In this document: one piece after another, positions 1-64,000 of the stretch
Layout of the letters: each line of letters begins with the position of its first letter
Numbering within the stretch: position 1 is the first letter of the stretch
Source: Paenibacillus sp. R14(2021)
Lineage (GTDB): Bacteria > Bacillota > Bacilli > Paenibacillales > Paenibacillaceae
Length of the DNA: 64,000 bases
Assembly (NCBI RefSeq): GCF_019431355.1
Contig: NZ_CP080269.1
Span: 868,001-932,000 of the forward strand
Direction of reading: 5' to 3'
Notes under the pieces: model-generated
Database searches by the model: none
What the model saw: only the letters and a program-made list of their open reading frames with translations
What the model was told of the DNA's origin: nothing
Program-made: the position numbers and the translations under genes

Positions 1-103
1 AAAGGAGCCATAGGCATAAGAAACAATGACTGGTAATTAATTGAAATAATAGGGTCTCTAATGCTAAAATAGTAATAAAAGCAACTTAGGAAGGACTATA
101 GCC

Positions 104-385
104 TTGATGCAGAGGATTAAATTTATGTATAGACAATTCATAAGGGAACCACTGTGGTTTAAAATTCTAATTTCTACGACTTTTCTTATTTCCATTATAT
201 TTAGCAGTTCATTTTTTTCGGATGATGCGTATTATCAAAGCTGTGCCAAATTAGCTGCTGCTATCTTTTTTTGTGCTTACGGCATCAGAATGCGGAGGAA
301 TCTTCAACTTTCTATAATCTTCTTTGCAGTAGCAGTTATATGTATTTATCTATCATGGCACAATTTCGAACTCGCAAGACTCTAA
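104..385 (+). CDS. small two-to-three-helix membrane protein, unknown function
   Basis: A 93-residue protein with a basic N-terminus followed by hydrophobic stretches at about residues 19-37, 46-60 and 68-85, so it should be an integral membrane protein with two or three helices. I see no catalytic motif and do not recognise the family. A start two codons downstream of the ATG at 104 is not excluded. A purine-rich AGGAAGGAC lies upstream. The gene stands alone and is followed a few bases after its stop by a copy of a short intergenic repeat (CGGG-N-ACGATAG type). Confidence 0.5.
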   Translation: MMQRIKFMYRQFIREPLWFKILISTTFLISIIFSSSFFSDDAYYQSCAKLAAAIFFCAYGIRMRRNLQLSIIFFAVAVICIYLSWHNFELARL

Positions 386-387
386 AT

Positions 388-412
388 TAACGGGGGACAC
401 GATAGTTGAACA
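388..412 (+). repeat. copy 1 of the CGGGnACGATAGyT intergenic motif
   Basis: The sequence CGGGGGACACGATAGTTGAA lies immediately behind a stop codon. Related copies occur after other genes at 31947, 51041, 56994, 58491 and 63126. Confidence 0.45.
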
Positions 413-449
413 GTTGTCTTGAAGTAACCGTATGAAAAGGAGTTTATTT

Positions 450-582
450 ATGGATTTCAAACTTAAGCGTTATCATTGAGCTTCGAAATTATGAGAATCG
501 ATTGCGTGAAAGAAATCGGCCAGAACAAAAGATCCAAGACGATCATGAATTTGCAAAATGGTTAGTTGATCATGCTAACTAA
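450..582 (+). pseudogene. small hydrophilic protein broken by a frameshift
   Basis: A good ribosome binding site (AAAGGAG, from 436) precedes ATG 450, but that frame reads only MDFKLKRYH before a stop. The neighbouring frame is open to 582 and gives a plausible charged protein tail (ELRNYENRLRERNR then QDDHEFAKWLVDHAN). Joining the two frames near 464 yields a protein of about 43 residues. I interpret this as a small gene with one frameshift. I cannot name the family, and a random open frame is possible. Confidence 0.35.
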
Positions 583-585
583 CGG

Positions 586-624
586 GAAAATGGACAGCTG
601 CTAAATTCGCAGCTGTCCATTTTC
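586..624 (+). terminator. perfect 16-bp hairpin, probable terminator
   Basis: Positions 586-601 and 609-624 are exact reverse complements around a 7-base loop. The arm ends are A-rich/T-rich, so it may work in both directions, ending the small plus-strand frame and the minus-strand GntR gene. Confidence 0.7.
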
Positions 625-687
625 AATTCTAACCAAGAAAATAGGTTGCGGCGTGTTCCTACGATTCCCTTCAAAAGACGGTTGCAG

Positions 688-1386
688 TTACACCGTATCG
701 CTGCCGGCTGCGGTCGGTTCGTGCCCGGCATTCTGCAAGATCGTAACGTTCTCGTCATAAATATGAGCCTTCATCAGTTGGCAGGTCTGTTCGACGTCCT
801 TCGCTTGCATCGCCTGCAGCAGCACCGCATGCTCCTCGTAGATCTGATTCTGGTCATGATACATCGGTCCCTGGACGAAGAAGTGCAGCCGGATCCGATT
901 GACAATGCTCGACCATATATTGATGATGTTGCTCGCGCGGGACGCTTGAATCAAATATTCGTGGAACGAAATGTCGTAATCGACAATTCGCGCCAAATCC
1001 TTCTGCGCGGCTGCTTCCTTCATACCCTCGACAAATCGGTTCATATGCATGAAATCCTCATCGCTCATTCGCGATAGCCCGGAACGGATGGCGAATAGCT
1101 CGATCGTCAGCCGGATAGGGATCAACACTTCGATAACTTCTTCCTTGGAGAATTCCGCTACGACCGTTTCCTTGTAAGGGGAGGAATGGAGGAGACCCTC
1201 CTGCTCCAGCGTGCGTATCGCTTCCCGAATCGGGCCGCGGCTAACACCCATTTCCTTTGAAATCGCAATTTCCCGCAGCCGGTCGCCCGGTTTCAGTTGG
1301 CCAGTTAGAATCGCATTGCGGATTTCATCCGTTACCCGGTGTCGCAGCGAGGTTGGCTTCTGCTCTTTAAAGCTGAATGTTTCCAT
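688..1386 (-). CDS. GntR/FadR-family transcriptional regulator (FCD type)
   Basis: A 232-residue repressor-type regulator. Residues about 10-75 form the GntR winged helix-turn-helix (RDEI-like start, then AILTGQLKPGDRL, SKEMGVSRGPIREAI, LEQEGLL). Residues about 85-215 form an all-helical FCD ligand-binding domain with the usual polar residues D, H and H at about 139, 143 and 188, which bind a metal or a carboxylate ligand in this family. It is transcribed divergently from a sugar-acid dehydratase and its transporter, so I infer that it represses that operon and senses an acid sugar or breakdown product. Length is normal for the subfamily. Confidence 0.9.
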   Translation of the reverse strand: METFSFKEQKPTSLRHRVTDEIRNAILTGQLKPGDRLREIAISKEMGVSRGPIREAIRTLEQEGLLHSSPYKETVVAEFSKEEVIEVLIPIRLTIELFAIRSGLSRMSDEDFMHMNRFVEGMKEAAAQKDLARIVDYDISFHEYLIQASRASNIINIWSSIVNRIRLHFFVQGPMYHDQNQIYEEHAVLLQAMQAKDVEQTCQLMKAHIYDENVTILQNAGHEPTAAGSDTV

Positions 1387-1428
1387 CGTATGAACCTTTC
1401 TGCTTCTGGTTTTTGAATCGTTACCTGT

Positions 1429-1509
1429 ATCATAGGCGATTCCTCAACCCTTGTCAAAACAACAATCGGCAATAAGATTGTTGACAATCAGACAAGGAAA
1501 ATTTATACT
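1429..1509. promoter_or_regulatory. divergent near-consensus promoters with inverted-repeat operator
   Basis: On the plus strand TTGACA (1481-1486) and TATACT (1504-1509) are 17 bases apart and face the dehydratase gene. On the minus strand TTGACA (1457-1452) and TATGAT (1434-1429), also 17 bases apart, face the GntR gene. A 6-2-6 palindrome GATTGTTGACAATC (1476-1489) overlaps the plus-strand -35 box and contains the TTGT-N2-ACAA core expected of FadR-type operators. Binding there would block the dehydratase operon; the role is inferred. Confidence 0.7.
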
Positions 1510-1580
1510 CTTTTTGAAAACGCATACTCGGCATTATCGATACGCTACAACCAATTTATGCAGGCAGGTGGATACGCTTC

Positions 1581-2702
1581 ATGAAAATCACCGATGTTCA
1601 AGTTCTCTATCTCAAGCTACCGCAAATCGATGCTACGCGCTGCGACGGCACGCAGGACACGCTGATTGTCCGTGTCCGGACCGATGAGGGGATCGATGGA
1701 ATCGGCGAGATCGATTCAGTGCCCGTTGTCGCCCGTTCTATTATTAACGCCCCGCCGTCACATGCCATCGCTACCGGGCTGAAGGACTTGCTTATTGGAG
1801 AAGATCCATTCGAAATCGAGCGGCTGTGGGACAAAATGTATATGGGCGCTCTTTATTACGGACGTTCAGGCCCCGTGCTCCATGCGATGAGCGGCATAGA
1901 TATTGCCCTATGGGACATTATCGGCAAGGCCTCTGGCCGGTCGACGGCACAGATGCTGGGCGGTGTTTACCGGCAGGAGATCAAGGCATACGCGAGCCTG
2001 CTTATGCCAGATACGATTGCTGAAGCCGCGAAGCTGGCCGAGACGTACATGAACCACGGCTACAAAGCGATCAAGTTCGGCTGGGGGCCGATCGGGCGGG
2101 TGTCGAAGGCGTTCGACATCGAGCTGGTCCGAACGCTTCGTTCGGTCATTGGGGATGAGAACGACCTGATGATCGACGTGGGTCACGTATGGGATGTGAA
2201 GCATGCGATCCGGATGGCTCAGGAGTTCGCCCGGTACGGCGTGCACTGGTTGGAGGAGCCGCTGCCTCCGGATGATTTGACCGGCTACATGCAGTTATCC
2301 CAGGCGGCTGACATTTATATCGCGGCCGGGGAGCAGGAAAGCGGAAGACGGGCATTCGACCGACTGCTGCGCGAAGGCGGAGTCGACATTTTACAGCCCG
2401 ATCTTGGACGCTGCGGCGGACTGACGGAAGCTCGGAAAATTGCTTATATGGCTTATGACAACAATCGCAGAATCGTTCCGCACGCCTTCAAAACCGGTGT
2501 TCTTGTGGCGGCAAGCACGCATTTCGCGGCCAGTATTCCTCATGGAGATTTGATCGAGTACACACGATCGGAATCACCACTCGCGAGACATGTCGTTGCG
2601 AATCCGCTTTCATTCAAGGACGGCTACATCCAGCTCCCCAATGGTCCCGGTCTGGGCATTGAGCTTGACGAGGACATCGTGAAGAAGTATCTAGCACATT
2701 GA
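1581..2702 (+). CDS. mandelate racemase/muconate lactonizing enzyme family sugar-acid dehydratase
   Basis: A 373-residue enolase-superfamily enzyme. The N-terminal capping domain covers about 1-115 and the TIM barrel about 130-355. Metal ligands read as D199 (IDVGHVWD), E225 (WLEEPL) and E251 (AAGEQESG). D274 (LQPDLGRCGG) and H301 (VPHAFK) look like the His-Asp general acid/base dyad. The second-strand motif reads K165-F-G-W-G rather than K-x-K, so one of the usual two lysines is missing, consistent with a dehydratase working through the His dyad. The natural substrate (a hexonate or similar acid sugar) cannot be fixed from sequence. It is first in an operon with a sugar transporter and divergent from a GntR repressor. 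Confidence 0.85.
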   Translation: MKITDVQVLYLKLPQIDATRCDGTQDTLIVRVRTDEGIDGIGEIDSVPVVARSIINAPPSHAIATGLKDLLIGEDPFEIERLWDKMYMGALYYGRSGPVLHAMSGIDIALWDIIGKASGRSTAQMLGGVYRQEIKAYASLLMPDTIAEAAKLAETYMNHGYKAIKFGWGPIGRVSKAFDIELVRTLRSVIGDENDLMIDVGHVWDVKHAIRMAQEFARYGVHWLEEPLPPDDLTGYMQLSQAADIYIAAGEQESGRRAFDRLLREGGVDILQPDLGRCGGLTEARKIAYMAYDNNRRIVPHAFKTGVLVAASTHFAASIPHGDLIEYTRSESPLARHVVANPLSFKDGYIQLPNGPGLGIELDEDIVKKYLAH

Positions 2703-2705
2703 GCT

Positions 2706-2732
2706 TGTACAAAGGGGGCGCTCCTTTGTACA
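2706..2732 (+). other. intercistronic hairpin
   Basis: TGTACAAAGG (2706-2715) pairs exactly with CCTTTGTACA (2723-2732). It lies between the dehydratase and the first permease and has no T tract, so it may tune or stabilise the operon mRNA rather than terminate it. Confidence 0.5.
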
Positions 2733-2776
2733 GCGAGAATTGGAAGCGATTACACCTCTGGAGGTGGGAGATTGGC

Positions 2777-3691
2777 ATGAACGTCAAACGCAAATGGTTG
2801 ACAAGATCGCGCCGGGAGGCGCTGGACTGTTATATCTTCATGAGTCCCGCTATAGTCGGTCTGATCTGCTTTATGCTCGGTCCGATCGTGGCTTCTGCCT
2901 ATTTCAGTTTTACGAATTATGATATTTTGAGCGCTCCGACCTGGGTCGGACTGGACAATTACAGGGCGTTGATTAAAGACCCGCTCATTTGGCAGTCCTT
3001 CAAGGTGACGCTGATTTACTCCGCTGCCAGCGTGCCGCTTGGTTTAGTCGCATCCCTGCTGCTTGCGCTGATACTGAACCGAAGCGTCAAAGGCATCTTC
3101 GTCTTCCGCACGATCTTCTATCTGCCGGCCGTCATGTCCGGCGTTGCGGTGGCGCTGCTGTGGAAATGGATTTTCAATCCGGACTTCGGCTTGATGAACT
3201 GGGCGCTCAGCCAGATCGGCATCCACGGTCCCAAATGGTTCATTGACGAGCAATGGGCGCTTCCGCCGATTATCATTATGAGCTTATGGGGTGTGGGCGG
3301 CAGCATGCTGGTATACCTCGCAGGCCTGCAGGGCATTCCTACCGACCTGTACGAAGCGGGGGAGATCGACGGCGCCAACAAATTCAGGCAGTTCTTTCAT
3401 ATTACGCTGCCGATGCTTACGCCCGTTATTTTCTTCAATTTGATTACGGGGGTTATCGGCGCGCTGCAGGTGTTTACCGAGGGCTTCATCATGACTGCGG
3501 GCGGACCGAACAACGCCACCTTGTTCAGCGTGCTGTATTTGTACCGGAATGCGTTCGATTATCTGCAAATGGGCTATGCATCGGCAATCGCGTGGGTGCT
3601 TTTCCTCCTTATCTTGTTGTTTACGCTTATTATTTTCAAATCGTCTCCCATGTGGGTCTTCTATGAAGGGAACAGGAGGTCGTCGAAATGA
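2777..3691 (+). CDS. sugar ABC transporter permease, MalF/UgpA type
   Basis: An integral membrane permease of 304 residues with six predicted helices. The cytoplasmic loop EAA motif (EAGEIDGANKFRQFFHITLP), which docks the ATPase, lies about 90 residues from the C-terminus. I chose ATG 2777 because GGAGGTGGGAG lies just upstream; an upstream in-frame TTG at 2699 would add 26 residues that look non-native. It pairs with the next gene to form the membrane channel of a carbohydrate importer. No ATPase gene is present, so a shared MsmX-like ATPase elsewhere is presumed. Confidence 0.9.
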   Translation: MNVKRKWLTRSRREALDCYIFMSPAIVGLICFMLGPIVASAYFSFTNYDILSAPTWVGLDNYRALIKDPLIWQSFKVTLIYSAASVPLGLVASLLLALILNRSVKGIFVFRTIFYLPAVMSGVAVALLWKWIFNPDFGLMNWALSQIGIHGPKWFIDEQWALPPIIIMSLWGVGGSMLVYLAGLQGIPTDLYEAGEIDGANKFRQFFHITLPMLTPVIFFNLITGVIGALQVFTEGFIMTAGGPNNATLFSVLYLYRNAFDYLQMGYASAIAWVLFLLILLFTLIIFKSSPMWVFYEGNRRSSK

Positions 3692-4587
3692 ACATTCCGG
3701 ATGCTTCCGCAACGGGGATTCGAAAGGTTCAAACACATCGGACGGCCTCTCGGCATCGGACGGAGCGGCTCAGGAACGCATTCAGCTATCTGCTGCTCTC
3801 CCTTGGCTCGCTGATGATACTCGTTCCGTTCGTCTGGATGATTTCAACCTCGCTCAAGCGCAAGCAGGACGTTTACACATTCCCGCCCCAATGGATTCCA
3901 TCTCCCATGGAATGGCACAATTACAAGGATGCCTTCACGACCTTTCCATTCGGGCATTATACGTGGAATACCGTTACGATCACGGTGTTCGTACTGCTTG
4001 GGACGCTGCTGTCGTGTTCCTTCGCCGCTTATGGCTTCTCGCGGTTGAACGCGCCCGGACGAAATCTCGTCTTCCTAGTGCTGCTGTCCACGATGATGCT
4101 GCCGACCGCGGTGACGATGGTGCCGACTTACTTGTTTTTCAACAAGCTAGGGTGGACCGATACCTTCCTGCCCCTGATTGTGCCGGCCTGGTTCGGGACC
4201 GCCTTCTTTATTTTCATGATGCGGCAGTTTTATATGGGCATTCCGTTCGAGCTGGAGGATTCGGCCCGAATCGACGGCTGCAGTACGTATGGAATATGGC
4301 TGAAAATCATCGTGCCGCTGAGTAAGCCAGTGCTGGTGACGGTAGCCGTCTTCACGTTTATGGGGACATGGAACGATTTTATGGGCCCGCTCATTTACTT
4401 AACCGACGAGAACAAGCGCACGCTTGCACTGGGTCTCTCCTACTTCCAGGGTTCGGCTCGCTCGTCTCCAGACCTGCACCTGCTGATGGCCGCGACGCTG
4501 TATGCGATTGCGCCTTGCGTCCTTCTTTATTTTCTAAGTCAGCGGGTATTCGTCAAAGGAATGGTCTTCACCGGCGTGAAAGGGTAG
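3688..4587 (+). CDS. sugar ABC transporter permease, MalG/AraQ type
   Basis: A 299-residue permease with a basic cytoplasmic N-terminus and six hydrophobic helices. The EAA loop reads EDSARIDGCSTYGIWLKIIV. The ATG overlaps the stop of the preceding permease gene (ATGA), the normal sign of translational coupling, so the two should assemble as a heterodimer. The first about 30 residues are unusually polar and basic. Confidence 0.9.
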   Translation: MNIPDASATGIRKVQTHRTASRHRTERLRNAFSYLLLSLGSLMILVPFVWMISTSLKRKQDVYTFPPQWIPSPMEWHNYKDAFTTFPFGHYTWNTVTITVFVLLGTLLSCSFAAYGFSRLNAPGRNLVFLVLLSTMMLPTAVTMVPTYLFFNKLGWTDTFLPLIVPAWFGTAFFIFMMRQFYMGIPFELEDSARIDGCSTYGIWLKIIVPLSKPVLVTVAVFTFMGTWNDFMGPLIYLTDENKRTLALGLSYFQGSARSSPDLHLLMAATLYAIAPCVLLYFLSQRVFVKGMVFTGVKG

Positions 4588-4597
4588 TCCGCCGGGA

Positions 4598-4645
4598 AGA
4601 ATCCTGCTTCGCCGCGAAGGGCGGCGTTCGGTTCTTCTTGGATAT
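4598..4645 (+). other. hairpin between permease and binding-protein genes
   Basis: GAAGAATCC pairs with a GGTTCTTC-type arm, with an inner CGCCGC...GCGGCG stem. Such structures between permease and binding-protein genes often protect the binding-protein mRNA. No T tract follows, and the AAGAGGAGAGGG ribosome binding site comes directly after. Confidence 0.4.
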
Positions 4646-4671
4646 TTCATAAGAGGAGAGGGAACAAAACG

Positions 4672-6018
4672 ATGAAGCAAAGGGGAAAATGGGCATTCGG
4701 CTTGGTCGCGGCAGTGATGATGTTCACTTTGTACGGCTGCTCGGGCGGTGAGGGAAACAAGAGCGGTACGGGCGGTTCGGAAGGAGCGGCTGGAAACGAA
4801 AGCAAGACGGCCTCGAATGGCGGAGAGAAAGAGAAGGTATCGCTGAACTTTATCCGCTGGTCGAACGGACCGGCACTGGATAACGAAGAGAAGGATAAAG
4901 TCAAGCGATTCAACGATTCCCACCCGAATATTCAAGTGAACATGACCATGCTTCCATGGGATGAAACCTTCAAAAAAATCGAGCTGTCGCTGGCATCGAA
5001 TTCGCCGGTGGACCTGTTCTACTGGGACGTACCGGCCTATGCGTGGTATAAGAAAGGGCTGATGCAGAACCTGCAGCCTTATTTCGACCGCGACCTCAAC
5101 ATGTCGGATTACGATGAGAAGCTGTTCGCGCCTTTCAAGTTCGACGGCCAAAATATGTATGTCGCGCCGGAGAACTATCAGACGCTGGTGTTGTACTACA
5201 ACAAGGACCTGTTCGATAAGGCCAACGTCGCGTACCCGACGGCGGACTGGAACTGGACCGATTTCCTTGACACGGCGAAGAAGCTGACGATCAAGCAGGG
5301 TGACAAAACCACCCAGTTCGGAACGACCATGTCGCTTGGAGCCTGGTGGGGATGGATGGCACTCAGCCAAGAGCAGGGCGGTTCCCTGACGGACAACATT
5401 CATGATCCGCAGAAGCTGTCGTTCAATACGCCGCAGACGAAGAATGCGCTGCAGTTCCTGCAGGATCTTATCTACAAGCACGGCGTTGCGCCGGACGCGG
5501 CGCAGGCGAGCGCTCTTGGCGGTGACTTCATGAGCGGTAAAATCGCCATGTACGTTGGCGGGGATTGGGATTTGGGCACGCTGAAGGGAACGAAAGACCT
5601 GCACTGGGACATGACGCCGATGCCGAAATGGGACGGCCAACGCGTCGTGCCTTACTGGATGGGCGGTTATGCCATGACGTCCAAAACGAAGCATCCGGAC
5701 GAAGCTTGGGAGTTTATCAAATGGACGATGACGGACAATCAGGAAACGCTCTCGAAGCAGCAGTCCTGGATTCCGGTAAGCAAGTCGGCCCTCGAGAAAG
5801 CAAATGTTCCGGCTTGGGCGCCGAAGGGCTATGAGGAAGCGCGCTTCGCCTGGAAGGAATACGGAACAATCGGAGACATCTATCACCTGAGATGGCGCGA
5901 GGCGCAGGACAAAGTCATAGCTCCGATCGACGATCAAATATTCGCCAACAAAATGACCGTCGACGAAGGCCTCAAGCAGATGGAACAGCAGGTAAACGAA
6001 ATTCTAGCGAAGCCCTGA
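4672..6018 (+). CDS. extracellular sugar-binding lipoprotein (family 1 solute-binding protein)
   Basis: A 448-residue binding lipoprotein. A lipoprotein signal peptide ends in the lipobox LYGC with the lipidated cysteine near residue 23, followed by a Gly/Ser/Lys-rich linker to about residue 55. The mature part has the two-lobe fold typical of oligosaccharide-binding proteins, with aromatic residues (WMGGYAMTSKTKHPDEAWEF) in the C-terminal lobe. It is the third transport gene after two permeases and the receptor of the importer. The substrate is unknown; linkage to an acid-sugar dehydratase suggests a uronide- or aldonate-containing sugar. Confidence 0.9.
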   Translation: MKQRGKWAFGLVAAVMMFTLYGCSGGEGNKSGTGGSEGAAGNESKTASNGGEKEKVSLNFIRWSNGPALDNEEKDKVKRFNDSHPNIQVNMTMLPWDETFKKIELSLASNSPVDLFYWDVPAYAWYKKGLMQNLQPYFDRDLNMSDYDEKLFAPFKFDGQNMYVAPENYQTLVLYYNKDLFDKANVAYPTADWNWTDFLDTAKKLTIKQGDKTTQFGTTMSLGAWWGWMALSQEQGGSLTDNIHDPQKLSFNTPQTKNALQFLQDLIYKHGVAPDAAQASALGGDFMSGKIAMYVGGDWDLGTLKGTKDLHWDMTPMPKWDGQRVVPYWMGGYAMTSKTKHPDEAWEFIKWTMTDNQETLSKQQSWIPVSKSALEKANVPAWAPKGYEEARFAWKEYGTIGDIYHLRWREAQDKVIAPIDDQIFANKMTVDEGLKQMEQQVNEILAKP

Positions 6019-6080
6019 CGGACCGATCAACGGCCATAACGGCGTTTGCTGGTTTTGCATCGCTGCAGGGTCTGCGTCAA

Positions 6081-6120
6081 AAAAACTGGAAGCTGGGCAT
6101 TAGCCCCGCTTCCAGTTTTT
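6081..6120. terminator. bidirectional terminator between convergent genes
   Basis: AAAAACTGGAAGC (6081-6093) pairs exactly with GCTTCCAGTTTTT (6108-6120), with A and T tracts on the two sides, so it can end the transporter operon and the minus-strand AraC gene. Its right arm overlaps the last codons of the AraC gene (stop at 6100-6102). Confidence 0.85.
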
Positions 6121-6945
6121 GCGAAACGCCGAGGGCGAGCAGCGCTCGGCGTTGCGGAATGTATGCAGGAACGCATTGTAGCTCTCGAAGCCGCACTGTT
6201 CGGCCACTTCTCCGACGGCGGCGTCGGTCAGCATCAGAAGCCGCTTCGCATGGTTGATCCGCTTCTGCAGCATATATTCCTTTGGCGTGAAACCGTAATG
6301 CTTCTTAAACTGCCGGATAAAATGATAGACGCTGAGTCCGGCCTCGCGGGCGATCTCCTTGATGCTGCCGATCGTCAGATAGTTGGCGTCAACGTATCTT
6401 AGGGCCTGCTCGATGCCGGATGGAACCGGCAGAACGGCTCCGTCGCGGTCGGCAAGCCGGGCGCACTCCATCAGCAGCCCGTATATGGAGGAGGACTGCT
6501 CCCATTCCAGGTGGGGAACGGTCGTCCGCATGCCGTCCAGCACCGAGCGAAGCATGCGGACGACTGAGGCGGACGCGGCTCCGGGAGCAGCGCCAAAAGC
6601 GGGAAAGAGCGATACCGGGCCCCCGAATAAGCGAGGCCACAGATTTTCCAGCTCGCTGCCGTCGAAGACCAGATACAGCAGCTGGCACGGGTCCTCCAAG
6701 TCCGCTTTGTAGGCATGCGGATAGCGCATGTTATGCAGCAGGCAGTCGCCGGGGCCGAACCTCATCCAGGCCGTTCCATGGCGGAATGCGCCTTTGCCTT
6801 GCGTGATAAGCAGTATCTCATAGGCGGGATAGTTGTCCCGCTCGAAGTAATAATTGGCGTCGCAAGGATCGAATCCGCCGACGAGCGGATAGTAGAGGGT
6901 CGCCTTGGCAAAGGGGCTCGGCGTGGACAGCCATTCATCGTGCAT
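6100..6945 (-). CDS. AraC-family transcriptional regulator
   Basis: About 281 residues. The N-terminal half is a cupin-like sensor (FRHGTAWMRFGPGDCLLHNMR), and the C-terminal about 100 residues carry the two AraC helix-turn-helix motifs (IKEIAREAGLSVYHFIRQFK and VGEVAEQCGFESYNAFLHTF) followed by the PSAFRKNW end signature. I prefer the ATG at 6945 because AGAAGGA lies upstream of it; an ATG at 6987 would place the ribosome binding site inside a strong hairpin. It lies downstream of a PhyH-type oxygenase gene on the same strand and probably regulates it or a nearby sugar locus. Confidence 0.85.
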   Translation of the reverse strand: MHDEWLSTPSPFAKATLYYPLVGGFDPCDANYYFERDNYPAYEILLITQGKGAFRHGTAWMRFGPGDCLLHNMRYPHAYKADLEDPCQLLYLVFDGSELENLWPRLFGGPVSLFPAFGAAPGAASASVVRMLRSVLDGMRTTVPHLEWEQSSSIYGLLMECARLADRDGAVLPVPSGIEQALRYVDANYLTIGSIKEIAREAGLSVYHFIRQFKKHYGFTPKEYMLQKRINHAKRLLMLTDAAVGEVAEQCGFESYNAFLHTFRNAERCSPSAFRKNWKRG

Positions 6946-6980
6946 GCTTTCGCATCCTTCTCTAGAGAGATTTGCAAACG

Positions 6981-7017
6981 GGAACATCCTGCTGGATCGT
7001 ATCCGGCAGGATGTTCC
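6981..7017 (-). other. strong hairpin between the PhyH and AraC genes
   Basis: GGAACATCCTGC (6981-6992) and GCAGGATGTTCC (7006-7017) are exact reverse complements, and the 13-base centre can add a further GGAT/ATCC stem. There is no T tract on the minus strand, so it may be a processing site or an attenuator that lowers AraC expression relative to the upstream gene. Confidence 0.6.
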
Positions 7018-7053
7018 GCTGTATGAAGTTTTTCGCTTTTAATAATTCCCGGT

Positions 7054-7845
7054 TTAGGCCTTCGCTTCCGCCGGCTCTTCGAATGCTTTCGGATCGTCCG
7101 TCCACGGCAGCATCCCGAGCAGCATTTGGCGCAGCTTGGTGTCGGCTTTGGCCTTGAGCTCCTCGGAAGGCTCGTAGCCGGGCCACGTCCGAAGGAAGGA
7201 CGGCGCGTAATTGTAAATGAGCGAACGGCGGGTTTCATTCGTGTAGTTGTTGAGTGCCGAATGGTAGGTATATCCGTTAAAGATAACGGCCGTACCGGCT
7301 TTGACGCTCATCCGCGTGTGGCCGGGCATATCTTCCTGCTTCTGCACCTTCGGCAGCTGCTCGTTGGTCATATGCACGCTCCCCGGAAGGAAGGCGAGGC
7401 AGCCTCCGTCATAGTTCACGTCGGAAAGGAAATAGAAAACCTTGGCCATGAACGGGACTTTCTTCTCGTTCACGAAAAGCTGGCTGCTCGTATCCCGGTG
7501 CCAGTTCGTATGGGCTTCCTTTTGCGGAGGCTTGATCATGCCGTCATTATCGATCATGACGAAGGAGTTGCCGAGGATGTCGCGCAAAATGGACATCATC
7601 CGTGCGTTTTCCATTAATTGAAGCAGAGCATCGTCATATTCAATGACGCCGCATACCTGCTGGACGTTAGTTAATTGACCGGAGGACGGATTATATCCAC
7701 CTTTGGTTTCCCATACCTTAAAGGCGTGGTCCAATCGCTCGTTATAATAATCGACCTCGCCGGCAGCCAAAAAGCCATCCAGTACCAGATAACCGTCTCG
7801 TTCCCACAGAAGCTTCTGTTCAATCGTTAGACCATGCAGATTCAT
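7054..7845 (-). CDS. phytanoyl-CoA dioxygenase (PhyH)-family oxygenase
   Basis: A 263-residue Fe(II)/2-oxoglutarate-type oxygenase. The iron triad reads as H116-R-D118 (NWHRDTS) and H195 (YTYHSALNN), with R206 or R207 (ETRRSLIYNY) placed to bind 2-oxoglutarate. No signal peptide, so it is cytoplasmic. The ribosome binding site is AGGGGG upstream of ATG 7845. Many Paenibacillus-like genomes keep such genes beside AraC regulators and sugar loci, but the substrate is unknown. A TATAAT sits on the minus strand at 7889-7884 with a poor -35. Confidence 0.85.
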   Translation of the reverse strand: MNLHGLTIEQKLLWERDGYLVLDGFLAAGEVDYYNERLDHAFKVWETKGGYNPSSGQLTNVQQVCGVIEYDDALLQLMENARMMSILRDILGNSFVMIDNDGMIKPPQKEAHTNWHRDTSSQLFVNEKKVPFMAKVFYFLSDVNYDGGCLAFLPGSVHMTNEQLPKVQKQEDMPGHTRMSVKAGTAVIFNGYTYHSALNNYTNETRRSLIYNYAPSFLRTWPGYEPSEELKAKADTKLRQMLLGMLPWTDDPKAFEEPAEAKA

Positions 7846-8117
7846 GCCGCATTCCCCCTCAGATTATTGCGCCTCTATGCATGATTATAACGTCAATGAA
7901 ATCGGAAAAGAAAGCGTATTCTTGCTGAGTATACACCATAATTTGCGGTGAGCTTGGTTCGAGATTGAGACGGCAGATTAGGGCAAGAATTTCGACCGCG
8001 GCCGGCCAATACCTTACGTTATGGACTCACCTTTAAATTTGCTGTTACATAAGTTCGACGATATTGGAAAGGATACAGTTTGGTATTCCATCATTTGGAG
8101 AAAGGGATGATTTCAGA

Positions 8118-8264
8118 ATGAACAATAACGAAATAACGGATCCAAAACAAAATGTTAAGCAAGGTAAGAAGAAAAACGCTCAGGAGATGAATGAATCAGG
8201 AATCGACTACATTTGGGGCAGCGACCAAGATGAACTAGTCCAGAAACAGGAGAAGGAGGAGTAA
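8118..8264 (+). CDS. small hydrophilic protein, unknown
   Basis: A 48-residue charged protein (N-, K-, E- and Q-rich, with ESGIDYIWGSDQDE in the middle) with no membrane segment or known motif. ATG 8118 is preferred (GAGAAAGGG 11 bases upstream); an earlier in-frame ATG at 8064 would add 18 residues. A clear terminator about 30 bases after the stop supports a real short transcript. Confidence 0.5.
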   Translation: MNNNEITDPKQNVKQGKKKNAQEMNESGIDYIWGSDQDELVQKQEKEE

Positions 8265-8295
8265 TCCCTGAATTAACTTGATACGAGAGTGCAAA

Positions 8296-8325
8296 AGCGA
8301 TGGAACCGATCCATCGCTATTTTTG
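8296..8325 (+). terminator. rho-independent terminator
   Basis: AGCGATGGA (8296-8304), loop ACCGA, TCCATCGCT (8310-8318), then ATTTTTGC. It ends the small gene just upstream. Confidence 0.8.
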
Positions 8326-8413
8326 CATTGCTGCGCCGCGTTGCGCTAACCGGAGGATAGTTCCCATATGTGATATTACAATCATTGATTCCGTGACGGG
8401 GGAGGATTGAACA

Positions 8414-8529
8414 ATGAATGTTAAACTAAATTTGGTAATCCTAGCACCGAACTAAATTAGAGCAACGAAGCATTGGGGAGATCATCAATGACGAAAATGC
8501 GGGCGGCCCAAAAGCCGGGGGGGACCTGA
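8414..8529 (+). pseudogene. two tiny 5' gene stubs with good ribosome binding sites
   Basis: ATG 8414 follows GGGGGAGG and reads MNVKLNLVILAPN before a stop, which resembles the first strand of a VOC-family protein. ATG 8488 follows GGGGAG and reads MTKMRAAQKPGGT before a stop, which resembles the N-terminus of zinc-type alcohol dehydrogenases. Both look like decayed starts of longer genes. Assignments from 13 residues are weak. The rest of 8530-8700 is GC-rich and I see no gene in it. Confidence 0.3.
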
Positions 8530-8706
8530 TGCGCGGCGCGCCTGCAGGATCTAGCCGTCACCGTTGTGCACCGGTCTTTCCGCTCTTCGGCCGCATTCGG
8601 AAGACTCCGATGCGATGTACAATTGCTAGAAGTGGTCTCTATTTCGCTTGCCGCAACCTGTAAAACGGATAAATATCGGCAAACACCGGATAACATACAA
8701 CCCGAT

Positions 8707-8728
8707 CAATTGCGATATAATGCAATTG
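8707..8728 (+). promoter_or_regulatory. promoter -10 box inside an inverted repeat
   Basis: CAATTGC (8707-8713) and GCAATTG (8722-8728) flank an 8-base centre containing TATAAT (8716-8721). The -35 is poor, as expected for an activator-dependent promoter. GGATAACATACA (from 8688) and GGTAACATACA (from 8734) form a second pair of direct half-sites. The regulator is probably the AraC protein encoded at 9901. Confidence 0.5.
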
Positions 8729-8803
8729 TAAGCGGTAACATACATGGCTATCGCCTTTTAAAAAAATGATTGTTAACCTTCACCCAGCATAGGAGGAAGT
8801 ACG

Positions 8804-9868
8804 GTGCCCAAACAATTGATCGCGCAAGCCCCGCGCAAAGCTGTGATTACGGATTACGAGGATCGGGAGATCAAGCTGAACGAAGTGAGGGTGCGCGTCG
8901 AGCACGCTTCGCCGAAGCACGGCTCCGAGCTAGCGGGTTTCCGTGGAGAAAGCCCGCATACGGCCGATTACTTCGACGAGAAGGACGGCTGGAACCTGTT
9001 CTTGCCCCGCGATCCAAAGGATATTTCGGCGGACGGCGGATTCGGCCGCTGGAACCTCGGCAACCAATGGGTCGGCGTCGTTACCGAAGCGGGCTCCGAG
9101 GTGTCGGCATACAAGATCGGCGACCGGGTTTGCGGCTACGGCGGCATCCGTGAGACGCATGTCGTGAACGCGGTGGACAATTATTATTTGAAGAAAATGC
9201 CCGAAAGGATGTCGTGGAAAAACGCGGTGTGCTTCGATCCGGCCCAGTTCGCCCTCGGCGGCATCCGCGACGCCAACGTTCGCGCGGGCGACCGCGTCGC
9301 GGTATTCGGGCTCGGTGCAATCGGCCAAATCGCGGCTCAGCTGGCCAAGATGGCGGGCGCGAGCTGGGTGGCGGTTGTCGATCCGATCGAAGGACGCCGA
9401 GCGGTCGCGCTCCGGAACGGCGCGGACGCGGCATTCGATCCGGCGAACGAAGATGTCGGCCTCGAGCTCAAGAAAGCGACCGGCAAGCTCGGCGTCGACG
9501 TCATCATCGAGACGAGCGCCAGCGAATTCGCGCTTCAGCAAGCGCTGAGAGGACTCGCGTACGGCGGCACGATCGCGTTCGTCGGCTGGGCGAGAGCATT
9601 CAAGGGCGGTTTGGATCTGGGCCGCGAAGCGCATTTCAACAACGCCAAGATCGTCTTCTCCCGCGCGTGCAGCGAACCGAATCCGGACTACCCGCGCTGG
9701 AGCTGGCGCCGGATCGAAGACGTCTGCTGGGACATTCTGTCCAAAGAGCTCATCGATTGCGAAGACGTCATCAGCCCCGTCGTGCCGTTCGCGCAATCGG
9801 CGGAAGGCTACGAGCAGTACGTCGATCGGCGTCCGGACCTAAGCATCAAACTGGGCGTCTCGTTTTAA
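8804..9868 (+). CDS. medium-chain dehydrogenase/reductase (alcohol dehydrogenase-like)
   Basis: A 354-residue MDR-superfamily protein. The GroES-like N-terminal domain spans about 1-150 and the nucleotide-binding Rossmann domain about 160-290, with GLGAIG at 169-174 and D193 (VVDPIEGRR) suited to NAD. The usual zinc cysteine cluster is absent, while the HGSE at 39-42 replaces the common catalytic-site signature, so zinc use is uncertain. It leads an operon with an AraC regulator, an isomerase and a sugar importer and probably oxidises the imported polyol or sugar. Confidence 0.85.
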   Translation: MPKQLIAQAPRKAVITDYEDREIKLNEVRVRVEHASPKHGSELAGFRGESPHTADYFDEKDGWNLFLPRDPKDISADGGFGRWNLGNQWVGVVTEAGSEVSAYKIGDRVCGYGGIRETHVVNAVDNYYLKKMPERMSWKNAVCFDPAQFALGGIRDANVRAGDRVAVFGLGAIGQIAAQLAKMAGASWVAVVDPIEGRRAVALRNGADAAFDPANEDVGLELKKATGKLGVDVIIETSASEFALQQALRGLAYGGTIAFVGWARAFKGGLDLGREAHFNNAKIVFSRACSEPNPDYPRWSWRRIEDVCWDILSKELIDCEDVISPVVPFAQSAEGYEQYVDRRPDLSIKLGVSF

Positions 9869-9900
9869 CGGAAACGTTACGGAAAGGGGGGATACACGGC

Positions 9901-10740
9901 ATGGGCGACCGACTGGGTTCCCTCCTGAGGCATGCCGAGCTCCAAATCGTCGAATTCGACATTCATCGCCGCATCGAAATGAATACGTTCAACAGGACGC
10001 TTCCCTGGTACGTTATGTCCTACTTGAAGTCGGGCAGCGCCAAGCTGCGGATAGGCGGGGATGTGACGACGATCGCGCCGGGAACAGTCACCTTCATTTC
10101 TCCGAACGTGGAGCACGACCATTACAAGGATACGCCGGACGAAACGGAGTTTCTGTGGTGGCATTTCACGTACGAAATCGCGGGCGTCATGGACGCCATG
10201 AAGATGTTCCAAATTCCGTACGTGTTCCGGCTGCAAAAGAACGAGTCTTTCGAGAAGGTGTTCATGGAATTCATGGAATCGGCGGACGCCGAAACGTCTT
10301 CCTTGCCGTTGTCGATCCTGACGCGGGCGAAATCACTCGAGCTCTTGTACATCATTCTGAACAGCGCGGTCGGCCAAAGCGACGCGCACGCGAACGTGGC
10401 GAAGTCGGAATGCTTCTTGGACTTACTATCGCGATTCGTCCATTCTCCGGAAGAGCCGTTAACGCTTCGGATGATGTCGGACGAACTCCACTTGCACCCT
10501 ACATACGTGAGCACCCGGTTTAAAGAGCTTTTCGGCAAGCCGCCGATGCAGGTCCAGCGCGAGATGCGCATCCAAAAGGCAAAGGCGCTGCTGGAGTCGT
10601 CTGAGCTGTCAGTGACGGAAATTTCCCAGCGGCTGGGTTACAGCGAATTGCAAAATTTCACGCGGTTGTTCAAGTCCTACGTCGGTATTTCCCCGACGCA
10701 ATTTCGCGAGCTTAACCGCAAATGGAGGGTGATGAAATGA
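9901..10740 (+). CDS. AraC-family transcriptional regulator
   Basis: A 279-residue protein with an N-terminal cupin-like sensor (about 40-100, SGSAKLRIGGDVTTIAPGTV) and two C-terminal helix-turn-helix motifs (LTLRMMSDELHLHPTYVSTR and VTEISQRLGYSELQNFTRLF) ending with GISPTQFREL. ATG 9901 follows AAAGGGGGG. The last base of its TGA overlaps the next gene's ATG. Being inside the operon, it is likely an autoregulated activator of it. Confidence 0.9.
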   Translation: MGDRLGSLLRHAELQIVEFDIHRRIEMNTFNRTLPWYVMSYLKSGSAKLRIGGDVTTIAPGTVTFISPNVEHDHYKDTPDETEFLWWHFTYEIAGVMDAMKMFQIPYVFRLQKNESFEKVFMEFMESADAETSSLPLSILTRAKSLELLYIILNSAVGQSDAHANVAKSECFLDLLSRFVHSPEEPLTLRMMSDELHLHPTYVSTRFKELFGKPPMQVQREMRIQKAKALLESSELSVTEISQRLGYSELQNFTRLFKSYVGISPTQFRELNRKWRVMK

Positions 10741-11531
10741 AGCTGGCCACGCAAGACAGAGGTTTCTTCGGCTCCACGTACGAGCAGAAGCTGTCTAAGC
10801 TGAAGGAGCTCGGTTTCGAAGGGCTCGAAATCGACGGCAAATCACTGATCGAAAACTATAGCGAAATCGAAAAAGCGGTCAAAGCTACGGGCGTGTCCAT
10901 CAGCTCGATCTGCGGCGGATACCGCGGCTGGATCGGCGATTTCGACGACGAACAGCGCAAGCTTGCGATCGCGGACATCGGCGAGATCATGAAACGGACG
11001 GCCGAAATTGGAGCGGCTGGCGTCATCGCACCGGCGGCGTTCGGCATCTTCTCCCGGAAGCTTCCGCCGTTCGCTCCGCCGCGCTCGGCGGAAGTGGAAC
11101 GCGAAGCGCTGCTCGATTCCTTGAGCAAGCTGAACGATCATGCGTTGTCCACGGGCAGCGCGCTGCTCCTTGAGCCGCTGAACCGCTACGAGGACCACAT
11201 GATCAACAAGCTGGAAGACGCGGCGAGTTTGATCCAAGAAGGCGGCTTTCGCGGCGTGAAGGTGATAGCGGATTTTTTCCACATGCAGATCGAAGAGCGG
11301 GACATTTCCGCGAGCTTGCGGGAAACGGGAAGTTTGGTCGCCCACGTGCATTTGGCGGACAGCAACCGCCTGCAGCCCGGCTGCGGGCATACCGATTTCC
11401 GGAAGGGCTTTCGAACGTTGAAGGAAATCGGGTTCGAAGGCCACATGGCGGTCGAGTGCGAGCTCGCTCCCGGAGACGGGTTGCAGGCATACGCGGAGAT
11501 GGCGAACTATTTGAAAGCGTGTATGCAATAG
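10737..11531 (+). CDS. sugar phosphate isomerase/epimerase family TIM-barrel protein
   Basis: A 264-residue AP-endonuclease-2-type TIM barrel. Metal-binding residues are visible in LLEPLNRYED (E), VIADFFHMQ (D and H), HVHLADSNR (H) and MAVECELAPG (E), the order seen in xylose-isomerase-like epimerases. ATG 10737 overlaps the AraC stop (ATGA); an in-frame ATG at 10722 would lie in the ribosome binding region. It should interconvert a keto-sugar released by the neighbouring dehydrogenase; substrate unknown. Confidence 0.85.
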   Translation: MKLATQDRGFFGSTYEQKLSKLKELGFEGLEIDGKSLIENYSEIEKAVKATGVSISSICGGYRGWIGDFDDEQRKLAIADIGEIMKRTAEIGAAGVIAPAAFGIFSRKLPPFAPPRSAEVEREALLDSLSKLNDHALSTGSALLLEPLNRYEDHMINKLEDAASLIQEGGFRGVKVIADFFHMQIEERDISASLRETGSLVAHVHLADSNRLQPGCGHTDFRKGFRTLKEIGFEGHMAVECELAPGDGLQAYAEMANYLKACMQ

Positions 11532-11568
11532 AATCGGTCTTCCATTCTAACGATCGAGGTGTTCATTT

Positions 11569-12882
11569 ATGATGAATCCCGCATTTCGCACGTTCGGCAA
11601 ATCGTTGTACGCAATCGGTCTGGCTTCGATGATCGTCCTGGCAGGCTGCTCCTCCTCAGGCGACGGGAAAGAAGGCGGCGCTATCAAGCTGCAAGTGCCC
11701 GACTCCGCGATTTGGGGCGAAGAGAGCTCCGCCCTTCAGGTTATGTACGACAAATTCGAGGCCGACCACCCGGACATCAAGCTGGAACAGGTAACGATGG
11801 CCGACGACCAGGCGATGTCCGCCGCCCTCGCGGCCGGTAAAGCGCCCGACCTCATGCTGATGGATCCGTCCCTCGCGAAGGAACGGTACAAAGGCGGCTA
11901 CGTCGAACCGCTCGACGCCTATTACGACAAATACGGCTGGGGCGACGGCATGTTCGGCTGGGCCAGAAACGCCTATGTCGAAAACGGCAAAACGATCGGT
12001 ATTCCTTGGAATTACGAAGGCCTCATTCTCGTTTACAACGATACGATGTTTAAGGATAACGGCTGGACCGTTCCGAAGAACTATGGTGAGCTCATGAGCC
12101 TCGTACCGAAAATCGAAGAAAAGGGCATCATGCCGTTCGCTTGGGGATCTTCGGATAACCCGGGCGTGGACGACTGGTGGGTGACGAGCATCGTCAACAG
12201 CATGCTCGGCAGAGAAGGAACGAAGCAGCTGTTTTCGGGGAACCTGAATTGGACGGATCCGGCGATCCTGGACGGAATCAAGCGTTACGACGAGTTTTGG
12301 AATGCAGGCTACGTGACGGACAAAAAGTCGCAGGCGATCTCGCAGGAAGACAGTACCCAGCTGTTCTTGAACGCCAAAGCGGCGATGCGGCTGGACGGCA
12401 CATGGAGCTTGGCGGCCGACAACAACCCGGACTTCGAGATCGGCTTCGCGGCGTTCCCGAGCTGGAAGCAGGACGGCGAGCCGATCATTCCGCTCGGGGT
12501 GGGCGGCGGTCTCGTCATCAACTCCAAATCCAAGCATAAGGAAGAAGTCGGCGAGCTCTTGAATGACTTCTTCGACACCGAAGTCGTGAAGACGATGGCG
12601 GAGCACGGCATTCCCGAACCGATTCAAATGAACTACGGCGACCTCAACCTGAAGCCGAACGTGGCCAAAGCGCTGAACCTGATTTCCGAAGCGGAGAAGG
12701 CGGGACAGACCGGCTACGTTGCCTGGTCTTATGGGCCTCCGAGCGTCGTGCAGGTGCTCGAATCGGATTTCGCCAGTGTTTATTTGAAAAAGACGACTCC
12801 GGAAGCTTGGCTTGCCAACCTCCAGCAGCTGAAAGAGAAGGATGTCAAGGACAATCGGATTTTCGCTCTCGATAAGTATTGA
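11569..12882 (+). CDS. extracellular sugar-binding lipoprotein
   Basis: A 437-residue family 1 binding protein. The signal peptide ends at the lipobox VLAGC (cysteine near residue 27), then a short Ser/Gly linker. The mature protein shows the usual binding-protein blocks (MADDQAMSAALAAGKAPDLM, GIPWNYEGLILVYNDTMF, LGVGGGLVINSKSKHKEEV). It is the receptor of the importer formed with the next two permeases. Confidence 0.9.
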   Translation: MMNPAFRTFGKSLYAIGLASMIVLAGCSSSGDGKEGGAIKLQVPDSAIWGEESSALQVMYDKFEADHPDIKLEQVTMADDQAMSAALAAGKAPDLMLMDPSLAKERYKGGYVEPLDAYYDKYGWGDGMFGWARNAYVENGKTIGIPWNYEGLILVYNDTMFKDNGWTVPKNYGELMSLVPKIEEKGIMPFAWGSSDNPGVDDWWVTSIVNSMLGREGTKQLFSGNLNWTDPAILDGIKRYDEFWNAGYVTDKKSQAISQEDSTQLFLNAKAAMRLDGTWSLAADNNPDFEIGFAAFPSWKQDGEPIIPLGVGGGLVINSKSKHKEEVGELLNDFFDTEVVKTMAEHGIPEPIQMNYGDLNLKPNVAKALNLISEAEKAGQTGYVAWSYGPPSVVQVLESDFASVYLKKTTPEAWLANLQQLKEKDVKDNRIFALDKY

Positions 12883-12968
12883 TCGTTTCTGGCGGCCGAA
12901 GGCGTTTCCTTTTTCCCGGGAGAATGACGCCTTTCGGGCGCATGATTTCGCAAAAGGAGATGACGGCG

Positions 12969-13850
12969 GTGATAAAACGTTCGCGACTGATACGCTGGAA
13001 AGGGTGGCTGTTCATCTTGCCGGGACTGTTATTCCATGTCTTCGCCGTCACCATCCCCGCGATGCTGTCGCTTTATTTGCCTTTCACCGAATGGAACGGC
13101 ATCTCGATGCCGAGGTTCATCGGAATCGACAATTTCGTAGAAGCTTTCCGCGACAAAATCGTCGGCACCGCATTTCTTAACAACGTGAAATGGATGCTCT
13201 TCTGGGTGACGATCCCGATTATGATCGCATTCGGCCTCGCCTATTTGCTGTTCAAAATCAAAAGGGGCCAAACGGCTTACCAATCCATTTACTTTTCGAC
13301 GTCGATCATAACGGTGACCGTCGCAGGGCAAATTTGGTTTTGGATGTACAACCCGTTCAGCGGCATCAACTTTTATTTGGATAAAGCAGGTCTCGGCTTC
13401 TTGGAATGGCCAGGGCTGACGATTCCGTCGTTCGCCCTCGTTTCCGTGCTCCTCGCGGACATGTGGCGGGGCTTCGGCGGCAACGTCATCTGGCTGCTCG
13501 CGGCGCTGACCCAGAACGACAAATCGATCGAGGAAGCGGCCAAATTGGATGGCGCGGGGCGCTTCCGCATCCTCTGGAACATCGTTCTGCCGCAAATCCG
13601 CCCGACGCTCGTCGTCGTGACGCTGCTCACCGCACTCGGGGCGTTCGGGGCTTTCGAAATGGTGTACGTCATGACCGGAGGCGGCCCAGCGCACGCCACG
13701 GAGACACTTTCGACGTACTACTACTCGCTCAGTACGAGGGGCCAACGGGCAGGGTACGGCTCCGCGATCGCGTTGTTCCAAATGTTCATCGCGTTCGTCT
13801 TGATCGCCGTTTACGCCTACTTGAAGAAGAAGAAAGGCTGGGATGTGTAA
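12969..13850 (+). CDS. sugar ABC transporter permease, MalF/UgpA type
   Basis: About 293 residues with six hydrophobic helices and an EAA loop (EEAAKLDGAGRFRILWNIVL). I prefer the GTG at 12969 because AAAGGAG is 9 bases upstream; ATG 12960 lies directly against that AAAGGAG, and starts at 12942 or 12879 would add non-typical residues. It pairs with the permease that begins one base after its stop codon. Confidence 0.85.
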   Translation: MIKRSRLIRWKGWLFILPGLLFHVFAVTIPAMLSLYLPFTEWNGISMPRFIGIDNFVEAFRDKIVGTAFLNNVKWMLFWVTIPIMIAFGLAYLLFKIKRGQTAYQSIYFSTSIITVTVAGQIWFWMYNPFSGINFYLDKAGLGFLEWPGLTIPSFALVSVLLADMWRGFGGNVIWLLAALTQNDKSIEEAAKLDGAGRFRILWNIVLPQIRPTLVVVTLLTALGAFGAFEMVYVMTGGGPAHATETLSTYYYSLSTRGQRAGYGSAIALFQMFIAFVLIAVYAYLKKKKGWDV

Positions 13851-14663
13851 ATGATGCTCAGGTTCAATTGGCGGCATATTCCGCTATTGATCGTCGCGGC
13901 TTACTCGCTGTTCCCGATGCTTCTTCTCCTCATGAACGCGTTCAAGAAAAAAGCCGAGATCTCGAAAAACCCGTTAGGCTGGCCGAAGTTTTGGACGTTC
14001 GAAAACTTCTCGCGCGCTTGGCAGCAAGGCCATTTCGACGTCGCTTACATGAACACGCTGATCATTACCGGAATGACCGTCGTACTCGTCTGCGTCTTGT
14101 GCGGCTTCGCCGCCTACGGACTGACGTTCTTGAGTATGCCGGGCTCTGGCGCTTTTCTCGCCTATCTGTTCATCACGATGAGCATGCCGATCGGTTTCAT
14201 CCCGATTTTCTTCATGGAAATCAAGCTGAACCTGATCAATACGTATTGGGGCGTCATCATCCCGTTCGTCGGAGGCGCGTTCGCGTTTAACGTGTTCCTG
14301 TTGCGGGCGTTCATGCTCGGCATTCCGAAAGATTTGCTGGAGTCGGCGACGGTGGACGGCTGCGGCGCGATGAAGACGTTTTTCCAAATCATTTTGCCGC
14401 TTGCCCAACCCGCTTTCGTCGTCGTCGCGATTTTCACGACCCTGTCTTCCTGGAACGAAATTTTCCTTTCCAACGCGATCCTGCAAACGGATACGATGAA
14501 GACCGTGTCGGTCGCCTACTTGAATTTCACAAGCAAGTACAATACGAACTGGGCTCTCATGGCTGCGGGAGGCATCTTGACCGTCGTGCCGATGGTCGTC
14601 TTGTTCCTTCTCATGACGAAGAAGTTCGTCAGTGGGCTGCAAGAGGGCAGCGTCAAGTTTTGA
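13851..14663 (+). CDS. sugar ABC transporter permease, MalG type
   Basis: A 270-residue permease with six helices and an EAA loop (ESATVDGCGAMKTFFQIILP). It starts directly after the TAA of the upstream permease, so its translation is probably coupled; no separate strong ribosome binding site is visible. It is the last gene of the dehydrogenase-AraC-isomerase-importer operon, which again lacks an ATPase gene. Confidence 0.9.
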   Translation: MMLRFNWRHIPLLIVAAYSLFPMLLLLMNAFKKKAEISKNPLGWPKFWTFENFSRAWQQGHFDVAYMNTLIITGMTVVLVCVLCGFAAYGLTFLSMPGSGAFLAYLFITMSMPIGFIPIFFMEIKLNLINTYWGVIIPFVGGAFAFNVFLLRAFMLGIPKDLLESATVDGCGAMKTFFQIILPLAQPAFVVVAIFTTLSSWNEIFLSNAILQTDTMKTVSVAYLNFTSKYNTNWALMAAGGILTVVPMVVLFLLMTKKFVSGLQEGSVKF

Positions 14664-14718
14664 TGCGCCGGCTTGGGCGCTTCGGGTACGTACCGGAATG
14701 TATCTTTTAACGGAAACA

Positions 14719-14765
14719 CAGGAGGTCGTAAGGTGACAAAACCGTCACCTTGCGGCCTCCTGTTT
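14719..14765 (+). terminator. operon terminator with 19-bp stem
   Basis: Positions 14719-14737 pair with 14744-14762 over 19 base pairs including two G-U pairs, followed by TTTC. It ends the 8804-14663 operon. Confidence 0.75.
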
Positions 14766-15006
14766 CGATGGATATGGCGATCCTATTCCGTCTATAGTAG
14801 AGATAACGAAAGGAAGGGAGCGCCAAGACACATCTCCATATGACTGCGCTATGCTCGCTAGAGTGGCGAAGCGCTCAAGGCCCAATGCAGGCTGATACTC
14901 CATTGTGATTCTGACAACGCGCTCACCCAAAACAAAAATACAGAAAAAAACGACTTGATTATCACAAATTTAATGAATAATAAACCTATAAAAACAGTTC
15001 CGAATC

Positions 15007-15033
15007 ACAGATATTTAAGTGTATCGTATCTGT
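15007..15033 (+). promoter_or_regulatory. inverted repeat upstream of the DeoR gene
   Basis: ACAGATA (15007-15013) and TATCTGT (15027-15033) form an inverted repeat 47 bases before the DeoR start, a position suited to an operator or CcpA-independent control site. The rest of 14766-15079 is AT-rich toward the gene and I see no other gene in it. Confidence 0.35.
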
Positions 15034-15079
15034 ATAACAAAATTAGAAACCCAAATAAATTAATGCGGGGTGGTCAGTC

Positions 15080-15838
15080 ATGGGGAAGAGCAGTCCGGCG
15101 TCCGAAAGGCAGAAAGAGATTGTTAAAATGATTTCGCAAACAGGAACCGTGTATGTATCTAATTTGAGCAAAAAACTTAACGTAACGCAGGAAACAATCC
15201 GAAAGGATTTGGAAACGTTAGAGAAAGAAGGCGTGCTGCTCCGCACGCACGGCGGCGCTGTATTAAATCATAAAATCCCCGTTCACCGGCAAATCAGCAA
15301 TGTTGATATTAAAATGTCAATCGCCAAAGCCGCTGCGGAGCTTGTCGAGAACGGGGATATCATCGCACTTGACAGCAGCGATTTTTCTGTTCAGCTGGCG
15401 AAGGAATTGAAGGATAAATCCATTACCGTCATTACCAATTCCATTTCCATTATGCTGGAACTACTCGATCACGAGAACATTCAACTGATTACAATTGGCG
15501 GTTATGTGAATGCGCAAGCCTATTCATTCATCGGAGCAGTGGCGGAGAAATCCCTGGACAATTATCATGTGGACAAATATTTCTTCTCCTGCAGCGGATT
15601 TGACCTTGTACAGGGCGTCTTTGAAAAACACGAGGGAGAAGCGCAGATTAAAAAGAAGTTTCGCAGTGTGGCCGATGAAGTGATTTTAATGGCGGATCAT
15701 ACGCAGTGCAATCGAAAATCGTTAACTTTCCTAATGAATATTCATGAAGTCAGTAAACTGATTATCGATTCCAAGCTGCCACTCCAGCAGCTCACCGCAT
15801 TAAAAAGTATCGGTATTAATGTAGTAATGAGTGATTAG
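15080..15838 (+). CDS. DeoR-family transcriptional regulator
   Basis: A 252-residue DeoR/GlpR-type repressor. Residues about 8-60 form the helix-turn-helix (YVSNLSKKLNVTQETIRKDL, LEKEGVLLRTHGGAVL, the family signature). Residues about 75-235 form the sugar-phosphate-sensing domain with D93-S-S-D-F in the phosphate site and the conserved FFSCSGFD and ADHTQCNRKS blocks. It stands directly in front of the ribose-type transport operon, from which a sugar phosphate made by the kinases would act as inducer. Confidence 0.92.
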   Translation: MGKSSPASERQKEIVKMISQTGTVYVSNLSKKLNVTQETIRKDLETLEKEGVLLRTHGGAVLNHKIPVHRQISNVDIKMSIAKAAAELVENGDIIALDSSDFSVQLAKELKDKSITVITNSISIMLELLDHENIQLITIGGYVNAQAYSFIGAVAEKSLDNYHVDKYFFSCSGFDLVQGVFEKHEGEAQIKKKFRSVADEVILMADHTQCNRKSLTFLMNIHEVSKLIIDSKLPLQQLTALKSIGINVVMSD

Positions 15839-15872
15839 CTTTTGTTTTGCAAATTAGGCTTTTGTTTCATTG

Positions 15873-15919
15873 AACCAAATGCGCTGATTCGACAGGCTGC
15901 ATTTGGTTTTGTTTTTTTT
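15873..15919 (+). terminator. terminator after the DeoR gene
   Basis: AACCAAATGC (15873-15882) pairs with GCATTTGGTT (15899-15908) and is followed by a T-rich run. It separates DeoR from the downstream operon, which therefore needs its own promoter. Confidence 0.8.
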
Positions 15920-15943
15920 AAAACAAAACTTGATGTTTGTTTT
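15920..15943 (+). promoter_or_regulatory. candidate DeoR operator
   Basis: AAAACAAA (15920-15927) and TTTGTTTT (15936-15943) form an inverted repeat with 8-base spacing, just before the kinase gene. Two direct copies of GCTTTTGTTT (15838-15847 and 15858-15867), exactly 20 bases apart, lie upstream. AAAACAAA-type half-sites are typical of DeoR-family operators in Gram-positive bacteria. Confidence 0.55.
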
Positions 15944-16016
15944 GTAAGCGGTTAATATTCTGCTTGTGAAGGCGAAGGCTGCTGCCATGCTTCACTTTGG
16001 GAGGTTGAAATGGTTA

Positions 16017-16964
16017 ATGAAAAATATCGGAATAATTGGCAGTTTAAATACAGATATTATCATGAAAATGGATAAGCTTCTTACCCGCGGCGAGAACATT
16101 CTTGGGGAGAAGGTGGTCATCCAATCGGGTGGCAAAGGAGGCAACGCAGCTACCGCTGTTTGCAGACTCGGGAAGAATCCGATTTTAATCGGCTCTATAG
16201 GGCAGGATCATTACGGTGACATCATTTTAAACGATTTAAACGAGACCGGAATTGACGCTTCGTATATTAAACGGTCTGCGTATAGCCCTACGGGTATTAC
16301 GACAATCCTTATTGATAAATTTGCCGAACGGACGATGGTCGTTGCGCGGGGAGCCAATATGGATCTAACGGCATGCGATATTAAACGGTATGCCCGCCTA
16401 ATCGAGGATTGCAGCGTTCTGCTTGTTCAATTGGAAGTGACGGAAGCAGCGGTCATTGAAGCCATGAAGATGGCCAAGAAACGGGGGATACCAGTCATCA
16501 TAGATCCGGCGCCGGCTGAAGGAATTACGATGCAAGCGATCAAGTATGCGGACATTCTAATTCCCAATGAGCAAGAAACCAAGCATATGACGGGGATTGA
16601 AGTTAATCATATACAAGACGCTTATCAGGCCGCACAATATTTTCAGCACCTCGGGATTACGAATAGCATTATAAAAATGGGTCATCGCGGTTCCCTGGTT
16701 TGCACGCCAAGCCACTCGCAATTCATTGAAGCCATACCTGTAGAAGCGGTAGATACTGTAGTTGGAGATACCTTCTCGGGGGCGCTTGCATGCTCGATAG
16801 CAGACGGTAAAGATTTATTTCAGGCAGCCTGGTATGCAACAATTGCCAGCGCGCTTAAAGTGACAAGGCTTGGTCCGCGTGATGGAATTCCGACTTCAGC
16901 GGAAGTAGAAACATTTATGAGAATACGAAATTTACCGCCAGAACTGCCGATTACACGTAATTAA
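16017..16964 (+). CDS. PfkB-family sugar kinase (ribokinase-like)
   Basis: A 315-residue cytoplasmic kinase. The PfkB N-terminal signature reads GGKGGNAATAVCRLG near residues 38-52, the sugar-binding start is GSLNTDI, and DPAPA marks the central domain. The C-terminal catalytic motif reads DTVVGDTFSGAL where ribokinases have DTTGAGDTF, so the anion-hole motif is one residue short and lacks its first glycine; the catalytic Asp is kept. ATG 16017 follows GGGAGG at 12 bases. First gene of the transport operon. Confidence 0.88.
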   Translation: MKNIGIIGSLNTDIIMKMDKLLTRGENILGEKVVIQSGGKGGNAATAVCRLGKNPILIGSIGQDHYGDIILNDLNETGIDASYIKRSAYSPTGITTILIDKFAERTMVVARGANMDLTACDIKRYARLIEDCSVLLVQLEVTEAAVIEAMKMAKKRGIPVIIDPAPAEGITMQAIKYADILIPNEQETKHMTGIEVNHIQDAYQAAQYFQHLGITNSIIKMGHRGSLVCTPSHSQFIEAIPVEAVDTVVGDTFSGALACSIADGKDLFQAAWYATIASALKVTRLGPRDGIPTSAEVETFMRIRNLPPELPITRN

Positions 16965-16994
16965 TTCCAGCAAGGAATAAGGGGGGTCACCGCA

Positions 16995-18518
16995 ATGAGC
17001 GAGCTTTTACTTGAAGTCAGGGAAATGAGCAAAACCTATCCCGGCGTTCAGGCGCTAAGCCAGGTTCAACTCGAGGTGCGTGCAGGAGAAGTTCATGCCC
17101 TGATTGGTGAAAATGGCGCCGGAAAATCAACCTTGATTAAAATTTTGGCAGGTGTTGAGCATCCGGACAAAGGGAGCGTATTTCTTTTTGAAGGCCGACC
17201 CGCCGAAATCCAGAGACCGATTGATGCCACTTTGAAGGGAATTTCGATCATATATCAGGATCTCAGCCTTTTTCCGAATTTAAGCGTGGCGGAGAACATC
17301 TGTAAAGGCCGTAAAACAAACAAACGCGGTTCGGGTTTTGTCAGATGGCGGGAAATGCGCGAAACGGCGAAACGCACATTGGATGAACTGGGTTTTGCGA
17401 TTGATGTGGATATCCCGTTGGAGAGATTAAGCATTGCCAAGCAGCAGCTTGTTGCGATTGCACGAGCCCTTGCCTTTGAAGCGAAATTGATCATCATGGA
17501 TGAACCGACTTCTTCTCTTTCGTCCGGCGAAGTCGAACTGCTTTATAAGGTCATCGAGGATTTAAAGCGAAGGGGCATCGCCATTCTCTTTGTTAGTCAT
17601 AAGATGGAAGAGCTGTTTAAAGTGTCCGACAGGTTCACCGTTCTTCGGGATGGCAAATTTGTCGGTTCGTACGATAAGGAAGAACTAAATGAAGACAAGC
17701 TTATCCGCCTCATGGTGGGCAGGGAATTGCAAGTGATCGAACGCGAAAATGCGGTACAAGGGAAGAAGATTCTGGAGGTAAGCGGTTTAACAAAAAAAGG
17801 AAACTTTAAGGATATCAGTTTCTCGCTCCATCAAGGCGAAGTGGTCACGATCACCGGACTTGTCGGATCAGGGAGATCGGAAGTCGCCCATGCCATTTTC
17901 GGTCTTGAGCGGTTTGAAAGCGGTACCGTTACGTTAGAAGGAAAGCCTTTAAAACTCACTTCTTCTGAACAAGCCGTTGCCAAAGGGATCGCATACGTTC
18001 CGGAGAGCCGGCAAAAAGAAGGACTCGTTCTTCAGCAATCCATTGTTCGCAATACATCGCTTTCTGTTTTGAAAAACCTTACAAATGGTTTTGGCAGCAT
18101 TAATGAAAAGAAAGAGCTTGAGATAGCAAATGAATACATCAAAAGCCTGGATATCAGGCCGAACCTTCCTTTTCTGAATACCGGCAACATGTCCGGGGGA
18201 AACCAACAGAAGGTAGTCATTGCCAAATGGCTGGCAACCAGCCCTAAAGTATTGATTGTCGATGAACCAACGAATGGAATTGACATCGGGGCAAAAAGAG
18301 AAATTCACAAGCTGCTCCGAAGGCTCGCAAAAAGCGGGATTGCCGTCCTGGTTATTTCTTCCGACCTATCCGAGGTGCTAGCGGTAAGTGACCGGATCCT
18401 CGTCATGCGAAAAGGAAAAATTGCCGGCGAGCTGCTGCAGCAGGAAGCGACACAAGAAAAAATTATGAATCTTGCCGTACTGGGAGCGCCTATGACTCTG
18501 GTCCCTGAACCGAATTGA
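16995..18518 (+). CDS. ribose/multiple-sugar ABC transporter ATP-binding protein (RbsA-like, two ATPase domains)
   Basis: A 507-residue tandem ATPase. Domain 1 has Walker A GENGAGKST (about 38-46), signature LSIAKQQLVAIARAL and Walker B LIIMDEP. Domain 2 has a degenerate Walker A GLVGSGRSE, which is normal for RbsA/AraG/XylG proteins, an intact signature MSGGNQQK and VLIVDEPTNGID. It energises the two permeases that follow. Ribosome binding site AAGGGGGG upstream of ATG 16995. Confidence 0.95.
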   Translation: MSELLLEVREMSKTYPGVQALSQVQLEVRAGEVHALIGENGAGKSTLIKILAGVEHPDKGSVFLFEGRPAEIQRPIDATLKGISIIYQDLSLFPNLSVAENICKGRKTNKRGSGFVRWREMRETAKRTLDELGFAIDVDIPLERLSIAKQQLVAIARALAFEAKLIIMDEPTSSLSSGEVELLYKVIEDLKRRGIAILFVSHKMEELFKVSDRFTVLRDGKFVGSYDKEELNEDKLIRLMVGRELQVIERENAVQGKKILEVSGLTKKGNFKDISFSLHQGEVVTITGLVGSGRSEVAHAIFGLERFESGTVTLEGKPLKLTSSEQAVAKGIAYVPESRQKEGLVLQQSIVRNTSLSVLKNLTNGFGSINEKKELEIANEYIKSLDIRPNLPFLNTGNMSGGNQQKVVIAKWLATSPKVLIVDEPTNGIDIGAKREIHKLLRRLAKSGIAVLVISSDLSEVLAVSDRILVMRKGKIAGELLQQEATQEKIMNLAVLGAPMTLVPEPN

Positions 18519-18539
18519 TGAGGAGGTGTATCTACATTT

Positions 18540-19523
18540 ATGAATAAACTTGTCCATCAAAAAGAATTCGGCATCGCTCTTGTCGTCATTCTGCTTTCGA
18601 TTCTTTTGACCGTATTGAGCCCTGTATTTCTCACTCCGGGGAACATCCTGGATATCTTGAAAGCAAATTCCGTCCTGGGTATTCTTGCCGTTGGTATGAC
18701 GCTGATTGTTATTACGGGAGGAATCGACGTTTCTGTAGCTGCCGTTACTGCAGCAGTAACCGTGATTATCGGCAAGCTGGCGGTCACCATAGGATCAAGC
18801 ACTTCAAGTCTTCTGGCTATATTTATTATCGCTCCGCTCGCGGGTGCTTGTTTTGGATTTATTAACGGTCTCCTGATCGCCAAAACAAAAATCCCGCCGA
18901 TCGTTGCTTCCCTTGGAACAATGAGCATTATTTCAGGTCTTACGCTCTATGTAACAAACGGGGATTACGTGAACAGCAGCATGCTTCCGAAAGGCTTCCT
19001 TCAGTTTTCGGATTTCAAAATCGGCGGCGTATCGATTTTAATCCTTATTTTTCTGCTTGCCGCCATATTCACCTGGTTTTTACTAAAGTATCTAACAATG
19101 GGCCGCGATATTCTTTCCTTCGGAGGCAACCCCGTTTCCGCAATGCGGGTCGGAATCAATTCGACGAAGGTGCAGCTATTCGTTTATACGTATATGGGCT
19201 TGCTGGCCGGTATCGCGGGCATTGTGCAAACCGCTTACAACAAAGGCGTCGATCCGAACGGATTTTCCGGGTTTGAGCTGACGGTTATTGCTGCCGTTGT
19301 GCTCGGCGGAGCGAATATTATGGGCGGCTCAGGCTCCATCCTGGGTACGGTTCTTGGGACACTTCTGCTTGGGATTATGCAGAACGGTCTGATTTTAGCT
19401 AAAATCAACACGTTTTGGCAGGACGTTTTTGTTGGTTTGATTATTTTAATCGCGGTTTCTTATGACGTGATCAAACGTAAACGGGCCGACAAAAGTCTGG
19501 CTAAAGTGGAAGTCGAAGCATAA
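18540..19523 (+). CDS. ribose-type ABC transporter permease 1
   Basis: A 327-residue RbsC/BPD_transp_2 permease with 8-10 hydrophobic helices and the family hallmark GFELTVIAAVVLGGANIMGG near the C-terminal third. The start follows GAGGAGGTG. The presence of two different RbsC-like permeases suggests a heterodimer. Confidence 0.92.
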   Translation: MNKLVHQKEFGIALVVILLSILLTVLSPVFLTPGNILDILKANSVLGILAVGMTLIVITGGIDVSVAAVTAAVTVIIGKLAVTIGSSTSSLLAIFIIAPLAGACFGFINGLLIAKTKIPPIVASLGTMSIISGLTLYVTNGDYVNSSMLPKGFLQFSDFKIGGVSILILIFLLAAIFTWFLLKYLTMGRDILSFGGNPVSAMRVGINSTKVQLFVYTYMGLLAGIAGIVQTAYNKGVDPNGFSGFELTVIAAVVLGGANIMGGSGSILGTVLGTLLLGIMQNGLILAKINTFWQDVFVGLIILIAVSYDVIKRKRADKSLAKVEVEA

Positions 19524-19539
19524 AAAGGGGGGGGAGAAT

Positions 19540-20487
19540 GTGAAACTTTCAAAGGAATGGATGCTGGGTGGGGTCTTGGTTGCACTGTTTATTGTGATGG
19601 CAATCGTTGCGCCCGGATTTACAGATGTCTATAATCTCACAAACATGCTGTTTCAAATTCCCGAGCTTGGCATCCTGTCGCTGGGCATGCTGGTTGTCAT
19701 TTTAACGTCCGGGATCGATCTCTCTATCACTTATCTTGCCGCTTTGTCGGGCGTGATTATGGCTTACTGTATGACCTCGGGGATGCCCCTGGCGCTCTCC
19801 ATTCTGTTAGGAGTGCTAACGGCACTTATTGGCGGGTTATTGAATGGTTTCTTCGTTGCCTTCGTCGGGGTTTCTCCTATTCTTGTTACACTAGGGACCA
19901 TGACTTTTTTTAAAGGGATCGTCACCCTGATTACGAAGGGCAACAGCATATCCGGATTTCCGGACAGCTACGCGGCGATCGGCAGTAACGCCTATTTCGG
20001 TATACCGCTGCCCGTTATTATTTTTGGCCTGATCGCATTAGCGGCATGGTACTTGCTGAATAAAACCGTATGGGGACGTCATGTATACATGACTGGAAAC
20101 AGCCCTATTGCCACCTTGTTCTCCGGAGTAAACACAAAACGGGTGATCATCTACGTTTATTTGTTCTCTGCCATGATGGCCGCGATTGCTGCCGTAATCA
20201 TGACAAGCCGCTACAATTCGGCCAAGGTGGATCTGGGAAGCTCCTATCTGCTGCAAAGCATATCCGTTGCCGTATTGGGAGGCGCAAGTATTTCCGGGGG
20301 TTACGGCAAAGTAATCGGAGTCGTTCTTGGTACCGCAATCTTTCAGGTTCTTTCAAGCGGTCTGAATCTGATGGGAGTCTCCAGCATGATTATTAATATC
20401 CTGGTTGGCGTCGTACTGATTGCTGTCCTGTTGATCAACTTCTTCTCGGCCAACATGAAACGAAACGAGCTCAGGAAAACAACTTAA
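19540..20487 (+). CDS. ribose-type ABC transporter permease 2
   Basis: A 315-residue RbsC-like permease with a GTG start behind GGGGGGGGAGA. The family block reads SISVAVLGGASISGGYGKV. It begins 16 bases after permease 1. Together they should form an asymmetric channel, as in LsrC/LsrD or RhaP/RhaQ systems. Confidence 0.92.
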   Translation: MKLSKEWMLGGVLVALFIVMAIVAPGFTDVYNLTNMLFQIPELGILSLGMLVVILTSGIDLSITYLAALSGVIMAYCMTSGMPLALSILLGVLTALIGGLLNGFFVAFVGVSPILVTLGTMTFFKGIVTLITKGNSISGFPDSYAAIGSNAYFGIPLPVIIFGLIALAAWYLLNKTVWGRHVYMTGNSPIATLFSGVNTKRVIIYVYLFSAMMAAIAAVIMTSRYNSAKVDLGSSYLLQSISVAVLGGASISGGYGKVIGVVLGTAIFQVLSSGLNLMGVSSMIINILVGVVLIAVLLINFFSANMKRNELRKTT

Positions 20488-20543
20488 TCCCGGTTTCACG
20501 CTTTGTTTTATATAGACCAACAAACAATCAGGAGGGTTTACAC

Positions 20544-21587
20544 ATGAAGAAAAAGGTTGGTTCACTCGTATTGTCTGTCGTATTGACAGCGGGGCTGTTA
20601 GCAGGCTGTGCAAGCGGCAAGCAGGAGAATACCGGAAACGATGCTTCGGCGAATAACGGAGCGGCTGGCTCCGGGAAAATTAAAATCGCCGTTGTTCCTA
20701 AATTGGTGGGCATTCCTTATTTCAACGCTTCGGAAAACGGGGCGAAAAAAGCAGGTGAAGATTTAGGCGTAGAAGTCATTTATACGGGGCCAACGCAGGC
20801 GGACGCCGCTCAGCAGGTTAAAGTTATTGAAGATTTGATATCGAAAAAGGTAGATGTCATTGCCGTCGCTCCCAACGATCCGGCTGCTTTGTCCCCGGTG
20901 CTGAAAAAAGCGAAAGCCCAAGGCATTAAAGTCATGGACTGGGATACCAAAGCGGATCAATCAATTGTCGATCTGTCCGTTCAGCAAATCGATAATGAAG
21001 TCTATGGCCGCCATATGGCCGATCTGCTGGTACAAGCTATGAAAAAAGAAGAGGGCAATATCGCGATTATTACCGGCGGTCTGTCGGCAAACAATCTGAA
21101 TACCTGGATCGATTGGTCTACCAAGCAAATTGAGGAAAAATATCCGAAGCTTAACATTATCGGCGAAAAAATCGGAACCGATGAGAAGCAGCAGGTCGCT
21201 TACCAGAAAACACTCGATTTGCTGAAAGCGAACCCGGATCTTGACGGTATCCTTGCTTATTCGACAGTCGCGCCTCTTGGCGCAGCTCAGGCGATTCAGG
21301 AGAAGAACATGCAGGACAAAGTTTCGCTTATCGGCGTTGCGCTGCCTACCGATTCCAAACCATTCCTGGAGGACGGCTCGCTCGATACTGCTACCCTTTG
21401 GAATCCGGTTAACCTCGGGTACTTGACTGTCGTAGCGGCCAAAGCTTTGAAAGAAGGACAACCCATCACGGATGGGCAAGATATTCCGAATATCGGTAAA
21501 GTACAAGTGAAAGACGGAGGGAAAACGATTATCCTCGGACCTCCTACTGATTTCACGAAGGAAAATGCCGGACAGTTCGATTTCTAA
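20544..21587 (+). CDS. sugar-binding lipoprotein (RhaS/LsrB/ribose-binding type)
   Basis: A 347-residue periplasmic-binding-protein type 1 (Peripla_BP_4) receptor. The lipobox LLAGC places the lipidated cysteine at about 22, followed by a short linker. The mature part starts IKIAVVPKLVGIPYFN and contains KVDVIAVAPNDPAAL and GGLSANNLNTWIDW. It most resembles rhamnose- and AI-2-type receptors, so a ketose or deoxysugar is as likely as ribose. CAGGAGGG precedes the ATG. Confidence 0.9.
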   Translation: MKKKVGSLVLSVVLTAGLLAGCASGKQENTGNDASANNGAAGSGKIKIAVVPKLVGIPYFNASENGAKKAGEDLGVEVIYTGPTQADAAQQVKVIEDLISKKVDVIAVAPNDPAALSPVLKKAKAQGIKVMDWDTKADQSIVDLSVQQIDNEVYGRHMADLLVQAMKKEEGNIAIITGGLSANNLNTWIDWSTKQIEEKYPKLNIIGEKIGTDEKQQVAYQKTLDLLKANPDLDGILAYSTVAPLGAAQAIQEKNMQDKVSLIGVALPTDSKPFLEDGSLDTATLWNPVNLGYLTVVAAKALKEGQPITDGQDIPNIGKVQVKDGGKTIILGPPTDFTKENAGQFDF

Positions 21588-21614
21588 ATCAATAAGCGGA
21601 TGGTGGAGAGAACC

Positions 21615-22562
21615 ATGCTGCAAAATTATGCGCAGAAAAGCGAAAAAATCAAACAGGCCTTTCGCGAATTAAAGAAAAATCATCCGGAACAGCTTAAACA
21701 AAGATTGAACATGTCCTGGAGCAACTGGGGATTCGGCGTCGAATCCCTGGCTGCTGCAGCCAAACGTTTAAGTAAATACGATGTGAAATACATGGAGCTG
21801 CACGGGAACCATTACGGTGCGGATTTGGGGTATCAAACCAAGGAAGTCAATCAGATTTTGCAAGGCTGCGGCATCGAAGTATCGGGTGTTTGCGGAATGT
21901 TCTCGAAGGAAAATGACCTCTCCAGCAACATCGCGAATCATCGGCAGGCGGCAATCGATTACATTCGGCGGGAAACCGAGTTTACGGCTTCCGTAAATGG
22001 GAAGTACCTGCTGGTGGTCCCTGCAGCTGTCGGCCGTCCTAATAAAGTTGACGATATGGAATGGGCGAGAAGCATCGAAACATTGCGTATCGTTGCCGAT
22101 TCGTTCAGCAAATGGAACATTAAAGCGGCCATCGAACCGATCCGCGCTGCGGAAACATCTCTCGTGCACAATATTGCCCAGGCGCAGGCTTATATTCATG
22201 AAGTGAATCATCCCGGAATCCGGCATATTAATGGAGATATTTATCATATGCAAGTGGAAGAACCCCATATTGGCGAAGCTATTTTGCAAGCGGGAGGCCA
22301 GCTAACCAATCTGCATATGGCGGACAGCAATCGCGGCGCATTAGGTACGGGGCATATGGATGTGGACACGATCATTATGGCGCTTTACCTCATCGGCTTT
22401 AACCGCGAAGGCTGTTATGTTACGCCGGAACCGCTGGGTCCCGGAGGAAATCCATACCCTGCCATGTACGGGAAGCCGAATCAAGATGAGCTGGATGAAT
22501 TGGTCCGTTATACCGTCACCTATTTCAGACAAAGGGAAGCTCTATTGATAGAAGCTTTATAA
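21615..22562 (+). CDS. sugar isomerase/epimerase TIM-barrel protein
   Basis: A 315-residue protein with an N-terminal helical extension (1-35) and a xylose-isomerase-like barrel. Likely metal ligands are E in [11 protein letters not shown] and H in [11 protein letters not shown] in LHMADSNRG and E in [13 protein letters not shown] 21615 follows GGTGGAGAG; ATG 21600 is an alternative. Located between receptor and kinase, it is a candidate keto-sugar 3-epimerase of the L-ribulose/D-tagatose type, feeding the ribulokinase. Confidence 0.85.
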
Positions 22563-22576
22563 TAAGAGGTGATCGT

Positions 22577-24250
22577 ATGAAATACAGTATCGGCGTCGAT
22601 TTCGGCACCCTTTCCGGCAGAGCCCTGCTTATCGAGGTTGAAACCGGCAGAGAAGTGGCTTCGGCTGTAAAAGGCTATACCCATGGCATCATGGATCAGT
22701 TTCTCCCGGATGGATTGACCGCGCTTGAAACGGACTGGGCTTTGCAGCATCCTGAGGATTATTTGGAAGTTCTAAAAGTGACCGTTCCGGAGGTGCTCCG
22801 TAAGTCCGGCGTCTCGCCGGAAGATGTGATCGGAGTGGGCATTGATTTCACCTCATCTACGATAATCCCGGTAAAAGCGGACGGCACGCCGTTATGCTTT
22901 TTGGACGAATTCAAAAGCCGCCCCCATAGCTATGCGAAACTTTGGAAGCACCATGCCGCCCAAGAGGAGGCCAATCTTCTCAATGAACGGGCCGAGCAGC
23001 TGAATGAAACCTTTCTTGCCCGTTACGGCGGCAAAATCTCGTCGGAATGGCTGCTGCCAAAAGCCTGGCAAATACTAAACGAGGACCCCGAAATTTATGC
23101 AGCGGCGGATTCTTTTCTGGAAGCGACCGATTGGATTGTCTCGCAATTGATCGGCAAGGAAATGCGCAACAGCTGTACGGCCGGCTATAAAGCGATTTGG
23201 CATAAACAGGACGGCTATCCGTCGAATGCTTTTTTGAAATCGCTGGACCCGCGTCTGGAAAATTTCGTTGAAGAGAAATTGTCTGCCGAGCTTTATCCGG
23301 TGGGAACGAAAGCCGGAGAGATTACGGCAGAAGCGGCCCGGATGACCGGACTTCGAGAAGGAACGGCCGTCGCCGTTGGTAATGTGGATGCGCATGTAGC
23401 CATTCCCGCGGTCGGTATTACGGAACCGGGAAAAATGCTGATGGTTATGGGAACATCGACATGTCATATTTTACTGGGCAAAGAAGAGAAAATCGTCCCA
23501 GGCATGTGCGGCGTCGTAGAGGATGGCGTCATGCCGGGATGGATGGGCTACGAGGCCGGGCAATCCTGCGTGGGCGATCACTTTGCCTGGTTTGTCGGAA
23601 ATTGTGTATCTTCCGAAGCTCAGCAAGAGGCCGCGAGGAACGGAATGGATATCCAGCAATTCCTTACTCAAAAAGCGCAGCGATTGTCCGTAGGCGAAAG
23701 CGGTCTGATCGCGCTCGATTGGTGGAACGGCAACCGTTCAACTTTGGTTGATGCGGATCTGACAGGCTTGTTTCTCGGCATGACGCTGCAAACGAAGCCT
23801 GAGGAGATGTATCGGGCTTTGCTCGAAGCGACTGCCTATGGAACGAAAATCATCATTGACGCGTTCAACGTTAGCGGCGTACCCGTCACCGAGCTGTATG
23901 CGGCAGGCGGCATCGCGGAGAAAAATCCTTTGATGATGCAAATTTATGCGGACGTATGCAATATGGAAATTCGAATTGCCGCGTCCAGCCAGACGCCCGC
24001 CTACGGATCGGCTATGTTCGGAGCAGTTGCAGCAGGCAAAGAACGCGGGGGCTACGATACGATCTCGGAAGCGGCTAAAGCCATCGGAAAAGTGAAAGCG
24101 CATTATTACAAGCCAATTCCGGAAAATACGGCTGTTTACGAGGAGCTGTATGCCGAATATAAACGTCTGTACCACTATTTCGGCCAAGGGGAGAACGATG
24201 TGATGAAACGTCTAAAGGCGATCAGGAAGAACGCTTTGAAGTACGATTAA
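22577..24250 (+). CDS. araB: ribulokinase (AraB-like FGGY kinase)
   Basis: A 557-residue FGGY-family kinase. The N-terminal ATP/sugar site begins [16 protein letters not shown], as in AraB, and the C-terminal nucleotide block reads [32 protein letters not shown] and LDWWNGNRS are also AraB-typical. It phosphorylates L-ribulose or another 2-ketopentose. No araA or araD is present here, so this paralogue more likely serves a rare pentulose delivered by the linked ABC system and epimerase. Confidence 0.9.
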
Positions 24251-24293
24251 AATCGTTCATCATATGTCGGGCAGAATCCTACGAATCATAAAG

Positions 24294-24334
24294 AAATGGC
24301 GCCACAGATTTGAGGTCTGTGACGCCATTTTTGT
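24294..24334 (+). terminator. terminator with TGGCGCCACAG stem
   Basis: Positions 24294-24308 pair with 24316-24330 with one mismatch and are followed by T residues. The arms share their sequence with another hairpin at 38051-38088. Confidence 0.8.
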
Positions 24335-24395
24335 GCCTTAGAGATCACCTTCAAGCTTCAAAATCACATGGACAAGAGACGGCCTCATGAAGCGA

Positions 24396-27300
24396 TTAGT
24401 TGATTAAACCGGATTGCTGAAGCAAATTGAAGATGGCTGCCGCTGCCTCTTCACGGGTAGTTGACTTCTTTGGCGAGAAGAAGAAGCCGCCGTTCACTTC
24501 TTTGGCTTTCATCAGTCCGATTTCCGTGACTGTTTGGATGCTGTTCTTCGCGTAATCGGAGATGTCATCGGCATCCGCAAAATCAGCGCGGCCTGCTGGG
24601 TGCTCTGCTTTCAGTGCCAGCAATCCGGCAGCACGCTCCAGCATAACGGCCAAATCTTGATGCGTGATGGTTCCGTTCGGGTTAAAGCTTCCCTTACCAA
24701 GCCCTGTGATGATACCGGCTTGATAGGCTGCGCCTACTTCGTCCGCATACCATTTGTCAGCTGTCACATCTTTGAACGGCAGTTCAGTGCTGCTTTGAAG
24801 ACCAAGTGCACGTGTCAGCATCGCTGCAAATTCCGCGCGTGTCACCGAAGCGCTAGGCGAGAACGTCGCTTGCGATGTTCCCTCAAGGAGCAGCTTGCTA
24901 GCAAGGGCTTCGATTTTCGTTTTTTCCATCGCGTTATCGATGTCGTTGAAAGCGATTGTTCGAGTGACTACCGCATAAGCAGCATAGCCGGAACGGGTTA
25001 CGGTAACCGTTGTTGTGCCGTCGCTGTTTAAGGTAAACGTTGCAGGGGCTGGGCTCACCGTGTGACCGCCGAGGTAAAGTACCCCAGCCGATTTGGTGTC
25101 TGCGTCCTTAGCAAGAACAAAGGACTGTTTAACAAAATCCTTGCTTGAAAGCTGTAGAGGTACCGCCGCCGTGCCTTGAACGCTGTTGACTTCAAATGCA
25201 ACCGGTGTGCCAAGCACCGTTATGCCGAGGGCTGCATTCGTGAATGCTGCGCGCTGCTGTTCCGCGCTTGATAAAGTCACTTGAATGCCGGCATTTTTAG
25301 GTGCCTTGGCAAGTATCCGAACTGGCAGTGCAGCTGCTGTAGTTTCATTCGTGAAGACGATGGAATTGGCTGCATTGGATTTGGACAGCAGTTCGACTTG
25401 GCTTGCAGTCAGGTTCAATTGCGCTTGCTGTGCGGTCGCTGGGGTTGTAACGATTACGGCAACAGGCTCTGTTTTCAAGGCTTGCTGCAAGTCGGAGTCG
25501 GAAATGGCTGCGATGACTTTGTTTCCGTCCGTTTTCAAATCAGGCTTAACAAGCTGCTGTGTTTGTCCTTTGTTTATCACGTTTGCGAGTGAATAATTAG
25601 TCGACTGAGCAGGAGGAACAATAATCACTGAACCGCCGTTGTTACCGCCGCTGCTCGGAGCTGTAAGAGTCACCTTTACGTTAAGCGTTGTCTTAATGGC
25701 TGGTTTCGCCGCAGAAGCGATTGTTACCGTCAATTCAACCTCTGTGCTGCTGCTCGGCCGTTTAACCAATACGCCCTCGTTATTGATGAATTCTGCTTTG
25801 CTGCTTCCCGTCACTTTGTACGTAATGCCAGGTGTAGTTGGAAGGGTGAGTACTGCTTCGTTCAGATTCGTTGTGTTGGAAATATTCGCTTGGAAATCAT
25901 CTTTGGCTTGATTCACGATTTCCCACAGGGAATCGATGTTTACAAACAATTTGCCCGAAGCGACGGCCTCTGTTACATTGCCGGCGTCGTCCCAAGCATG
26001 AACAACGATGACGCCGCCATCGAGAATCAGCGTATCCGGTGTTTTATAGCTGCCTTCATAAAGGCCTGGCGTAGTTGCGCTTTCAATCATTGCGATTTCG
26101 TTCGCCTTCGTGTTTTGAAGAGCGCTTGGCAGCTCGATCCGGAATGCGGCGTTCAAGCCCGGGGTGCTCTTGAAGGATACAGGCAGCGTATCCCCTTGAT
26201 TCAGCGTCACATCAGTCGCTGGGGTAATCTCGCTAATCGCATATGAACTTAAATCCAAATAGACAGTACGCGTCACCGTTGTTTCATTGCCTCCAAGATC
26301 TTTCGAAGTGACATGGATGATATTCGTGCCTGGATCAAGCAGAATACGGTGCGTAAACGTACCTTCGGAGCTCACATTCGCCAATTCTCCATTGACGTTT
26401 AACTCGCTCAAGAACGCATCGCTAGTTGTTCCTGAGACGGTCAACGCTTCTAGATTTGTCTTGAAGTTGTCGACTGGAGCAGCTAGTGTTAGGCTCGGAG
26501 CTGTAACATCAAGCGTTACCTCGGTAGGTACGGAGCGATCCGTCGTTTTCCCCAAAATATCAGCTTCAACAGTCAAGCTGTTCCTTCCTGGTTGCAGCTG
26601 GACAGGTATTGTAAATTTTCCGTTCTCGACCGACACGGTCCCTACTTTGGCAGCTCCGTTATATAGGGTTACTGCCGACCCGTCAACGGGCAGAAGTCCG
26701 GTTACTTCAATCGAGGTTTCGTTCGTATACGTGTTCGCGGCAGGCAAAGTGATGACAGGTGCTTTTACTTCGTTTGTGACCAGCGCGTTGATCATATAGT
26801 TTCCTTCACCTGCAGGCGCCAAGACCCACAAGCCTTCAGTCATCCGCCAGCTGCGAAGCGCGCTCTGACCGTCCTTATCCACGCCAAGCCCAGGCGTATC
26901 CGGATAAGTGCCTTCTTGGATATAGGCGATATAGAAATCGCCTTGAACAACAACAGGGGATGGGAATTCGACTCTCGTCCAATTGTTGTCGCGCAATGCT
27001 TCTGCTTCGTATGGACCTGCGATCAGACGTCCGGGAGATCCATTGCTTCCGCTTGCGTCATACAACGCATACTTGAAATTCGTGCCGCCGGGATCAGGCC
27101 ATGTCGAATCCCAGAATTTGAATAAAGCACCTGAAATTTGCGCGGCACCCGCCGATGGCGTCATTCGAACGGCCCACGTGTACCCTGATACGCGGGAAGC
27201 GTAAGCATCTTCAGCTGTTCCGTCGTCATAGCTGATGCCATTCGGAATGCCGATGAACGGCTTGAGCGTCACGTTAGCTTCAACTGAACCGTTCGCAGGT

Positions 27301-30300
27301 GCCGTCACGGTCACTTGCGTTCCATAGTATTCGCCAACCGATACGGCCAGTGTATAAGTGCCTTCAAGCACATCCAGCGAGAATGCACCGTTCTCATCGG
27401 TTTGAACAGGCATGATGTTAGCGTCTTCCATGACGATGATATTCGCATGGGCAATCGGCTGGTGATTACGTTCATCCGAGATGACGCCTGTGATCCGGCC
27501 GTGAGGCATCGCCTCTAGGTTGAACGCCACATTGGTATTGCCATGGTCGGCTATCGTCACCGGCTTGGTTTGCGGATAGTAGCCATAAGCCTCCGCCTTC
27601 AGATTAAAGTCGCCGGCCACGTGGTTAAAGGAGAAATGCCCCGTACTCGGATCGGTTCTTACGGAACGACCGGTTTCCAATACCGTAACCGTTGCGCTCG
27701 CTGGTAAGCTTTGCGGCGTCACAACGTTCAAGGGCTGGCCCGGAATGAAGTCGTCTTTGTCAGTTGCTGCAAGGGAATATGCCGGCCCGGCATTTGTAGG
27801 TTTTGGCAGCTGGACGCCGTCATAGACATGATTGGATTGCATGATCTCCGCAGGAGTACTAGTGCCGATAACTTTGAAGTTATCGATATACCAGCCTTCC
27901 CATGCGACGGATGAATCGGTCTGCATGCGGAAACGGAATTGAACCTGTTGGTGGATATAAGGAGTGAGGTCATAAGCGAATGATTCCCACTGATTATCGC
28001 TGGAGATGCCGTTGAAGACAGCAAGCTCGGTCCATGTTGTGCCTCCGTCAGGCGAAATTTCAAAATGGCCGAAATCACATCCACTCTCCAAGCTATACCA
28101 ATTGCTGAAGTAGACGGATGCTTGGTCCACCTGACTCAAATCAATAACGGGGGAGACCAATGAATAGTCACTGGATTCCGTATAACCGCCATTTAAGCGG
28201 GTGCCCCATACATTCGGTGCAGATACAGCGCTGCCCGGCCCCTGTGAAGAAGGATTTCCGCGTTCCCACTCATCATGGATTCCGCTATGCGTCCAGTCAT
28301 TGTCTGTTGATCCGTCGAAGGTATCAGCGAATACGGGAACAATTTCAGGCATCTCGATGCTGAACGCACTCGAGGGCTCACCCGTGTTTCCGCTGTAATC
28401 GACGGCAGCTACTTGATAATAGTTGGTGCTGCTGCCGACGGCATTGGTATCGGTGAATGACGTTAGTTTCGTCATTACAATCGGGGTAAACGCTGCGTTA
28501 TCGGTAGAACGATACACCTCATATTGCGCCGTGTCCTCGTCAATCGACGCTTCCCACGTTAAGTTCACGTTTCCGCCTGAATCGCTCGTTCCTGTCAGAT
28601 CTGTCGGAGAAACCGGCGGTAACGAATCGGGAGGCTGTACAGCAAGATCATCGAAATACCAGCCGTCCAAGCCGCCGAAGTTGCTCGTGAACATGTTGAA
28701 TAGAAGGTGGATTCTTTGACCGGCATAGGGGCGCAGATCGAGATATTGTGTTTTCCACTGGTCGCCTGTGCCGGTAAAACTCATTTGCTCTACAAAATTT
28801 TCATTTTCATCTGTAGCGATGTAAACTTTAACGAAATCGTTATTTTGTTTTAAGTTATACCAGCTTTTGAAGGATAGAACGGCTCCTTCGGGGCTATTGG
28901 TCAAGTCGATCGGAGGAGCTAGGAAATACGCATTCACTCCGTCTGGGTAAGACTTCCCTAAATTGGTGGCGGCAGCTTTGGTGCCGGAATAAGCGGCTCC
29001 TGGACCGAATTTAGGCACGCCTACCGCCCATGAATTATTGACGCCTCCGCTCTCGAAGCCGGTAATGTCCCCTTCAAAATCCTGCAAATAGCCAGGCTTA
29101 ATTCCGCTGGAGACCTCGACGGGGTAAACAGGCGTCTCTGCGTGGTTGCCGCTATAGTCGTTGACTGAAATATAATACTCCAGTCCTGCGGGGTCCCTGA
29201 GATTGTCAGGTAGGGGTGCTTCATATTGGCCAGAACGATAATTGCCGGAAATATTCGTGACCGGTAGATTTACATAGTCGTCTGTTCCTTTGACTCTAGC
29301 CAATACTTCGATCTGCGTGACACCGATATTGTCCGAGGCAGTAAAGGATATTTTCGCATCTCTGCCGCTGTACACAAGAGAAAGCGGGGTATGTTCGAGA
29401 ACAGGGGCAAGCGTGTCCTCTCCGGGTGTCTTGACTTCCCCTGAAACCGTACCTGAGCCGTGAAGAACGGAATTTACGGCATCAAGTGCATTAACAATGC
29501 CATATCCGTAAGCTTGGTTCGGGCTTTCAGGATAGCGAGTGTCTGTTCGAGGCGTAGCGGTGTTCTCTAATATCTGTTCCATTTGGTCGACAGTAAGCGA
29601 GTGATTAGCCTGAAGCAGCATGGCTGCAATACCGGTCGTGATCGGACCAGACATGGAGGTGCCGTTCCAACCGCCTTCATAATCCCCGCCAGGTACGGAG
29701 GAACGGATGTTGACGCCTGGAGCAGACACTTCCGGCTTTAATTCGCCGTATGGAGAAGGACCTCGCAAGGAGAAGTTAGCGATATTTCCATTGATGTCGG
29801 TTGCGCCTGTAGCAACCGATTCCGGATAATTGCCTGGAGGCGGCACGGAACCGGGTCCGCCGGGATTGCACTCATTGACATTACCTGCAGAGAATTCGGG
29901 GAAAATCCCTGCGGCACGCCATGCTTGTACGATCGGCCGGAAAAATTCATCGATGCCCGTACAGCCTCCCCAGGAATTGTTAACGACATCCGGCGCCATC
30001 TCGGGATGTGCGTTTCCATCGCTGTCTACTGGGGCAAGGAGCCATTGGCCGGCATCCAGAATGATGGCATCCGTCGTGCTGGGATTAAATATACGAACAG
30101 CGATCCACTTTGCGCCGGGTGCGACACCGATCTGGTTGCTGCCATCCGCTTCAGAGCCTACCATGGTGCCCATGGTATGCGTGCCGTGAGCCTCATTGTC
30201 CTCGGGAAGCGCGGTATGGCTATGGGCATCATACCAGCTGAGCTCGGGATGTACGATTTGACCCGACTCGTTGTATGCGCGCCATTTCCGCTGTAGAGCA

Positions 30301-31022
30301 GGGTGCGTATAATCGACGCCTGAGTCCAGGTTGGCTACAACGATTCCTGTACCGTCGATGCCCATATTCCAAGTTTGAGGAGCATTCACATAGTCGATAC
30401 TCCATTCCACGTTGGCCGTATGAGGCACTGCTGCTTTAGCAGCTGCGGATCCAGCATGAGGTTCAGCCGGTTCTTTTGTTTTCTGGATGTTATCAAGAAA
30501 ATATTCTTGATTGGGCAGGATGGCATCAATGTCCGGACGTAATGCCAGCTGCTCCATTTCTTTTTTGGTGGATGTGACGGATAGCGCATTGACAATAAAG
30601 AAGCTTTTGTAGTCTTTCACGCCGCCGTTTGCGGCTTTCGCATTATGTAAGTAGGATTCGAGAGAGCTCTGGGTGCGGGAGGCCGTTTCACGCAAGGAGC
30701 TGATAACCGCATTGCGCATGGACAGTTTGGCAGCAGCCGGGGTGACTTTTTCTGTCATCGCTTTCTGCTTGGCCTCTAACGAAACGCGCATAGGGTCCGC
30801 TTGTTCCTTCATTTTAATCAAATAAGTCACGTATTCATCATCGTCAAATTGTTTGGTAACCTTGGGGTCGACTTTTGCTTTTACGGTGTCTGGGGACACG
30901 GCAGAAACGATGTTGGGTTGTACGAGGTCTTCCGAGGCAGCGGCAGCCGGGATGGAATTCGTGAGTACGAGAAGAGCAGTTAGTCCGATCGTTAAATGGT
31001 TACGGAAAGATTTCCAATTCAC
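24396..31022 (-). CDS. giant cell-surface subtilase (S8) with SLH anchor
   Basis: A 2208-residue secreted serine protease. A signal peptide (1-29, ending AAAA) is followed by an I9-type propeptide (about 45-185). The catalytic domain (about 205-520) has D233 (NLDSGVD), H279 (HGTHTMG), oxyanion N381 and S456 (GTSMSGP), like bacillopeptidase F. Then come an Ig/FN3-like segment, two MAM-like jelly-roll domains (about 650-795 and 895-1055) split by an FN3 domain, carboxypeptidase-regulatory-like repeats, further beta-sandwich modules, and three SLH domains (about 2023-2208) that bind cell-wall polymer. The start is GTG behind AAGGAG. It sits alone, probably digesting extracellular protein at the cell surface. 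Confidence 0.92.
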   Translation of the reverse strand: MNWKSFRNHLTIGLTALLVLTNSIPAAAASEDLVQPNIVSAVSPDTVKAKVDPKVTKQFDDDEYVTYLIKMKEQADPMRVSLEAKQKAMTEKVTPAAAKLSMRNAVISSLRETASRTQSSLESYLHNAKAANGGVKDYKSFFIVNALSVTSTKKEMEQLALRPDIDAILPNQEYFLDNIQKTKEPAEPHAGSAAAKAAVPHTANVEWSIDYVNAPQTWNMGIDGTGIVVANLDSGVDYTHPALQRKWRAYNESGQIVHPELSWYDAHSHTALPEDNEAHGTHTMGTMVGSEADGSNQIGVAPGAKWIAVRIFNPSTTDAIILDAGQWLLAPVDSDGNAHPEMAPDVVNNSWGGCTGIDEFFRPIVQAWRAAGIFPEFSAGNVNECNPGGPGSVPPPGNYPESVATGATDINGNIANFSLRGPSPYGELKPEVSAPGVNIRSSVPGGDYEGGWNGTSMSGPITTGIAAMLLQANHSLTVDQMEQILENTATPRTDTRYPESPNQAYGYGIVNALDAVNSVLHGSGTVSGEVKTPGEDTLAPVLEHTPLSLVYSGRDAKISFTASDNIGVTQIEVLARVKGTDDYVNLPVTNISGNYRSGQYEAPLPDNLRDPAGLEYYISVNDYSGNHAETPVYPVEVSSGIKPGYLQDFEGDITGFESGGVNNSWAVGVPKFGPGAAYSGTKAAATNLGKSYPDGVNAYFLAPPIDLTNSPEGAVLSFKSWYNLKQNNDFVKVYIATDENENFVEQMSFTGTGDQWKTQYLDLRPYAGQRIHLLFNMFTSNFGGLDGWYFDDLAVQPPDSLPPVSPTDLTGTSDSGGNVNLTWEASIDEDTAQYEVYRSTDNAAFTPIVMTKLTSFTDTNAVGSSTNYYQVAAVDYSGNTGEPSSAFSIEMPEIVPVFADTFDGSTDNDWTHSGIHDEWERGNPSSQGPGSAVSAPNVWGTRLNGGYTESSDYSLVSPVIDLSQVDQASVYFSNWYSLESGCDFGHFEISPDGGTTWTELAVFNGISSDNQWESFAYDLTPYIHQQVQFRFRMQTDSSVAWEGWYIDNFKVIGTSTPAEIMQSNHVYDGVQLPKPTNAGPAYSLAATDKDDFIPGQPLNVVTPQSLPASATVTVLETGRSVRTDPSTGHFSFNHVAGDFNLKAEAYGYYPQTKPVTIADHGNTNVAFNLEAMPHGRITGVISDERNHQPIAHANIIVMEDANIMPVQTDENGAFSLDVLEGTYTLAVSVGEYYGTQVTVTAPANGSVEANVTLKPFIGIPNGISYDDGTAEDAYASRVSGYTWAVRMTPSAGAAQISGALFKFWDSTWPDPGGTNFKYALYDASGSNGSPGRLIAGPYEAEALRDNNWTRVEFPSPVVVQGDFYIAYIQEGTYPDTPGLGVDKDGQSALRSWRMTEGLWVLAPAGEGNYMINALVTNEVKAPVITLPAANTYTNETSIEVTGLLPVDGSAVTLYNGAAKVGTVSVENGKFTIPVQLQPGRNSLTVEADILGKTTDRSVPTEVTLDVTAPSLTLAAPVDNFKTNLEALTVSGTTSDAFLSELNVNGELANVSSEGTFTHRILLDPGTNIIHVTSKDLGGNETTVTRTVYLDLSSYAISEITPATDVTLNQGDTLPVSFKSTPGLNAAFRIELPSALQNTKANEIAMIESATTPGLYEGSYKTPDTLILDGGVIVVHAWDDAGNVTEAVASGKLFVNIDSLWEIVNQAKDDFQANISNTTNLNEAVLTLPTTPGITYKVTGSSKAEFINNEGVLVKRPSSSTEVELTVTIASAAKPAIKTTLNVKVTLTAPSSGGNNGGSVIIVPPAQSTNYSLANVINKGQTQQLVKPDLKTDGNKVIAAISDSDLQQALKTEPVAVIVTTPATAQQAQLNLTASQVELLSKSNAANSIVFTNETTAAALPVRILAKAPKNAGIQVTLSSAEQQRAAFTNAALGITVLGTPVAFEVNSVQGTAAVPLQLSSKDFVKQSFVLAKDADTKSAGVLYLGGHTVSPAPATFTLNSDGTTTVTVTRSGYAAYAVVTRTIAFNDIDNAMEKTKIEALASKLLLEGTSQATFSPSASVTRAEFAAMLTRALGLQSSTELPFKDVTADKWYADEVGAAYQAGIITGLGKGSFNPNGTITHQDLAVMLERAAGLLALKAEHPAGRADFADADDISDYAKNSIQTVTEIGLMKAKEVNGGFFFSPKKSTTREEAAAAIFNLLQQSGLIN

Positions 31023-31115
31023 GTGGTTTCCATCTCCTTGATAATCGAAGTATTGGTTATTCCTTTCGCAGGTCTAAGATGAAAGAGAAAGGATTTCTGC
31101 TAACCACCTTCTTTC

Positions 31116-31160
31116 AGGAGGAATGGAACTATGAATAAAAAGTTAAAAAATCATAATTAA
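31116..31160 (+). other. nine-codon open frame behind a strong ribosome binding site
   Basis: CAGGAGGAA precedes ATG 31131, which reads MNKKLKNHN and stops at 31160. It may be a leader peptide or the remnant of a lost gene. The rest of 31023-31449 is AT-rich promoter-type sequence and I see no other gene. Confidence 0.25.
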
Positions 31161-31449
31161 CATTAAATTCTGATAATTTAACAGATATATTATATGATTA
31201 AAATTCCTTGATTTAATAGAGACTTTCGTAACGGGTTATTATGGCTGTGTAAATATAGTGGTAGGTAATTGGAAACAGCAGCAAAGAGAAAAAAGTCGGA
31301 TAACGTCTAATGGGGCACTGGTAGATTCTATATCGCAACAGCTGCCTGTTTATCTGTTTCCCCCGAACAAAGAGGCCGGAAAATCGGGAACGGGCTGATT
31401 AATGTAAAACAATCTGTTAATATCCGTTTATATAAGGAGGTGAAATCAC

Positions 31450-31941
31450 GTGGCGACACTTCATTTAATGGTTGGTCTCCCTTGTAGCGGTAAGACTACG
31501 CTGGCACGGCAACTTGAATCGAAATACTCCGCACTTCGCCTTACTCCCGATGAATGGCATATCCGTTTATTTGGGCATGATTTCGGAGATAACATGACGG
31601 AATCTGACGAAGCTAAGCATGATTCTAGACATGATTCAGTGGAATCACTGATGTGGGATGTGGCGGCTAGGGTTTTGGTTCTTGGTGTTGATGTCATTCT
31701 GGATTTTGGATGCTGGATTCGAAGTCAACGAGACGAGTTTCGTTCTAAAGCCAAAAATTTAGGGGCTGGCTTTAAAATTCATTTTGTTGATGTGCCTGAA
31801 GAAGTGTTATTTGAACGTCTAAAAGCTAGAAATGATATGCATACAGAAGGAACTTTTTTCATACCAAAAGCAAGACTTAAAGAATGGATACAAATTTTTG
31901 AGCCACCTTCATCGGAAGAACTTGATTCCTCTAACGGTTAG
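31450..31941 (+). CDS. small P-loop ATPase/kinase (AAA_33 type)
   Basis: A 163-residue protein with Walker A GLPCSGKTT at residues 9-17, a nearby DEWH motif and an ERLKARN lid-type segment near 135, the layout of small-molecule or nucleic-acid kinases related to zeta toxins and T4 polynucleotide kinase. No partner antitoxin is visible. Start GTG behind AAGGAGGTGAAA. It is followed by a terminator that the group II intron has entered just behind. Confidence 0.8.
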   Translation: MATLHLMVGLPCSGKTTLARQLESKYSALRLTPDEWHIRLFGHDFGDNMTESDEAKHDSRHDSVESLMWDVAARVLVLGVDVILDFGCWIRSQRDEFRSKAKNLGAGFKIHFVDVPEEVLFERLKARNDMHTEGTFFIPKARLKEWIQIFEPPSSEELDSSNG

Positions 31942-31946
31942 ACTAT

Positions 31947-31965
31947 CGGGTACGATAGCTCAACG
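31947..31965 (+). repeat. copy 2 of the CGGGnACGATAGyT intergenic motif
   Basis: CGGGTACGATAGCTCAACG lies six bases after a stop codon and directly in front of a terminator hairpin. Confidence 0.5.
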
Positions 31966-31971
31966 CACCTT

Positions 31972-32004
31972 GGAGTAGCTTGCCGGAGGCAGCTACTCCG
32001 TTTT
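31972..32004 (+). terminator. terminator of the P-loop kinase gene
   Basis: GGAGTAGCT (31972-31980) pairs with AGCTACTCC (31991-31999), followed by GTTTTC. The group II intron begins about 10 bases further on. Confidence 0.8.
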
Positions 32005-32014
32005 CGTTAAGCGC

Positions 32015-33922
32015 GTGCCCAGAGGCATGTATCTTCTAGCCGGTGAAAGTCCGGTCGTGGGAGGGGCCAAGCCCCCATGTAGCTAGGATGCCTGCGTACG
32101 GCGAGAGCTTTGCGTAGAAGCGCATCGACATAAGTCTTGTCAGAGACAAGGCGAGCGACATACCAGGCCGTAACATCAAGTGAATCCTGCCGCGTCGTCA
32201 AAAAGGTCTCGCAAGAGGGACAAGAGGAAGCCGAACCTCGGCTTAATGGGTGAAGGCCACGGAAACTGCTACGAACTTGGAGCGGCAGTGAAGAATCCTC
32301 CGGCGTAAGGGGATCGGCATGGTATGAAAGAGGATACAGTGAACTGGGGAGACCCTCCCCTGCACGGATTTTTTTAAAAACCGTAACGAAGTGGTCTATA
32401 AGTCCAAAAGATGAAATGATCAACTTGCAGGAAGGGAGTCCGAGGGGCTCATAGTACTGAGGAACGACAGGACAACACAACCTGTCGGAGGGAAGGAGCC
32501 CTGCTTTGTTCATGTTTCTTGAGGAGGTACGAGTTAGTGAATGCCGAAGGGCTAACAACACCAAAAGAAAACGTTCAACAACTCCAAGAGAAGCTAGGTC
32601 ATGCGGCCAAGGAAAACAAGAAACGAAGATTCCATGCTTTGTATGACAAGGTCTATGGAAGGGATATTCTGTGGGAAGCATGGAGGCGAGTGCGCGCGAA
32701 CAAAGGTGCAGCGGGTGTGGATGAACAAACCCTTGCGGACATTGAGAGGCAAGGTGAATTTCAGTTCATAGAAGAGTGCCACGGACTGCTGAAAGAAGGA
32801 GACTACCACCCTTCGCCTGTTCGAAGGAAGTACATCCCCAAGAAGGATGGAAAGCAGAGGCCTCTCGGCATCCCAACCATTCGTGACCGGGTCATGCAAA
32901 TGGCAACGAAGCTTGTCATTGAACCTATCTTTGAAGCAGATTTCCAAGAATGCTCGTTCGGTTTTCGCCCGAAAAGGGGGGCCAAACAAGCGCTGGAACG
33001 AATCCGTAAAGCATGCAACCGCAAAGGAAATTGGGTGGTCGACGTCGACATCCAAGGCTACTTCGATAACATCAACCAAGAGAAGCTAATGAAGCTGATC
33101 GCCATGCGAATCAGTGATCGTCGTATCTTGAAATTGGTGAGAAAGTGGCTTGTTGCGGGAGTTATGGAAGAAGGAAGTGTCCGGCGCTCGGATTTAGGCA
33201 CGCCACAGGGCGGAGTGATTTCGCCTTTACTAGCAAATATCTATCTGAACTACTTCGATCTGTTGTGGGAACGCCATGGGAAACAATGTGGAGAATTAAC
33301 GCGATATGCAGATGACTTTGTGGTCGTATGCAAAACCAGAAAAGACGCTATGCGTGCCTATGAACTCATCCAGAGGATTATGGAACGATTGGAGCTAACC
33401 CTGCATCCGACCAAAACACGGATTGTTGGTTTATGGACAGGTGAAGAAGGCTTTGACTTTCTGGGGATGCATCACCGCAGAACGAAAGCAGAAACGTCCA
33501 AAGCACGAGTGTATTATTCAACACAGCAATGGTTAACTTCAAAAGCGGAAGCGCGGATTCGCGAAGTGGTGAAGGAGCGCTTAGCGCCACCAAGTATGCG
33601 AAAGTACGCTTTCCAGGAACACGTTGCATGGCTGAACCCCAAGATCCAAGGTTGGCGAAATTACTATAATACGTTTTACGGTAAACGGATATTAGCCAAA
33701 TTAGACTGGTATATTCTACAGCGGTTCACAAGATGGTATGCGAAGAAACGGCAACGAGCGAGATGGATAGGGTCCTATTCAGAGGTAAAGTATTTGGCAA
33801 AATTACATGGATTGAAGAAGCTCTTGTAGTCTGCACGCTCATGAATGACGAACATCGGAAAGCCGTATGAGGGAAAACCTCACGTACGGTTTGATGAGGA
33901 TCCCTTTACTCTAGTCCCTGAC
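32015..33922 (+). mobile_element. group II intron encoding a maturase/reverse transcriptase
   Basis: The left end probably begins GTGCCC at 32015, followed by about 500 bases of structured domain I-IV-type sequence. Domain V is recognisable at about 33859-33893 (AAAGCCGTATGAGGG... CCTCACGTACGGTTT). The right boundary is uncertain; I place it after AC at 33922, where the following GGGCAGGAAAGC looks like host sequence, giving about 1.9 kb. Domain VI looks short. The element lies immediately downstream of a host terminator hairpin, an insertion habit known for group IIC introns, though class is not decided here. Confidence 0.85.
32537..33829 (+). CDS. ltrA: group II intron reverse transcriptase/maturase
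   Basis: About 430 residues. Reverse transcriptase blocks are clear: RRKYIPKKDGKQRPLGIPT, FGFRPKRGAKQAL, VDVDIQGYFDNI, GTPQGGVISPLLANIYL and the active-site RYADDFVVV. A maturase (X) domain fills the C-terminal third and the protein ends there (LHGLKKLL), without an HNH endonuclease domain, so mobility would rely on reverse transcription at nicked or single-stranded targets. I chose GTG 32537 because GAGGAGG lies upstream. Confidence 0.92.
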   Translation: MNAEGLTTPKENVQQLQEKLGHAAKENKKRRFHALYDKVYGRDILWEAWRRVRANKGAAGVDEQTLADIERQGEFQFIEECHGLLKEGDYHPSPVRRKYIPKKDGKQRPLGIPTIRDRVMQMATKLVIEPIFEADFQECSFGFRPKRGAKQALERIRKACNRKGNWVVDVDIQGYFDNINQEKLMKLIAMRISDRRILKLVRKWLVAGVMEEGSVRRSDLGTPQGGVISPLLANIYLNYFDLLWERHGKQCGELTRYADDFVVVCKTRKDAMRAYELIQRIMERLELTLHPTKTRIVGLWTGEEGFDFLGMHHRRTKAETSKARVYYSTQQWLTSKAEARIREVVKERLAPPSMRKYAFQEHVAWLNPKIQGWRNYYNTFYGKRILAKLDWYILQRFTRWYAKKRQRARWIGSYSEVKYLAKLHGLKKLL

Positions 33923-34067
33923 GGGCAGGAAAGCGTGGGAAGTTTCAGTTATAATAGCTGTTAGTAAGCGTACCAAAGGGAACCTCGGAAACTAATGTTT
34001 TTCCCTTAACTGTTTATACTAAGCTTAAAGGTACGCGTACGCGGCTAGCCGAAGGGGGACATCTGTT

Positions 34068-35999
34068 TTGGATGCGCAGTTTCTAGATTTATTGGCCAAG
34101 AAGTATGATACGGAAGAAAAAGTTGTAACAGAAATCATCAACCTTGAAGCGATCTCCAATCTTCCTAAGGGAACTGAGCATTTTGTCAGTGATTTGCATG
34201 GGGAGTTCCAGGCTTTTCAGCATGTGCTAAGAAACGGTTCGGGTACCGTAAAAGATAAAATCAAAGTCTTGTTCCGTGGGGTTTGGACGGATCATGAAAT
34301 CAATGATTTTACGGCGTTAGTTTATTATCCGGAAGAAAAAATACAGCTGGTTAAAGGAGACCTGTGCAATAAACAAGCCTTGAACCGATGGTACAGACAA
34401 ACGATTGAACATATGCTTAAGCTCATCTCTTATGCCTCTTCCAAATATACGCGATCGAAATTGCGTAATGCTCTGCCGGAGCAGTTTGTATATATTGTAG
34501 AAGAGCTTCTATACAAGACGGATTCGACCAACAATAAGGACCCTTATTATGAGGAAATATACCGGCAAATTATTTCCTTGGGTCAGGCGGACAAGCTCAT
34601 TATCGGCCTTGCTTATACGACCCAGCGCCTGGTGGTCGACCATCTTCATGTGGTCGGAGATATCTATGACCGCGGGCCGGACCCCGATAAAATCATGGAC
34701 ACGCTGATCAACTACCATTCTGTAGACATTCAGTGGGGGAACCATGATGTCCTGTGGATAGGCGCCTATGCGGGTTCCCTGGTTTGCCTTGCGAATATTA
34801 TCCGGATCAGCGCCAGATACGACAATCTGGACATCATCGAAGACGTATATGGCATCAATCTTCGCCCACTGCTGAACTTGGCGGAGAAATACTATAATGA
34901 CAATCCGGCCTTTAGACCGAAGCTGCAGACCGACCATAACGGTTCGGAGCAGGAAATCCTGCAGATTACCAAAATTCATCAAGCCATTGCCATGATTCAG
35001 TTTAAGCTTGAAATCCCGATTATCAAGAGACGCCCATACTTTAATATGTCTGAAAGGCTTTTACTTGAGCAGATCGATTACGACAAAACTGAAATCAAAA
35101 TCGGCGGAAAAACGTATCCGCTGGAAAACACCTGTTTCGCAACCGTAAATCCGCAGCAGCCTGAACAATTGCTCGAGGAAGAACAGCAGGTGATGGAAAA
35201 GCTGCTGTTCTCCGTTCAGCATTCCGAAAAGCTGGCTAGACATATGAATTTCCTTATGAAAAAGGGCAGCCTTTATTTAAAATACAACGGGAATTTGTTG
35301 TTTCACGGCTGTATTCCTCTAGATGAAGAAGGAAACATGGAAGAAATGCAGATTGAAGACGAGACGTATTCGGGCCGTCAGCTGCTCGATGTCTTTGAAT
35401 ATTATTTACGTTACGCCTTTGCGCATCCGGAAGAGACGGATGATCTAGCTACGGATATGGTATGGTACATCTGGACAGGGGAATGTTCCTCGCTCTTTGG
35501 AAAGAGAGAAATGACCACCTTTGAACGGTACTTTATCCAAGATAAAGAAACCTATAAGGAGAGAAAGAACCCTTATTACCAATTGCGTGAAAATGAGGCG
35601 ATCTGCCGGAAAATCCTGCAGGAATTCGATATGAATCCGGATCATGGACATATCATTAACGGACACACGCCGGTTAAAGAAATTCGCGGAGAGAGTCCCG
35701 TTAAAGCAAACGGGAAAATGATTGTCATCGACGGCGGTTTTTCCAAAGCCTATCAATCCACGACGGGCATCGCCGGATATACCTTGTTGTATAATTCCTT
35801 CGGCATGCAGCTCGTTGCCCATCAGAAATTTATTTCAAAAGAAGATGTGTTATGTAACGGAACGGACGTATTGTCTGTAAAAAGGCTGGTGGACAAAGAA
35901 CTGGAGCGGAAGCTGGTGAGGGAAACCAATGTCGGGGAGAAGATGCTGCAGAAAATCTCGAATTTGAAGAATCTCCTGGAATATCGCTACATGAAATGA
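34068..35999 (+). CDS. fbp: fructose-1,6-bisphosphatase class III
   Basis: A 643-residue gluconeogenic phosphatase closely matching the Bacillus-type Fbp throughout ([54 protein letters not shown]). Its metallophosphatase metal ligands are the D, H, D, N and H in these blocks. The best start is TTG 34068 behind AGGGGGACATC; this leaves the N-terminus about 30 residues shorter than the Bacillus subtilis form. The upstream region has been rearranged by the intron, so the native promoter may have changed. Confidence 0.95.
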
Positions 36000-36097
36000 A
36001 ACAACTGCTAATGAATATGGAGTGTGAATAATTAATTAGGTAATGAGAAATCTTATTACAGGATTTTAAAAATATCACCAAGGAGGAGAACAATATT

Positions 36098-36313
36098 ATG
36101 GCTAAGCCAGACAATCGTGAGGATAATCCAGCTCGTATCCAGAATGCTATAGACCACACCATAGCGAATCTGCATGAAGCAGAGGATTATCTCGATGAAC
36201 ATGCTGATGAAATTACTGCTGATGAAAAGCAGAGTATCGAGTCCAAAAATGCCCGTCGCAAAGAGAGCATCAGCGGCTTCATCGAGGAGAAAAAAGACGA
36301 ATCGATCACATAA
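36098..36313 (+). CDS. tlp: small acid-soluble spore protein Tlp
   Basis: A 71-residue hydrophilic protein matching the Tlp family: MAKPDNREDNPARIQN start, NLHEAEDYLDEH centre and KNARRKESISGF end. It is expected in the spore core and supports an endospore-forming host. Ribosome binding site AAGGAGGAGAAC. Single gene behind fbp, with hairpins downstream. Confidence 0.9.
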   Translation: MAKPDNREDNPARIQNAIDHTIANLHEAEDYLDEHADEITADEKQSIESKNARRKESISGFIEEKKDESIT

Positions 36314-36330
36314 ATACATGTTAATCGAGT

Positions 36331-36435
36331 AGGAGGGGGTGACCAACCCCCGACCTCTCCAAAAGACAAGAAGTTGTATTGTTTTCCAGCGCTGTGAGAT
36401 CGGGAATTACCCGCTCTTCGCATGCGCTTTTTTTG
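36331..36435 (+). terminator. two hairpins after tlp
   Basis: AGGAGGGGGT (36331-36340) pairs with the ACCCCC segment at 36346-36351. A second stem pairs AGCGC (36388-36392) with GCGCT (36424-36428), includes CGGG/CCCG inside, and is followed by a run of T. The second is a good terminator for tlp. Confidence 0.6.
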
Positions 36436-36522
36436 TCGCATTAACGCCCCCGAATCTATCACATCAATTTTCCCTGTCGGTTATGCACCGATGAATCTAT
36501 TTTATACGGATGCCATCTTTGA

Positions 36523-36867
36523 GACCGACCCGGCGACTCAGCGCTTCATTCTCACAATGAGAACCGCGAATCAAGATACACCGAGCTGCTTCTCGAATCG
36601 ATCCCGCGGGTCGGCAAGAAATGGGACCAGGAGATGGCGCTCCCTGATCTAGAAAGCAAAGAGTATGCGCTGGCGGGCTGCAAGTTCGCCGGACGGTGCG
36701 CTTATGCGAAGGATATATGCCGCTCGACCAGACCGAGCATGCTTCACCTGAACAGCGACCATCAAGTGCTGTGCTTCAAGCATAGCAATTATGAAGTTCC
36801 CACGGGCAGCACGCCGCTTAGCGTTCCGGCAGCTGCGGGCGGGAATCGGTCTAGTTTGAATGTCTAA
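36523..36867 (+). pseudogene. C-terminal remnant of an oligopeptide ABC ATPase (OppD/DppD-like)
   Basis: The frame reads YTELLLESIPRVGKKWD and then the oligopeptide-type C-terminal block GCKFAGRCAYAKDICRSTRP with SDHQVLCFKH. These are hallmarks of the Opp/Dpp ATPase tail (oligo_HPY). The catalytic part is missing, and the preceding residues (TDAIFETDPATQRF) lie in another frame, so this is a truncated and shifted remnant. Nothing of the rest of an Opp operon is in the window. Confidence 0.75.
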
Positions 36868-36893
36868 CGAATCATAAATGGAGGTTGGATATC

Positions 36894-37998
36894 ATGCTGC
36901 AAAATCATGGATTAGGATTTGGATTAGCGACTGCACCGCTAATGACGAACGCCAAGACACGTTCCATCAGTGCTGAGAACCCGAAGGGCGAAGTCGGTGC
37001 AGGCGGGAAGGAAGCCAGTAACCTTGACATCGCCAGGAAGGGCAAGCCATGTATTACGCTGAAGCAAGGCGAGACGGTCACGCTCATAGACGTGGACGGT
37101 CCGGGGGTCATTCAGCACTTTTGGATCACGGTGACGGATCGGACGGATAAGGGCTACTTTGTCCTTCGAGATTTGGTCATTCGCATGTATTGGGATGACG
37201 AAGACGCCTTCGGTGGAAGTCCCTCTCGGCGATTTCTTCTGCAACGGATTCGGTGCCAGAAGCTTGGTCAACTCCTTGCCGATCGCCGTTAATCCGACCG
37301 GTGGCATGAACTGTTACTTCCCGATGCCATTCCGCAAGTCAGCGAAAATCACGATTGAGAATGAGCATGCAGCAGATATTGGCGGCTTCTTCTATCAGTT
37401 CAACTATACGCTTGTCGATGAACTGCCGGAGGAAGCGGGCTATTTCCACGCGCAGTGGCGAAGGGAGAACATTACGTCCGCTGCGAAGGATTTCACCATT
37501 ATTGATCATGTGAAAGGTAAGGGTCACTATGTAGGCACTTATCTGGCATGGGCAGCACTGGAACGTTACTGGTGGGGAGAAGGCGAAATTAAATTCTATA
37601 TGGACGGAGACGAGGAGTGGCCGACCATTTGCGGAACGGGCACTGAGGATTATTTTGGCGGAGCTTGGTGCTTCTATGAGAAGCGAAACGGCAAAATCGT
37701 CGAGGTGCCACACAATACGCCATACTTGGGTTATCCTTACTATTCGAAGACAGATACAACGCGGAGCGATATCTTCGGTGAAGACAGCGTTCCCATGCAT
37801 GGCTTGTACCGCTGGCATCTGATGGATCCGATTCGGTTCGAGAATGAGCTGAGGGTGACGATCCAGCAGATGGGCCATAACAGCCGTGCTTTATTCGAAC
37901 GGACGGACGATGTTTCGTCGGTCGCGTACTGGTATCAAGCGGAGCCGCATGCGGCCTTTCCGGTATTGCCGGCCGTCGAGACGCGCTGGCCAAGATAA
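36894..37998 (+). pseudogene. DUF2961/GH172-type glycoside hydrolase with one frameshift
   Basis: ATG 36894 (behind GGAGG) reads an N-terminal part to about residue 103 (GPGVIQHFWITVTDRTDKGY, RMYWDDED). The protein then continues in another frame from about 37207 (TPSVEVPLGDFFCNG, GTGTEDYFGGAW, ending at 37998). Rejoining gives about 367 residues, the full length of the family, which includes beta-sandwich hexamer or trimer glycosidases such as difructose-anhydride enzymes. One base is lost or gained near 37205-37210. It could also be a sequencing error, since everything else reads normally. No signal peptide. Confidence 0.8.
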
Positions 37999-38050
37999 GA
38001 TAAGGAGTAGCTTTGGTTTGCGAAGCAGGCTGCTAAGGACAGAAAACGGC

Positions 38051-38090
38051 AAATGGCGCCACAGGGATAGAACCCTATGACGCCATTTTC
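38051..38090 (+). terminator. terminator with TGGCGCCACAG stem, second copy
   Basis: Positions 38051-38066 pair with 38073-38088 with two G-U or A-C positions. The arm AAATGGCGCCACAG is the same as at 24294. Confidence 0.75.
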
Positions 38091-38202
38091 TGTGCTATTA
38101 GAGGGTTTTCGGAGTATGACTCGGTACACCGGTGCCTAATCAGAAGGATCGCGAGATTCATATAATGGTATGAAGGAAGGAATTGCGTAGGGGTGGGATA
38201 AC

Positions 38203-38589
38203 ATGGCTATTTACTCAACCGGAGCTATCGAGAACCGAGGAAGGGATATGAAATCATTGACCGTTCGCGCCGCGAATATTGGAACGGCCGCGGGCAATGT
38301 GCTGCTTGAAGTTTTTCATGCTTTAAATGCCGCGGATGGCGTGTCCCAGCAAGTGCTTTACGTGCAGCGCCTCGTTTCTGTCGCCCCTGATCAACTGCAT
38401 ACGTTCGATAACATTTTTCCCGATCTTGATTCGGTGACGGTGCGGGTTACGACTTCCGATTTGGGACAGGCCTTGATCGCCGTCTCCGTTGCTTCTAGAG
38501 ACGCGCAGCGAAGAGTGATCCCGGGTTTCGTTTCTACGAATCCAGGCCGTTTTGACGTACCGGAAAGATTTCCGCAAGGCAATGAATGA
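38203..38589 (+). CDS. small beta-sandwich protein of a Paenibacillus/Brevibacillus-type family
   Basis: A 128-residue soluble protein without signal peptide (MAIYSTGAIENRGRDMKSLT start, then alternating strands such as GNVLLEVFHALN and SVTVRVTTSD). Similar proteins starting MAIYSTG are frequent in Paenibacillus-like genomes, where function is unknown. Good ribosome binding site-like GGGGTGGG upstream. Confidence 0.65.
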   Translation: MAIYSTGAIENRGRDMKSLTVRAANIGTAAGNVLLEVFHALNAADGVSQQVLYVQRLVSVAPDQLHTFDNIFPDLDSVTVRVTTSDLGQALIAVSVASRDAQRRVIPGFVSTNPGRFDVPERFPQGNE

Positions 38590-38599
38590 TTCTAATAAG

Positions 38600-38635
38600 A
38601 GGGGTTGTCACAAATTCACTTTTGGGACAGCCCCT
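38600..38635 (+). other. hairpin after the beta-sandwich gene
   Basis: AGGGGTTGTC (38600-38609) pairs with GACAGCCCCT (38626-38635) with one G-U. The GGGGTTGTC / TTTTGGGACAGCCCC sequence resembles the ends of some insertion sequences, so it may be a terminator or the residue of an element. The rest of 38590-39087 contains a T8 tract but no gene I can support. Confidence 0.4.
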
Positions 38636-39087
38636 ATTCGGCCCTTCTAGTCAGCTGCGAGTACGAGAAGCATTACTTTTGGCATTGCGCATGAAAATAG
38701 TCATGAGCAATGACCGAAGGCGATGCTTTTTTTTATGCATATTCATGACCTTTAACAGATTTGGCACTCGAATCATCCTTGGTAAGATAAGTGCAAGAAC
38801 GAGTGAAGCCCTTGGGCTCGAGCTATTCCGAAGGACAAACGGGCACAAAGCGGATACGGGAAATACGCCAAATTATTTTAGGGAGGTTAGAAAAACGAGC
38901 GTTTAATCCTTCCGCTGCTTAAATGGTGACTCTAGCCAAGAAGATCAAGTGAGTAAAATCGCTGACTAAACTACAGTATACCGTAACCCGAAGGACGAGC
39001 CGTCGTTTCATCATGAGGAAATGCGTCGAAATTGTACGAGGCGACTCTGTTCAGTCAAGCGATAAAATGTATATAGGAGGGAATTCG

Positions 39088-40170
39088 ATGTTCGGGAACC
39101 AATCGAGATGGCCGGCCAAATGCACGGCAATACTGCTCATTGCATCAACTATGCTGCTTTTGCTTTCGGCCTGCGCGCGAAACGGCAATCAGCAAGACGG
39201 CGAGCGCGCCGCCGATATTAATCCGAAGAATGTGGCATTATCCACTGCAGATAAGCCAACAACCGGTAAGGCCTATTCCGACGAGGAGCTCGTCAAAGAG
39301 CTTCCGGGCTTCAAGAACGTCTACAAGGAAGCGAACGGCGTCAAGCTTCATTACGTCGAGGGCGGGAAGGGCGAGCCGCTGTTTATCCTGCCGGGCTGGC
39401 CCGTCACCTGGTATTCGTTCAGCAAAATGATGCCGGAGCTGTCTAAGAACTATCATGTTTATGTCGTGGAATACCGCGGCATGGGCAGCTCGGACAAGCC
39501 GCAATCGGGCTATGACAAGAAGACGATGGCAAAGGATATTTATGAATTGGCCAACTCGCTGGGCTACAAGAGCATTAACATCGCCGGACATGATATCGGT
39601 GCGACGATCGCGTACGCATATGCAGCCAATTACCCGCAAGCCACGAAGAAAGTCGTGCTGATGGATGCTTCCCATCCGAACGAGAACTTTTTGAAAATCC
39701 CGCTTTTGCCGCCGCCGGGCGTGTACGACGAAAGCAACCCCGAACGCACGAAGTTCTACTGGTGGTTTGCCGTTAATACCATCCCGGGCTTGTCGGAGCA
39801 GATGCTGCAGGGCAAACAGCTGAATCTCGTTTATAATTGGATTTACGATTATATGGGCTACACCAAGGATGCACTCAGCAAGAAGGAACGCGAGGTTTAC
39901 CTTGCGGCCTATTCCCAGCCCGATGCGCTTCGCGCCGGGAACGAATGGTACAAGACGTTCAGGGACGATATCGAAACACTGAAAACGTACAAACCGCTGT
40001 CCGTGCCCGTACTTGGCATCGCCGGCGTGTCCGGTTACGGCATGCTGGAGCAGTTCTTAAGCGAGCATGCGTCGAATTCAAAGACGGTGAAGCTGGAAAA
40101 AACCGGACATTGGATCATGGAGGAGAACCCGCAAGCCGCCATTAAGCTGTTCAGAGAGTTTTTCCAGTAG
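39088..40170 (+). CDS. alpha/beta hydrolase lipoprotein (epoxide hydrolase-like)
   Basis: A 360-residue secreted, lipid-anchored hydrolase. The signal peptide ends at lipobox LLSAC (C29). The core has the oxyanion loop PGWP (102-105), nucleophile D169 in AGHDIGAT and H341 in KTGHWIMEENP, so an Asp nucleophile as in epoxide hydrolases or haloalkane dehalogenases. ATG 39088 follows ATAGGAGGG; an upstream in-frame ATG at 39013 lacks a good ribosome binding site. Stands alone with its own terminator. Confidence 0.88.
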   Translation: MFGNQSRWPAKCTAILLIASTMLLLLSACARNGNQQDGERAADINPKNVALSTADKPTTGKAYSDEELVKELPGFKNVYKEANGVKLHYVEGGKGEPLFILPGWPVTWYSFSKMMPELSKNYHVYVVEYRGMGSSDKPQSGYDKKTMAKDIYELANSLGYKSINIAGHDIGATIAYAYAANYPQATKKVVLMDASHPNENFLKIPLLPPPGVYDESNPERTKFYWWFAVNTIPGLSEQMLQGKQLNLVYNWIYDYMGYTKDALSKKEREVYLAAYSQPDALRAGNEWYKTFRDDIETLKTYKPLSVPVLGIAGVSGYGMLEQFLSEHASNSKTVKLEKTGHWIMEENPQAAIKLFREFFQ

Positions 40171-40203
40171 GTCGGATGCCGAGAAGTTATTAGTCGAAGA
40201 TAC

Positions 40204-40242
40204 AAAAAACCATCATTCAAAACATTGGATGATGGTTTTTTG
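40204..40242 (+). terminator. terminator
   Basis: AAAAAACCATCATTC pairs with GGATGATGGTTTTTT across a short loop, with a T tract. It ends the hydrolase gene. Confidence 0.85.
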
Positions 40243-40703
40243 TTTGTTATTCCTAAAGCTCAACCAGACAAAACGGCAGCCGGCCTAATCTTCGGTAAAC
40301 TAACGAGCATACATGCCAAGCTGTCGGGTAACAAGAATATTATCTCATTAAAATGTCGCGAAAATCGCAGGGGAGCCTAATTCGAGTACACCAAAGACAA
40401 CCTATTTCTCAGATGGTACTTTATTACTACATGTCCAATGACAAAAGTGCCTACATTGCAAATCTATTCAATCCAACCTGATCGCCACAATTTATAAAAA
40501 AAACCAAAAACGGCAGCCTAAATCGGCTGACGTTTTTGCACTTGAAAGGTTTGTTCCGACGGTTGAAGACAACTGTTCAACTCTTCTTTGTTAGAGCCAG
40601 TTGACGCAGATTCAACGGCTTTATGCGCTATACGAGATGTCTTATTTGGCTAGAATACATCCAAGCTAGGCTTGGGTTCTCGCATCTCATCTGCTTTCCG
40701 CGA
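40243..40703 (+). other. gene-free region with a repeat and a minus-strand-suited hairpin
   Basis: A copy of the GTCGGGTAACAAGAATATTATCTC repeat lies at 40323-40347. AAAACGGCAGCC pairs imperfectly with GGCTGACGTTTT at about 40505-40534 with A and T tracts outside, so it can terminate transcription from the minus-strand reductase. A 43-codon open frame at 40353 has no ribosome binding site and I do not call it. Confidence 0.4.
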
Positions 40704-41285
40704 TCAAACCCTTTTAGCTCCGAGTCCCTGGGCTTTCCGTAACCATTGATCCAGCACCTCTTTAGTCTTAAACTTAACCATTGGGAACTCGGTGATTTTT
40801 ACGGGTTTGATGCCGATGTAATGCAGAATGTTGTGCTTCATAATAAGGTGGTTGGCCCTCTTTAAAAATAGACGGTAGTACCAGAGTGGAGTATCCATCG
40901 TCACGATGAGGCGCGCGGTTTTCCCCTTAAGCAGCTTCGTGGTCAGTAAAGAATCAGGTTTGGATTTGAAGGCGAAGCCTGGTAGAAACACCCGGTCGAA
41001 GAAGCCCTTCATGATCGCCGGCATCGAGCCCCACCAATTAGGATAGACGAATACAAGATGATCTGCCCACCGGATCGTCTCCTGCGCAGCTACTAAATCA
41101 GGCTCTAATTCCGTCCGCTTATGGTAGCCGTACTTCAGATTGGGATCGAAATGGATCTTTCCGAGATCAATGACACGAACATCCGCTCCACTGCTTGCTG
41201 CACCTTTCGTATAGGCTTGTGCTAGCGCGTTGCAATAGCTTTCTGGATAAGGGTGTCCGATGATTACTGCAATGTTATTCTTCAT
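40704..41285 (-). CDS. NAD(P)H oxidoreductase, flavodoxin fold (NQO1/KefF-type)
   Basis: A 193-residue cytoplasmic flavoprotein. The N-terminal block AVIIGHPYPESYCNALA binds the FMN/FAD phosphate, and VFVYPNWWGSMPAIMKGFFDRV is the family hallmark around the flavin ring. It should reduce quinones or similar electrophiles with NAD(P)H. It is divergent from an AraC-family gene across 120 bases, a common regulator-target arrangement. Confidence 0.92.
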   Translation of the reverse strand: MKNNIAVIIGHPYPESYCNALAQAYTKGAASSGADVRVIDLGKIHFDPNLKYGYHKRTELEPDLVAAQETIRWADHLVFVYPNWWGSMPAIMKGFFDRVFLPGFAFKSKPDSLLTTKLLKGKTARLIVTMDTPLWYYRLFLKRANHLIMKHNILHYIGIKPVKITEFPMVKFKTKEVLDQWLRKAQGLGAKRV

Positions 41286-41405
41286 AATTACACCTCTATG
41301 ATGATATGATTAGTTATATTGCAATAATAAGTCCGGAGGCAGGATAAAAAAATGATGAAACACGCGAAAAAGTTGATCATTCACGCAATGGAAGGAGGAG
41401 GTTGA

Positions 41406-42440
41406 ATGATCAGGGACCACGTATCCGTGTCTCTTGTGTTTCCAATAATGAAGACGATGGCGCTTGGCGGGTACGATTGGGATTCCTTTTGCGCTTACGC
41501 GGGGATGGATGCCGGTTTGTTCCGAATCCTGGAAGCTCGCATAGTTCAGGGTGACTTTGAACGTATTGTCAAGGCAGCTGCCCGATATACCGGTGATGAC
41601 ATGTTCGGGCTTCATCAGGGCCAGCGTTTGAGCCTTTCTGATATAGGGGTTCTTGGCTATGTCATGCTGCATTCCAAGACTTTGGGAAAAGCGCTATCGG
41701 CTTATCAGAGATATAACTTCATCGATTGCAGTGGCTTCAACGTCGACATTGAGGTTCAGAGTGAGGATGTCGTCATTTCCATGTTTCTCAGCAACTCGCT
41801 TGAAGATCCCGGCCGGCACTTTATAGAGTGTATGACGGCATCCTTCTATCAGACGCTGCTTACTTTAAGCTGTCGACCTCTCCCCATTAAAGAGATTAGA
41901 TTCATGCACGCCTCGCCGTCGCAAAACGAAGAGTATGAGGCTGTATTGGGGACTATTCCCCTATTTAATCAGAAAGTCAATTCGCTACGGTTAAGCAAAG
42001 AGATACTTGACTATTCGATTATTGGTTCGGATACGCGGCTATTAGATGTCTTTCAAGCGATGGCCGAGGAGGTTAGAGCCAAGCTTACCTCAAGTTACTC
42101 CGTACTGACGAGCAATCTGAACATGTGGATCATCGAATGCATGCCGTCCCATTTTCCGAACCTGCAGGAAGCGGCCAAAGAGTTCTTGATGAGTCCTAGA
42201 ACTCTGCAATTAAGGCTAAAGGCGGAGAATACTTCGTATAACCGATTGGCCAATGAGGTTCGCAAGGAGCTCGCTATCCGTTATTTGGCACAACCGGAGT
42301 ATACGATCGGAGAGATTGCTTATTTGCTGCATTTCTCCGAGCCGAGTGCGTTCCAGACGGCTTTCCGGAAATGGACGAATTTGACGCCGGGAGAATACCG
42401 TCAGCGCGAGCGCGAGGAAGTAAGCTCGGGGCGGTTCTAA
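41406..42440 (+). CDS. AraC-family regulator (arabinose-binding-like N-terminal domain type)
   Basis: A 344-residue regulator of the OruR/VirS/ArgR-like group. The N-terminal about 200 residues form the PF12625-type sensor (LGYVMLHSKTLGKALSAYQR). The C-terminal AraC domain includes LQEAAKEFLMSPRTLQLRLK and IGEIAYLLHFSEPSAFQTAF and ends LTPGEYRQ. Strong ribosome binding site GGAAGGAGGAGG. It probably controls the divergent reductase gene in response to a redox-active compound. Confidence 0.9.
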   Translation: MIRDHVSVSLVFPIMKTMALGGYDWDSFCAYAGMDAGLFRILEARIVQGDFERIVKAAARYTGDDMFGLHQGQRLSLSDIGVLGYVMLHSKTLGKALSAYQRYNFIDCSGFNVDIEVQSEDVVISMFLSNSLEDPGRHFIECMTASFYQTLLTLSCRPLPIKEIRFMHASPSQNEEYEAVLGTIPLFNQKVNSLRLSKEILDYSIIGSDTRLLDVFQAMAEEVRAKLTSSYSVLTSNLNMWIIECMPSHFPNLQEAAKEFLMSPRTLQLRLKAENTSYNRLANEVRKELAIRYLAQPEYTIGEIAYLLHFSEPSAFQTAFRKWTNLTPGEYRQREREEVSSGRF

Positions 42441-42634
42441 GGTTTTTAGTGGGTTGGCAGCAATGCTCAAGCGTGCTTGAGCAATTAAGGCCTGTTCGTT
42501 AAAGGAAGTGGCAGTTTGTTGCAAAGTCTTTTACCGTATTCGGAATTGATTGTCTACAATTTATAAATTCTAAGTAACCACAAATCCCCTGTATTATCCA
42601 CTCCGAATCACTGATAGGATTGCTTAGTATCAAA

Positions 42635-42787
42635 ATGAACGAAGGGAACTTTTTCTTGCTAATACGTATTGCAATTGGTATCTCAGTAAGTTTAGCCATA
42701 ACGGATGCCGAAAAACACGAACTTATTGCCGAATACGGTGAAGGCAATATAGAATTCCAAAAAGCAATTCATGCAGCTATGTTTTAG
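42635..42787 (+). CDS. short open frame, unknown, possibly a remnant
   Basis: A 50-residue frame with a hydrophobic first half (FFLLIRIAIGISVSLAI) and a polar second half (DAEKHELIAEYGEGNIEFQK). There is no good ribosome binding site. The composition looks protein-like, so it may be the end of a decayed gene. Confidence 0.3.
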   Translation: MNEGNFFLLIRIAIGISVSLAITDAEKHELIAEYGEGNIEFQKAIHAAMF

Positions 42788-42832
42788 CCCTCCTAGACAC
42801 TGATTGTACTGGGAAATGAGTATTTCAAGACG

Positions 42833-42925
42833 AGGCAGCCGACAGCGGCTGCCTTTAGGTTTGTTCAAACACTGTAAGAGGAAAAGAACATATCCATTTG
42901 AATCCGCGATTTAAGCGGATTTTTT
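42833..42925 (+). terminator. two consecutive hairpins
   Basis: AGGCAGCCG (42833-42841) pairs with CGGCTGCCT (42846-42854), followed by TTTAGG. AATCCGC (42901-42907) pairs with GCGGATT (42915-42921), followed by TTTTATTTT. They insulate the lyase gene from upstream transcription. Confidence 0.7.
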
Positions 42926-43055
42926 ATTTTATGGATATAACTTCTTATTGTCTTTTGCCATTAACTTGTTGAACGGAAAGGGATTTATTGTTAAAGGGAG
43001 AACTATAAGTAAATACATGAACCACACTATACGATAATAAGAGGTCGATGCTCCG

Positions 43056-44930
43056 ATGTTAGCTGAGAGATATGTGAATGAAACCCTTGGAGACTTACTG
43101 CATTCTAGGGACAATTACAAGCCGTACTCTACAATCGAAGATCGCAATAAGTGGGATGAGCTTCCGTCTAATTTAAGAGACTTCTGGATCAACAAAGGCG
43201 TTCAAGAGCTCGATCATTCATGGGGAGCGTTGACCGCTACTGCTTTTATGGAATATAACCGAACAGGCAATCGTAATAAATATGACAATGCATTGTGGGC
43301 GAGAAGGCGAGCTCTGGCCTCTCTAGTCATCGCAGAATGTATCGAAAACCAAGGGCGGTTTATGGATGATATCGTTAACGGAATTTGGTGTATATGTGAA
43401 GAAACCTTTTGGGGCATTCCGGGGCATGGCTATATGATGAAGAGGCAAGACCCGCTGCCGGACGTATCCGATCAAGTGATTGAATTGTTCTCGGCTGAAA
43501 CGGCGTCGCTGCTCGCCTGGACATACTACCTGATCCAAACCAAATTGAATGCAATTAGTGTGATGATCGGCGAGCGAATACAGCTTGAGGTAAAAAGAAG
43601 GATTCTTGATCCCTTTCTTAACCGCAACGACTTCTGGTGGATGGGGTTTAATCAAGAACGAATGCTCAACAATTGGACGCCGTGGTGTAATTCAAACTGT
43701 TTATCGGTATTCTTGCTCTTGGAGGATGACCCCGAACGTAGAGAAGCAGCGGTGATCAAGACGATGCGCAGTCTGGATCATTATATCGACAGACTTCATT
43801 CAGACGGGGGCTGCGAGGAAGGGCCAAAGTATTGGATATACGGTGGAGGAACGCTATTCGACTGTCTGGAGCTGCTCTACGGCGCCACGGACGGAAAGAT
43901 TAATGTATACCAAGAGCCTAAGATCGGGCAGATTGGCCTTTATATTTATAAGGCTTTTATTGATGATTCCTTCTATGTTAATTTTGCGGACAGTACGCCT
44001 AAGGTACAGATCCCCGCGGAGCTCGCCTATCGGTTTGGACGCCGTATTGGAGATGATCGGCTGTCCGAATTAGGTGCATTGGAGCTGAAGAAACGGCGCG
44101 AAGAAGCCACTAATTTCGAGTTTCCTGCCATGTTTCGCGTGCTTCCGGCGTTGTTTCATTATGCGGAAATAGAGCAATTTACGGGAGAATCTCCTTACAT
44201 AAGAGATGCATGGCTTGACGGCATCCAACTAATGGTGGCAAGAGAGCAACAGGATTCAATCAGGGGGTTATATCTTGCAGCCAAGGGAGGACATAACGAT
44301 GAAAGCCATAATCACAATGATATTGGACAATTCATCGTATATTGCAATGGTTCTCCGATGATTATTGACCCAGGCGTATTGACCTATACGTCCAAATCAT
44401 TCTTCACTGAACGATATACGATTTGGGCGATGCAATCTGGCTATCACAATGTGCCAGCTGTAAATGGGATAGGTCAAATGAATGGAAGACAGTATAGAGC
44501 GACGGATGTGAAGTATGTCCTTGATAATAGAGCTGCATCGCTATCATTGAACATCGCGGCAGCCTATTCGGAGTCAGCCAAGATTAGAAGCTGGATACGG
44601 ACCATTCGGCTTATTCGTGATTCCTCACCTTATGTCGAAATCAAGGATGAATACCACTTAGAGCAGGTCACAGATGATATTACATTGAACTTAATGACGC
44701 CACACTCTCCTCAGTTTGAAGAGGCCGGAAGCATGATTTTACAGGACGAGAATGGCAATCAGGTAAGTATCCAGTATAACAGAGAGATGTACGCAGTCTC
44801 ATCAGAGAAAATTGCACTAGAGGACGAAATCATGCGGGATGCATGGGGGGATAACTTATATCGGATTCAACTGAAATCCACTGCCCCCACCGTTCAGTGT
44901 GAAGGTTCAATTCGAATAAGCCAAATTTAG
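43056..44930 (+). CDS. heparinase II/III-like polysaccharide lyase
   Basis: A 624-residue protein without signal peptide, so it should act in the cytoplasm on imported oligosaccharides. The N-terminal about 360 residues form an alpha/alpha toroid (WWMGFNQERMLNNWTPWCNS is the conserved substrate-cleft block). The C-terminal part is the heparinase II/III beta-sandwich with HNDESHNHNDIGQFIVY, typical of the catalytic or metal-site histidines. It stands alone between terminators and lacks a visible regulator. Substrate (uronic acid-containing) unknown. Confidence 0.85.
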   Translation: MLAERYVNETLGDLLHSRDNYKPYSTIEDRNKWDELPSNLRDFWINKGVQELDHSWGALTATAFMEYNRTGNRNKYDNALWARRRALASLVIAECIENQGRFMDDIVNGIWCICEETFWGIPGHGYMMKRQDPLPDVSDQVIELFSAETASLLAWTYYLIQTKLNAISVMIGERIQLEVKRRILDPFLNRNDFWWMGFNQERMLNNWTPWCNSNCLSVFLLLEDDPERREAAVIKTMRSLDHYIDRLHSDGGCEEGPKYWIYGGGTLFDCLELLYGATDGKINVYQEPKIGQIGLYIYKAFIDDSFYVNFADSTPKVQIPAELAYRFGRRIGDDRLSELGALELKKRREEATNFEFPAMFRVLPALFHYAEIEQFTGESPYIRDAWLDGIQLMVAREQQDSIRGLYLAAKGGHNDESHNHNDIGQFIVYCNGSPMIIDPGVLTYTSKSFFTERYTIWAMQSGYHNVPAVNGIGQMNGRQYRATDVKYVLDNRAASLSLNIAAAYSESAKIRSWIRTIRLIRDSSPYVEIKDEYHLEQVTDDITLNLMTPHSPQFEEAGSMILQDENGNQVSIQYNREMYAVSSEKIALEDEIMRDAWGDNLYRIQLKSTAPTVQCEGSIRISQI

Positions 44931-45022
44931 TTGCGCGGAGCGGAAAGGGCGAACGAGGCATTCTGAGGAGCTGTTACGACGAAGCTTGCTCAAGGTAAGC
45001 CGTTTAAAGAGTCAGTTGCCAG

Positions 45023-45056
45023 CCATGAGTCGAGTGATAAGAACATTATCTCTCCC
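45023..45056 (+). repeat. copy of the GTGACAAGAACATTATCTC repeat
   Basis: GTCGAGTGATAAGAACATTATCTC, followed by TCCCGGCAGG, is closely related to the sequences at 40323 and 45501. Confidence 0.4.
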
Positions 45057-45084
45057 GGCAGGTAAGATAAATGCACCAGTCTGA

Positions 45085-45360
45085 CGTGTATACGGGGAGA
45101 GTTTCTTTACGTACGATCCGATGAAGAAGTACAAATGGTCGGCTTCGGTTTGGGCGCAGGTAAAGGCAGGAAAAATATCCGGCGGCATGACAAAGGATAT
45201 GGTTAGGTTGTCTTGGGGAGATCCGTCCTCGACCAGCCAAATATCCGGAGGCGGCATTACCGTCGAAACTTGGGGTTATTCAGGCTTCAATTACGTGACC
45301 TTCACGAACGGCAAGGTATCTGGCATATATACCAGTTACTTTGAATACGGTGAAACATGA
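45085..45360 (+). pseudogene. 5'-truncated fragment of a secreted SmpA/BamE-like protein
   Basis: The frame opens at 45085 after a stop and reads GESFFTYDPMKKYKWSASVW, then ISGGMTKDMVRLSWGDPSS and ETWGYSGFNYVTFTNGKV. This is the C-terminal block of a family with a GMTKxxVRLSWGxP signature. There is no start codon or signal peptide in front; an internal ATG at 45121 gives 79 residues. It follows a short repeat at once, so truncation by a past rearrangement is likely. Confidence 0.6.
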
Positions 45361-45362
45361 TG

Positions 45363-45398
45363 GCTCTGCAGCGAAAGCGGCAGAGCTTTTTTGTTTTT
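45363..45398 (+). terminator. terminator
   Basis: GCTCTGC (45363-45369) pairs with GCAGAGC (45380-45386), followed by TTTTTTG. Confidence 0.8.
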
Positions 45399-45500
45399 TG
45401 CGAGAAGAAGGGGTTTTTCTTCGGCACATTCCGATTCCGCATGCCGCGACCGGGAGCGGAAAATTATTAATAATGCCAGAATATTTAATAAACGAATCGT

Positions 45501-45560
45501 GTCGGGTGACAAGAACATACTTCATTTCCTAAAATGACAAGAACTTCATCTCATTCCCGA
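45501..45560 (+). repeat. two copies of the GACAAGAAC repeat
   Basis: GTCGGGTGACAAGAACATAC begins at 45501, and a second TGACAAGAACTTCATCTC begins at 45535. Both are related to copies at 40323 and 45023. Confidence 0.4.
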
Positions 45561-45878
45561 GATAAGTTTGCAAAAGGTCACTATTGGGCTGCTATTATCA
45601 ATTCTAAAACCGGAAATATTAACTTCTTTCGATTATCCAAGATTGTGGTAGCACTCAGCGGCTACAATTGCGCCCGTCCGACGGCACGGAGCTGGAAGTA
45701 GCCGGCTTCACGGCCGCTCAATCATTCTTCATCTTCAATTCAGTTCTACATGAATTTTATCTGGTACACACCGTTACGGTCAGATTGTATTGTAAGAATA
45801 CGTGAGTATTTAGGAGCAAAACGTTTCTCCATAGAGGGAGTTATGTGTGGAAATAAAATTCTAAAACGCATCTTTACA

Positions 45879-45896
45879 AGCGAACATATATTCGCT
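45879..45896. promoter_or_regulatory. LexA-like palindrome
   Basis: AGCGAACATATATTCGCT is a perfect 6-6-6 palindrome. Its core CGAACATATATTCG differs by one base from the Bacillus LexA (DinR) box CGAACATATGTTCG. A short frame with a ribosome binding site follows about 90 bases downstream. Confidence 0.45.
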
Positions 45897-45981
45897 ATTC
45901 TATATTTGGGTAAATTTACCACAATTGAAGGATCCAGTGCTGTCAGCCCGCCCTTAACCGCCTGGAGAGAGGGGAATGATT

Positions 45982-46065
45982 ATGCTCCAGCGACCCAATG
46001 ATATTCAACAACTTAAGCAGCAAATATACAGCTATAGCTCAAATATATCACCCAATAATTGGTAA
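45982..46065 (+). CDS. 27-residue open frame, unknown
   Basis: ATG 45982 follows GAGAGAGGGG and reads MLQRPNDIQQLKQQIYSYSS and a few more residues. It is downstream of the LexA-like palindrome. It may be a small protein or the start of a decayed gene; I do not recognise it. I see no other gene in 45561-46170. Confidence 0.25.
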   Translation: MLQRPNDIQQLKQQIYSYSSNISPNNW

Positions 46066-46177
46066 TAGAAATATCTGGATCAGGATGCCCTATTGAAAGT
46101 GAAATCGGATCCTTCTAGAGAACTCAGTAATACCTACATATATACAATTGTCCTAAAAACGTAGAGGGACAAATTGA

Positions 46178-46321
46178 AAAAGCGTACTTCCCTCGGAGCC
46201 TCTTGACGAGAACCGTTTGAATCTTTCAAACGAAGATACAAGCAAGTTGAAATACATAGATGGAAAACCGACCTTTTTCTTCGAAGATCCGGAAGGGAAT
46301 CAGATTATGGTTACCGCATAA
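46178..46321 (+). pseudogene. C-terminal remnant of a VOC-family protein
   Basis: The frame ends KYIDGKPTFFFEDPEGNQIM and then VTA, the last strand of a VOC (glyoxalase/bleomycin-resistance) domain, and has no start or N-terminal half. It lies upstream of a cluster of intact VOC genes, so it may be a residue of the same gene expansion. Confidence 0.6.
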
Positions 46322-46596
46322 TTTTTTTCGATGAGGTGTTTGGTTTTTGTCCGTAATCATCTTGTAGAAGAAAGCAGTGATGTAAAGTTAGTAAAGCGCC
46401 ACAGAGTTATCATAGAGCTAAGGCATAGAGCTACAGATCCGTAGAAGATTCATCAAAAACGCGCTCATGACGCAACAAGTTGCGCTATGACCGGAATGGC
46501 TAACGATTGCGCCCATTCATGCAGCCAAAACCCTAGATCGTGAATCCAGGAAACTGGGTACTCCTTGTTTATAATAAAAAAAATTCCATTTAAAAG

Positions 46597-46612
46597 GCGA
46601 ATATATATTCGC
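46597..46612. promoter_or_regulatory. perfect palindrome upstream of sigma-factor gene A
   Basis: GCGAATATATATTCGC is an exact 16-base palindrome 48 bases before the sigma start. It shares the GCGAA-N6-TTCGC form with the palindrome at 45879, so both may bind the same regulator. Confidence 0.5.
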
Positions 46613-46660
46613 AATGAGAGGCCTGCATGGCCTAAATCCCCAAATACGGAGACTTAATCT

Positions 46661-47374
46661 ATGATGGACCATTCGGATTGGTTAGTCAGGCTGCGGCCGG
46701 ACCTGCTTCGCTATTGCCGCTCGCTATGCGGTAAGGGTGCTCAAGTCTGGGAAGCCGAAGACATTGCCCAAGAGGTTGTTGCCAAGCTGCTAAGCCGCTG
46801 CACGGAGGACCCCGATTTCCGCCCCTCCAAAACATATGTGCTGCGGACGGCCCGCAATCTCTGGATCGATCGCCTGCGGAAGCGGCAGGAAGTGCCGCTC
46901 CCCGAAATGCCGGTATCGCCGGAGACGGCGGCCTATCGGGACGATTCTCCGTATGCCGTCCGCGAGCTGCTCGACACGCTCATTCGGCGACTGCCGCCCC
47001 GGCCGTTCGTGATCCTGCTTCTTTGCGACGTCTTCGGATTTACGGCGAAGGAGACGGCGAACTGCATCGATTCCACGGAGGTTGCCGTACAGGTCGCACT
47101 CTCCCGTGCACGAAGCCGGCTGCGTCAACTCGTTTCCCGTGGACTCGGCCCGGACGATGACGCGTCGTCCGCTTTGATCTCGGTTCCGCAATCCCGCCTG
47201 CTCGACAAAGTGACGGAAGCGTTCCGCCGGCACGATCCGAAGCGGATTTATCAAGCGTACCTGGACCTCTACGAGAGCGGATCGACAATCGCGAGAATCC
47301 GAACGACGCCGGGCGGCCTTCTCTCGTTCACGTTCCGCGATCCCGAGGGCAATCTGCTGATGATCACCGGATAA
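46661..47374 (+). CDS. ECF-type RNA polymerase sigma factor with a VOC-like C-terminal tail (sigma A)
   Basis: A 237-residue protein. Sigma region 2 covers about 10-76 (EAEDIAQEVVAKLLSR, TYVLRTARNLWIDRLRKR) and region 4 about 100-158 (RPFVILLLCDVFGFTAKETA, VAVQVALSRARSRLRQLV). The last about 42 residues (RIYQAYLDLYESGSTIARIR, then LLSFTFRDPEGNLLMITG) match the second half of the VOC proteins encoded next to it rather than a SnoaL domain. No anti-sigma gene follows; the next genes are VOC and GyrI-like proteins starting 85 bases downstream. I infer a ligand-controlled sigma factor of cytoplasmic type. Confidence 0.85.
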   Translation: MMDHSDWLVRLRPDLLRYCRSLCGKGAQVWEAEDIAQEVVAKLLSRCTEDPDFRPSKTYVLRTARNLWIDRLRKRQEVPLPEMPVSPETAAYRDDSPYAVRELLDTLIRRLPPRPFVILLLCDVFGFTAKETANCIDSTEVAVQVALSRARSRLRQLVSRGLGPDDDASSALISVPQSRLLDKVTEAFRRHDPKRIYQAYLDLYESGSTIARIRTTPGGLLSFTFRDPEGNLLMITG

Positions 47375-47459
47375 TATTTTTTCTGGTTGCTCGCGAGCGT
47401 GTATGGTTGCCTCCCTCCCGTTCGTCTATTTATCGAAAGCAAGAATAGGAGGTTAAGGA

Positions 47460-47843
47460 ATGTTGCAAGCTTTGGAGCATGCGCAAATCCCGGTAAAGGA
47501 CATAGACCGGGCGATCAAGTGGTACGCAGAATACTTGGGCTTCAAGCCTACGAGGAGGGACGGGGACCGGATCGCGTTCCTGACGCTTCCTGCCGGGCCG
47601 ATTCTTATGCTGTGGAAAACAACGAGCGACACGGCGGCGCATTTTAAGGTGGATGGCGTGGATTTTCCCGTGCTGCTGTACCGGACGGAACGCATTCACG
47701 AGCTGCATGATCGGCTTATGGAAGCCGGGGCGCAGATTCAAGTCTATCAAGACGACGGCTTTGCCTGGGTGCTGAAATTTTACGATCCCGAGGGCAATCT
47801 GTGGGGCACCTTACAGATGAATGAGAAGCAAGGGGAGGCTTGA
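47460..47843 (+). CDS. single-domain VOC family protein
   Basis: A 127-residue VOC protein (LEHAQIPVKDIDRAIKWYAE start, LKFYDPEGNLWGTL end). The canonical last-strand metal Glu is replaced by Gly (DPEGNLWG), which argues against glyoxalase- or FosA-type catalysis and for ligand binding. Strong ribosome binding site ATAGGAGGTTAAGG. The stop lies two bases before the next start, so it belongs to the sigma A operon. Confidence 0.85.
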   Translation: MLQALEHAQIPVKDIDRAIKWYAEYLGFKPTRRDGDRIAFLTLPAGPILMLWKTTSDTAAHFKVDGVDFPVLLYRTERIHELHDRLMEAGAQIQVYQDDGFAWVLKFYDPEGNLWGTLQMNEKQGEA

Positions 47844-47845
47844 AG

Positions 47846-48304
47846 ATGAGCGTGGAAATTCGGCTGGTCCAGTTGAAGGAGAAGAAGTTCGTCGGAATTC
47901 CCTGCACGTCAGCATTCGCCAATCATGAACCCGAGAGAATAGAAGCAGTTCGACTGCAATTTATGAAAAGTCGAGGTGAGATTCGGCACGTCGTCGATCC
48001 GGAGCAATTCGCCTGCATTAGCTTTACATCCGAGGTCCTGTTTACGTATAGCCACTGCCTCGAGGTCGACGATATCGATGAAGTGCCGGGCGGCATGATC
48101 GGGTTCTCGGACCCCGCCCACGACTATGTTGTCGTCCGCGCTAAGGGTGACCCTTATGAAGCGGCGTATGCCTACTTATCGGAAATTGGCAAGATTCCGG
48201 ACAAGAATGCGCTGTTCTGGGAGGAATACCGCTTCGCTAACCCAATTTGGCCGGACGAGGCTTGGGTTTACGTTCCGATCAAGGAGGAATCCGCCGATGT
48301 TTGA
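47846..48304 (+). CDS. GyrI-like/AraC effector-binding-domain protein
   Basis: A 152-residue stand-alone effector-binding domain (VEIRLVQLKEKKFVGIPCTS, KGDPYEAAYAYLSEIG, DEAWVYVPIKEE). Such domains bind cationic or aromatic small molecules in BmrR- and Rob-like regulators. ATG 47846 follows GGGGAGG; an in-frame TTG two codons earlier overlaps the previous stop. It overlaps the next gene by 8 bases. Likely the small-molecule receptor of this sigma locus. Confidence 0.8.
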   Translation: MSVEIRLVQLKEKKFVGIPCTSAFANHEPERIEAVRLQFMKSRGEIRHVVDPEQFACISFTSEVLFTYSHCLEVDDIDEVPGGMIGFSDPAHDYVVVRAKGDPYEAAYAYLSEIGKIPDKNALFWEEYRFANPIWPDEAWVYVPIKEESADV

Positions 48305-49094
48305 GCGTATCGACCGTGTCATCCTGCCAGTTATGGATGTGAAACGCGCCGCGGAATGGTATGTGAGCGAACTGGAATTCCGCATTCACCGGTGTCGCGG
48401 CCGGGAAATCGACCTGCATGTTCACCGGGGCGAGACGCTGCTCACGCTGACGGAGGTCCTTCCGTTCCAGCCGAGGCCACATCTCCACTTGGATGGACAT
48501 GTGCCTTGCTTCAATTTTTATACGCATTGGGAGGACCTGCACCTCGATTGGCTGAGGGAGCGAGGCGTACGTACGTCTGAAGTGATGCTCGATCCTCATA
48601 TGAACGTCGCCGAGATGGAAGACCCGGACGGAAACGTCATCGGCATTTGTCACGAGAAGGCAGGCTCCCTGTACCATACGCCGCACGAGGGCCCGCTGCC
48701 CCCGATGTTCCACCGCGTGCTGGCTGTTTTCCTGCCCGTTCGGGATTTGGAATCGTCCATTGCCTGGTATGTCGGCATGCTCAGCTTCAAGCTCCACCAT
48801 CATTGGGGACAAGGGGCGGACTTGACTGTCGGCGGCGGGGAGACGATCGTCACGATGATCGCGATGTCCGAAGAGGTTCATTGCCGCACGATTGCCGGCA
48901 TGAGCGACATCCCGTACTATTCGCTGCAATCGGATCGCATTCACGAGACATACCGGAAGCTCCAAGAGCGAAGTGTTACGGCGGACGAATGCTCGGAACA
49001 GGACGGCATCGTGCAATTCCACGTCCGTTCACCTGAAGGATTACTCATTCGTATATCAGAGAAGGAGGCAGTGAACGTTGAGCAGCCGCGATAG
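48297..49094 (+). CDS. tandem VOC-domain protein (two VOC domains)
   Basis: A 265-residue protein of two VOC domains, about 1-125 (VILPVMDVKRAAEWYVSELE to DPDGNVIGICHE) and 135-265 (VFLPVRDLESSIAWYVGMLS to SPEGLLIRISE). The metal Glu is replaced by Gly and Arg. The start overlaps the stop of the GyrI-like gene and has an AAGGAGGAATCC ribosome binding site inside it. It overlaps the next gene by 17 bases. Confidence 0.85.
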   Translation: MFERIDRVILPVMDVKRAAEWYVSELEFRIHRCRGREIDLHVHRGETLLTLTEVLPFQPRPHLHLDGHVPCFNFYTHWEDLHLDWLRERGVRTSEVMLDPHMNVAEMEDPDGNVIGICHEKAGSLYHTPHEGPLPPMFHRVLAVFLPVRDLESSIAWYVGMLSFKLHHHWGQGADLTVGGGETIVTMIAMSEEVHCRTIAGMSDIPYYSLQSDRIHETYRKLQERSVTADECSEQDGIVQFHVRSPEGLLIRISEKEAVNVEQPR

Positions 49095-49887
49095 AGGAAT
49101 AACCCCATTGGAGCAAAGAGCAGCGTCCATATTCGTGCATGTTGCGGATCTGCGGAGGTCGGCAGAATGGTACAACAAGCTGCTCGGCTTACCCTTGCTG
49201 GAGGACCGCTTCAATGGCGGACCTGTCTATTGGTACAATCTGCAGCATACGAATCTGATCCTAGACAACGACGCCGCGAATCAGGCCAACCCTGAATGGC
49301 AGGCGTCTATGAAGCCGCGAATCATGTTCAAGACCTCGGACATCGACGAGGCATATGCCTACGTGAAGGAGATGGGCGAGCCGTTCCTCGAGCCGGAGCA
49401 ACACGGCAGCGTCATGGCTTATTTCAACTTCCGTGATCCGGAAGGCAATGCGCAGATGGTGTGCTGGACATCGGAGGAAGAGGAAGACATGGGGGAACCC
49501 ATAGGCACAAGTCCGATCCTCCCCCGCATCGGAGCCGTGTTCATCGACGTGAAGGACATGACCGCGATGAGTTCATGGTATGCGGATTTGCTTGGTATTC
49601 CAGCGGACGCTTATCATGCCGAAGGGGAAGTCATCGCCCTGCCCTCGACGAAGGGAGGAGGCATTCTGCTGGACGCCAACCGTCACCTGCAAGGCAACGA
49701 CTTTACCATTCCGTTTATGTTCGTGACGGAGGATCTCGAAGCTTCGCTTGTTTATGCCAAAGTCAATGGCTTCGAATTGTTCGGCGAGCCTCAGTATTAC
49801 GGCCCTGTCTCCTTCTTCGTTCTGAAGGACCCCGACGGTAATCTCGTCATGGTGTGCCGGGAGGAGACGAATTTGGCTGAGCATTAA
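49078..49887 (+). CDS. tandem VOC-domain protein (two VOC domains)
   Basis: A 269-residue protein with VOC domains at about 15-135 (IFVHVADLRRSAEWYNKLLG to DPEGNAQMVCW) and 148-265 (VFIDVKDMTAMSSWYADLLG to DPDGNLVMVCR). The metal Glu is Met in both. TTG 49078 follows AAGGAGG at 9 bases and lies inside the preceding gene. It is the last member of the sigma A operon. Confidence 0.85.
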   Translation: MSSRDRGITPLEQRAASIFVHVADLRRSAEWYNKLLGLPLLEDRFNGGPVYWYNLQHTNLILDNDAANQANPEWQASMKPRIMFKTSDIDEAYAYVKEMGEPFLEPEQHGSVMAYFNFRDPEGNAQMVCWTSEEEEDMGEPIGTSPILPRIGAVFIDVKDMTAMSSWYADLLGIPADAYHAEGEVIALPSTKGGGILLDANRHLQGNDFTIPFMFVTEDLEASLVYAKVNGFELFGEPQYYGPVSFFVLKDPDGNLVMVCREETNLAEH

Positions 49888-50017
49888 TAGCAGGGGAGCT
49901 AACGTATCGCTGCTCTTTGAAAGCAGGGGGACATGATTTTTATTTGTGGAATTAGACTCTTGTTCTCAGATTTGTTAAACTTTTACTGAAAACAATCAAT
50001 TTGTGATGGAGGAAGTT

Positions 50018-51016
50018 ATGGGTAAAATTGCAATGTTTGGATTTGGACGTATCGGAAGGCAGTTTCTAAGAGTCGCCTTGCAACACAAATTTTTCGTCCC
50101 GGTATCGATATCGGATATTAAAGACGAGGGCACGCTTGCCGCATTGTTTGAAGTAGACACCAATTACAAGCGCTGGCCTGAAGAAGTTTCTGGCCAAGAT
50201 GGTGTCATTCGTATCGGCGGAAGGGAAATTCAATACATTAATTCGTCCCAGGAAGTTCCCGATTGGAAGGCGCTCGGTGTGGATTTGGTCATCGATTGCA
50301 CCGGCAGAGCCGTTAAACGCTCCGTCGCTCAAGTTCATCTGGACCGCGGAGCCAAGAGAGTATTGGTGAGTGGGCCGAGTAATACAGTGGAAGACTGCGA
50401 TGCGGTGCTGCTTAAAGGGATCAACCTGGATAGCTTCAATCCGGACAAGCACAAAATCATTAGCATGGGAAGCTGCACGACCAATGCTTTAGCTCCCGTT
50501 GTTAAATTGATTAGAGAAAATTACGGACTCAAGTATGGTTTGTTTTCCACCGTTCATTCATATACGAATACACAGTCGCTGACGGATCAACCGATGAAAA
50601 ATCGCCGGGATTCTTGGGCCGCGGCCGAGAATATTATCCCTTCTTCTTCCGGGGCAGCCAAGGCGCTGAAATTCATTTGGGACGATCTGCAGATAACGGG
50701 CAAAGCCTATCGGGTTCCGACCCGTACCGGAAGCATCGCAGAGCTCAATCTTATAACGGAAAAGCCTTGTACGGTAGAGCAGATAAACGATATGTTTCGC
50801 GGTGCGGCTAAGGAAGGCGAGTTGAAGGGAGTGCTAAACGTCTTGGAAGACGCGTGGGCATCTTCCCGTATAGTAGGCGATTCTCATTCCTCGATTATCG
50901 ACTTGCCTCTCACCCAGGTGCAAGGAGAGATCGTTTCCATTGCCACCTGGTACGATAACGAATGGGGTTTTGCTTCGCGTTTGGCCGATGTTGCCAAATA
51001 TTTGGCTGATCGGTAA
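50018..51016 (+). CDS. gap: divergent glyceraldehyde-3-phosphate dehydrogenase paralogue
   Basis: A 332-residue GAPDH-fold protein. The NAD site reads MFGFGRIGR (normally NGFGRIGR). The active site is C153 in MGSCTTNALAP (normally NASCTTN) with H180 in STVHSYT. The C-terminal YDNEWGFASRL is conserved. The canonical S-N-A before the active cysteine and the nearby second cysteine are changed, so it is a paralogue with possibly different aldehyde specificity. ATG 50018 follows GGAGG at 5-6 bases. Single gene, followed by a terminator. Confidence 0.88.
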   Translation: MGKIAMFGFGRIGRQFLRVALQHKFFVPVSISDIKDEGTLAALFEVDTNYKRWPEEVSGQDGVIRIGGREIQYINSSQEVPDWKALGVDLVIDCTGRAVKRSVAQVHLDRGAKRVLVSGPSNTVEDCDAVLLKGINLDSFNPDKHKIISMGSCTTNALAPVVKLIRENYGLKYGLFSTVHSYTNTQSLTDQPMKNRRDSWAAAENIIPSSSGAAKALKFIWDDLQITGKAYRVPTRTGSIAELNLITEKPCTVEQINDMFRGAAKEGELKGVLNVLEDAWASSRIVGDSHSSIIDLPLTQVQGEIVSIATWYDNEWGFASRLADVAKYLADR

Positions 51017-51040
51017 TATATCCATGTAACTTAGAATTTA

Positions 51041-51056
51041 CGATATAGCTCAACGC
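51041..51056 (+). repeat. copy 3 of the CGATAG-CTCAA intergenic motif
   Basis: CGATATAGCTCAACGC follows the GAPDH gene, and a second piece ACGGGTACAG lies on the other side of the terminator hairpin at 51094. Confidence 0.35.
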
Positions 51057-51093
51057 AAAGAAGGCTGCTCTGCGAGTAGCCTTCTTTGCGTTG
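51051..51093 (+). terminator. perfect 16-bp hairpin after the GAPDH gene
   Basis: Positions 51051-51066 and 51078-51093 are exact reverse complements. No T tract follows. Confidence 0.65.
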
Positions 51094-51585
51094 ACGGGTA
51101 CAGTTAAATATATGAAGCGGTGGTCTAGAACTTTCTTATGGCGTCTTTGGTGTTCAGTGAAAATAAAGTATTAGACCGTGAAAATAAAGTTTTCTTAGTG
51201 CTTTATAGCTCAATCTAAAAACTACATGCTACTATCGTAGGAGCTTAGATTAAAAAATGGAAATTTAATTTTCTAATTATTTATGGTTTAATATTAATGA
51301 ACCAGTTTTACCCCTGTCTACAACGTGAAGCCTCCAAGGACTTCTGAATAAAGTTTGTGGAAAACTGGTTCAATTTCATTTATATTGCAGGAGAACATAT
51401 AACTTTTGTTGAAATATAACTTGTGCAGTGACCTCTAGGGAAGCCACCGTAATAGGCATGGAGCCGGCTAATTAATATTCCTGGACTTCTATTATAGATT
51501 TGGGGCACTCCATTTAATGGCACTGCACCCTTACCTCAATATTCAAACGAAACTTGCCAGATAAGGTAAGTTTTTTTATTTTTTT
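51094..51585 (+). other. gene-free AT-rich stretch before the IS110-family element
   Basis: Two direct copies of GTGAAAATAAAGT start at about 51157 and 51179. I see no gene or strong hairpin in this interval. It may hold decayed insertion-sequence ends. Confidence 0.3.
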
Positions 51586-51643
51586 AAGAACCTTATAGAA
51601 GGAAAAATAAACCATTTTGTCGAATCAAAGAACCTTATAGAAG
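51586..51643 (+). repeat. 16-bp direct repeat upstream of the transposase
   Basis: AAGAACCTTATAGAAG occurs exactly at 51586-51601 and 51628-51643, 42 bases apart. It lies in the noncoding left end of the IS110-family element. Confidence 0.6.
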
Positions 51644-51807
51644 AAATGCAGTAACCCTTGAAATAATTGGGGCATATGATGACCTCTTTGTATAATGTGG
51701 GTTTTACTGCACTATCGTTAAATCCTGACATGCTACATTGGGCCCTATGGAGCGCTAAAGAAAACTTGGATAGATAGTGCTTAACTGCAACAATCTCTGG
51801 AGGAGTT

Positions 51808-53244
51808 ATGAACAATCAATTTTCCATTGAAGTTGAAAAGCACAAACCAGAAATTAATAAGTGGTATCAATTTTATGTAGGTTTAGACATCGGTGCAGAT
51901 TTTCATGTTGCTGCTTGTATTCCATTTGAAAAATTCCGTAGTGAAAAAGAATGGAAACGGCAAAAGACTATGAAGTTTTACTCCGATGGTAAAGGAATTA
52001 TTGACTTCCTATCACAATTAGGGAATATACGAAAAGGTTTTGGATTAGAACCGTCAGATTTTTTTATTTTATTAGAGCCTACTGGTGGTCATTACTCCTA
52101 TTTAGTGATGAAAGTTCTTTTGGACGAAGGGTATCATTTGTTCCAGGTTAAAAATAAATCGGTAAAGGATTTTCGAGAACGTCAATTAGGCCTTAATGAG
52201 AAATCTGATGAAATCGATGCTAGAATCATGGCTTACATGGGTTGGCATAAGACACTACACCCAGATATGAAGGGTATACGATTAGTAAAACCTGTGACCC
52301 CTACACAAATTCTTTTCCGAACTTTAACGAGGGACAGATGGCTTCTTTCTACTCAATTAACAAGAAGGAAGAACCAGATACAACAGCTTTTTTTAGTTAC
52401 GAATCCGGAGCTTAAGCGAGCATTTAAAAAGCCCGGCTCAAGTACTGTTATGAAATTAGTTCTACAGTATCCAACAGTAAAAGAAATGTCTCAAGCAACA
52501 CAAGAAGAGCTACGGAAAGCTCTTATTTCTGTTGGAGCTAAAACAATAGCGACAAAGGCTTCTGTAACATTAAGTGAATATTTACCGCACTCCTTAGCCA
52601 TCCAAGTACCACATCTAATCGAGAGACAAACATAGCTTATCGAAGAAGTTCTTCGTTTTGAAGAAGCAATCAAAAGCATCGATAAACAAATTTCTGTTTT
52701 ATTACATGGAGACAAGGATAAGCAGATTCCTCCTCATCCCTACACTGCTTTACTTAAGTCGTTTCCAATTATGAGTGATGTAATGGCTTGTACATTAATT
52801 GGTGCTATTGGTGATGTTGAACGGTTTTCCAATTATCTTGAATTTAAAAAGTACTTAGGCGTCGCTGCTGAAAATAAAACATCAGGAATTTCAGTCTCAA
52901 AATCTAGACAAACATATGAAGGTGTAAGAGATACTCGTCGAATTCTATTTTTAATGGTATTGGTGCTTATATCACCTAATACAAAGTCAAACCTATTTAA
53001 ACATTATTATGATCGTTTGGTTAATGGCCGGGGAATGAGTAAACGAAAAGCTATTGGTCATGTATGTGGTAAAATCGCACAGGTGATGTATTCTTGTTTG
53101 AAAAATAATCGGATGTATGATCCAGTCTTACATGCCAAACATCTGGGTGTCCCATGGGATGAAAAATGCATTGACATAAGAATGCCCAAAAACATTGATG
53201 AATTAGAATCTGAAGCAGCTGAATTTTCTGAAGAAATTGTATAA
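51808..53244 (+). pseudogene. IS110-family transposase interrupted by an amber codon
   Basis: Reading through one TAG at 52633-52635 gives a 478-residue transposase with the family DEDD set visible: D27 (GLDIGADFHVA), E90 (LLEPTGGH), D134 and D137 (KSDEIDARI). The C-terminal half has the transposase IS116/IS110/IS902 domain (FPIMSDVMACTLIGAIGDVE, YLGVAAENKTSGISVSKSR). The frame is the same on both sides, so a single nonsense change after residue 275 splits it. Start ATG behind GGAGGAG. Confidence 0.85.
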
Positions 53245-53261
53245 ACTTTACAACAAGAAGG

Positions 53262-53295
53262 CGGCATACCGGATACTACTCGGATGCCGTTTTCT
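53262..53295 (+). terminator. hairpin after the transposase gene
   Basis: CGGCAT (53262-53267) pairs with ATGCCG (53284-53289) with CCG/CGG inside, followed by TTTTC. Confidence 0.6.
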
Positions 53296-53421
53296 CAACT
53301 ACATGCAGATTTCTTTATTCACATCCTATTTTACGGTACTTAAGTAAAAAAAATGTCATTCCAGTAGTTCTAGGTAACTTTTTATTTATTAGATGGCTCC
53401 TTCATAACGAGGAGGGATTTC

Positions 53422-55335
53422 ATGAGAGATATTCACAGTCTTGTTGAAGCAATCATCAGAGCACGAAAGAGTGAACAAGAGGAACAAACTGCCTTCTCGG
53501 AGCTTGTTGCGAGGTTCCAGGATATGGCATACGGTCTAGCTTTCTCCGTTCTGGACGATCGTCATTTAGCACAAGACGCTGCCCAAGAATCATTCGTTTT
53601 AGCCTGGAAGGAGATCGCACAGTTAAAAGAGCCTGCTGCATTCTCAGGATGGTTCAAACGAATCGTTCTATCTCAGTGCAATCGGTTGACACGGGGTAAA
53701 AGGCTAGATACTGTCATACTCGATGACGCATTAGTTGTTGAAGATGAGAAAGGAGACCCGGCGAGGGTTGCTGAAAGTCATGCGCTAACGGAACAAGTAC
53801 GCGGGGTATTGATGGCGTTGCCCGAACATGAGCGGCAAATAATTATGCTATTTTACATAAGTGATTATTCGTATCAAGATATTGCAAGTTTGCTGGAAAT
53901 CCCCATTTCCACGATAAAAAAAAGGTTATTTACCGCTCGTAAACGATTGGAAGAAAAGATGCTTGGTCTTATCAAAGAGGGGCTATACGAGATTCGGCCG
54001 TCTCGAAGCTATAGCTTTGTTAACCTCGTCCAACGGCTATTATCATCTGGTTGTAAACCGGAGATGCATAGAGACTGTCTTCATATCAAGCTGAACAGCA
54101 ATGGGGGGTATGCCATCACCCCGGACAAATACAAAGTGCCTTTTCGCATCGTACTCGACGCCAAAACGGATTCCACAAACCTTCGAATCCGGTTTGCCCG
54201 AAGCGAAATCATTTTTAATTGGGATTATCGTCCAGATGAGTTTCAATGGGTTGACCCAGCTACCGGGCGATTAACACGAATACCGGAACAAGGACGTATT
54301 CCGGTGAATGAGTTCGTACGGATTGAGTGGGTGATCGAAAGAAACTATTCCAGCGTGTCGGTGAATGGGATCGAACGTTATCGCACGAACGGAAGCTACG
54401 GTCATTTATCCGGTCAAATTGGTATTGGGGCCGCTCATGGATCGAGAGTAACGGTTCAGTCATTTTCTGTAGAAGGACAACAAAGTACTGAAGGTTATGA
54501 AATCAAAGAGCCCCCGAGATATGAAATTGATGGCGGGATGATCAACGTACTCTGGGAAAATCATGATTCGGCAATTGAATGGTTTGAGCAACATCTAGGT
54601 TGGCAGCGTACGGGACAATCCGAAAATTGGAAGCATGATGAGAATTCCGATGCTGAGAAAATGACACCGCTTGGAATCCCGCGTGTTGGTGTTCTGTGGG
54701 TGAAGTCAGTAATTGCACAAAAGAAATCAGAGCATTTTTATGTTGAACGTGAGGCTGGTGATCCCAATCTCAGATTATACTTTTGTACTAACGAATTACA
54801 TTCCGTACATAACTACATGAAAGAAAACGGCATACGGACTTCAGATATTTATCTTGGTCCTGGTTTTCGGGAATATTTTGATTTTTGGGCAACGAGTGAA
54901 AACATTAGGATGACAGCGTGCGAATATCCCGAGAAAGCGATTAAAGGCACGCGAGTCGCACCAGCCGAATATTACCGCATCGGTGTGCGTGACCTAAGGA
55001 AAGCCAAGGAATGGTATCAAGAAGTGTTTGGCCTTGAGTTAGTTGAGGAATACGATGATCAGGGGTGGATACTCCTTAAATCCAGACAATCCTATTATTC
55101 GGACAGCTACTCCGAGTGGTGGCTTGAGGCATTGCCCCATGATGCCGTTAATGGCATATCTGACGGTCCCGTTCGGCAATACCTTCACGTTCGAAATTTA
55201 GATCTCGAATATGAGAGGTTGCATGCCCTTGGAGTAAGAGTTTCGGGACTTACTGGAAACCCTCCATCGCAAGGATTCCGACTATTTCACTTCTATGATC
55301 CTGATGGTAACCGTTGGAATGTGTGGCATTATTAA
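53422..55335 (+). CDS. ECF sigma factor fused to concanavalin-like and two VOC domains (sigma B)
   Basis: A 637-residue fusion. Sigma region 2 is at about 26-90 (ARFQDMAYGLAFSVLDD, AQDAAQESFVLAWKEI) and region 4 at about 124-178 (LPEHERQIIMLFYISDYSYQ, LEIPISTIKKRLFTARK). A beta-rich LamG/concanavalin-like (DUF1080-like) segment spans about 205-352. Two VOC domains follow at about 370-503 and 513-637 (YRIGVRDLRKAKEWYQEVFG to FYDPDGNRWNVWHY). The last VOC lacks the metal Glu (Asn instead). There is no transmembrane helix or anti-sigma gene, so the sensor is built into the sigma factor itself. Ribosome binding site GAGGAGGG. The next gene begins 30 bases later. Confidence 0.88.
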   Translation: MRDIHSLVEAIIRARKSEQEEQTAFSELVARFQDMAYGLAFSVLDDRHLAQDAAQESFVLAWKEIAQLKEPAAFSGWFKRIVLSQCNRLTRGKRLDTVILDDALVVEDEKGDPARVAESHALTEQVRGVLMALPEHERQIIMLFYISDYSYQDIASLLEIPISTIKKRLFTARKRLEEKMLGLIKEGLYEIRPSRSYSFVNLVQRLLSSGCKPEMHRDCLHIKLNSNGGYAITPDKYKVPFRIVLDAKTDSTNLRIRFARSEIIFNWDYRPDEFQWVDPATGRLTRIPEQGRIPVNEFVRIEWVIERNYSSVSVNGIERYRTNGSYGHLSGQIGIGAAHGSRVTVQSFSVEGQQSTEGYEIKEPPRYEIDGGMINVLWENHDSAIEWFEQHLGWQRTGQSENWKHDENSDAEKMTPLGIPRVGVLWVKSVIAQKKSEHFYVEREAGDPNLRLYFCTNELHSVHNYMKENGIRTSDIYLGPGFREYFDFWATSENIRMTACEYPEKAIKGTRVAPAEYYRIGVRDLRKAKEWYQEVFGLELVEEYDDQGWILLKSRQSYYSDSYSEWWLEALPHDAVNGISDGPVRQYLHVRNLDLEYERLHALGVRVSGLTGNPPSQGFRLFHFYDPDGNRWNVWHY

Positions 55336-55365
55336 TTGAAAAAATGATGAAAGGGAGTAGTTTAA

Positions 55366-56522
55366 ATGAGCTTATGTAACGGATTAGTAGCTGAGTATTA
55401 TTTCATGGCAATGCGAACGATTCCAGTGAAAACGGATTTCACGGACGCGTTGAAGGTGCGGTACTAACTTCAGATCGGTTTGGGCAACCGAATTCTGCAT
55501 ATGAATTTGATGGTGAGCAAGCCTTTATTGAGATTTCCCCCCCGCCGTTATTAGACAGTGAGGCGTTTTCTATCTCTGTTTGGGCTCGATATGATGAGAA
55601 GGCATCTTTGGCATGGTGGAATAACGCCATTGTTTCTCAAGATGATGGCGGAAAGAACAAGAATAAGGACAATTTTCGCCGTGTATTTCAATTAAGTGCT
55701 TTAGGCCCAATCATTACTTGGCATCGAATGAAAGAAACTACCGACGCGGTGTCAAAAAGTCATCTGCAACGCGGTGTTTGGTACCATATTACTGTAGTAT
55801 TCGATGGTGCATTTCATAAATTGTATATCAATGGAGAACTTCACGATACCCAAGCCGGAACACTCAGACCTCACCCGGAGGAACCGATTTTCATTGGTAA
55901 AAAGAATACAAATGAAAAACGATTTTTATTTCATGGAGATATTGATGATATTCGTCTTTACAATAAGGTCCTTTCTGAACAAGAAATATTAGCTCTTTAT
56001 ACGGAAAACGGATACGCAAGCACTTCGGACACAAACATACAACAAATAAATGAACCTAAGGAGGAGAAGGTTTTAGAGGCAAAGGTCGGATACAGGGAGT
56101 ATAAGGTTATCGGGATAAGGAATTGTGAATTGTTTTCCGAGTACGGAAAGCTCATTCCTCAAGCTATGCAATCACATCGTGATCGTGAGAATGAAATATC
56201 CGGGCGAACCGACATCGAGGTTATCCTTTATGAGCCTAAGCGCGGCGACGACCATATCGAGGGGTATTTTTATACAGGGTATATAGTGACTGAATCGGCT
56301 GCAGACATCCCGGAAGGAATGGAATATTTTCATCTAACGGGCCATTATGCATCTGTAACTGGTGATGAGTCCCTTATGGGTGAACTATATGGATTTTTGG
56401 ATGGATGGATTCGAAATAATCAGCTTCAAAAAGATTGGCCGAAAGCATTCATTATAGAAGTATATGACCATGATCACCTAAATGAAGTTGAAATTTGTAT
56501 GAAGATAATTAATCAAAACTAA
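55366..56522 (+). pseudogene. LamG-GyrI-like effector-binding protein with one-base deletion
   Basis: ATG 55366 (behind AAAGGGAG) reads MSLCNGLVAEYYF and then shifts; in the next frame the protein continues DGNANDSSENGFHGRVEG to the stop at 56522. Restoring one base near 55404 gives about 385 residues: a LamG/concanavalin domain (about 5-215, with AYEFDGEQAFIEISPPP and VWARYDEKASLAWW) and a GyrI-like effector-binding domain (about 240-385, VGYREYKVIGIRNCELF). It follows the sigma-VOC fusion and shares its sensor repertoire. Sequencing error or true lesion cannot be told apart here. Confidence 0.8.
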
Positions 56523-56575
56523 AAGGTTCAGGTCACCGTTGAATGATTATTTGTTGAAAAACAATGAAAAATGCT

Positions 56576-56612
56576 AAATGCTGCTACACAATTAGTGGCA
56601 GCATTTATTTTA
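56576..56612 (+). terminator. terminator of sigma locus B
   Basis: AAATGCTGC (56576-56584) pairs with GCAGCATTT (56598-56606), followed by ATTTT. Confidence 0.8.
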
Positions 56613-56845
56613 AATTCGACAATTCCAGAGTGACTCTACATGTTCTTATGTATGCTTAAATTAGATCGTTTATTTGAAAAATTGGAAATCATATAGCTTT
56701 AAACGGCTTGCTAACAGTCTTTACTTTTGCCTTAAGAACTACACTACGTTGTAGACTGCGGGAGGGCATTAAGCTAACTGGCAGATTACTTTAACAACAA
56801 ATGGTATCTATGATAGTATTAGGCTAATTCGTAAAGGAGGAGTTG

Positions 56846-56954
56846 ATGAATAGCACTATTCCCTATAATAAAGAAAGAAAATAGATTCTTTGCATGGTTT
56901 AGCTTAGTTGCGGGAGTTATGGTTTGGTTGTTTCTTGTGGTTTACATTTGGTAA
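56846..56954 (+). pseudogene. small membrane protein broken by a frameshift
   Basis: AAAGGAGGAG precedes ATG 56846, which reads MNSTIPYNKERK and stops. A neighbouring frame continues ENRFFAWFSLVAGVMVWLFL and then VVYIW to 56954, a single transmembrane helix. Joining the two gives a small membrane protein of about 35 residues. One base has been gained or lost near 56878. No function recognised. Confidence 0.4.
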
Positions 56955-56993
56955 TGAGTCCGTCAGATATCAAATTCTGCATTATGGACTGAA

Positions 56994-57014
56994 CTAACGG
57001 GTACGAGAGCTCAA
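56994..57014 (+). repeat. copy 4 of the CGGGnACGATAGyT intergenic motif
   Basis: CTAACGGGTACGAGAGCTCAA lies in front of a terminator-type hairpin, and another CTAACGG follows that hairpin. Confidence 0.45.
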
Positions 57015-57023
57015 TAATAGCAC

Positions 57024-57064
57024 GAAGGCAGCCGACCAGAAGCATCGGTTGGTTGCCTTCTTTT
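57024..57064 (+). terminator. hairpin with T tract
   Basis: GAAGGCAGCCGACC (57024-57037) pairs with GGTTGGTTGCCTTC (57047-57060) using G-U pairs, followed by TTTT. Confidence 0.65.
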
Positions 57065-57139
57065 CGCTAACGGTCAGTTTAGCGACAATATAGAAACATC
57101 TAATTTATTGTGCTTATCCAGTTGAATGGAGGGTCTGCC

Positions 57140-57652
57140 ATGGGCATTAGGAATTATCTGATTGAAGGCGTTTCCGGCGCCGGCAAAACTACGGTCTGCA
57201 ACGAATTGCAACGGCGCGGCTACCATGCCATTCATGGTGACCGTGAATTGGCTTATCAAGGCGACCCGGAAACTGGTACCCCGACGGATGGTTTTAAACC
57301 CGAACACCACATTTGGCATGTAGATAAAGTAAAAGCTTTGGTCGCCAATCAAGATGAGGCGGTAACATTTTTCTGCGGTGGTTCGCGGAATTTTCCCAAA
57401 TTCATTAATCTCTTCGACAGCGTGTTTGTCCTTGAGGTCGAACTGGAAACCTGTCTCCGGCGGATTGATGAGCGAGTGGCACTGGACCCAACTGACTGGG
57501 GTGGCAGACCAGAGGAACGGGAAATCATTCGGCGCTTGCATCAAACGAAAGAAGGCGTTCCCAAAAACGGGATTATAATCGACGCCACCGCACCGATCGC
57601 GCACGTCGTTGACGAAATCCTCCATCAAATCGAAACAAATGAACGCCAATGA
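57140..57652 (+). CDS. small P-loop kinase-like ATPase
   Basis: A 170-residue nucleotide-binding protein. Walker A EGVSGAGKTT is near residue 9, and HGDRELAYQGDPETG is an adenylate-kinase-like specificity segment, with GGRPEEREII as a lid-type region. ATG 57140 is preferred (GGAGGG upstream); an ATG ten codons earlier lacks a ribosome binding site. It is monocistronic. The substrate is unknown. Confidence 0.75.
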   Translation: MGIRNYLIEGVSGAGKTTVCNELQRRGYHAIHGDRELAYQGDPETGTPTDGFKPEHHIWHVDKVKALVANQDEAVTFFCGGSRNFPKFINLFDSVFVLEVELETCLRRIDERVALDPTDWGGRPEEREIIRRLHQTKEGVPKNGIIIDATAPIAHVVDEILHQIETNERQ

Positions 57653-57911
57653 CAGTAACTTACGGGCTGAGAGGGCATGTAAGGCATCTTCTAATCCAAT
57701 CAAATGGCGTTCAACGCACATGGTTTCATCGTACCGAGGCGCTTTTCTATTTTCAAAGACGAAATTAATTCATCTACAGGAATGCTAACGGACAATTTAA
57801 TGAAGTAATGTCAGTCCCAAGACTGAATCGGAGTCCATACCTAAGCTTGATTAATTATTTTTGTAGCAATGGTATAGTAAACACATAAACAACTCCAATT
57901 GGGGGAGATAT

Positions 57912-58478
57912 GTGGTGAGAGGTCAAAAAGAAGATGTAACGGACTCAGCATTAGTTATTTTGGATGTTCAAAAAGATTTTGTGGGAAATGAAGCTCGTAT
58001 GCCTATAGCAAAGAATCAAGTTAGTCCTATGATCGACAGTATAAATGCTATTATTAAGAAAGCTAATATTGCTGAAATACCTATAATCTATGTAGGGAAC
58101 GAATTTGAAAAGAAACAATTTTTTTCAAACTGGTTTCGTAATCGTGCCGCATTAAAAGGTAGTGTGGGTGCTGAGCTGGATGAACGCCTTCAAATTGTTA
58201 ATAACATCTACTTCCCCAAAAAACAAGGTGATGCTTTAAGTAATTCACAATTAGTAAATTATTTAAAAAACAAGAGTATCAAACATTTAATAATTGTAGG
58301 TCTTTTTTCGGAGGGCTGTGTTACTGCAACAGCGAAAGGTGCTTTGCGTAAAAAATTTAAAGTTACCGTCATTCGTGATGCTGTGGCTAGTGCAACTGAT
58401 AAAAAGAGAGAAGCGTCAATAAGAAAACTTACTACAAATGGAATTTTAGTTTTAAACTCATCAGAATTGTTACAATGA
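57912..58478 (+). CDS. isochorismatase-family cysteine hydrolase
   Basis: A 188-residue hydrolase. The catalytic triad reads as D18 (VILDVQKDF), a lysine in YFPKKQGDAL (103 or 104) and C136 (LFSEGCVTATA), the pattern of nicotinamidase- and isochorismatase-like enzymes. It is cytoplasmic and monocistronic. The start is GTG 57912 or GTG 57915 behind GGGGGAGA. TATAGT at about 57873 may be its -10 box. The actual amide or ester substrate is not clear. Confidence 0.88.
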   Translation: MVRGQKEDVTDSALVILDVQKDFVGNEARMPIAKNQVSPMIDSINAIIKKANIAEIPIIYVGNEFEKKQFFSNWFRNRAALKGSVGAELDERLQIVNNIYFPKKQGDALSNSQLVNYLKNKSIKHLIIVGLFSEGCVTATAKGALRKKFKVTVIRDAVASATDKKREASIRKLTTNGILVLNSSELLQ

Positions 58479-58490
58479 TCTCATTAAGCA

Positions 58491-58510
58491 AACGGGTACA
58501 ATAGTTGAAT
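58491..58510 (+). repeat. copy 5 of the CGGGnACGATAGyT intergenic motif
   Basis: AACGGGTACAATAGTTGAAT begins about 13 bases after the isochorismatase stop codon. Confidence 0.4.
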
Positions 58511-58542
58511 GGAGATTCAACGGCTACAGGGAGAAAAGCGAG

Positions 58543-58580
58543 AAAAGCTGCGGGCAAATGAATGCCGGCAGCTTTTAGGG
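58543..58580 (+). terminator. terminator
   Basis: AAAAGCTGC (58543-58551) pairs with GCAGCTTTT (58568-58576). Confidence 0.75.
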
Positions 58581-58765
58581 ATACCTTTCCCGGAGTTGCT
58601 AAAGGATACAGCTTGAGTGTCTACTTTACATATAACTGGATGAGATACGAGTGGAATAAGAACAACTATCATCCATCGAGTTAGCAATTATGAAATAAGT
58701 ATTCTGATAAAACTGGCGTTATTGGCTTCAGCGCTCGGTGCGGCTTGCGTGTTGGGCGGATGAGG

Positions 58766-59620
58766 CTAATCAGGAAGCTGAACGTGGCTCCGCTTCGCAT
58801 AATGCTTGGGCAGCACGCCGACTTTTTTCTTAAACATGCGCAGGAAGCCCGAATAATCGTTGAAGCCTGCGTCGATGCAGGCTTCGGTGACGCTGCTGCC
58901 TTCCTTAAGCAGCTTCTTGGCAAGGGCGATGCGCTTATAGACGATATATTCGTGAATCGTGCTGCCGGTATGCTTCTTGAACAGCCTGCTCAGATGATAT
59001 TTGCTGAAATAAAACAAGCCTTCGAGCCGCTCTAGGGACAAATCCTCGGCAAGGTGCAGATCGAGAAAATCCAGAACGGGGATTAATCGTGCGGGCATCT
59101 CCTTGCCCCGGTCCTTGTCCTTATTCGCGTTGAAGCAGCGCTGCACCAGAACCAAAATTTCGATCAGGCAACCCAGCTTGATGAACGGCGCTTCGGGGAA
59201 AGGATGCTTCAGCGTGTCGTTATATTTGGCGAACAGCCCAGCCAAGGCGGATTTCTCCTGCTCGTTCAGCGTTATTTTGTTATATTCACCGGCAGGCCGG
59301 TCGTAGAAGCATTGCATCAGCCGCAGCTGCTCCGTTTGAAACAAGCCGATGAGCGCCGGGTTGAATTCGATTGTGACCCGCTCGTAAAGCGCATCCGTCG
59401 TGAGGGCGGGCTTATGGATTTCATGCTCGTTCGTGATGATGAGATCGCCGATTTGAAGGGGATATACGGTTTTGTCTACGAAGTAGTTGACGTCGCCCCG
59501 GATAAGGAAGAAGATTTCGCAGCCTTGATGCAGATGGAAATGAATATTGAAGGGTGGCTGCCGCGTGGCATGAAGAAATTTCACATGGTCGTCGAACTGG
59601 TTAACGTAGTCGGAAAGCAT
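58766..59620 (-). CDS. AraC-family transcriptional regulator
   Basis: A 284-residue regulator with an N-terminal cupin-like sensor (HLHQGCEIFFLIRGDVNYFV, YPLQIGDLIITNEHEIHKP) and two helix-turn-helix motifs (LERLEGLFYFSKYHLSRLFK and VTEACIDAGFNDYSGFLRMF) at about 190-275. It is divergent from a sugar dehydrogenase-isomerase pair across 123 bases, which suggests it activates them. Start ATG 59620. Confidence 0.9.
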   Translation of the reverse strand: MLSDYVNQFDDHVKFLHATRQPPFNIHFHLHQGCEIFFLIRGDVNYFVDKTVYPLQIGDLIITNEHEIHKPALTTDALYERVTIEFNPALIGLFQTEQLRLMQCFYDRPAGEYNKITLNEQEKSALAGLFAKYNDTLKHPFPEAPFIKLGCLIEILVLVQRCFNANKDKDRGKEMPARLIPVLDFLDLHLAEDLSLERLEGLFYFSKYHLSRLFKKHTGSTIHEYIVYKRIALAKKLLKEGSSVTEACIDAGFNDYSGFLRMFKKKVGVLPKHYAKRSHVQLPD

Positions 59621-59743
59621 TCCGTTGACCTCCTAACATGAGCAAGATTGTCCACTTTTGAGGCAATATCTTCAAGGAAGTTGTATTTGTAATGATATAG
59701 GATGAAAGGGTGCTATTCAAATGAAAATCGGGAGGGTGCCCAA

Positions 59744-60937
59744 ATGAGCGAACGCGTCATTAAATTCGGACTTGTCGGCATAGGCAGCATCGGACAGCAC
59801 CATGTGAACGACCTAAGCAAGATCGAGAACGCAGTGCTTGTCGGCGTTTGCGATATCGATAAGGAGAAGGCGGATGCCACGGCCAAGGCGCAAGGCACGA
59901 CGGCCTATTACGACGCTGTCGATCTGCTGGAGCAATCGGGACTCGATGTCGTGATCATCGCGGTTCCGCATTACGATCATCCCTTTATCGCGATGGAAGC
60001 GTTTAAACGGGGCATTCATGTCATGTGCGAGAAGCCGATTGCCGTTCATGTCAATGCGGCAAAGGCAATGATTGAAGCCTATGAAGCCGCCAAGCGGCAG
60101 CGGCCGGACCTGCAGTTTGCCATCATGTTTCAAGAGCGGACACTCCCTTACTACGCAAAGCTCAAAGCGATCATGGACAGCGGCATGCTGGGCAAGCTGA
60201 CTCGCGCGACATGGATTCATACCCGGTGGTTCCGCTCCCAAGCGTATTATGACAGCGGGGGCTGGCGTGCCACATGGGCCGGGGAGGGCGGAGGCATCCT
60301 GACGAACCAATGTCCGCACACGCTTGATATGTATCAATGGCTGTTCGGGATGCCGGATTTGATTTCGGGGCATGCGCATATCGGCAAATATCATGACATT
60401 GAGGTCGAGGACGAGGTGACTGCGTATTTCGAGCATCCGGGCGGCATGATCGGCCATTTGATCGTGACGACGGCGGAGCTGCCAGGCACGAACCGGATGG
60501 AAATCGTAGGCGATCTCGGCAAACTGATTCTGGAGAACGGCAAACTGCTTCACTATAAATATCCGCAGCCGATGCTCGCCTTCACGAGAGAGACGGACCA
60601 GCGTTTTGCCGAATGGGAAATTGCACCGGAGGAAATTGCCGTCAATGCGAATGCGCCGAGTGGCCACCGGGTCGTAACGGAACGTCTAATCGAGCGCCTG
60701 CTTGGCAAGAGCGTCGACTTGATCGCGGAAGGACCGGAGGGACTCGGTTCCCTGACACTTGCCAACGGCATCATGCTGTCTTCCTTCCAGAAGCGTCCCG
60801 TCACGGTTCCAATTGACGGCGATGCCTTCCAAGCGGAGCTGGAAGAACGGATCCGAACCTCCAATTACGTAAAGAAAGCCGTTCAAGCGCCAGCTGCAGC
60901 CGAGGATATGTCCGCTTCCTTCGGGACGACCAAATAA
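59744..60937 (+). CDS. Gfo/Idh/MocA-family oxidoreductase
   Basis: A 397-residue NAD(P)-dependent sugar or inositol dehydrogenase-type enzyme. The Rossmann motif is GLVGIGSIGQHH (about 9-20), and the catalytic CEKPIAVH lies near residue 99. The C-terminal substrate domain has HTRWFRSQAYYD and NQCPHTLDMYQWLFG. ATG 59744 follows GGGAGGG; an upstream in-frame ATG at 59702 is possible. Genes of this family beside TIM-barrel isomerases usually process rare sugars or inositols. Confidence 0.9.
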   Translation: MSERVIKFGLVGIGSIGQHHVNDLSKIENAVLVGVCDIDKEKADATAKAQGTTAYYDAVDLLEQSGLDVVIIAVPHYDHPFIAMEAFKRGIHVMCEKPIAVHVNAAKAMIEAYEAAKRQRPDLQFAIMFQERTLPYYAKLKAIMDSGMLGKLTRATWIHTRWFRSQAYYDSGGWRATWAGEGGGILTNQCPHTLDMYQWLFGMPDLISGHAHIGKYHDIEVEDEVTAYFEHPGGMIGHLIVTTAELPGTNRMEIVGDLGKLILENGKLLHYKYPQPMLAFTRETDQRFAEWEIAPEEIAVNANAPSGHRVVTERLIERLLGKSVDLIAEGPEGLGSLTLANGIMLSSFQKRPVTVPIDGDAFQAELEERIRTSNYVKKAVQAPAAAEDMSASFGTTK

Positions 60938-60951
60938 GAGGGGGAACCCCT

Positions 60952-61779
60952 ATGCCAAAAGTGAAACTGACCTGCTTCGCCGATGAAATCTCGCATGATT
61001 TGGAAGAACAGCTGGACGTCCTAGGGCAGGAGGGGATCTCCTATATCGAGCTTCGCGGCGTATGGGGCAAGAACGTGCTCGATTTGTCCGGTGAGGAGCT
61101 CACTCGGATTCGCAAGGCCGCGGACGAACGCGGCTTCGGGATCTCTTCGATTGCGTCTCCCATCGGCAAATACGGGATCGCCGATCATTTTGCGCCGCAG
61201 CTCGAGAGCTTGAACAGAGCCATAGCGGCTGCCCATGCAATGGGAACGCCGTATATCCGCATCTTCTCGTACCACCCTCCGGCGAATGGAGAGCTGGATG
61301 CTTGCAGGGACGAGGTACTGAGCCGAATGGAGCAGCTGACGACCATCGCCGAAAGAAATAACGTCATCCTTATTTTGGAGAATGACAGCGACTTATACGG
61401 CTCCAAAGACGACCGTTGCTTGGAAATCCTGCGGCACTGCTCATCGGACGCGCTGCGCCTTGCTTTCGATCCCGGCAATTTCGTGATGAACGACGTGCAG
61501 CCAATGACGGAGGCGTATCCGAAATTGGTGCCGTATACCGCCTATATCCACGTCAAAGACGCGGCGTCCGAGCCGAAACAATTCGTTCCTGCCGGAGCGG
61601 GCGAAGGCCAAATCGAGGAGCTGCTGCGGGCGCTGCAGGCACGCGGATACGACGGATTTCTGTCCGTGGAGCCGCATCTGCATCACTATATGCCGTATGC
61701 CAGCAATCCGAAGCGCGTCGTGACCGCGATCCGCGCGCTGAAGCAGCTGCTGGAACAGGCCGATATGGCCTGGGAATAA
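60952..61779 (+). CDS. sugar phosphate isomerase/epimerase family TIM-barrel protein
   Basis: A 275-residue AP-endonuclease-2-type protein (VKLTCFADEISHDLEEQLDV start). Metal-site residues appear in ILILENDSDLYG (E), AFDPGNFVMNDV (D), IHVKDAAS (H) and SVEPHLHHYM (E and H). It follows the oxidoreductase by 14 bases and shares its operon. It probably isomerises or epimerises the oxidised sugar. Confidence 0.88.
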   Translation: MPKVKLTCFADEISHDLEEQLDVLGQEGISYIELRGVWGKNVLDLSGEELTRIRKAADERGFGISSIASPIGKYGIADHFAPQLESLNRAIAAAHAMGTPYIRIFSYHPPANGELDACRDEVLSRMEQLTTIAERNNVILILENDSDLYGSKDDRCLEILRHCSSDALRLAFDPGNFVMNDVQPMTEAYPKLVPYTAYIHVKDAASEPKQFVPAGAGEGQIEELLRALQARGYDGFLSVEPHLHHYMPYASNPKRVVTAIRALKQLLEQADMAWE

Positions 61780-61816
61780 ATCTCCGCAAGAGGGTTTTTC
61801 CTGAAGTCAGTTAACA

Positions 61817-61840
61817 GCCCCTTCTTTCTTCAAGGGGCCT
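61817..61840 (+). terminator. terminator-like hairpin
   Basis: GCCCCTT (61817-61823) pairs with AAGGGGC (61832-61838). Only a weak T run follows. Confidence 0.45.
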
Positions 61841-61843
61841 TAC

Positions 61844-62096
61844 TCACTTATATTCCTTTTTTTCACCCGTGATATAAACATCGCATTCCGCTTCTTTCGC
61901 TTGTCTGATTAAGTCAGTTGAATTACCAGCTCCTATGAGTACCGACCTTCACAGGCGTGTTGGAGTTTTTCCATGCCTTTACATCTTCTCCTAATCTGTT
62001 TGTGATTCTTTGCACTAACTCTTCAACGTATAGATTCGTTTTACTCACCAATTCCAATGATTTCGCTGTTGTCTTTATAGTGTGTCTGCTGAATTT
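61844..62096 (-). pseudogene. C-terminal remnant of a NIF3-like protein
   Basis: On the minus strand, the frame reads HTIKTTAKSLELVSKTNLYV and then EELVQRITNRLGEDVKAW. After one frame change it continues IGAGNSTDLIRQAKEAECDV with YITGEKKEYK. The second part matches the metal-site end of NIF3/YqfO-type hydrolases. The N-terminal domain is absent. The remnant overlaps the start region of the next plus-strand gene. Confidence 0.6.
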
Positions 62097-62126
62097 TTTT
62101 TAATATCCGGGGGCGATGAGATTTCG

Positions 62127-63080
62127 ATGGAAAAGAAAGAAGCGGAGCGCGGAGAGGATGAAATCAGAGGCGTCCTCCACAAGTTTGAACAGGATGAGCT
62201 CGTCGAGCTGCTATCCACAGGCAAGTCAGGTTCGGAGCTGAACACGCTTTTGTTGGAAGTGTTTCGGCGACGGAATGCTAATAGATCGCCGGGTGAGCTC
62301 TTGCGTAGTTACAAAGAAAATCGGTTCGTGAAGCCAGCAACTGTCGATCCAATCGCACTGAAGCAATTGGAGCTTGAACTGCTTAGAATCGCGCAGAGCC
62401 ATAAATATACGCCAATCCAGCTGTCGCCTGTAGCTCCGCTTGGCTCGTGCTCGGTCGTTGCGCCGGCCGATCAGAACAAAGTCATTTCCGCGCTCCGGGG
62501 AACAGAGGTTCTCGCGGACGTGACCAATTTAATCGCCCTTCATATTGCGGACGGCGTCAAGTCGGGCGACCTGCAGAATCATTCTGACCTGGTTCGTTTC
62601 TCCTCAACGCACCGGCATGTAAGAGCGCAGAAGTTTCCAAATCTGCCTGGCATGCTGGCACATTTCAGCCTGTATGCGATGGTTACTTCCGGGAAGGACA
62701 TCGGCTCATACGGATTCGAAAAGCAGGCAATCTGGGAACATATTGCGGCGTACAGGCAGATCTTTCGGTCGAAGTATCAGTCAGAAATCGAAATAATTAT
62801 TAATGCACGAGGTGGGTACAACGACAGCGAGGGGCTGGTTGAACGGATCGTTCGGCACATCGGGGAGCAAGCACCTGATATGACGGTTAAAGCCAATAAA
62901 GCATTTTCTGCCAATACCTACTACAGAGGAATGCAGTTTACGATCAAAACAACTATTGGTGGACGCGAGTACAACATTGGCGATGGCGGCTTCGTGGATT
63001 GGACCCAGCAGCTGCTCGAAAATAAAAAGGAACGTATGCTGATCAGTGCTATCGGACTCGACCGACTGCTGATGCCCTAA
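62127..63080 (+). CDS. orphan protein, possibly class II aminoacyl-tRNA-synthetase-like
   Basis: A protein of about 317 residues (332 from an upstream GTG at 62082). The N-terminal about 80 residues are helical and acidic. The middle has VAPLGSCSVVAPADQNK and FSSTHRHVRAQKF, and the end has GGREYNIGDGGFVDWTQQLL and LISAIGLDRLL. The last block resembles motif 3 of class II synthetases (Gly-rich strand plus GxxR), but no anticodon-binding domain or tRNA role can be shown. Function is unknown and the assignment is an inference. No close operon partner. Confidence 0.5.
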   Translation: MEKKEAERGEDEIRGVLHKFEQDELVELLSTGKSGSELNTLLLEVFRRRNANRSPGELLRSYKENRFVKPATVDPIALKQLELELLRIAQSHKYTPIQLSPVAPLGSCSVVAPADQNKVISALRGTEVLADVTNLIALHIADGVKSGDLQNHSDLVRFSSTHRHVRAQKFPNLPGMLAHFSLYAMVTSGKDIGSYGFEKQAIWEHIAAYRQIFRSKYQSEIEIIINARGGYNDSEGLVERIVRHIGEQAPDMTVKANKAFSANTYYRGMQFTIKTTIGGREYNIGDGGFVDWTQQLLENKKERMLISAIGLDRLLMP

Positions 63081-63125
63081 GAGACGAAAAAGTGCAAGAG
63101 ATGAATAGGCAAATGCTCCGCTTAT

Positions 63126-63144
63126 AGGACACGATAGTTAAATG
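63126..63144 (+). repeat. copy 6 of the CGGGnACGATAGyT intergenic motif
   Basis: AGGACACGATAGTTAAATG lies behind the orphan gene and in front of a terminator. Confidence 0.4.
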
Positions 63145-63149
63145 AAAAG

Positions 63150-63184
63150 AGGAGCAGGCTGCCGCGGCAACCTGTTCCTTTTTA
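63150..63184 (+). terminator. terminator
   Basis: AGGAGCAGGCTGCC (63150-63163) pairs with GGCAACCTGTTCCT (63166-63179) using G-U pairs, followed by TTTTT. Confidence 0.75.
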
Positions 63185-63211
63185 CATATCGAATCGCTCT
63201 GAAAAGCACTT

Positions 63212-63217
63212 TATAAT
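63212..63217 (+). promoter_or_regulatory. -10 box of the sensor-kinase gene
   Basis: TATAAT lies 18 bases before the start codon region, with GGAGG between them. Confidence 0.45.
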
Positions 63218-63234
63218 GCCGGAGGACGGAGAAC

Positions 63235-64000
63235 ATGTACAACCCTTTAAAAGTTTTTCGCTGGAATCGCATATTTTTTGCCTGCTTTGCCGGATCTATT
63301 TTCATTCTGACGCTTATTATTACTTGGATTTCTTATACGGTTTCATCCCAGGAATTATCGAAAACCACATCATACTATCAACAAGCGCTGCTGACCGAAT
63401 TAAGCAAAAAATTGGTGATCCAACTGAACGCGATCGAACAAATCTCGCTCTCCACAACGCTCAACATGGATTTTCTCGATTATCTCTCGTATAACGGAGA
63501 CGATTATACCCGCCACAAAAAAATTAACGATACGCTGCAATATTTGACCAATATTGCAAATAGCGTTTCAAGCATCTTCTCCATTCATCTCTACATCGAG
63601 CACCCGGTTCTTTCCGACTGGCAAAGACCCGTGCAATTTTACAATTTTTCGCGTTTGCAAAAGGAGAGCTGGTACCCGGCGGTAAAAACGACCGATTTTA
63701 CCTGGATCGGAGAACATACCATCGACACGTTCCAAGGGCAAGTCTCCGTCTTGAGTTTCGCAAGAAAAATCTACTCCAGCAAAGATGAATATAAAGGGCT
63801 GATCGTAATAAACGTGAAGGCATCCGCGATCCGGAGTCTGATTCAGGCCGGATCGGATTCCGCTAACCGCATGCTGTTTAATTCCGGGGGGAATCTCCTC
63901 GTCGGGGTGGGCCAGCCTATCGCGGAAAACATCTCGACTTATATAAAAGATCCGATAAGCGGAGCCGGAAGCCTACGAATCGATGCAAAGAATCACCAAC
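63235..64000 (+). CDS. N-terminal part of a YesM-like sensor histidine kinase (runs off the window)
   Basis: The frame is open from ATG 63235 (behind GGAGGACGGAG) to the window edge, 255 residues so far. A transmembrane helix at about 14-34 (FACFAGSIFILTLIITWISY) is followed by an extracellular sensor-like domain with SNSVSSIFSIHLYIEHPV-type text. This layout (helix, large outside domain) is that of YesM/LytS-type two-component kinases; the HAMP and kinase domains would lie outside. An AraC-type YesN partner is expected downstream. A solitary AraC/membrane fusion is an alternative. Confidence 0.65.
   Translation, partial: MYNPLKVFRWNRIFFACFAGSIFILTLIITWISYTVSSQELSKTTSYYQQALLTELSKKLVIQLNAIEQISLSTTLNMDFLDYLSYNGDDYTRHKKINDTLQYLTNIANSVSSIFSIHLYIEHPVLSDWQRPVQFYNFSRLQKESWYPAVKTTDFTWIGEHTIDTFQGQVSVLSFARKIYSSKDEYKGLIVINVKASAIRSLIQAGSDSANRMLFNSGGNLLVGVGQPIAENISTYIKDPISGAGSLRIDAKNHQ

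Follow-up and report, generated by a model that had tools for sequence, protein, structure and literature searches.

ECF sigma factors without an anti-sigma factor form a large unexplained class. The window studied here, a stretch of 64,000 nucleotides from Paenibacillus sp. R14(2021), raises the question of what such a sigma factor transcribes and what controls it: an ECF sigma gene stands before a run of genes for VOC and GyrI-like proteins (locus A), and a second ECF sigma has a VOC pair in its own chain (locus B). The original prediction read locus A as sigma, VOC, GyrI-like, VOC-VOC and VOC-VOC proteins in overlapping genes, and Pfam confirmed all these parts, the four genes from VOC-A1 to A3 overlapping serially. 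The features are as follows.

46661..47374, + strand: sigma-A, an ECF sigma factor with sigma2 and sigma4 (Pfam; AlphaFold mean pLDDT 82)
47183..47371, + strand: C-terminal tail of sigma-A, residues about 175-237 (profile alignments, AlphaFold secondary structure, Pfam tally)
47400..47428, + strand: ECF-type promoter pattern TGTATGGTT-N14-CGTCTA, between the sigma-A stop and the VOC-A1 start (pattern search)
47460..47843, + strand: VOC-A1, a single VOC domain (Pfam Glyoxalase 5.6e-14; PDB 2rk0, 2e-7)
47840..48304, + strand: GyrI-like (Cass2) small-molecule binding protein (Pfam Cass2 7.9e-8, over cut-off)
48297..49094, + strand: VOC-VOC protein A2, its start being the chosen ATG at 48297 (Pfam Glyoxalase, two stretches)
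49078..49887, + strand: VOC-VOC protein A3 (Pfam Glyoxalase and Glyoxalase_6, two stretches each)

Sigma-A matched Sigma70_r2 (3.7e-11) and Sigma70_r4_2 (1.3e-9), both over the Pfam cut-off, and both domains were found in 66 of 66 members of its family (E ≤ 0.1). Sigma-A and sigma-B each have sigma2 and sigma4 and no Pfam match to region 3, as in the ECF class (sigma-70 group 4). The GyrI-like protein scored 33.1 bits for Cass2 (cut-off 27) and just missed the GyrI-like family (25.6 bits, cut-off 26); its nearest solved structures (PDB, E 0.002-0.009) were 5xbi (0.002), 5xbt and BrlR 5xql (0.0086). VOC-A3 had no PDB sequence match at E ≤ 0.01.

The main point on which the original prediction could fall was whether sigma and VOC genes are conserved together, and they are. 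Among 80 regions from relatives (nine of them entered through LamG matches) and the window itself, a VOC gene lay on the same strand within 500 bp of 67 of the 70 tailed sigma genes; as background, the 336 kb of flank more than 3.5 kb away held 3 VOC genes. These 70 genes were picked out of 77 relatives of sigma-A on the length of the tail and a short motif, and were therefore chosen for VOC-like tails and not for their neighbours. In named genomes, a set overlapping that of the relatives (e.g., L082 and L172), a VOC gene adjoined 57 of 65 tailed but 2 of 15 untailed sigmas among the best 80 of at least 592 stretches. The sigma of Paenibacillus sacheonensis is 83% identical to sigma-A. A later search gave an adjacent VOC gene for 9/9 tailed sigmas versus 0/19 untailed relatives, the nine tailed ones belonging to one genus, with likely kin (L233, L235 and L236) already in the earlier set. 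No VOC gene lay near the tailed sigmas L099, L156, L189, L196, L200 and L203. By these comparisons locus A is a member of a conserved family, and because it is conserved, chance is excluded.

The GyrI-like fold, which had been counted among the core parts, is optional and lies outside the core of the family: a GyrI gene was present within 4 kb at only 11 of the 70 tailed loci, and the closest relative (L082) lacks one between VOC-A1 and VOC-VOC. The absence of an anti-sigma factor, by comparison, held up. No anti-sigma gene is apparent near the sigma, because no non-VOC neighbour family recurred in more than 9 of 93 loci in BLAST clustering, which would miss a very divergent or distant anti-sigma; as these loci had been chosen for a VOC gene within 600 bp, only their non-VOC neighbour counts are informative. 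The clustering of the 93 loci thus gave no sign of a conserved anti-sigma or membrane gene such as stands beside a classical ECF sigma.

What sigma-A transcribes is indicated by a promoter. The ECF-type pattern stands immediately before the VOC gene in 58 of 74 stretches after sigma (shuffle mean 2.5) and in 2 of 74 before sigma (shuffle mean 1.7), a count made on the same loci on which the pattern was tuned; 16 of the 74 stretches after sigma are without it. Where VOC precedes sigma, it occurs in 11 of 18 stretches (shuffle mean 0.6). A stricter pattern pair was found in 29/74 stretches after sigma versus 0/74 before, and in none of the shuffled after-sigma stretches, while the frozen pattern, applied to the later loci, was present in 9/9 after sigma and 0/9 before. 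Within the genome of the window, a strict form of the pattern matches perfectly only before VOC-A1 and before the VOC gene of a paralogous locus. Given this position upstream of VOC and these exclusive genome matches, the VOC operon is very probably the target of sigma-A. A precedent for sigma-directed VOC transcription comes from Mycobacterium tuberculosis, where, in the part of PMC3776920 cited here, the two genes most induced in a SigG over-expression strain encode VOC-domain proteins. The sigma-type promoter of the VOC genes had been overlooked in the original prediction, and so had the VOC-like tail of sigma-A.

A VOC part fused to an ECF sigma, as had been proposed, is real in this tail. 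In the alignment the tail opens with a SnoaL-like helix, and the part behind it corresponds to the last helix of a VOC domain and three of its strands; AlphaFold places a helix at 193-206 and strands at 209-215, 221-226 and 232-236. Compared with a VOC profile from which all tailed sigmas had been excluded, the tail scored Prob 98.3 (E 2.3e-14; reversed control, Prob 1.6), aligning with the end of the second VOC unit. Pfam Glyoxalase reached E 0.0041 in the tail of sigma-A, below cut-off; at E ≤ 0.1 it was found in 18 of the 66 members of the family, the best value being 1.2e-4. The tail amounts to one beta-alpha-beta-beta-beta unit minus its first strand, whereas the VOC superfamily has two units. 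Across several genera D227 and G230 are invariant and F223 almost so (66 sequences). The resemblance of the tail helix to SnoaL-like tails is limited to the first 27 tail columns (Prob 90.4), and a complete SnoaL/NTF2-like domain was not found in the tail, SnoaL_3 matching 2 of 66 family members (best E 0.018); the C-terminal parts of sigma-A's untailed siblings are themselves SnoaL-like (6 of the 8 scanned matched SnoaL_2, below cut-off). We are highly confident that the tail is an incomplete VOC half-module, less sure that its first helix was inherited from a SnoaL-type tail, and think it probable that the tail is regulatory.

A second sigma lineage has a full VOC domain inside the sigma, at 17 of 20 loci examined with a local profile. 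Because this profile, grown from VOC-A1, may include some sigma C-terminal stretches, both the full-VOC sigmas and the partner VOC genes were rechecked with Pfam, which recovered a VOC domain in 15 of 19 unbroken sigmas of the lineage (E ≤ 0.01) and Glyoxalase in 92 of 93 partner genes (E ≤ 0.001), as befits members of the VOC superfamily. A VOC gene is adjacent at 14 of 17 full-VOC sigma loci, and a GACGG-N-CGTCTAT promoter follows sigma at 11 of the 14 with an adjacent VOC gene and precedes it at 0 of 17. With its sigma, full VOC domain, putative promoter of its own and VOC gene, this lineage is a parallel version of the locus A layout with a different promoter.

Locus B, described in the original prediction as sigma-LamG-VOC-VOC in one chain followed by a LamG-GyrI protein, stood in part.

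53422..55335, + strand: sigma-B fusion of ECF sigma (residues 1-186), a weak LamG-like beta domain (about 187-363) and VOC-VOC (364-637)
55366..56522, + strand: LamG-GyrI gene, frameshifted near the 5' end; its open frame holds Laminin_G_3 and a GyrI-like domain

Positions 53422-55335 form a single frame with sigma, middle domain and VOC pair, so that the VOC pair of sigma-B lies in the same chain as the sigma; its second VOC is well over the Pfam cut-off, and the first is assigned by its homology to VOC-VOC proteins with two domains. The LamG assignment, however, found no Pfam LamG match in sigma-B at E ≤ 1. In four relatives, Laminin_G_3 was weak and below cut-off in three (0.001, 0.0063 and 0.064) and absent in one, and AlphaFold gave the middle domain mostly pLDDT 20-50 in a model too poor to use (mean pLDDT 59). 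The sigma-LamG-VOC-VOC fusion was not found in the relatives searched, where the genome protein searches scored 7 to 11 candidates per genome. The next gene does encode a clear Laminin_G_3 domain (Pfam, 9.9e-25). Its GyrI part gave no Pfam match at E ≤ 1 and a single, unrelated-looking PDB match (E 0.95), but resembles GyrI-GyrI proteins of three loci (E 1e-6 to 8e-6), of which that of L174 is recognised by Pfam. The frame from the apparent start at 55366 reads MSLCNGLVAEYYF... and stops at 55467, with the domains in another frame; the gene is therefore frameshifted near its 5' end. The idea of a single sigma that is split at one locus and fused at the other was rejected, since the two sigma cores lie apart in the tree; sigma-B groups there with L245, a full-VOC sigma, and the long branches of this pair may be falsely joined.

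The occurrence of sigma-A with VOC genes in a soil bacterium and many relatives points to a putative cytoplasmic chemical-sensing switch, and as a whole locus A is best explained as a cytoplasmic sigma-VOC regulatory operon, a reading to which we give an even chance. We hold with high confidence that, as a first step, sigma-A would direct transcription of the VOC-GyrI-VOC-VOC genes from the dedicated promoter at 47400-47428. Second, sigma-A ends in a VOC half-module of a helix and three strands, grafted behind a helix that is probably of SnoaL type. Third, this tail would replace the usual membrane anti-sigma as control element, docking a VOC protein of the same operon which, empty or loaded with a small molecule, would hold or free the sigma. 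Fourth, the induced VOC and GyrI proteins may bind or sequester the compound and so close a feedback loop. We infer one-component ligand gating of the sigma, as originally proposed. That a VOC protein is the partner of the tail falls somewhat short of an even chance in our judgement; a toxic small molecule or an antibiotic as the ligand is about as likely as not. In the most specific form of this reading, the tail would be an open VOC half-module whose missing part is supplied in trans by a ligand-binding VOC protein, itself made from the sigma's own promoter. By completing the fold, this VOC protein would act as a soluble anti-sigma or co-activator under ligand control, and the circuit would have arisen at least twice (half-VOC tail and full VOC domain) with different promoters; we consider this possible but unlikely.

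The partner proteins themselves fit more than one role. They are diverse, 88 of 92 being only 15-28% identical to VOC-A1, which fits variable sensors and equally plain detoxification targets. In VOC proteins, a Glu is expected at the metal site together with the D-P-x-G-N motif. Of the 96 motifs examined in partner VOCs, 40 keep a Glu near the glyoxalase metal-ligand position, so that enzymes may be among the partners; at locus A, none of the four D-P-x-G-N motifs in the VOC proteins has this Glu. Over 80 partner pairs, VOC distance correlated with the sigma core at r 0.63 and with the tail at r 0.57, and the mirror-tree test did not single out the tail, whose partial correlation (0.16) was below that of sigma2 (0.27); tail-VOC contact is therefore unsupported by co-evolution. 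This lack of special tail-partner co-variation suits a serious, if on balance doubtful, alternative in which the VOC genes serve only as targets for detoxification, any sensing or regulation by the tail takes place inside the sigma chain, and no VOC protein ever contacts the sigma. It draws as well on the promoter evidence, which marks VOC as a target, on the SnoaL-like helix with which the tail begins (Prob 90.4) and on SigG, which induces two VOC genes with binding between them unmentioned in the cited part of PMC3776920, but it leaves the VOC origin of the tail unexplained and does not account for how closely tail presence tracks an adjacent VOC gene (9/9 versus 0/19; 57/65 versus 2/15 among the best 80 of at least 592 stretches).

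As a mere domain fragment adjoining VOC genes, the tail might also be a by-product, the remnant of an old read-through fusion with the neighbouring gene that is now structural or neutral; the conservation of D227, G230 and F223 (66 sequences) across several genera while the partners differ widely, and the existence of full-VOC sigmas, make this very improbable. Control by a classical membrane anti-sigma encoded elsewhere is hardly credible: no positive sign of one was found, and there is no second conserved neighbour (top non-VOC family, 9/93 loci by BLAST clustering, which misses very divergent families).

Upstream of sigma-A lie three further features.

46597..46612, no strand: palindrome GCGAATATATATTCGC, 48 bp upstream of sigma-A (sequence)
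45879..45896, no strand: second copy of the palindromic operator-like site, before a decayed sigma copy (genome pattern search, 2 mismatches)
46230..46365, + strand: relic of a second tailed sigma gene (sequence, three-frame reading)

Counting the window, 8 of 93 distinct loci have the palindrome before sigma. As a genome-wide operator it was rejected: in its own genome, at up to 2 mismatches, it occurs only at sigma-A, the relic and one other place. The tail end of the relic reads ...EDPEGNQIMVTA-stop, followed by a T-tract and a TGTTTGG -35-like element, and three-frame reading found no intact frame upstream of it.

The sigma-A family offers a clear candidate target promoter, a tail that shares its fold with the proteins encoded by the target genes, and a second lineage in parallel, which together make tail function, partner binding and ligand testable in one small operon. 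If a VOC protein gates the sigma, sigma factors would have in it a soluble sensor of small molecules, through which the compounds detected by soil Paenibacillus could be found.

The SnoaL tails of ECF41 and ECF56 sigmas are thought to act in regulation within the sigma chain. Like these SnoaL-tailed ECFs (ECF41 SigJ; ECF56 SigG1 of Streptomyces tsukubaensis; M. tuberculosis SigG), sigma-A has an ECF core with a C-terminal extension, and Foldseek found SigG1 and SigJ among ECF structures. Sigma-A retains a helix resembling the first helix of its untailed siblings' SnoaL-like tails, whereas a VOC half-module replaces the remainder of the SnoaL domain and the family has adjacent VOC genes with one shared promoter layout. 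According to the portion of PMC7730460 drawn on here, SigG is a relative of the SnoaL_2-tailed SigG1, whose partner RsfG is a soluble protein encoded by the neighbouring gene. ECF42 likewise combines a cytoplasmic ECF, a tail and a conserved small-protein neighbour, but has a TPR tail and a YCII-related protein, proposed in the cited section of PMC8999054 to act in regulation, where the sigma-A family has VOC parts. A sigma-VOC fusion is not described in the excerpts used of PMC8195603 and PMC12274486. The locus A GyrI protein has its small-molecule module in common with AraC-GyrI and BrlR-type effector-binding regulators, yet is stand-alone and without their DNA-binding domain. The locus A VOCs share their fold with VOC drug-binding proteins (bleomycin-resistance type; EhpR, in the cited part of PMC3175449) and differ from them in being placed under a VOC-tailed sigma.

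VOC-tailed sigma factors such as sigma-A (46661-47374), the ECF sigma factor of locus A in this 5.98-Mb genome, are a real, conserved variant of the tail-regulated ECF sigma factors and, as far as our searches show, one undescribed so far. The origin of the tail from a VOC (glyoxalase-fold) domain and the target promoter are well supported; ligand gating of sigma-A, as put forward in the original prediction, and binding between the tail and a partner VOC protein are candidate features that should be easy to put to the test. The features concerned are as follows.

32519-33829, group II intron reverse transcriptase/maturase (Pfam)
46597-46612, palindrome GCGAATATAYATTCG, upstream of sigma-A
46661-49887, locus A: ECF sigma factor, VOC protein, GyrI-like protein and two VOC-VOC proteins
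51808-53244, IS110-type transposase, in two pieces (Pfam)
53422-56522, locus B: sigma-LamG-like-VOC-VOC chain, then a LamG-GyrI gene

The four genes after the sigma gene in locus A overlap one another, and a glyceraldehyde-3-phosphate dehydrogenase gene lies with the transposase pieces between the two loci. The LamG-GyrI gene carries an early frameshift (within 55366-55608), either a genuine mutation or a sequencing error. Upstream of locus A, at 45879-46365, a decayed copy of a tailed sigma unit remains, in which another palindrome, the terminal part of a sigma tail (EDPEGNQIMVTA-stop) and a T-tract can be made out, along with a -35-like element.

Sigma-A extends past sigma4, with residues about 175-237 forming the tail. 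Relatives with a VOC-like C-terminal tail ("tailed" sigmas) were chosen by tail length and a short motif. When a profile of 70 tails was compared with an alignment of VOC domains (120 out of 154 collected, tailed sigmas excluded), it matched the last 46 columns of the VOC alignment with a probability of 98.3 (E 2.3e-14), against 1.6 for the control of reversed VOC sequences. Pfam Glyoxalase matched 18 of 66 tailed sigmas at E≤0.1 (best 1.2e-4), the value for sigma-A itself, 0.0041, being under the cut-off. An AlphaFold model of sigma-A, run with 65 relatives (mean pLDDT 82, pTM 0.55), places helices at 175-189 and 193-206 and strands at 209-215, 221-226 and 232-236 of the tail, which is thus predicted to form a VOC unit lacking the first strand. 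Columns 1-27 of the tail profile matched the first helix of the tails in eight untailed sibling sigmas (probability 90.4), whose own tails gave a probability of 0.6 against VOC. The shorter tails of eleven other untailed siblings gave 68.2. Pfam SnoaL_2 was found in six of the eight sibling tails (E 1.3e-5 to 0.008, every one below the cut-off) and had no match in the remaining two; by sequence, these sibling tails are SnoaL-like. A tree of 114 sigma cores united 69 tailed sigmas and one with an apparently frameshifted tail in a single clade (98/96), five further tailed sigmas taking an unresolved position beside untailed ones. Gain and loss of the tail on this tree required at least four changes (3-5 over bootstraps), two of them forced by well-supported branches. 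Taking the profile matches together with the tree, the tail seems to be part of a VOC domain that was grafted onto a SnoaL-tailed ancestor, either once or on a few occasions.

Relatives of sigma-A occurred in 58 of the 246 genomes searched, its own included (E≤1e-25). In the scan of named genomes, the closest sigma-A among the matches listed (83% identical) belongs to Paenibacillus sacheonensis. A full VOC gene lay within 500 bp on the same strand for 67 of 70 tailed sigma genes; flanks beyond 3.5 kb held just 3 VOC genes in 336 kb. In 93 distinct sigma-VOC pairs, the VOC gene followed the sigma gene in 74 and preceded it in 19. Among the best 80 of at least 592 matched stretches from named genomes, a VOC neighbour stood beside 57 of 65 tailed sigmas, compared with 2 of the 15 that were untailed; one of these two resembles a frameshifted tailed gene. 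The eight tailed sigmas without a counted neighbour comprised two at a contig end, two whose VOC gene lies 504 or 666 bp away and four with none. The tailed genes among these matches came from Paenibacillus, Cohnella, Brevibacillus, Bacillus, Tuberibacillus, Alkalicoccobacillus, Virgibacillus and one further member of the Paenibacillaceae. A subsequent search covered 398 genomes of the class and yielded 30 loci; in the 28 new ones a VOC neighbour accompanied 9 of 9 tailed sigmas, all from one genus, versus 0 of 19 untailed ones. Pfam assigned 92 of the 93 partners to Glyoxalase. The partners are diverse, 88 of 92 being 15-28% identical to VOC-A1 (47460-47843), the VOC gene after sigma-A. No non-VOC neighbour family (≥80 residues, within 3 kb) recurred in more than 9 of the 93 loci.

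In many loci about 65-95 bp separate the sigma stop from the VOC start, and this gap contains an element in two parts: first TGTWTGGTTT or CCCGTTTCTT, then CGTTTATT or CGTTA. Two strict patterns were present in 29 of 74 stretches after sigma, in 0 of 74 before it and in no shuffled after-sigma stretch. A wider pattern, derived from the same sequences in which it was counted, occurred within 100 bases after sigma in 58 of 74 (shuffles: mean 2.5, largest 7), before sigma in 2 of 74 (shuffles: mean 1.7) and, where VOC precedes sigma, upstream of VOC in 11 of 18 (shuffles: mean 0.6). Once frozen, it was found in the later loci 9/9 times after sigma and 0/9 before. In this genome a strict form with a fixed spacer had two perfect matches, one before VOC-A1 (47400-47428) and one before the VOC gene adjacent to a paralogous sigma at 4.18 Mb, plus one additional site with a mismatch. 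On these counts and matches, the VOC operon is the likely direct target of each sigma, and perhaps the sole one. The sigma gene itself may obey another regulator, because in its closest relatives the sigma gene has the palindrome GCGAATATAYATTCG, not a sigma-type promoter, in front of it. This palindrome was found at 8 of 93 loci, namely in the window, L082, L086, L087, L089, L091, L173 and L206. It is also present in L175, about 620 bp upstream.

On the promoter evidence, sigma-A is very probably an activator of the VOC operon. Docking of a VOC partner on the sigma tail would most simply explain why a VOC-derived tail is found next to VOC genes, but when distances were correlated across 80 sigma-partner pairs, the tail did not stand out. 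Four motifs in the locus A VOC proteins fit D-P-x-G-N, and all four are without the Glu that a metal site would be expected to have, which suits a role in binding more than in catalysis; across all partners, 40 of 96 motifs retain this Glu.

For sigma-B (53422-55335), the fusion of locus B, no second protein joining sigma, LamG-like and VOC parts was found, either in 146 relatives queried with the full-length protein (8 candidates scored for each) or in 246 queried with the middle domain. Elsewhere its VOC pair is common, either as a protein of its own or placed after GyrI, and in five of the loci read it stands beside an AraC-GyrI regulator (L003, L004, L006, L008 and L009; AraC by eye). LamG-like-VOC-VOC proteins occur in relatives, some beside sigmas and some apart, and larger relatives of locus A also hold GyrI-GyrI-pentapeptide proteins. 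Therefore, locus B shares a pool of small-molecule-binding modules with locus A, but its fusion seems to have arisen locally, and the gene next to it is disrupted.

The GyrI-GyrI-pentapeptide-repeat proteins of the larger clusters (L174:9568-11040 by Pfam; L176, L085 and L087 by eye or size) recall gyrase-protecting proteins. A further long sigma fusion with a BtrH_N-like C-terminal part (by eye) occurs in this genome and relatives (L001:4963-6891, L029, L187:9524-11155), adjoining a LamG-like-VOC-VOC gene in L029. In L022-L027 and L030, sigmas are fused to a long DUF1835-like domain (by eye).

A sigma found by its match to the locus B sigma, in L245, contains a complete VOC domain over the Pfam cut-off, as does another in L135. 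Searching 246 genomes with the L245 sigma gave many matches, of which the best 20 loci were examined, those outside being mostly limited to the sigma part. A local profile placed a full VOC domain inside the sigma in 17 of the 20, 14 of them adjoining an additional VOC gene; the other three comprised one broken frame and two sigmas ending in pentapeptide repeats (L276, L280). Of the 19 unbroken sigmas, 15 had a Pfam match to Glyoxalase and 2 a match to pentapeptide repeats. The pattern GACGG-N-CGTCTAT, derived from these same loci, followed sigma in 11 of 17, all of them among the 14 that adjoin a VOC gene, and preceded it in 0 of 17 (shuffles 0). The full-VOC sigmas, their adjacent VOC genes and this putative promoter indicate that the circuit layout is repeated here by another sigma with a promoter of another kind, for which a parallel origin is the simplest reading.

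No description of a VOC-tailed sigma was found in the literature, as judged by titles and abstract openings among the matches listed. In the available text of a review of non-canonical ECF sigmas (PMC8999054) the words glyoxalase and VOC are absent and section 3.5 names no such extension; the word glyoxalase is likewise absent from that of a second review (PMC8103513). A numbered group for these sigmas may already exist in the full ECF re-classification. The two genes most induced by over-expression of Mycobacterium tuberculosis SigG (16-fold and 11-fold) encode VOC-domain proteins and have a predicted promoter motif in common (PMC3776920), and Streptomyces SigG1 is bound by a soluble, neighbour-encoded protein (PMC7730460). 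The SnoaL domains of SigJ (PMC8999054, section 3.5) and SigG1 (PMC7730460) are thought to take part in regulation. Sigma-A differs from both in having a VOC-derived tail where they have a SnoaL domain and, because it replaces that domain, the tail likely has a regulatory role by analogy.
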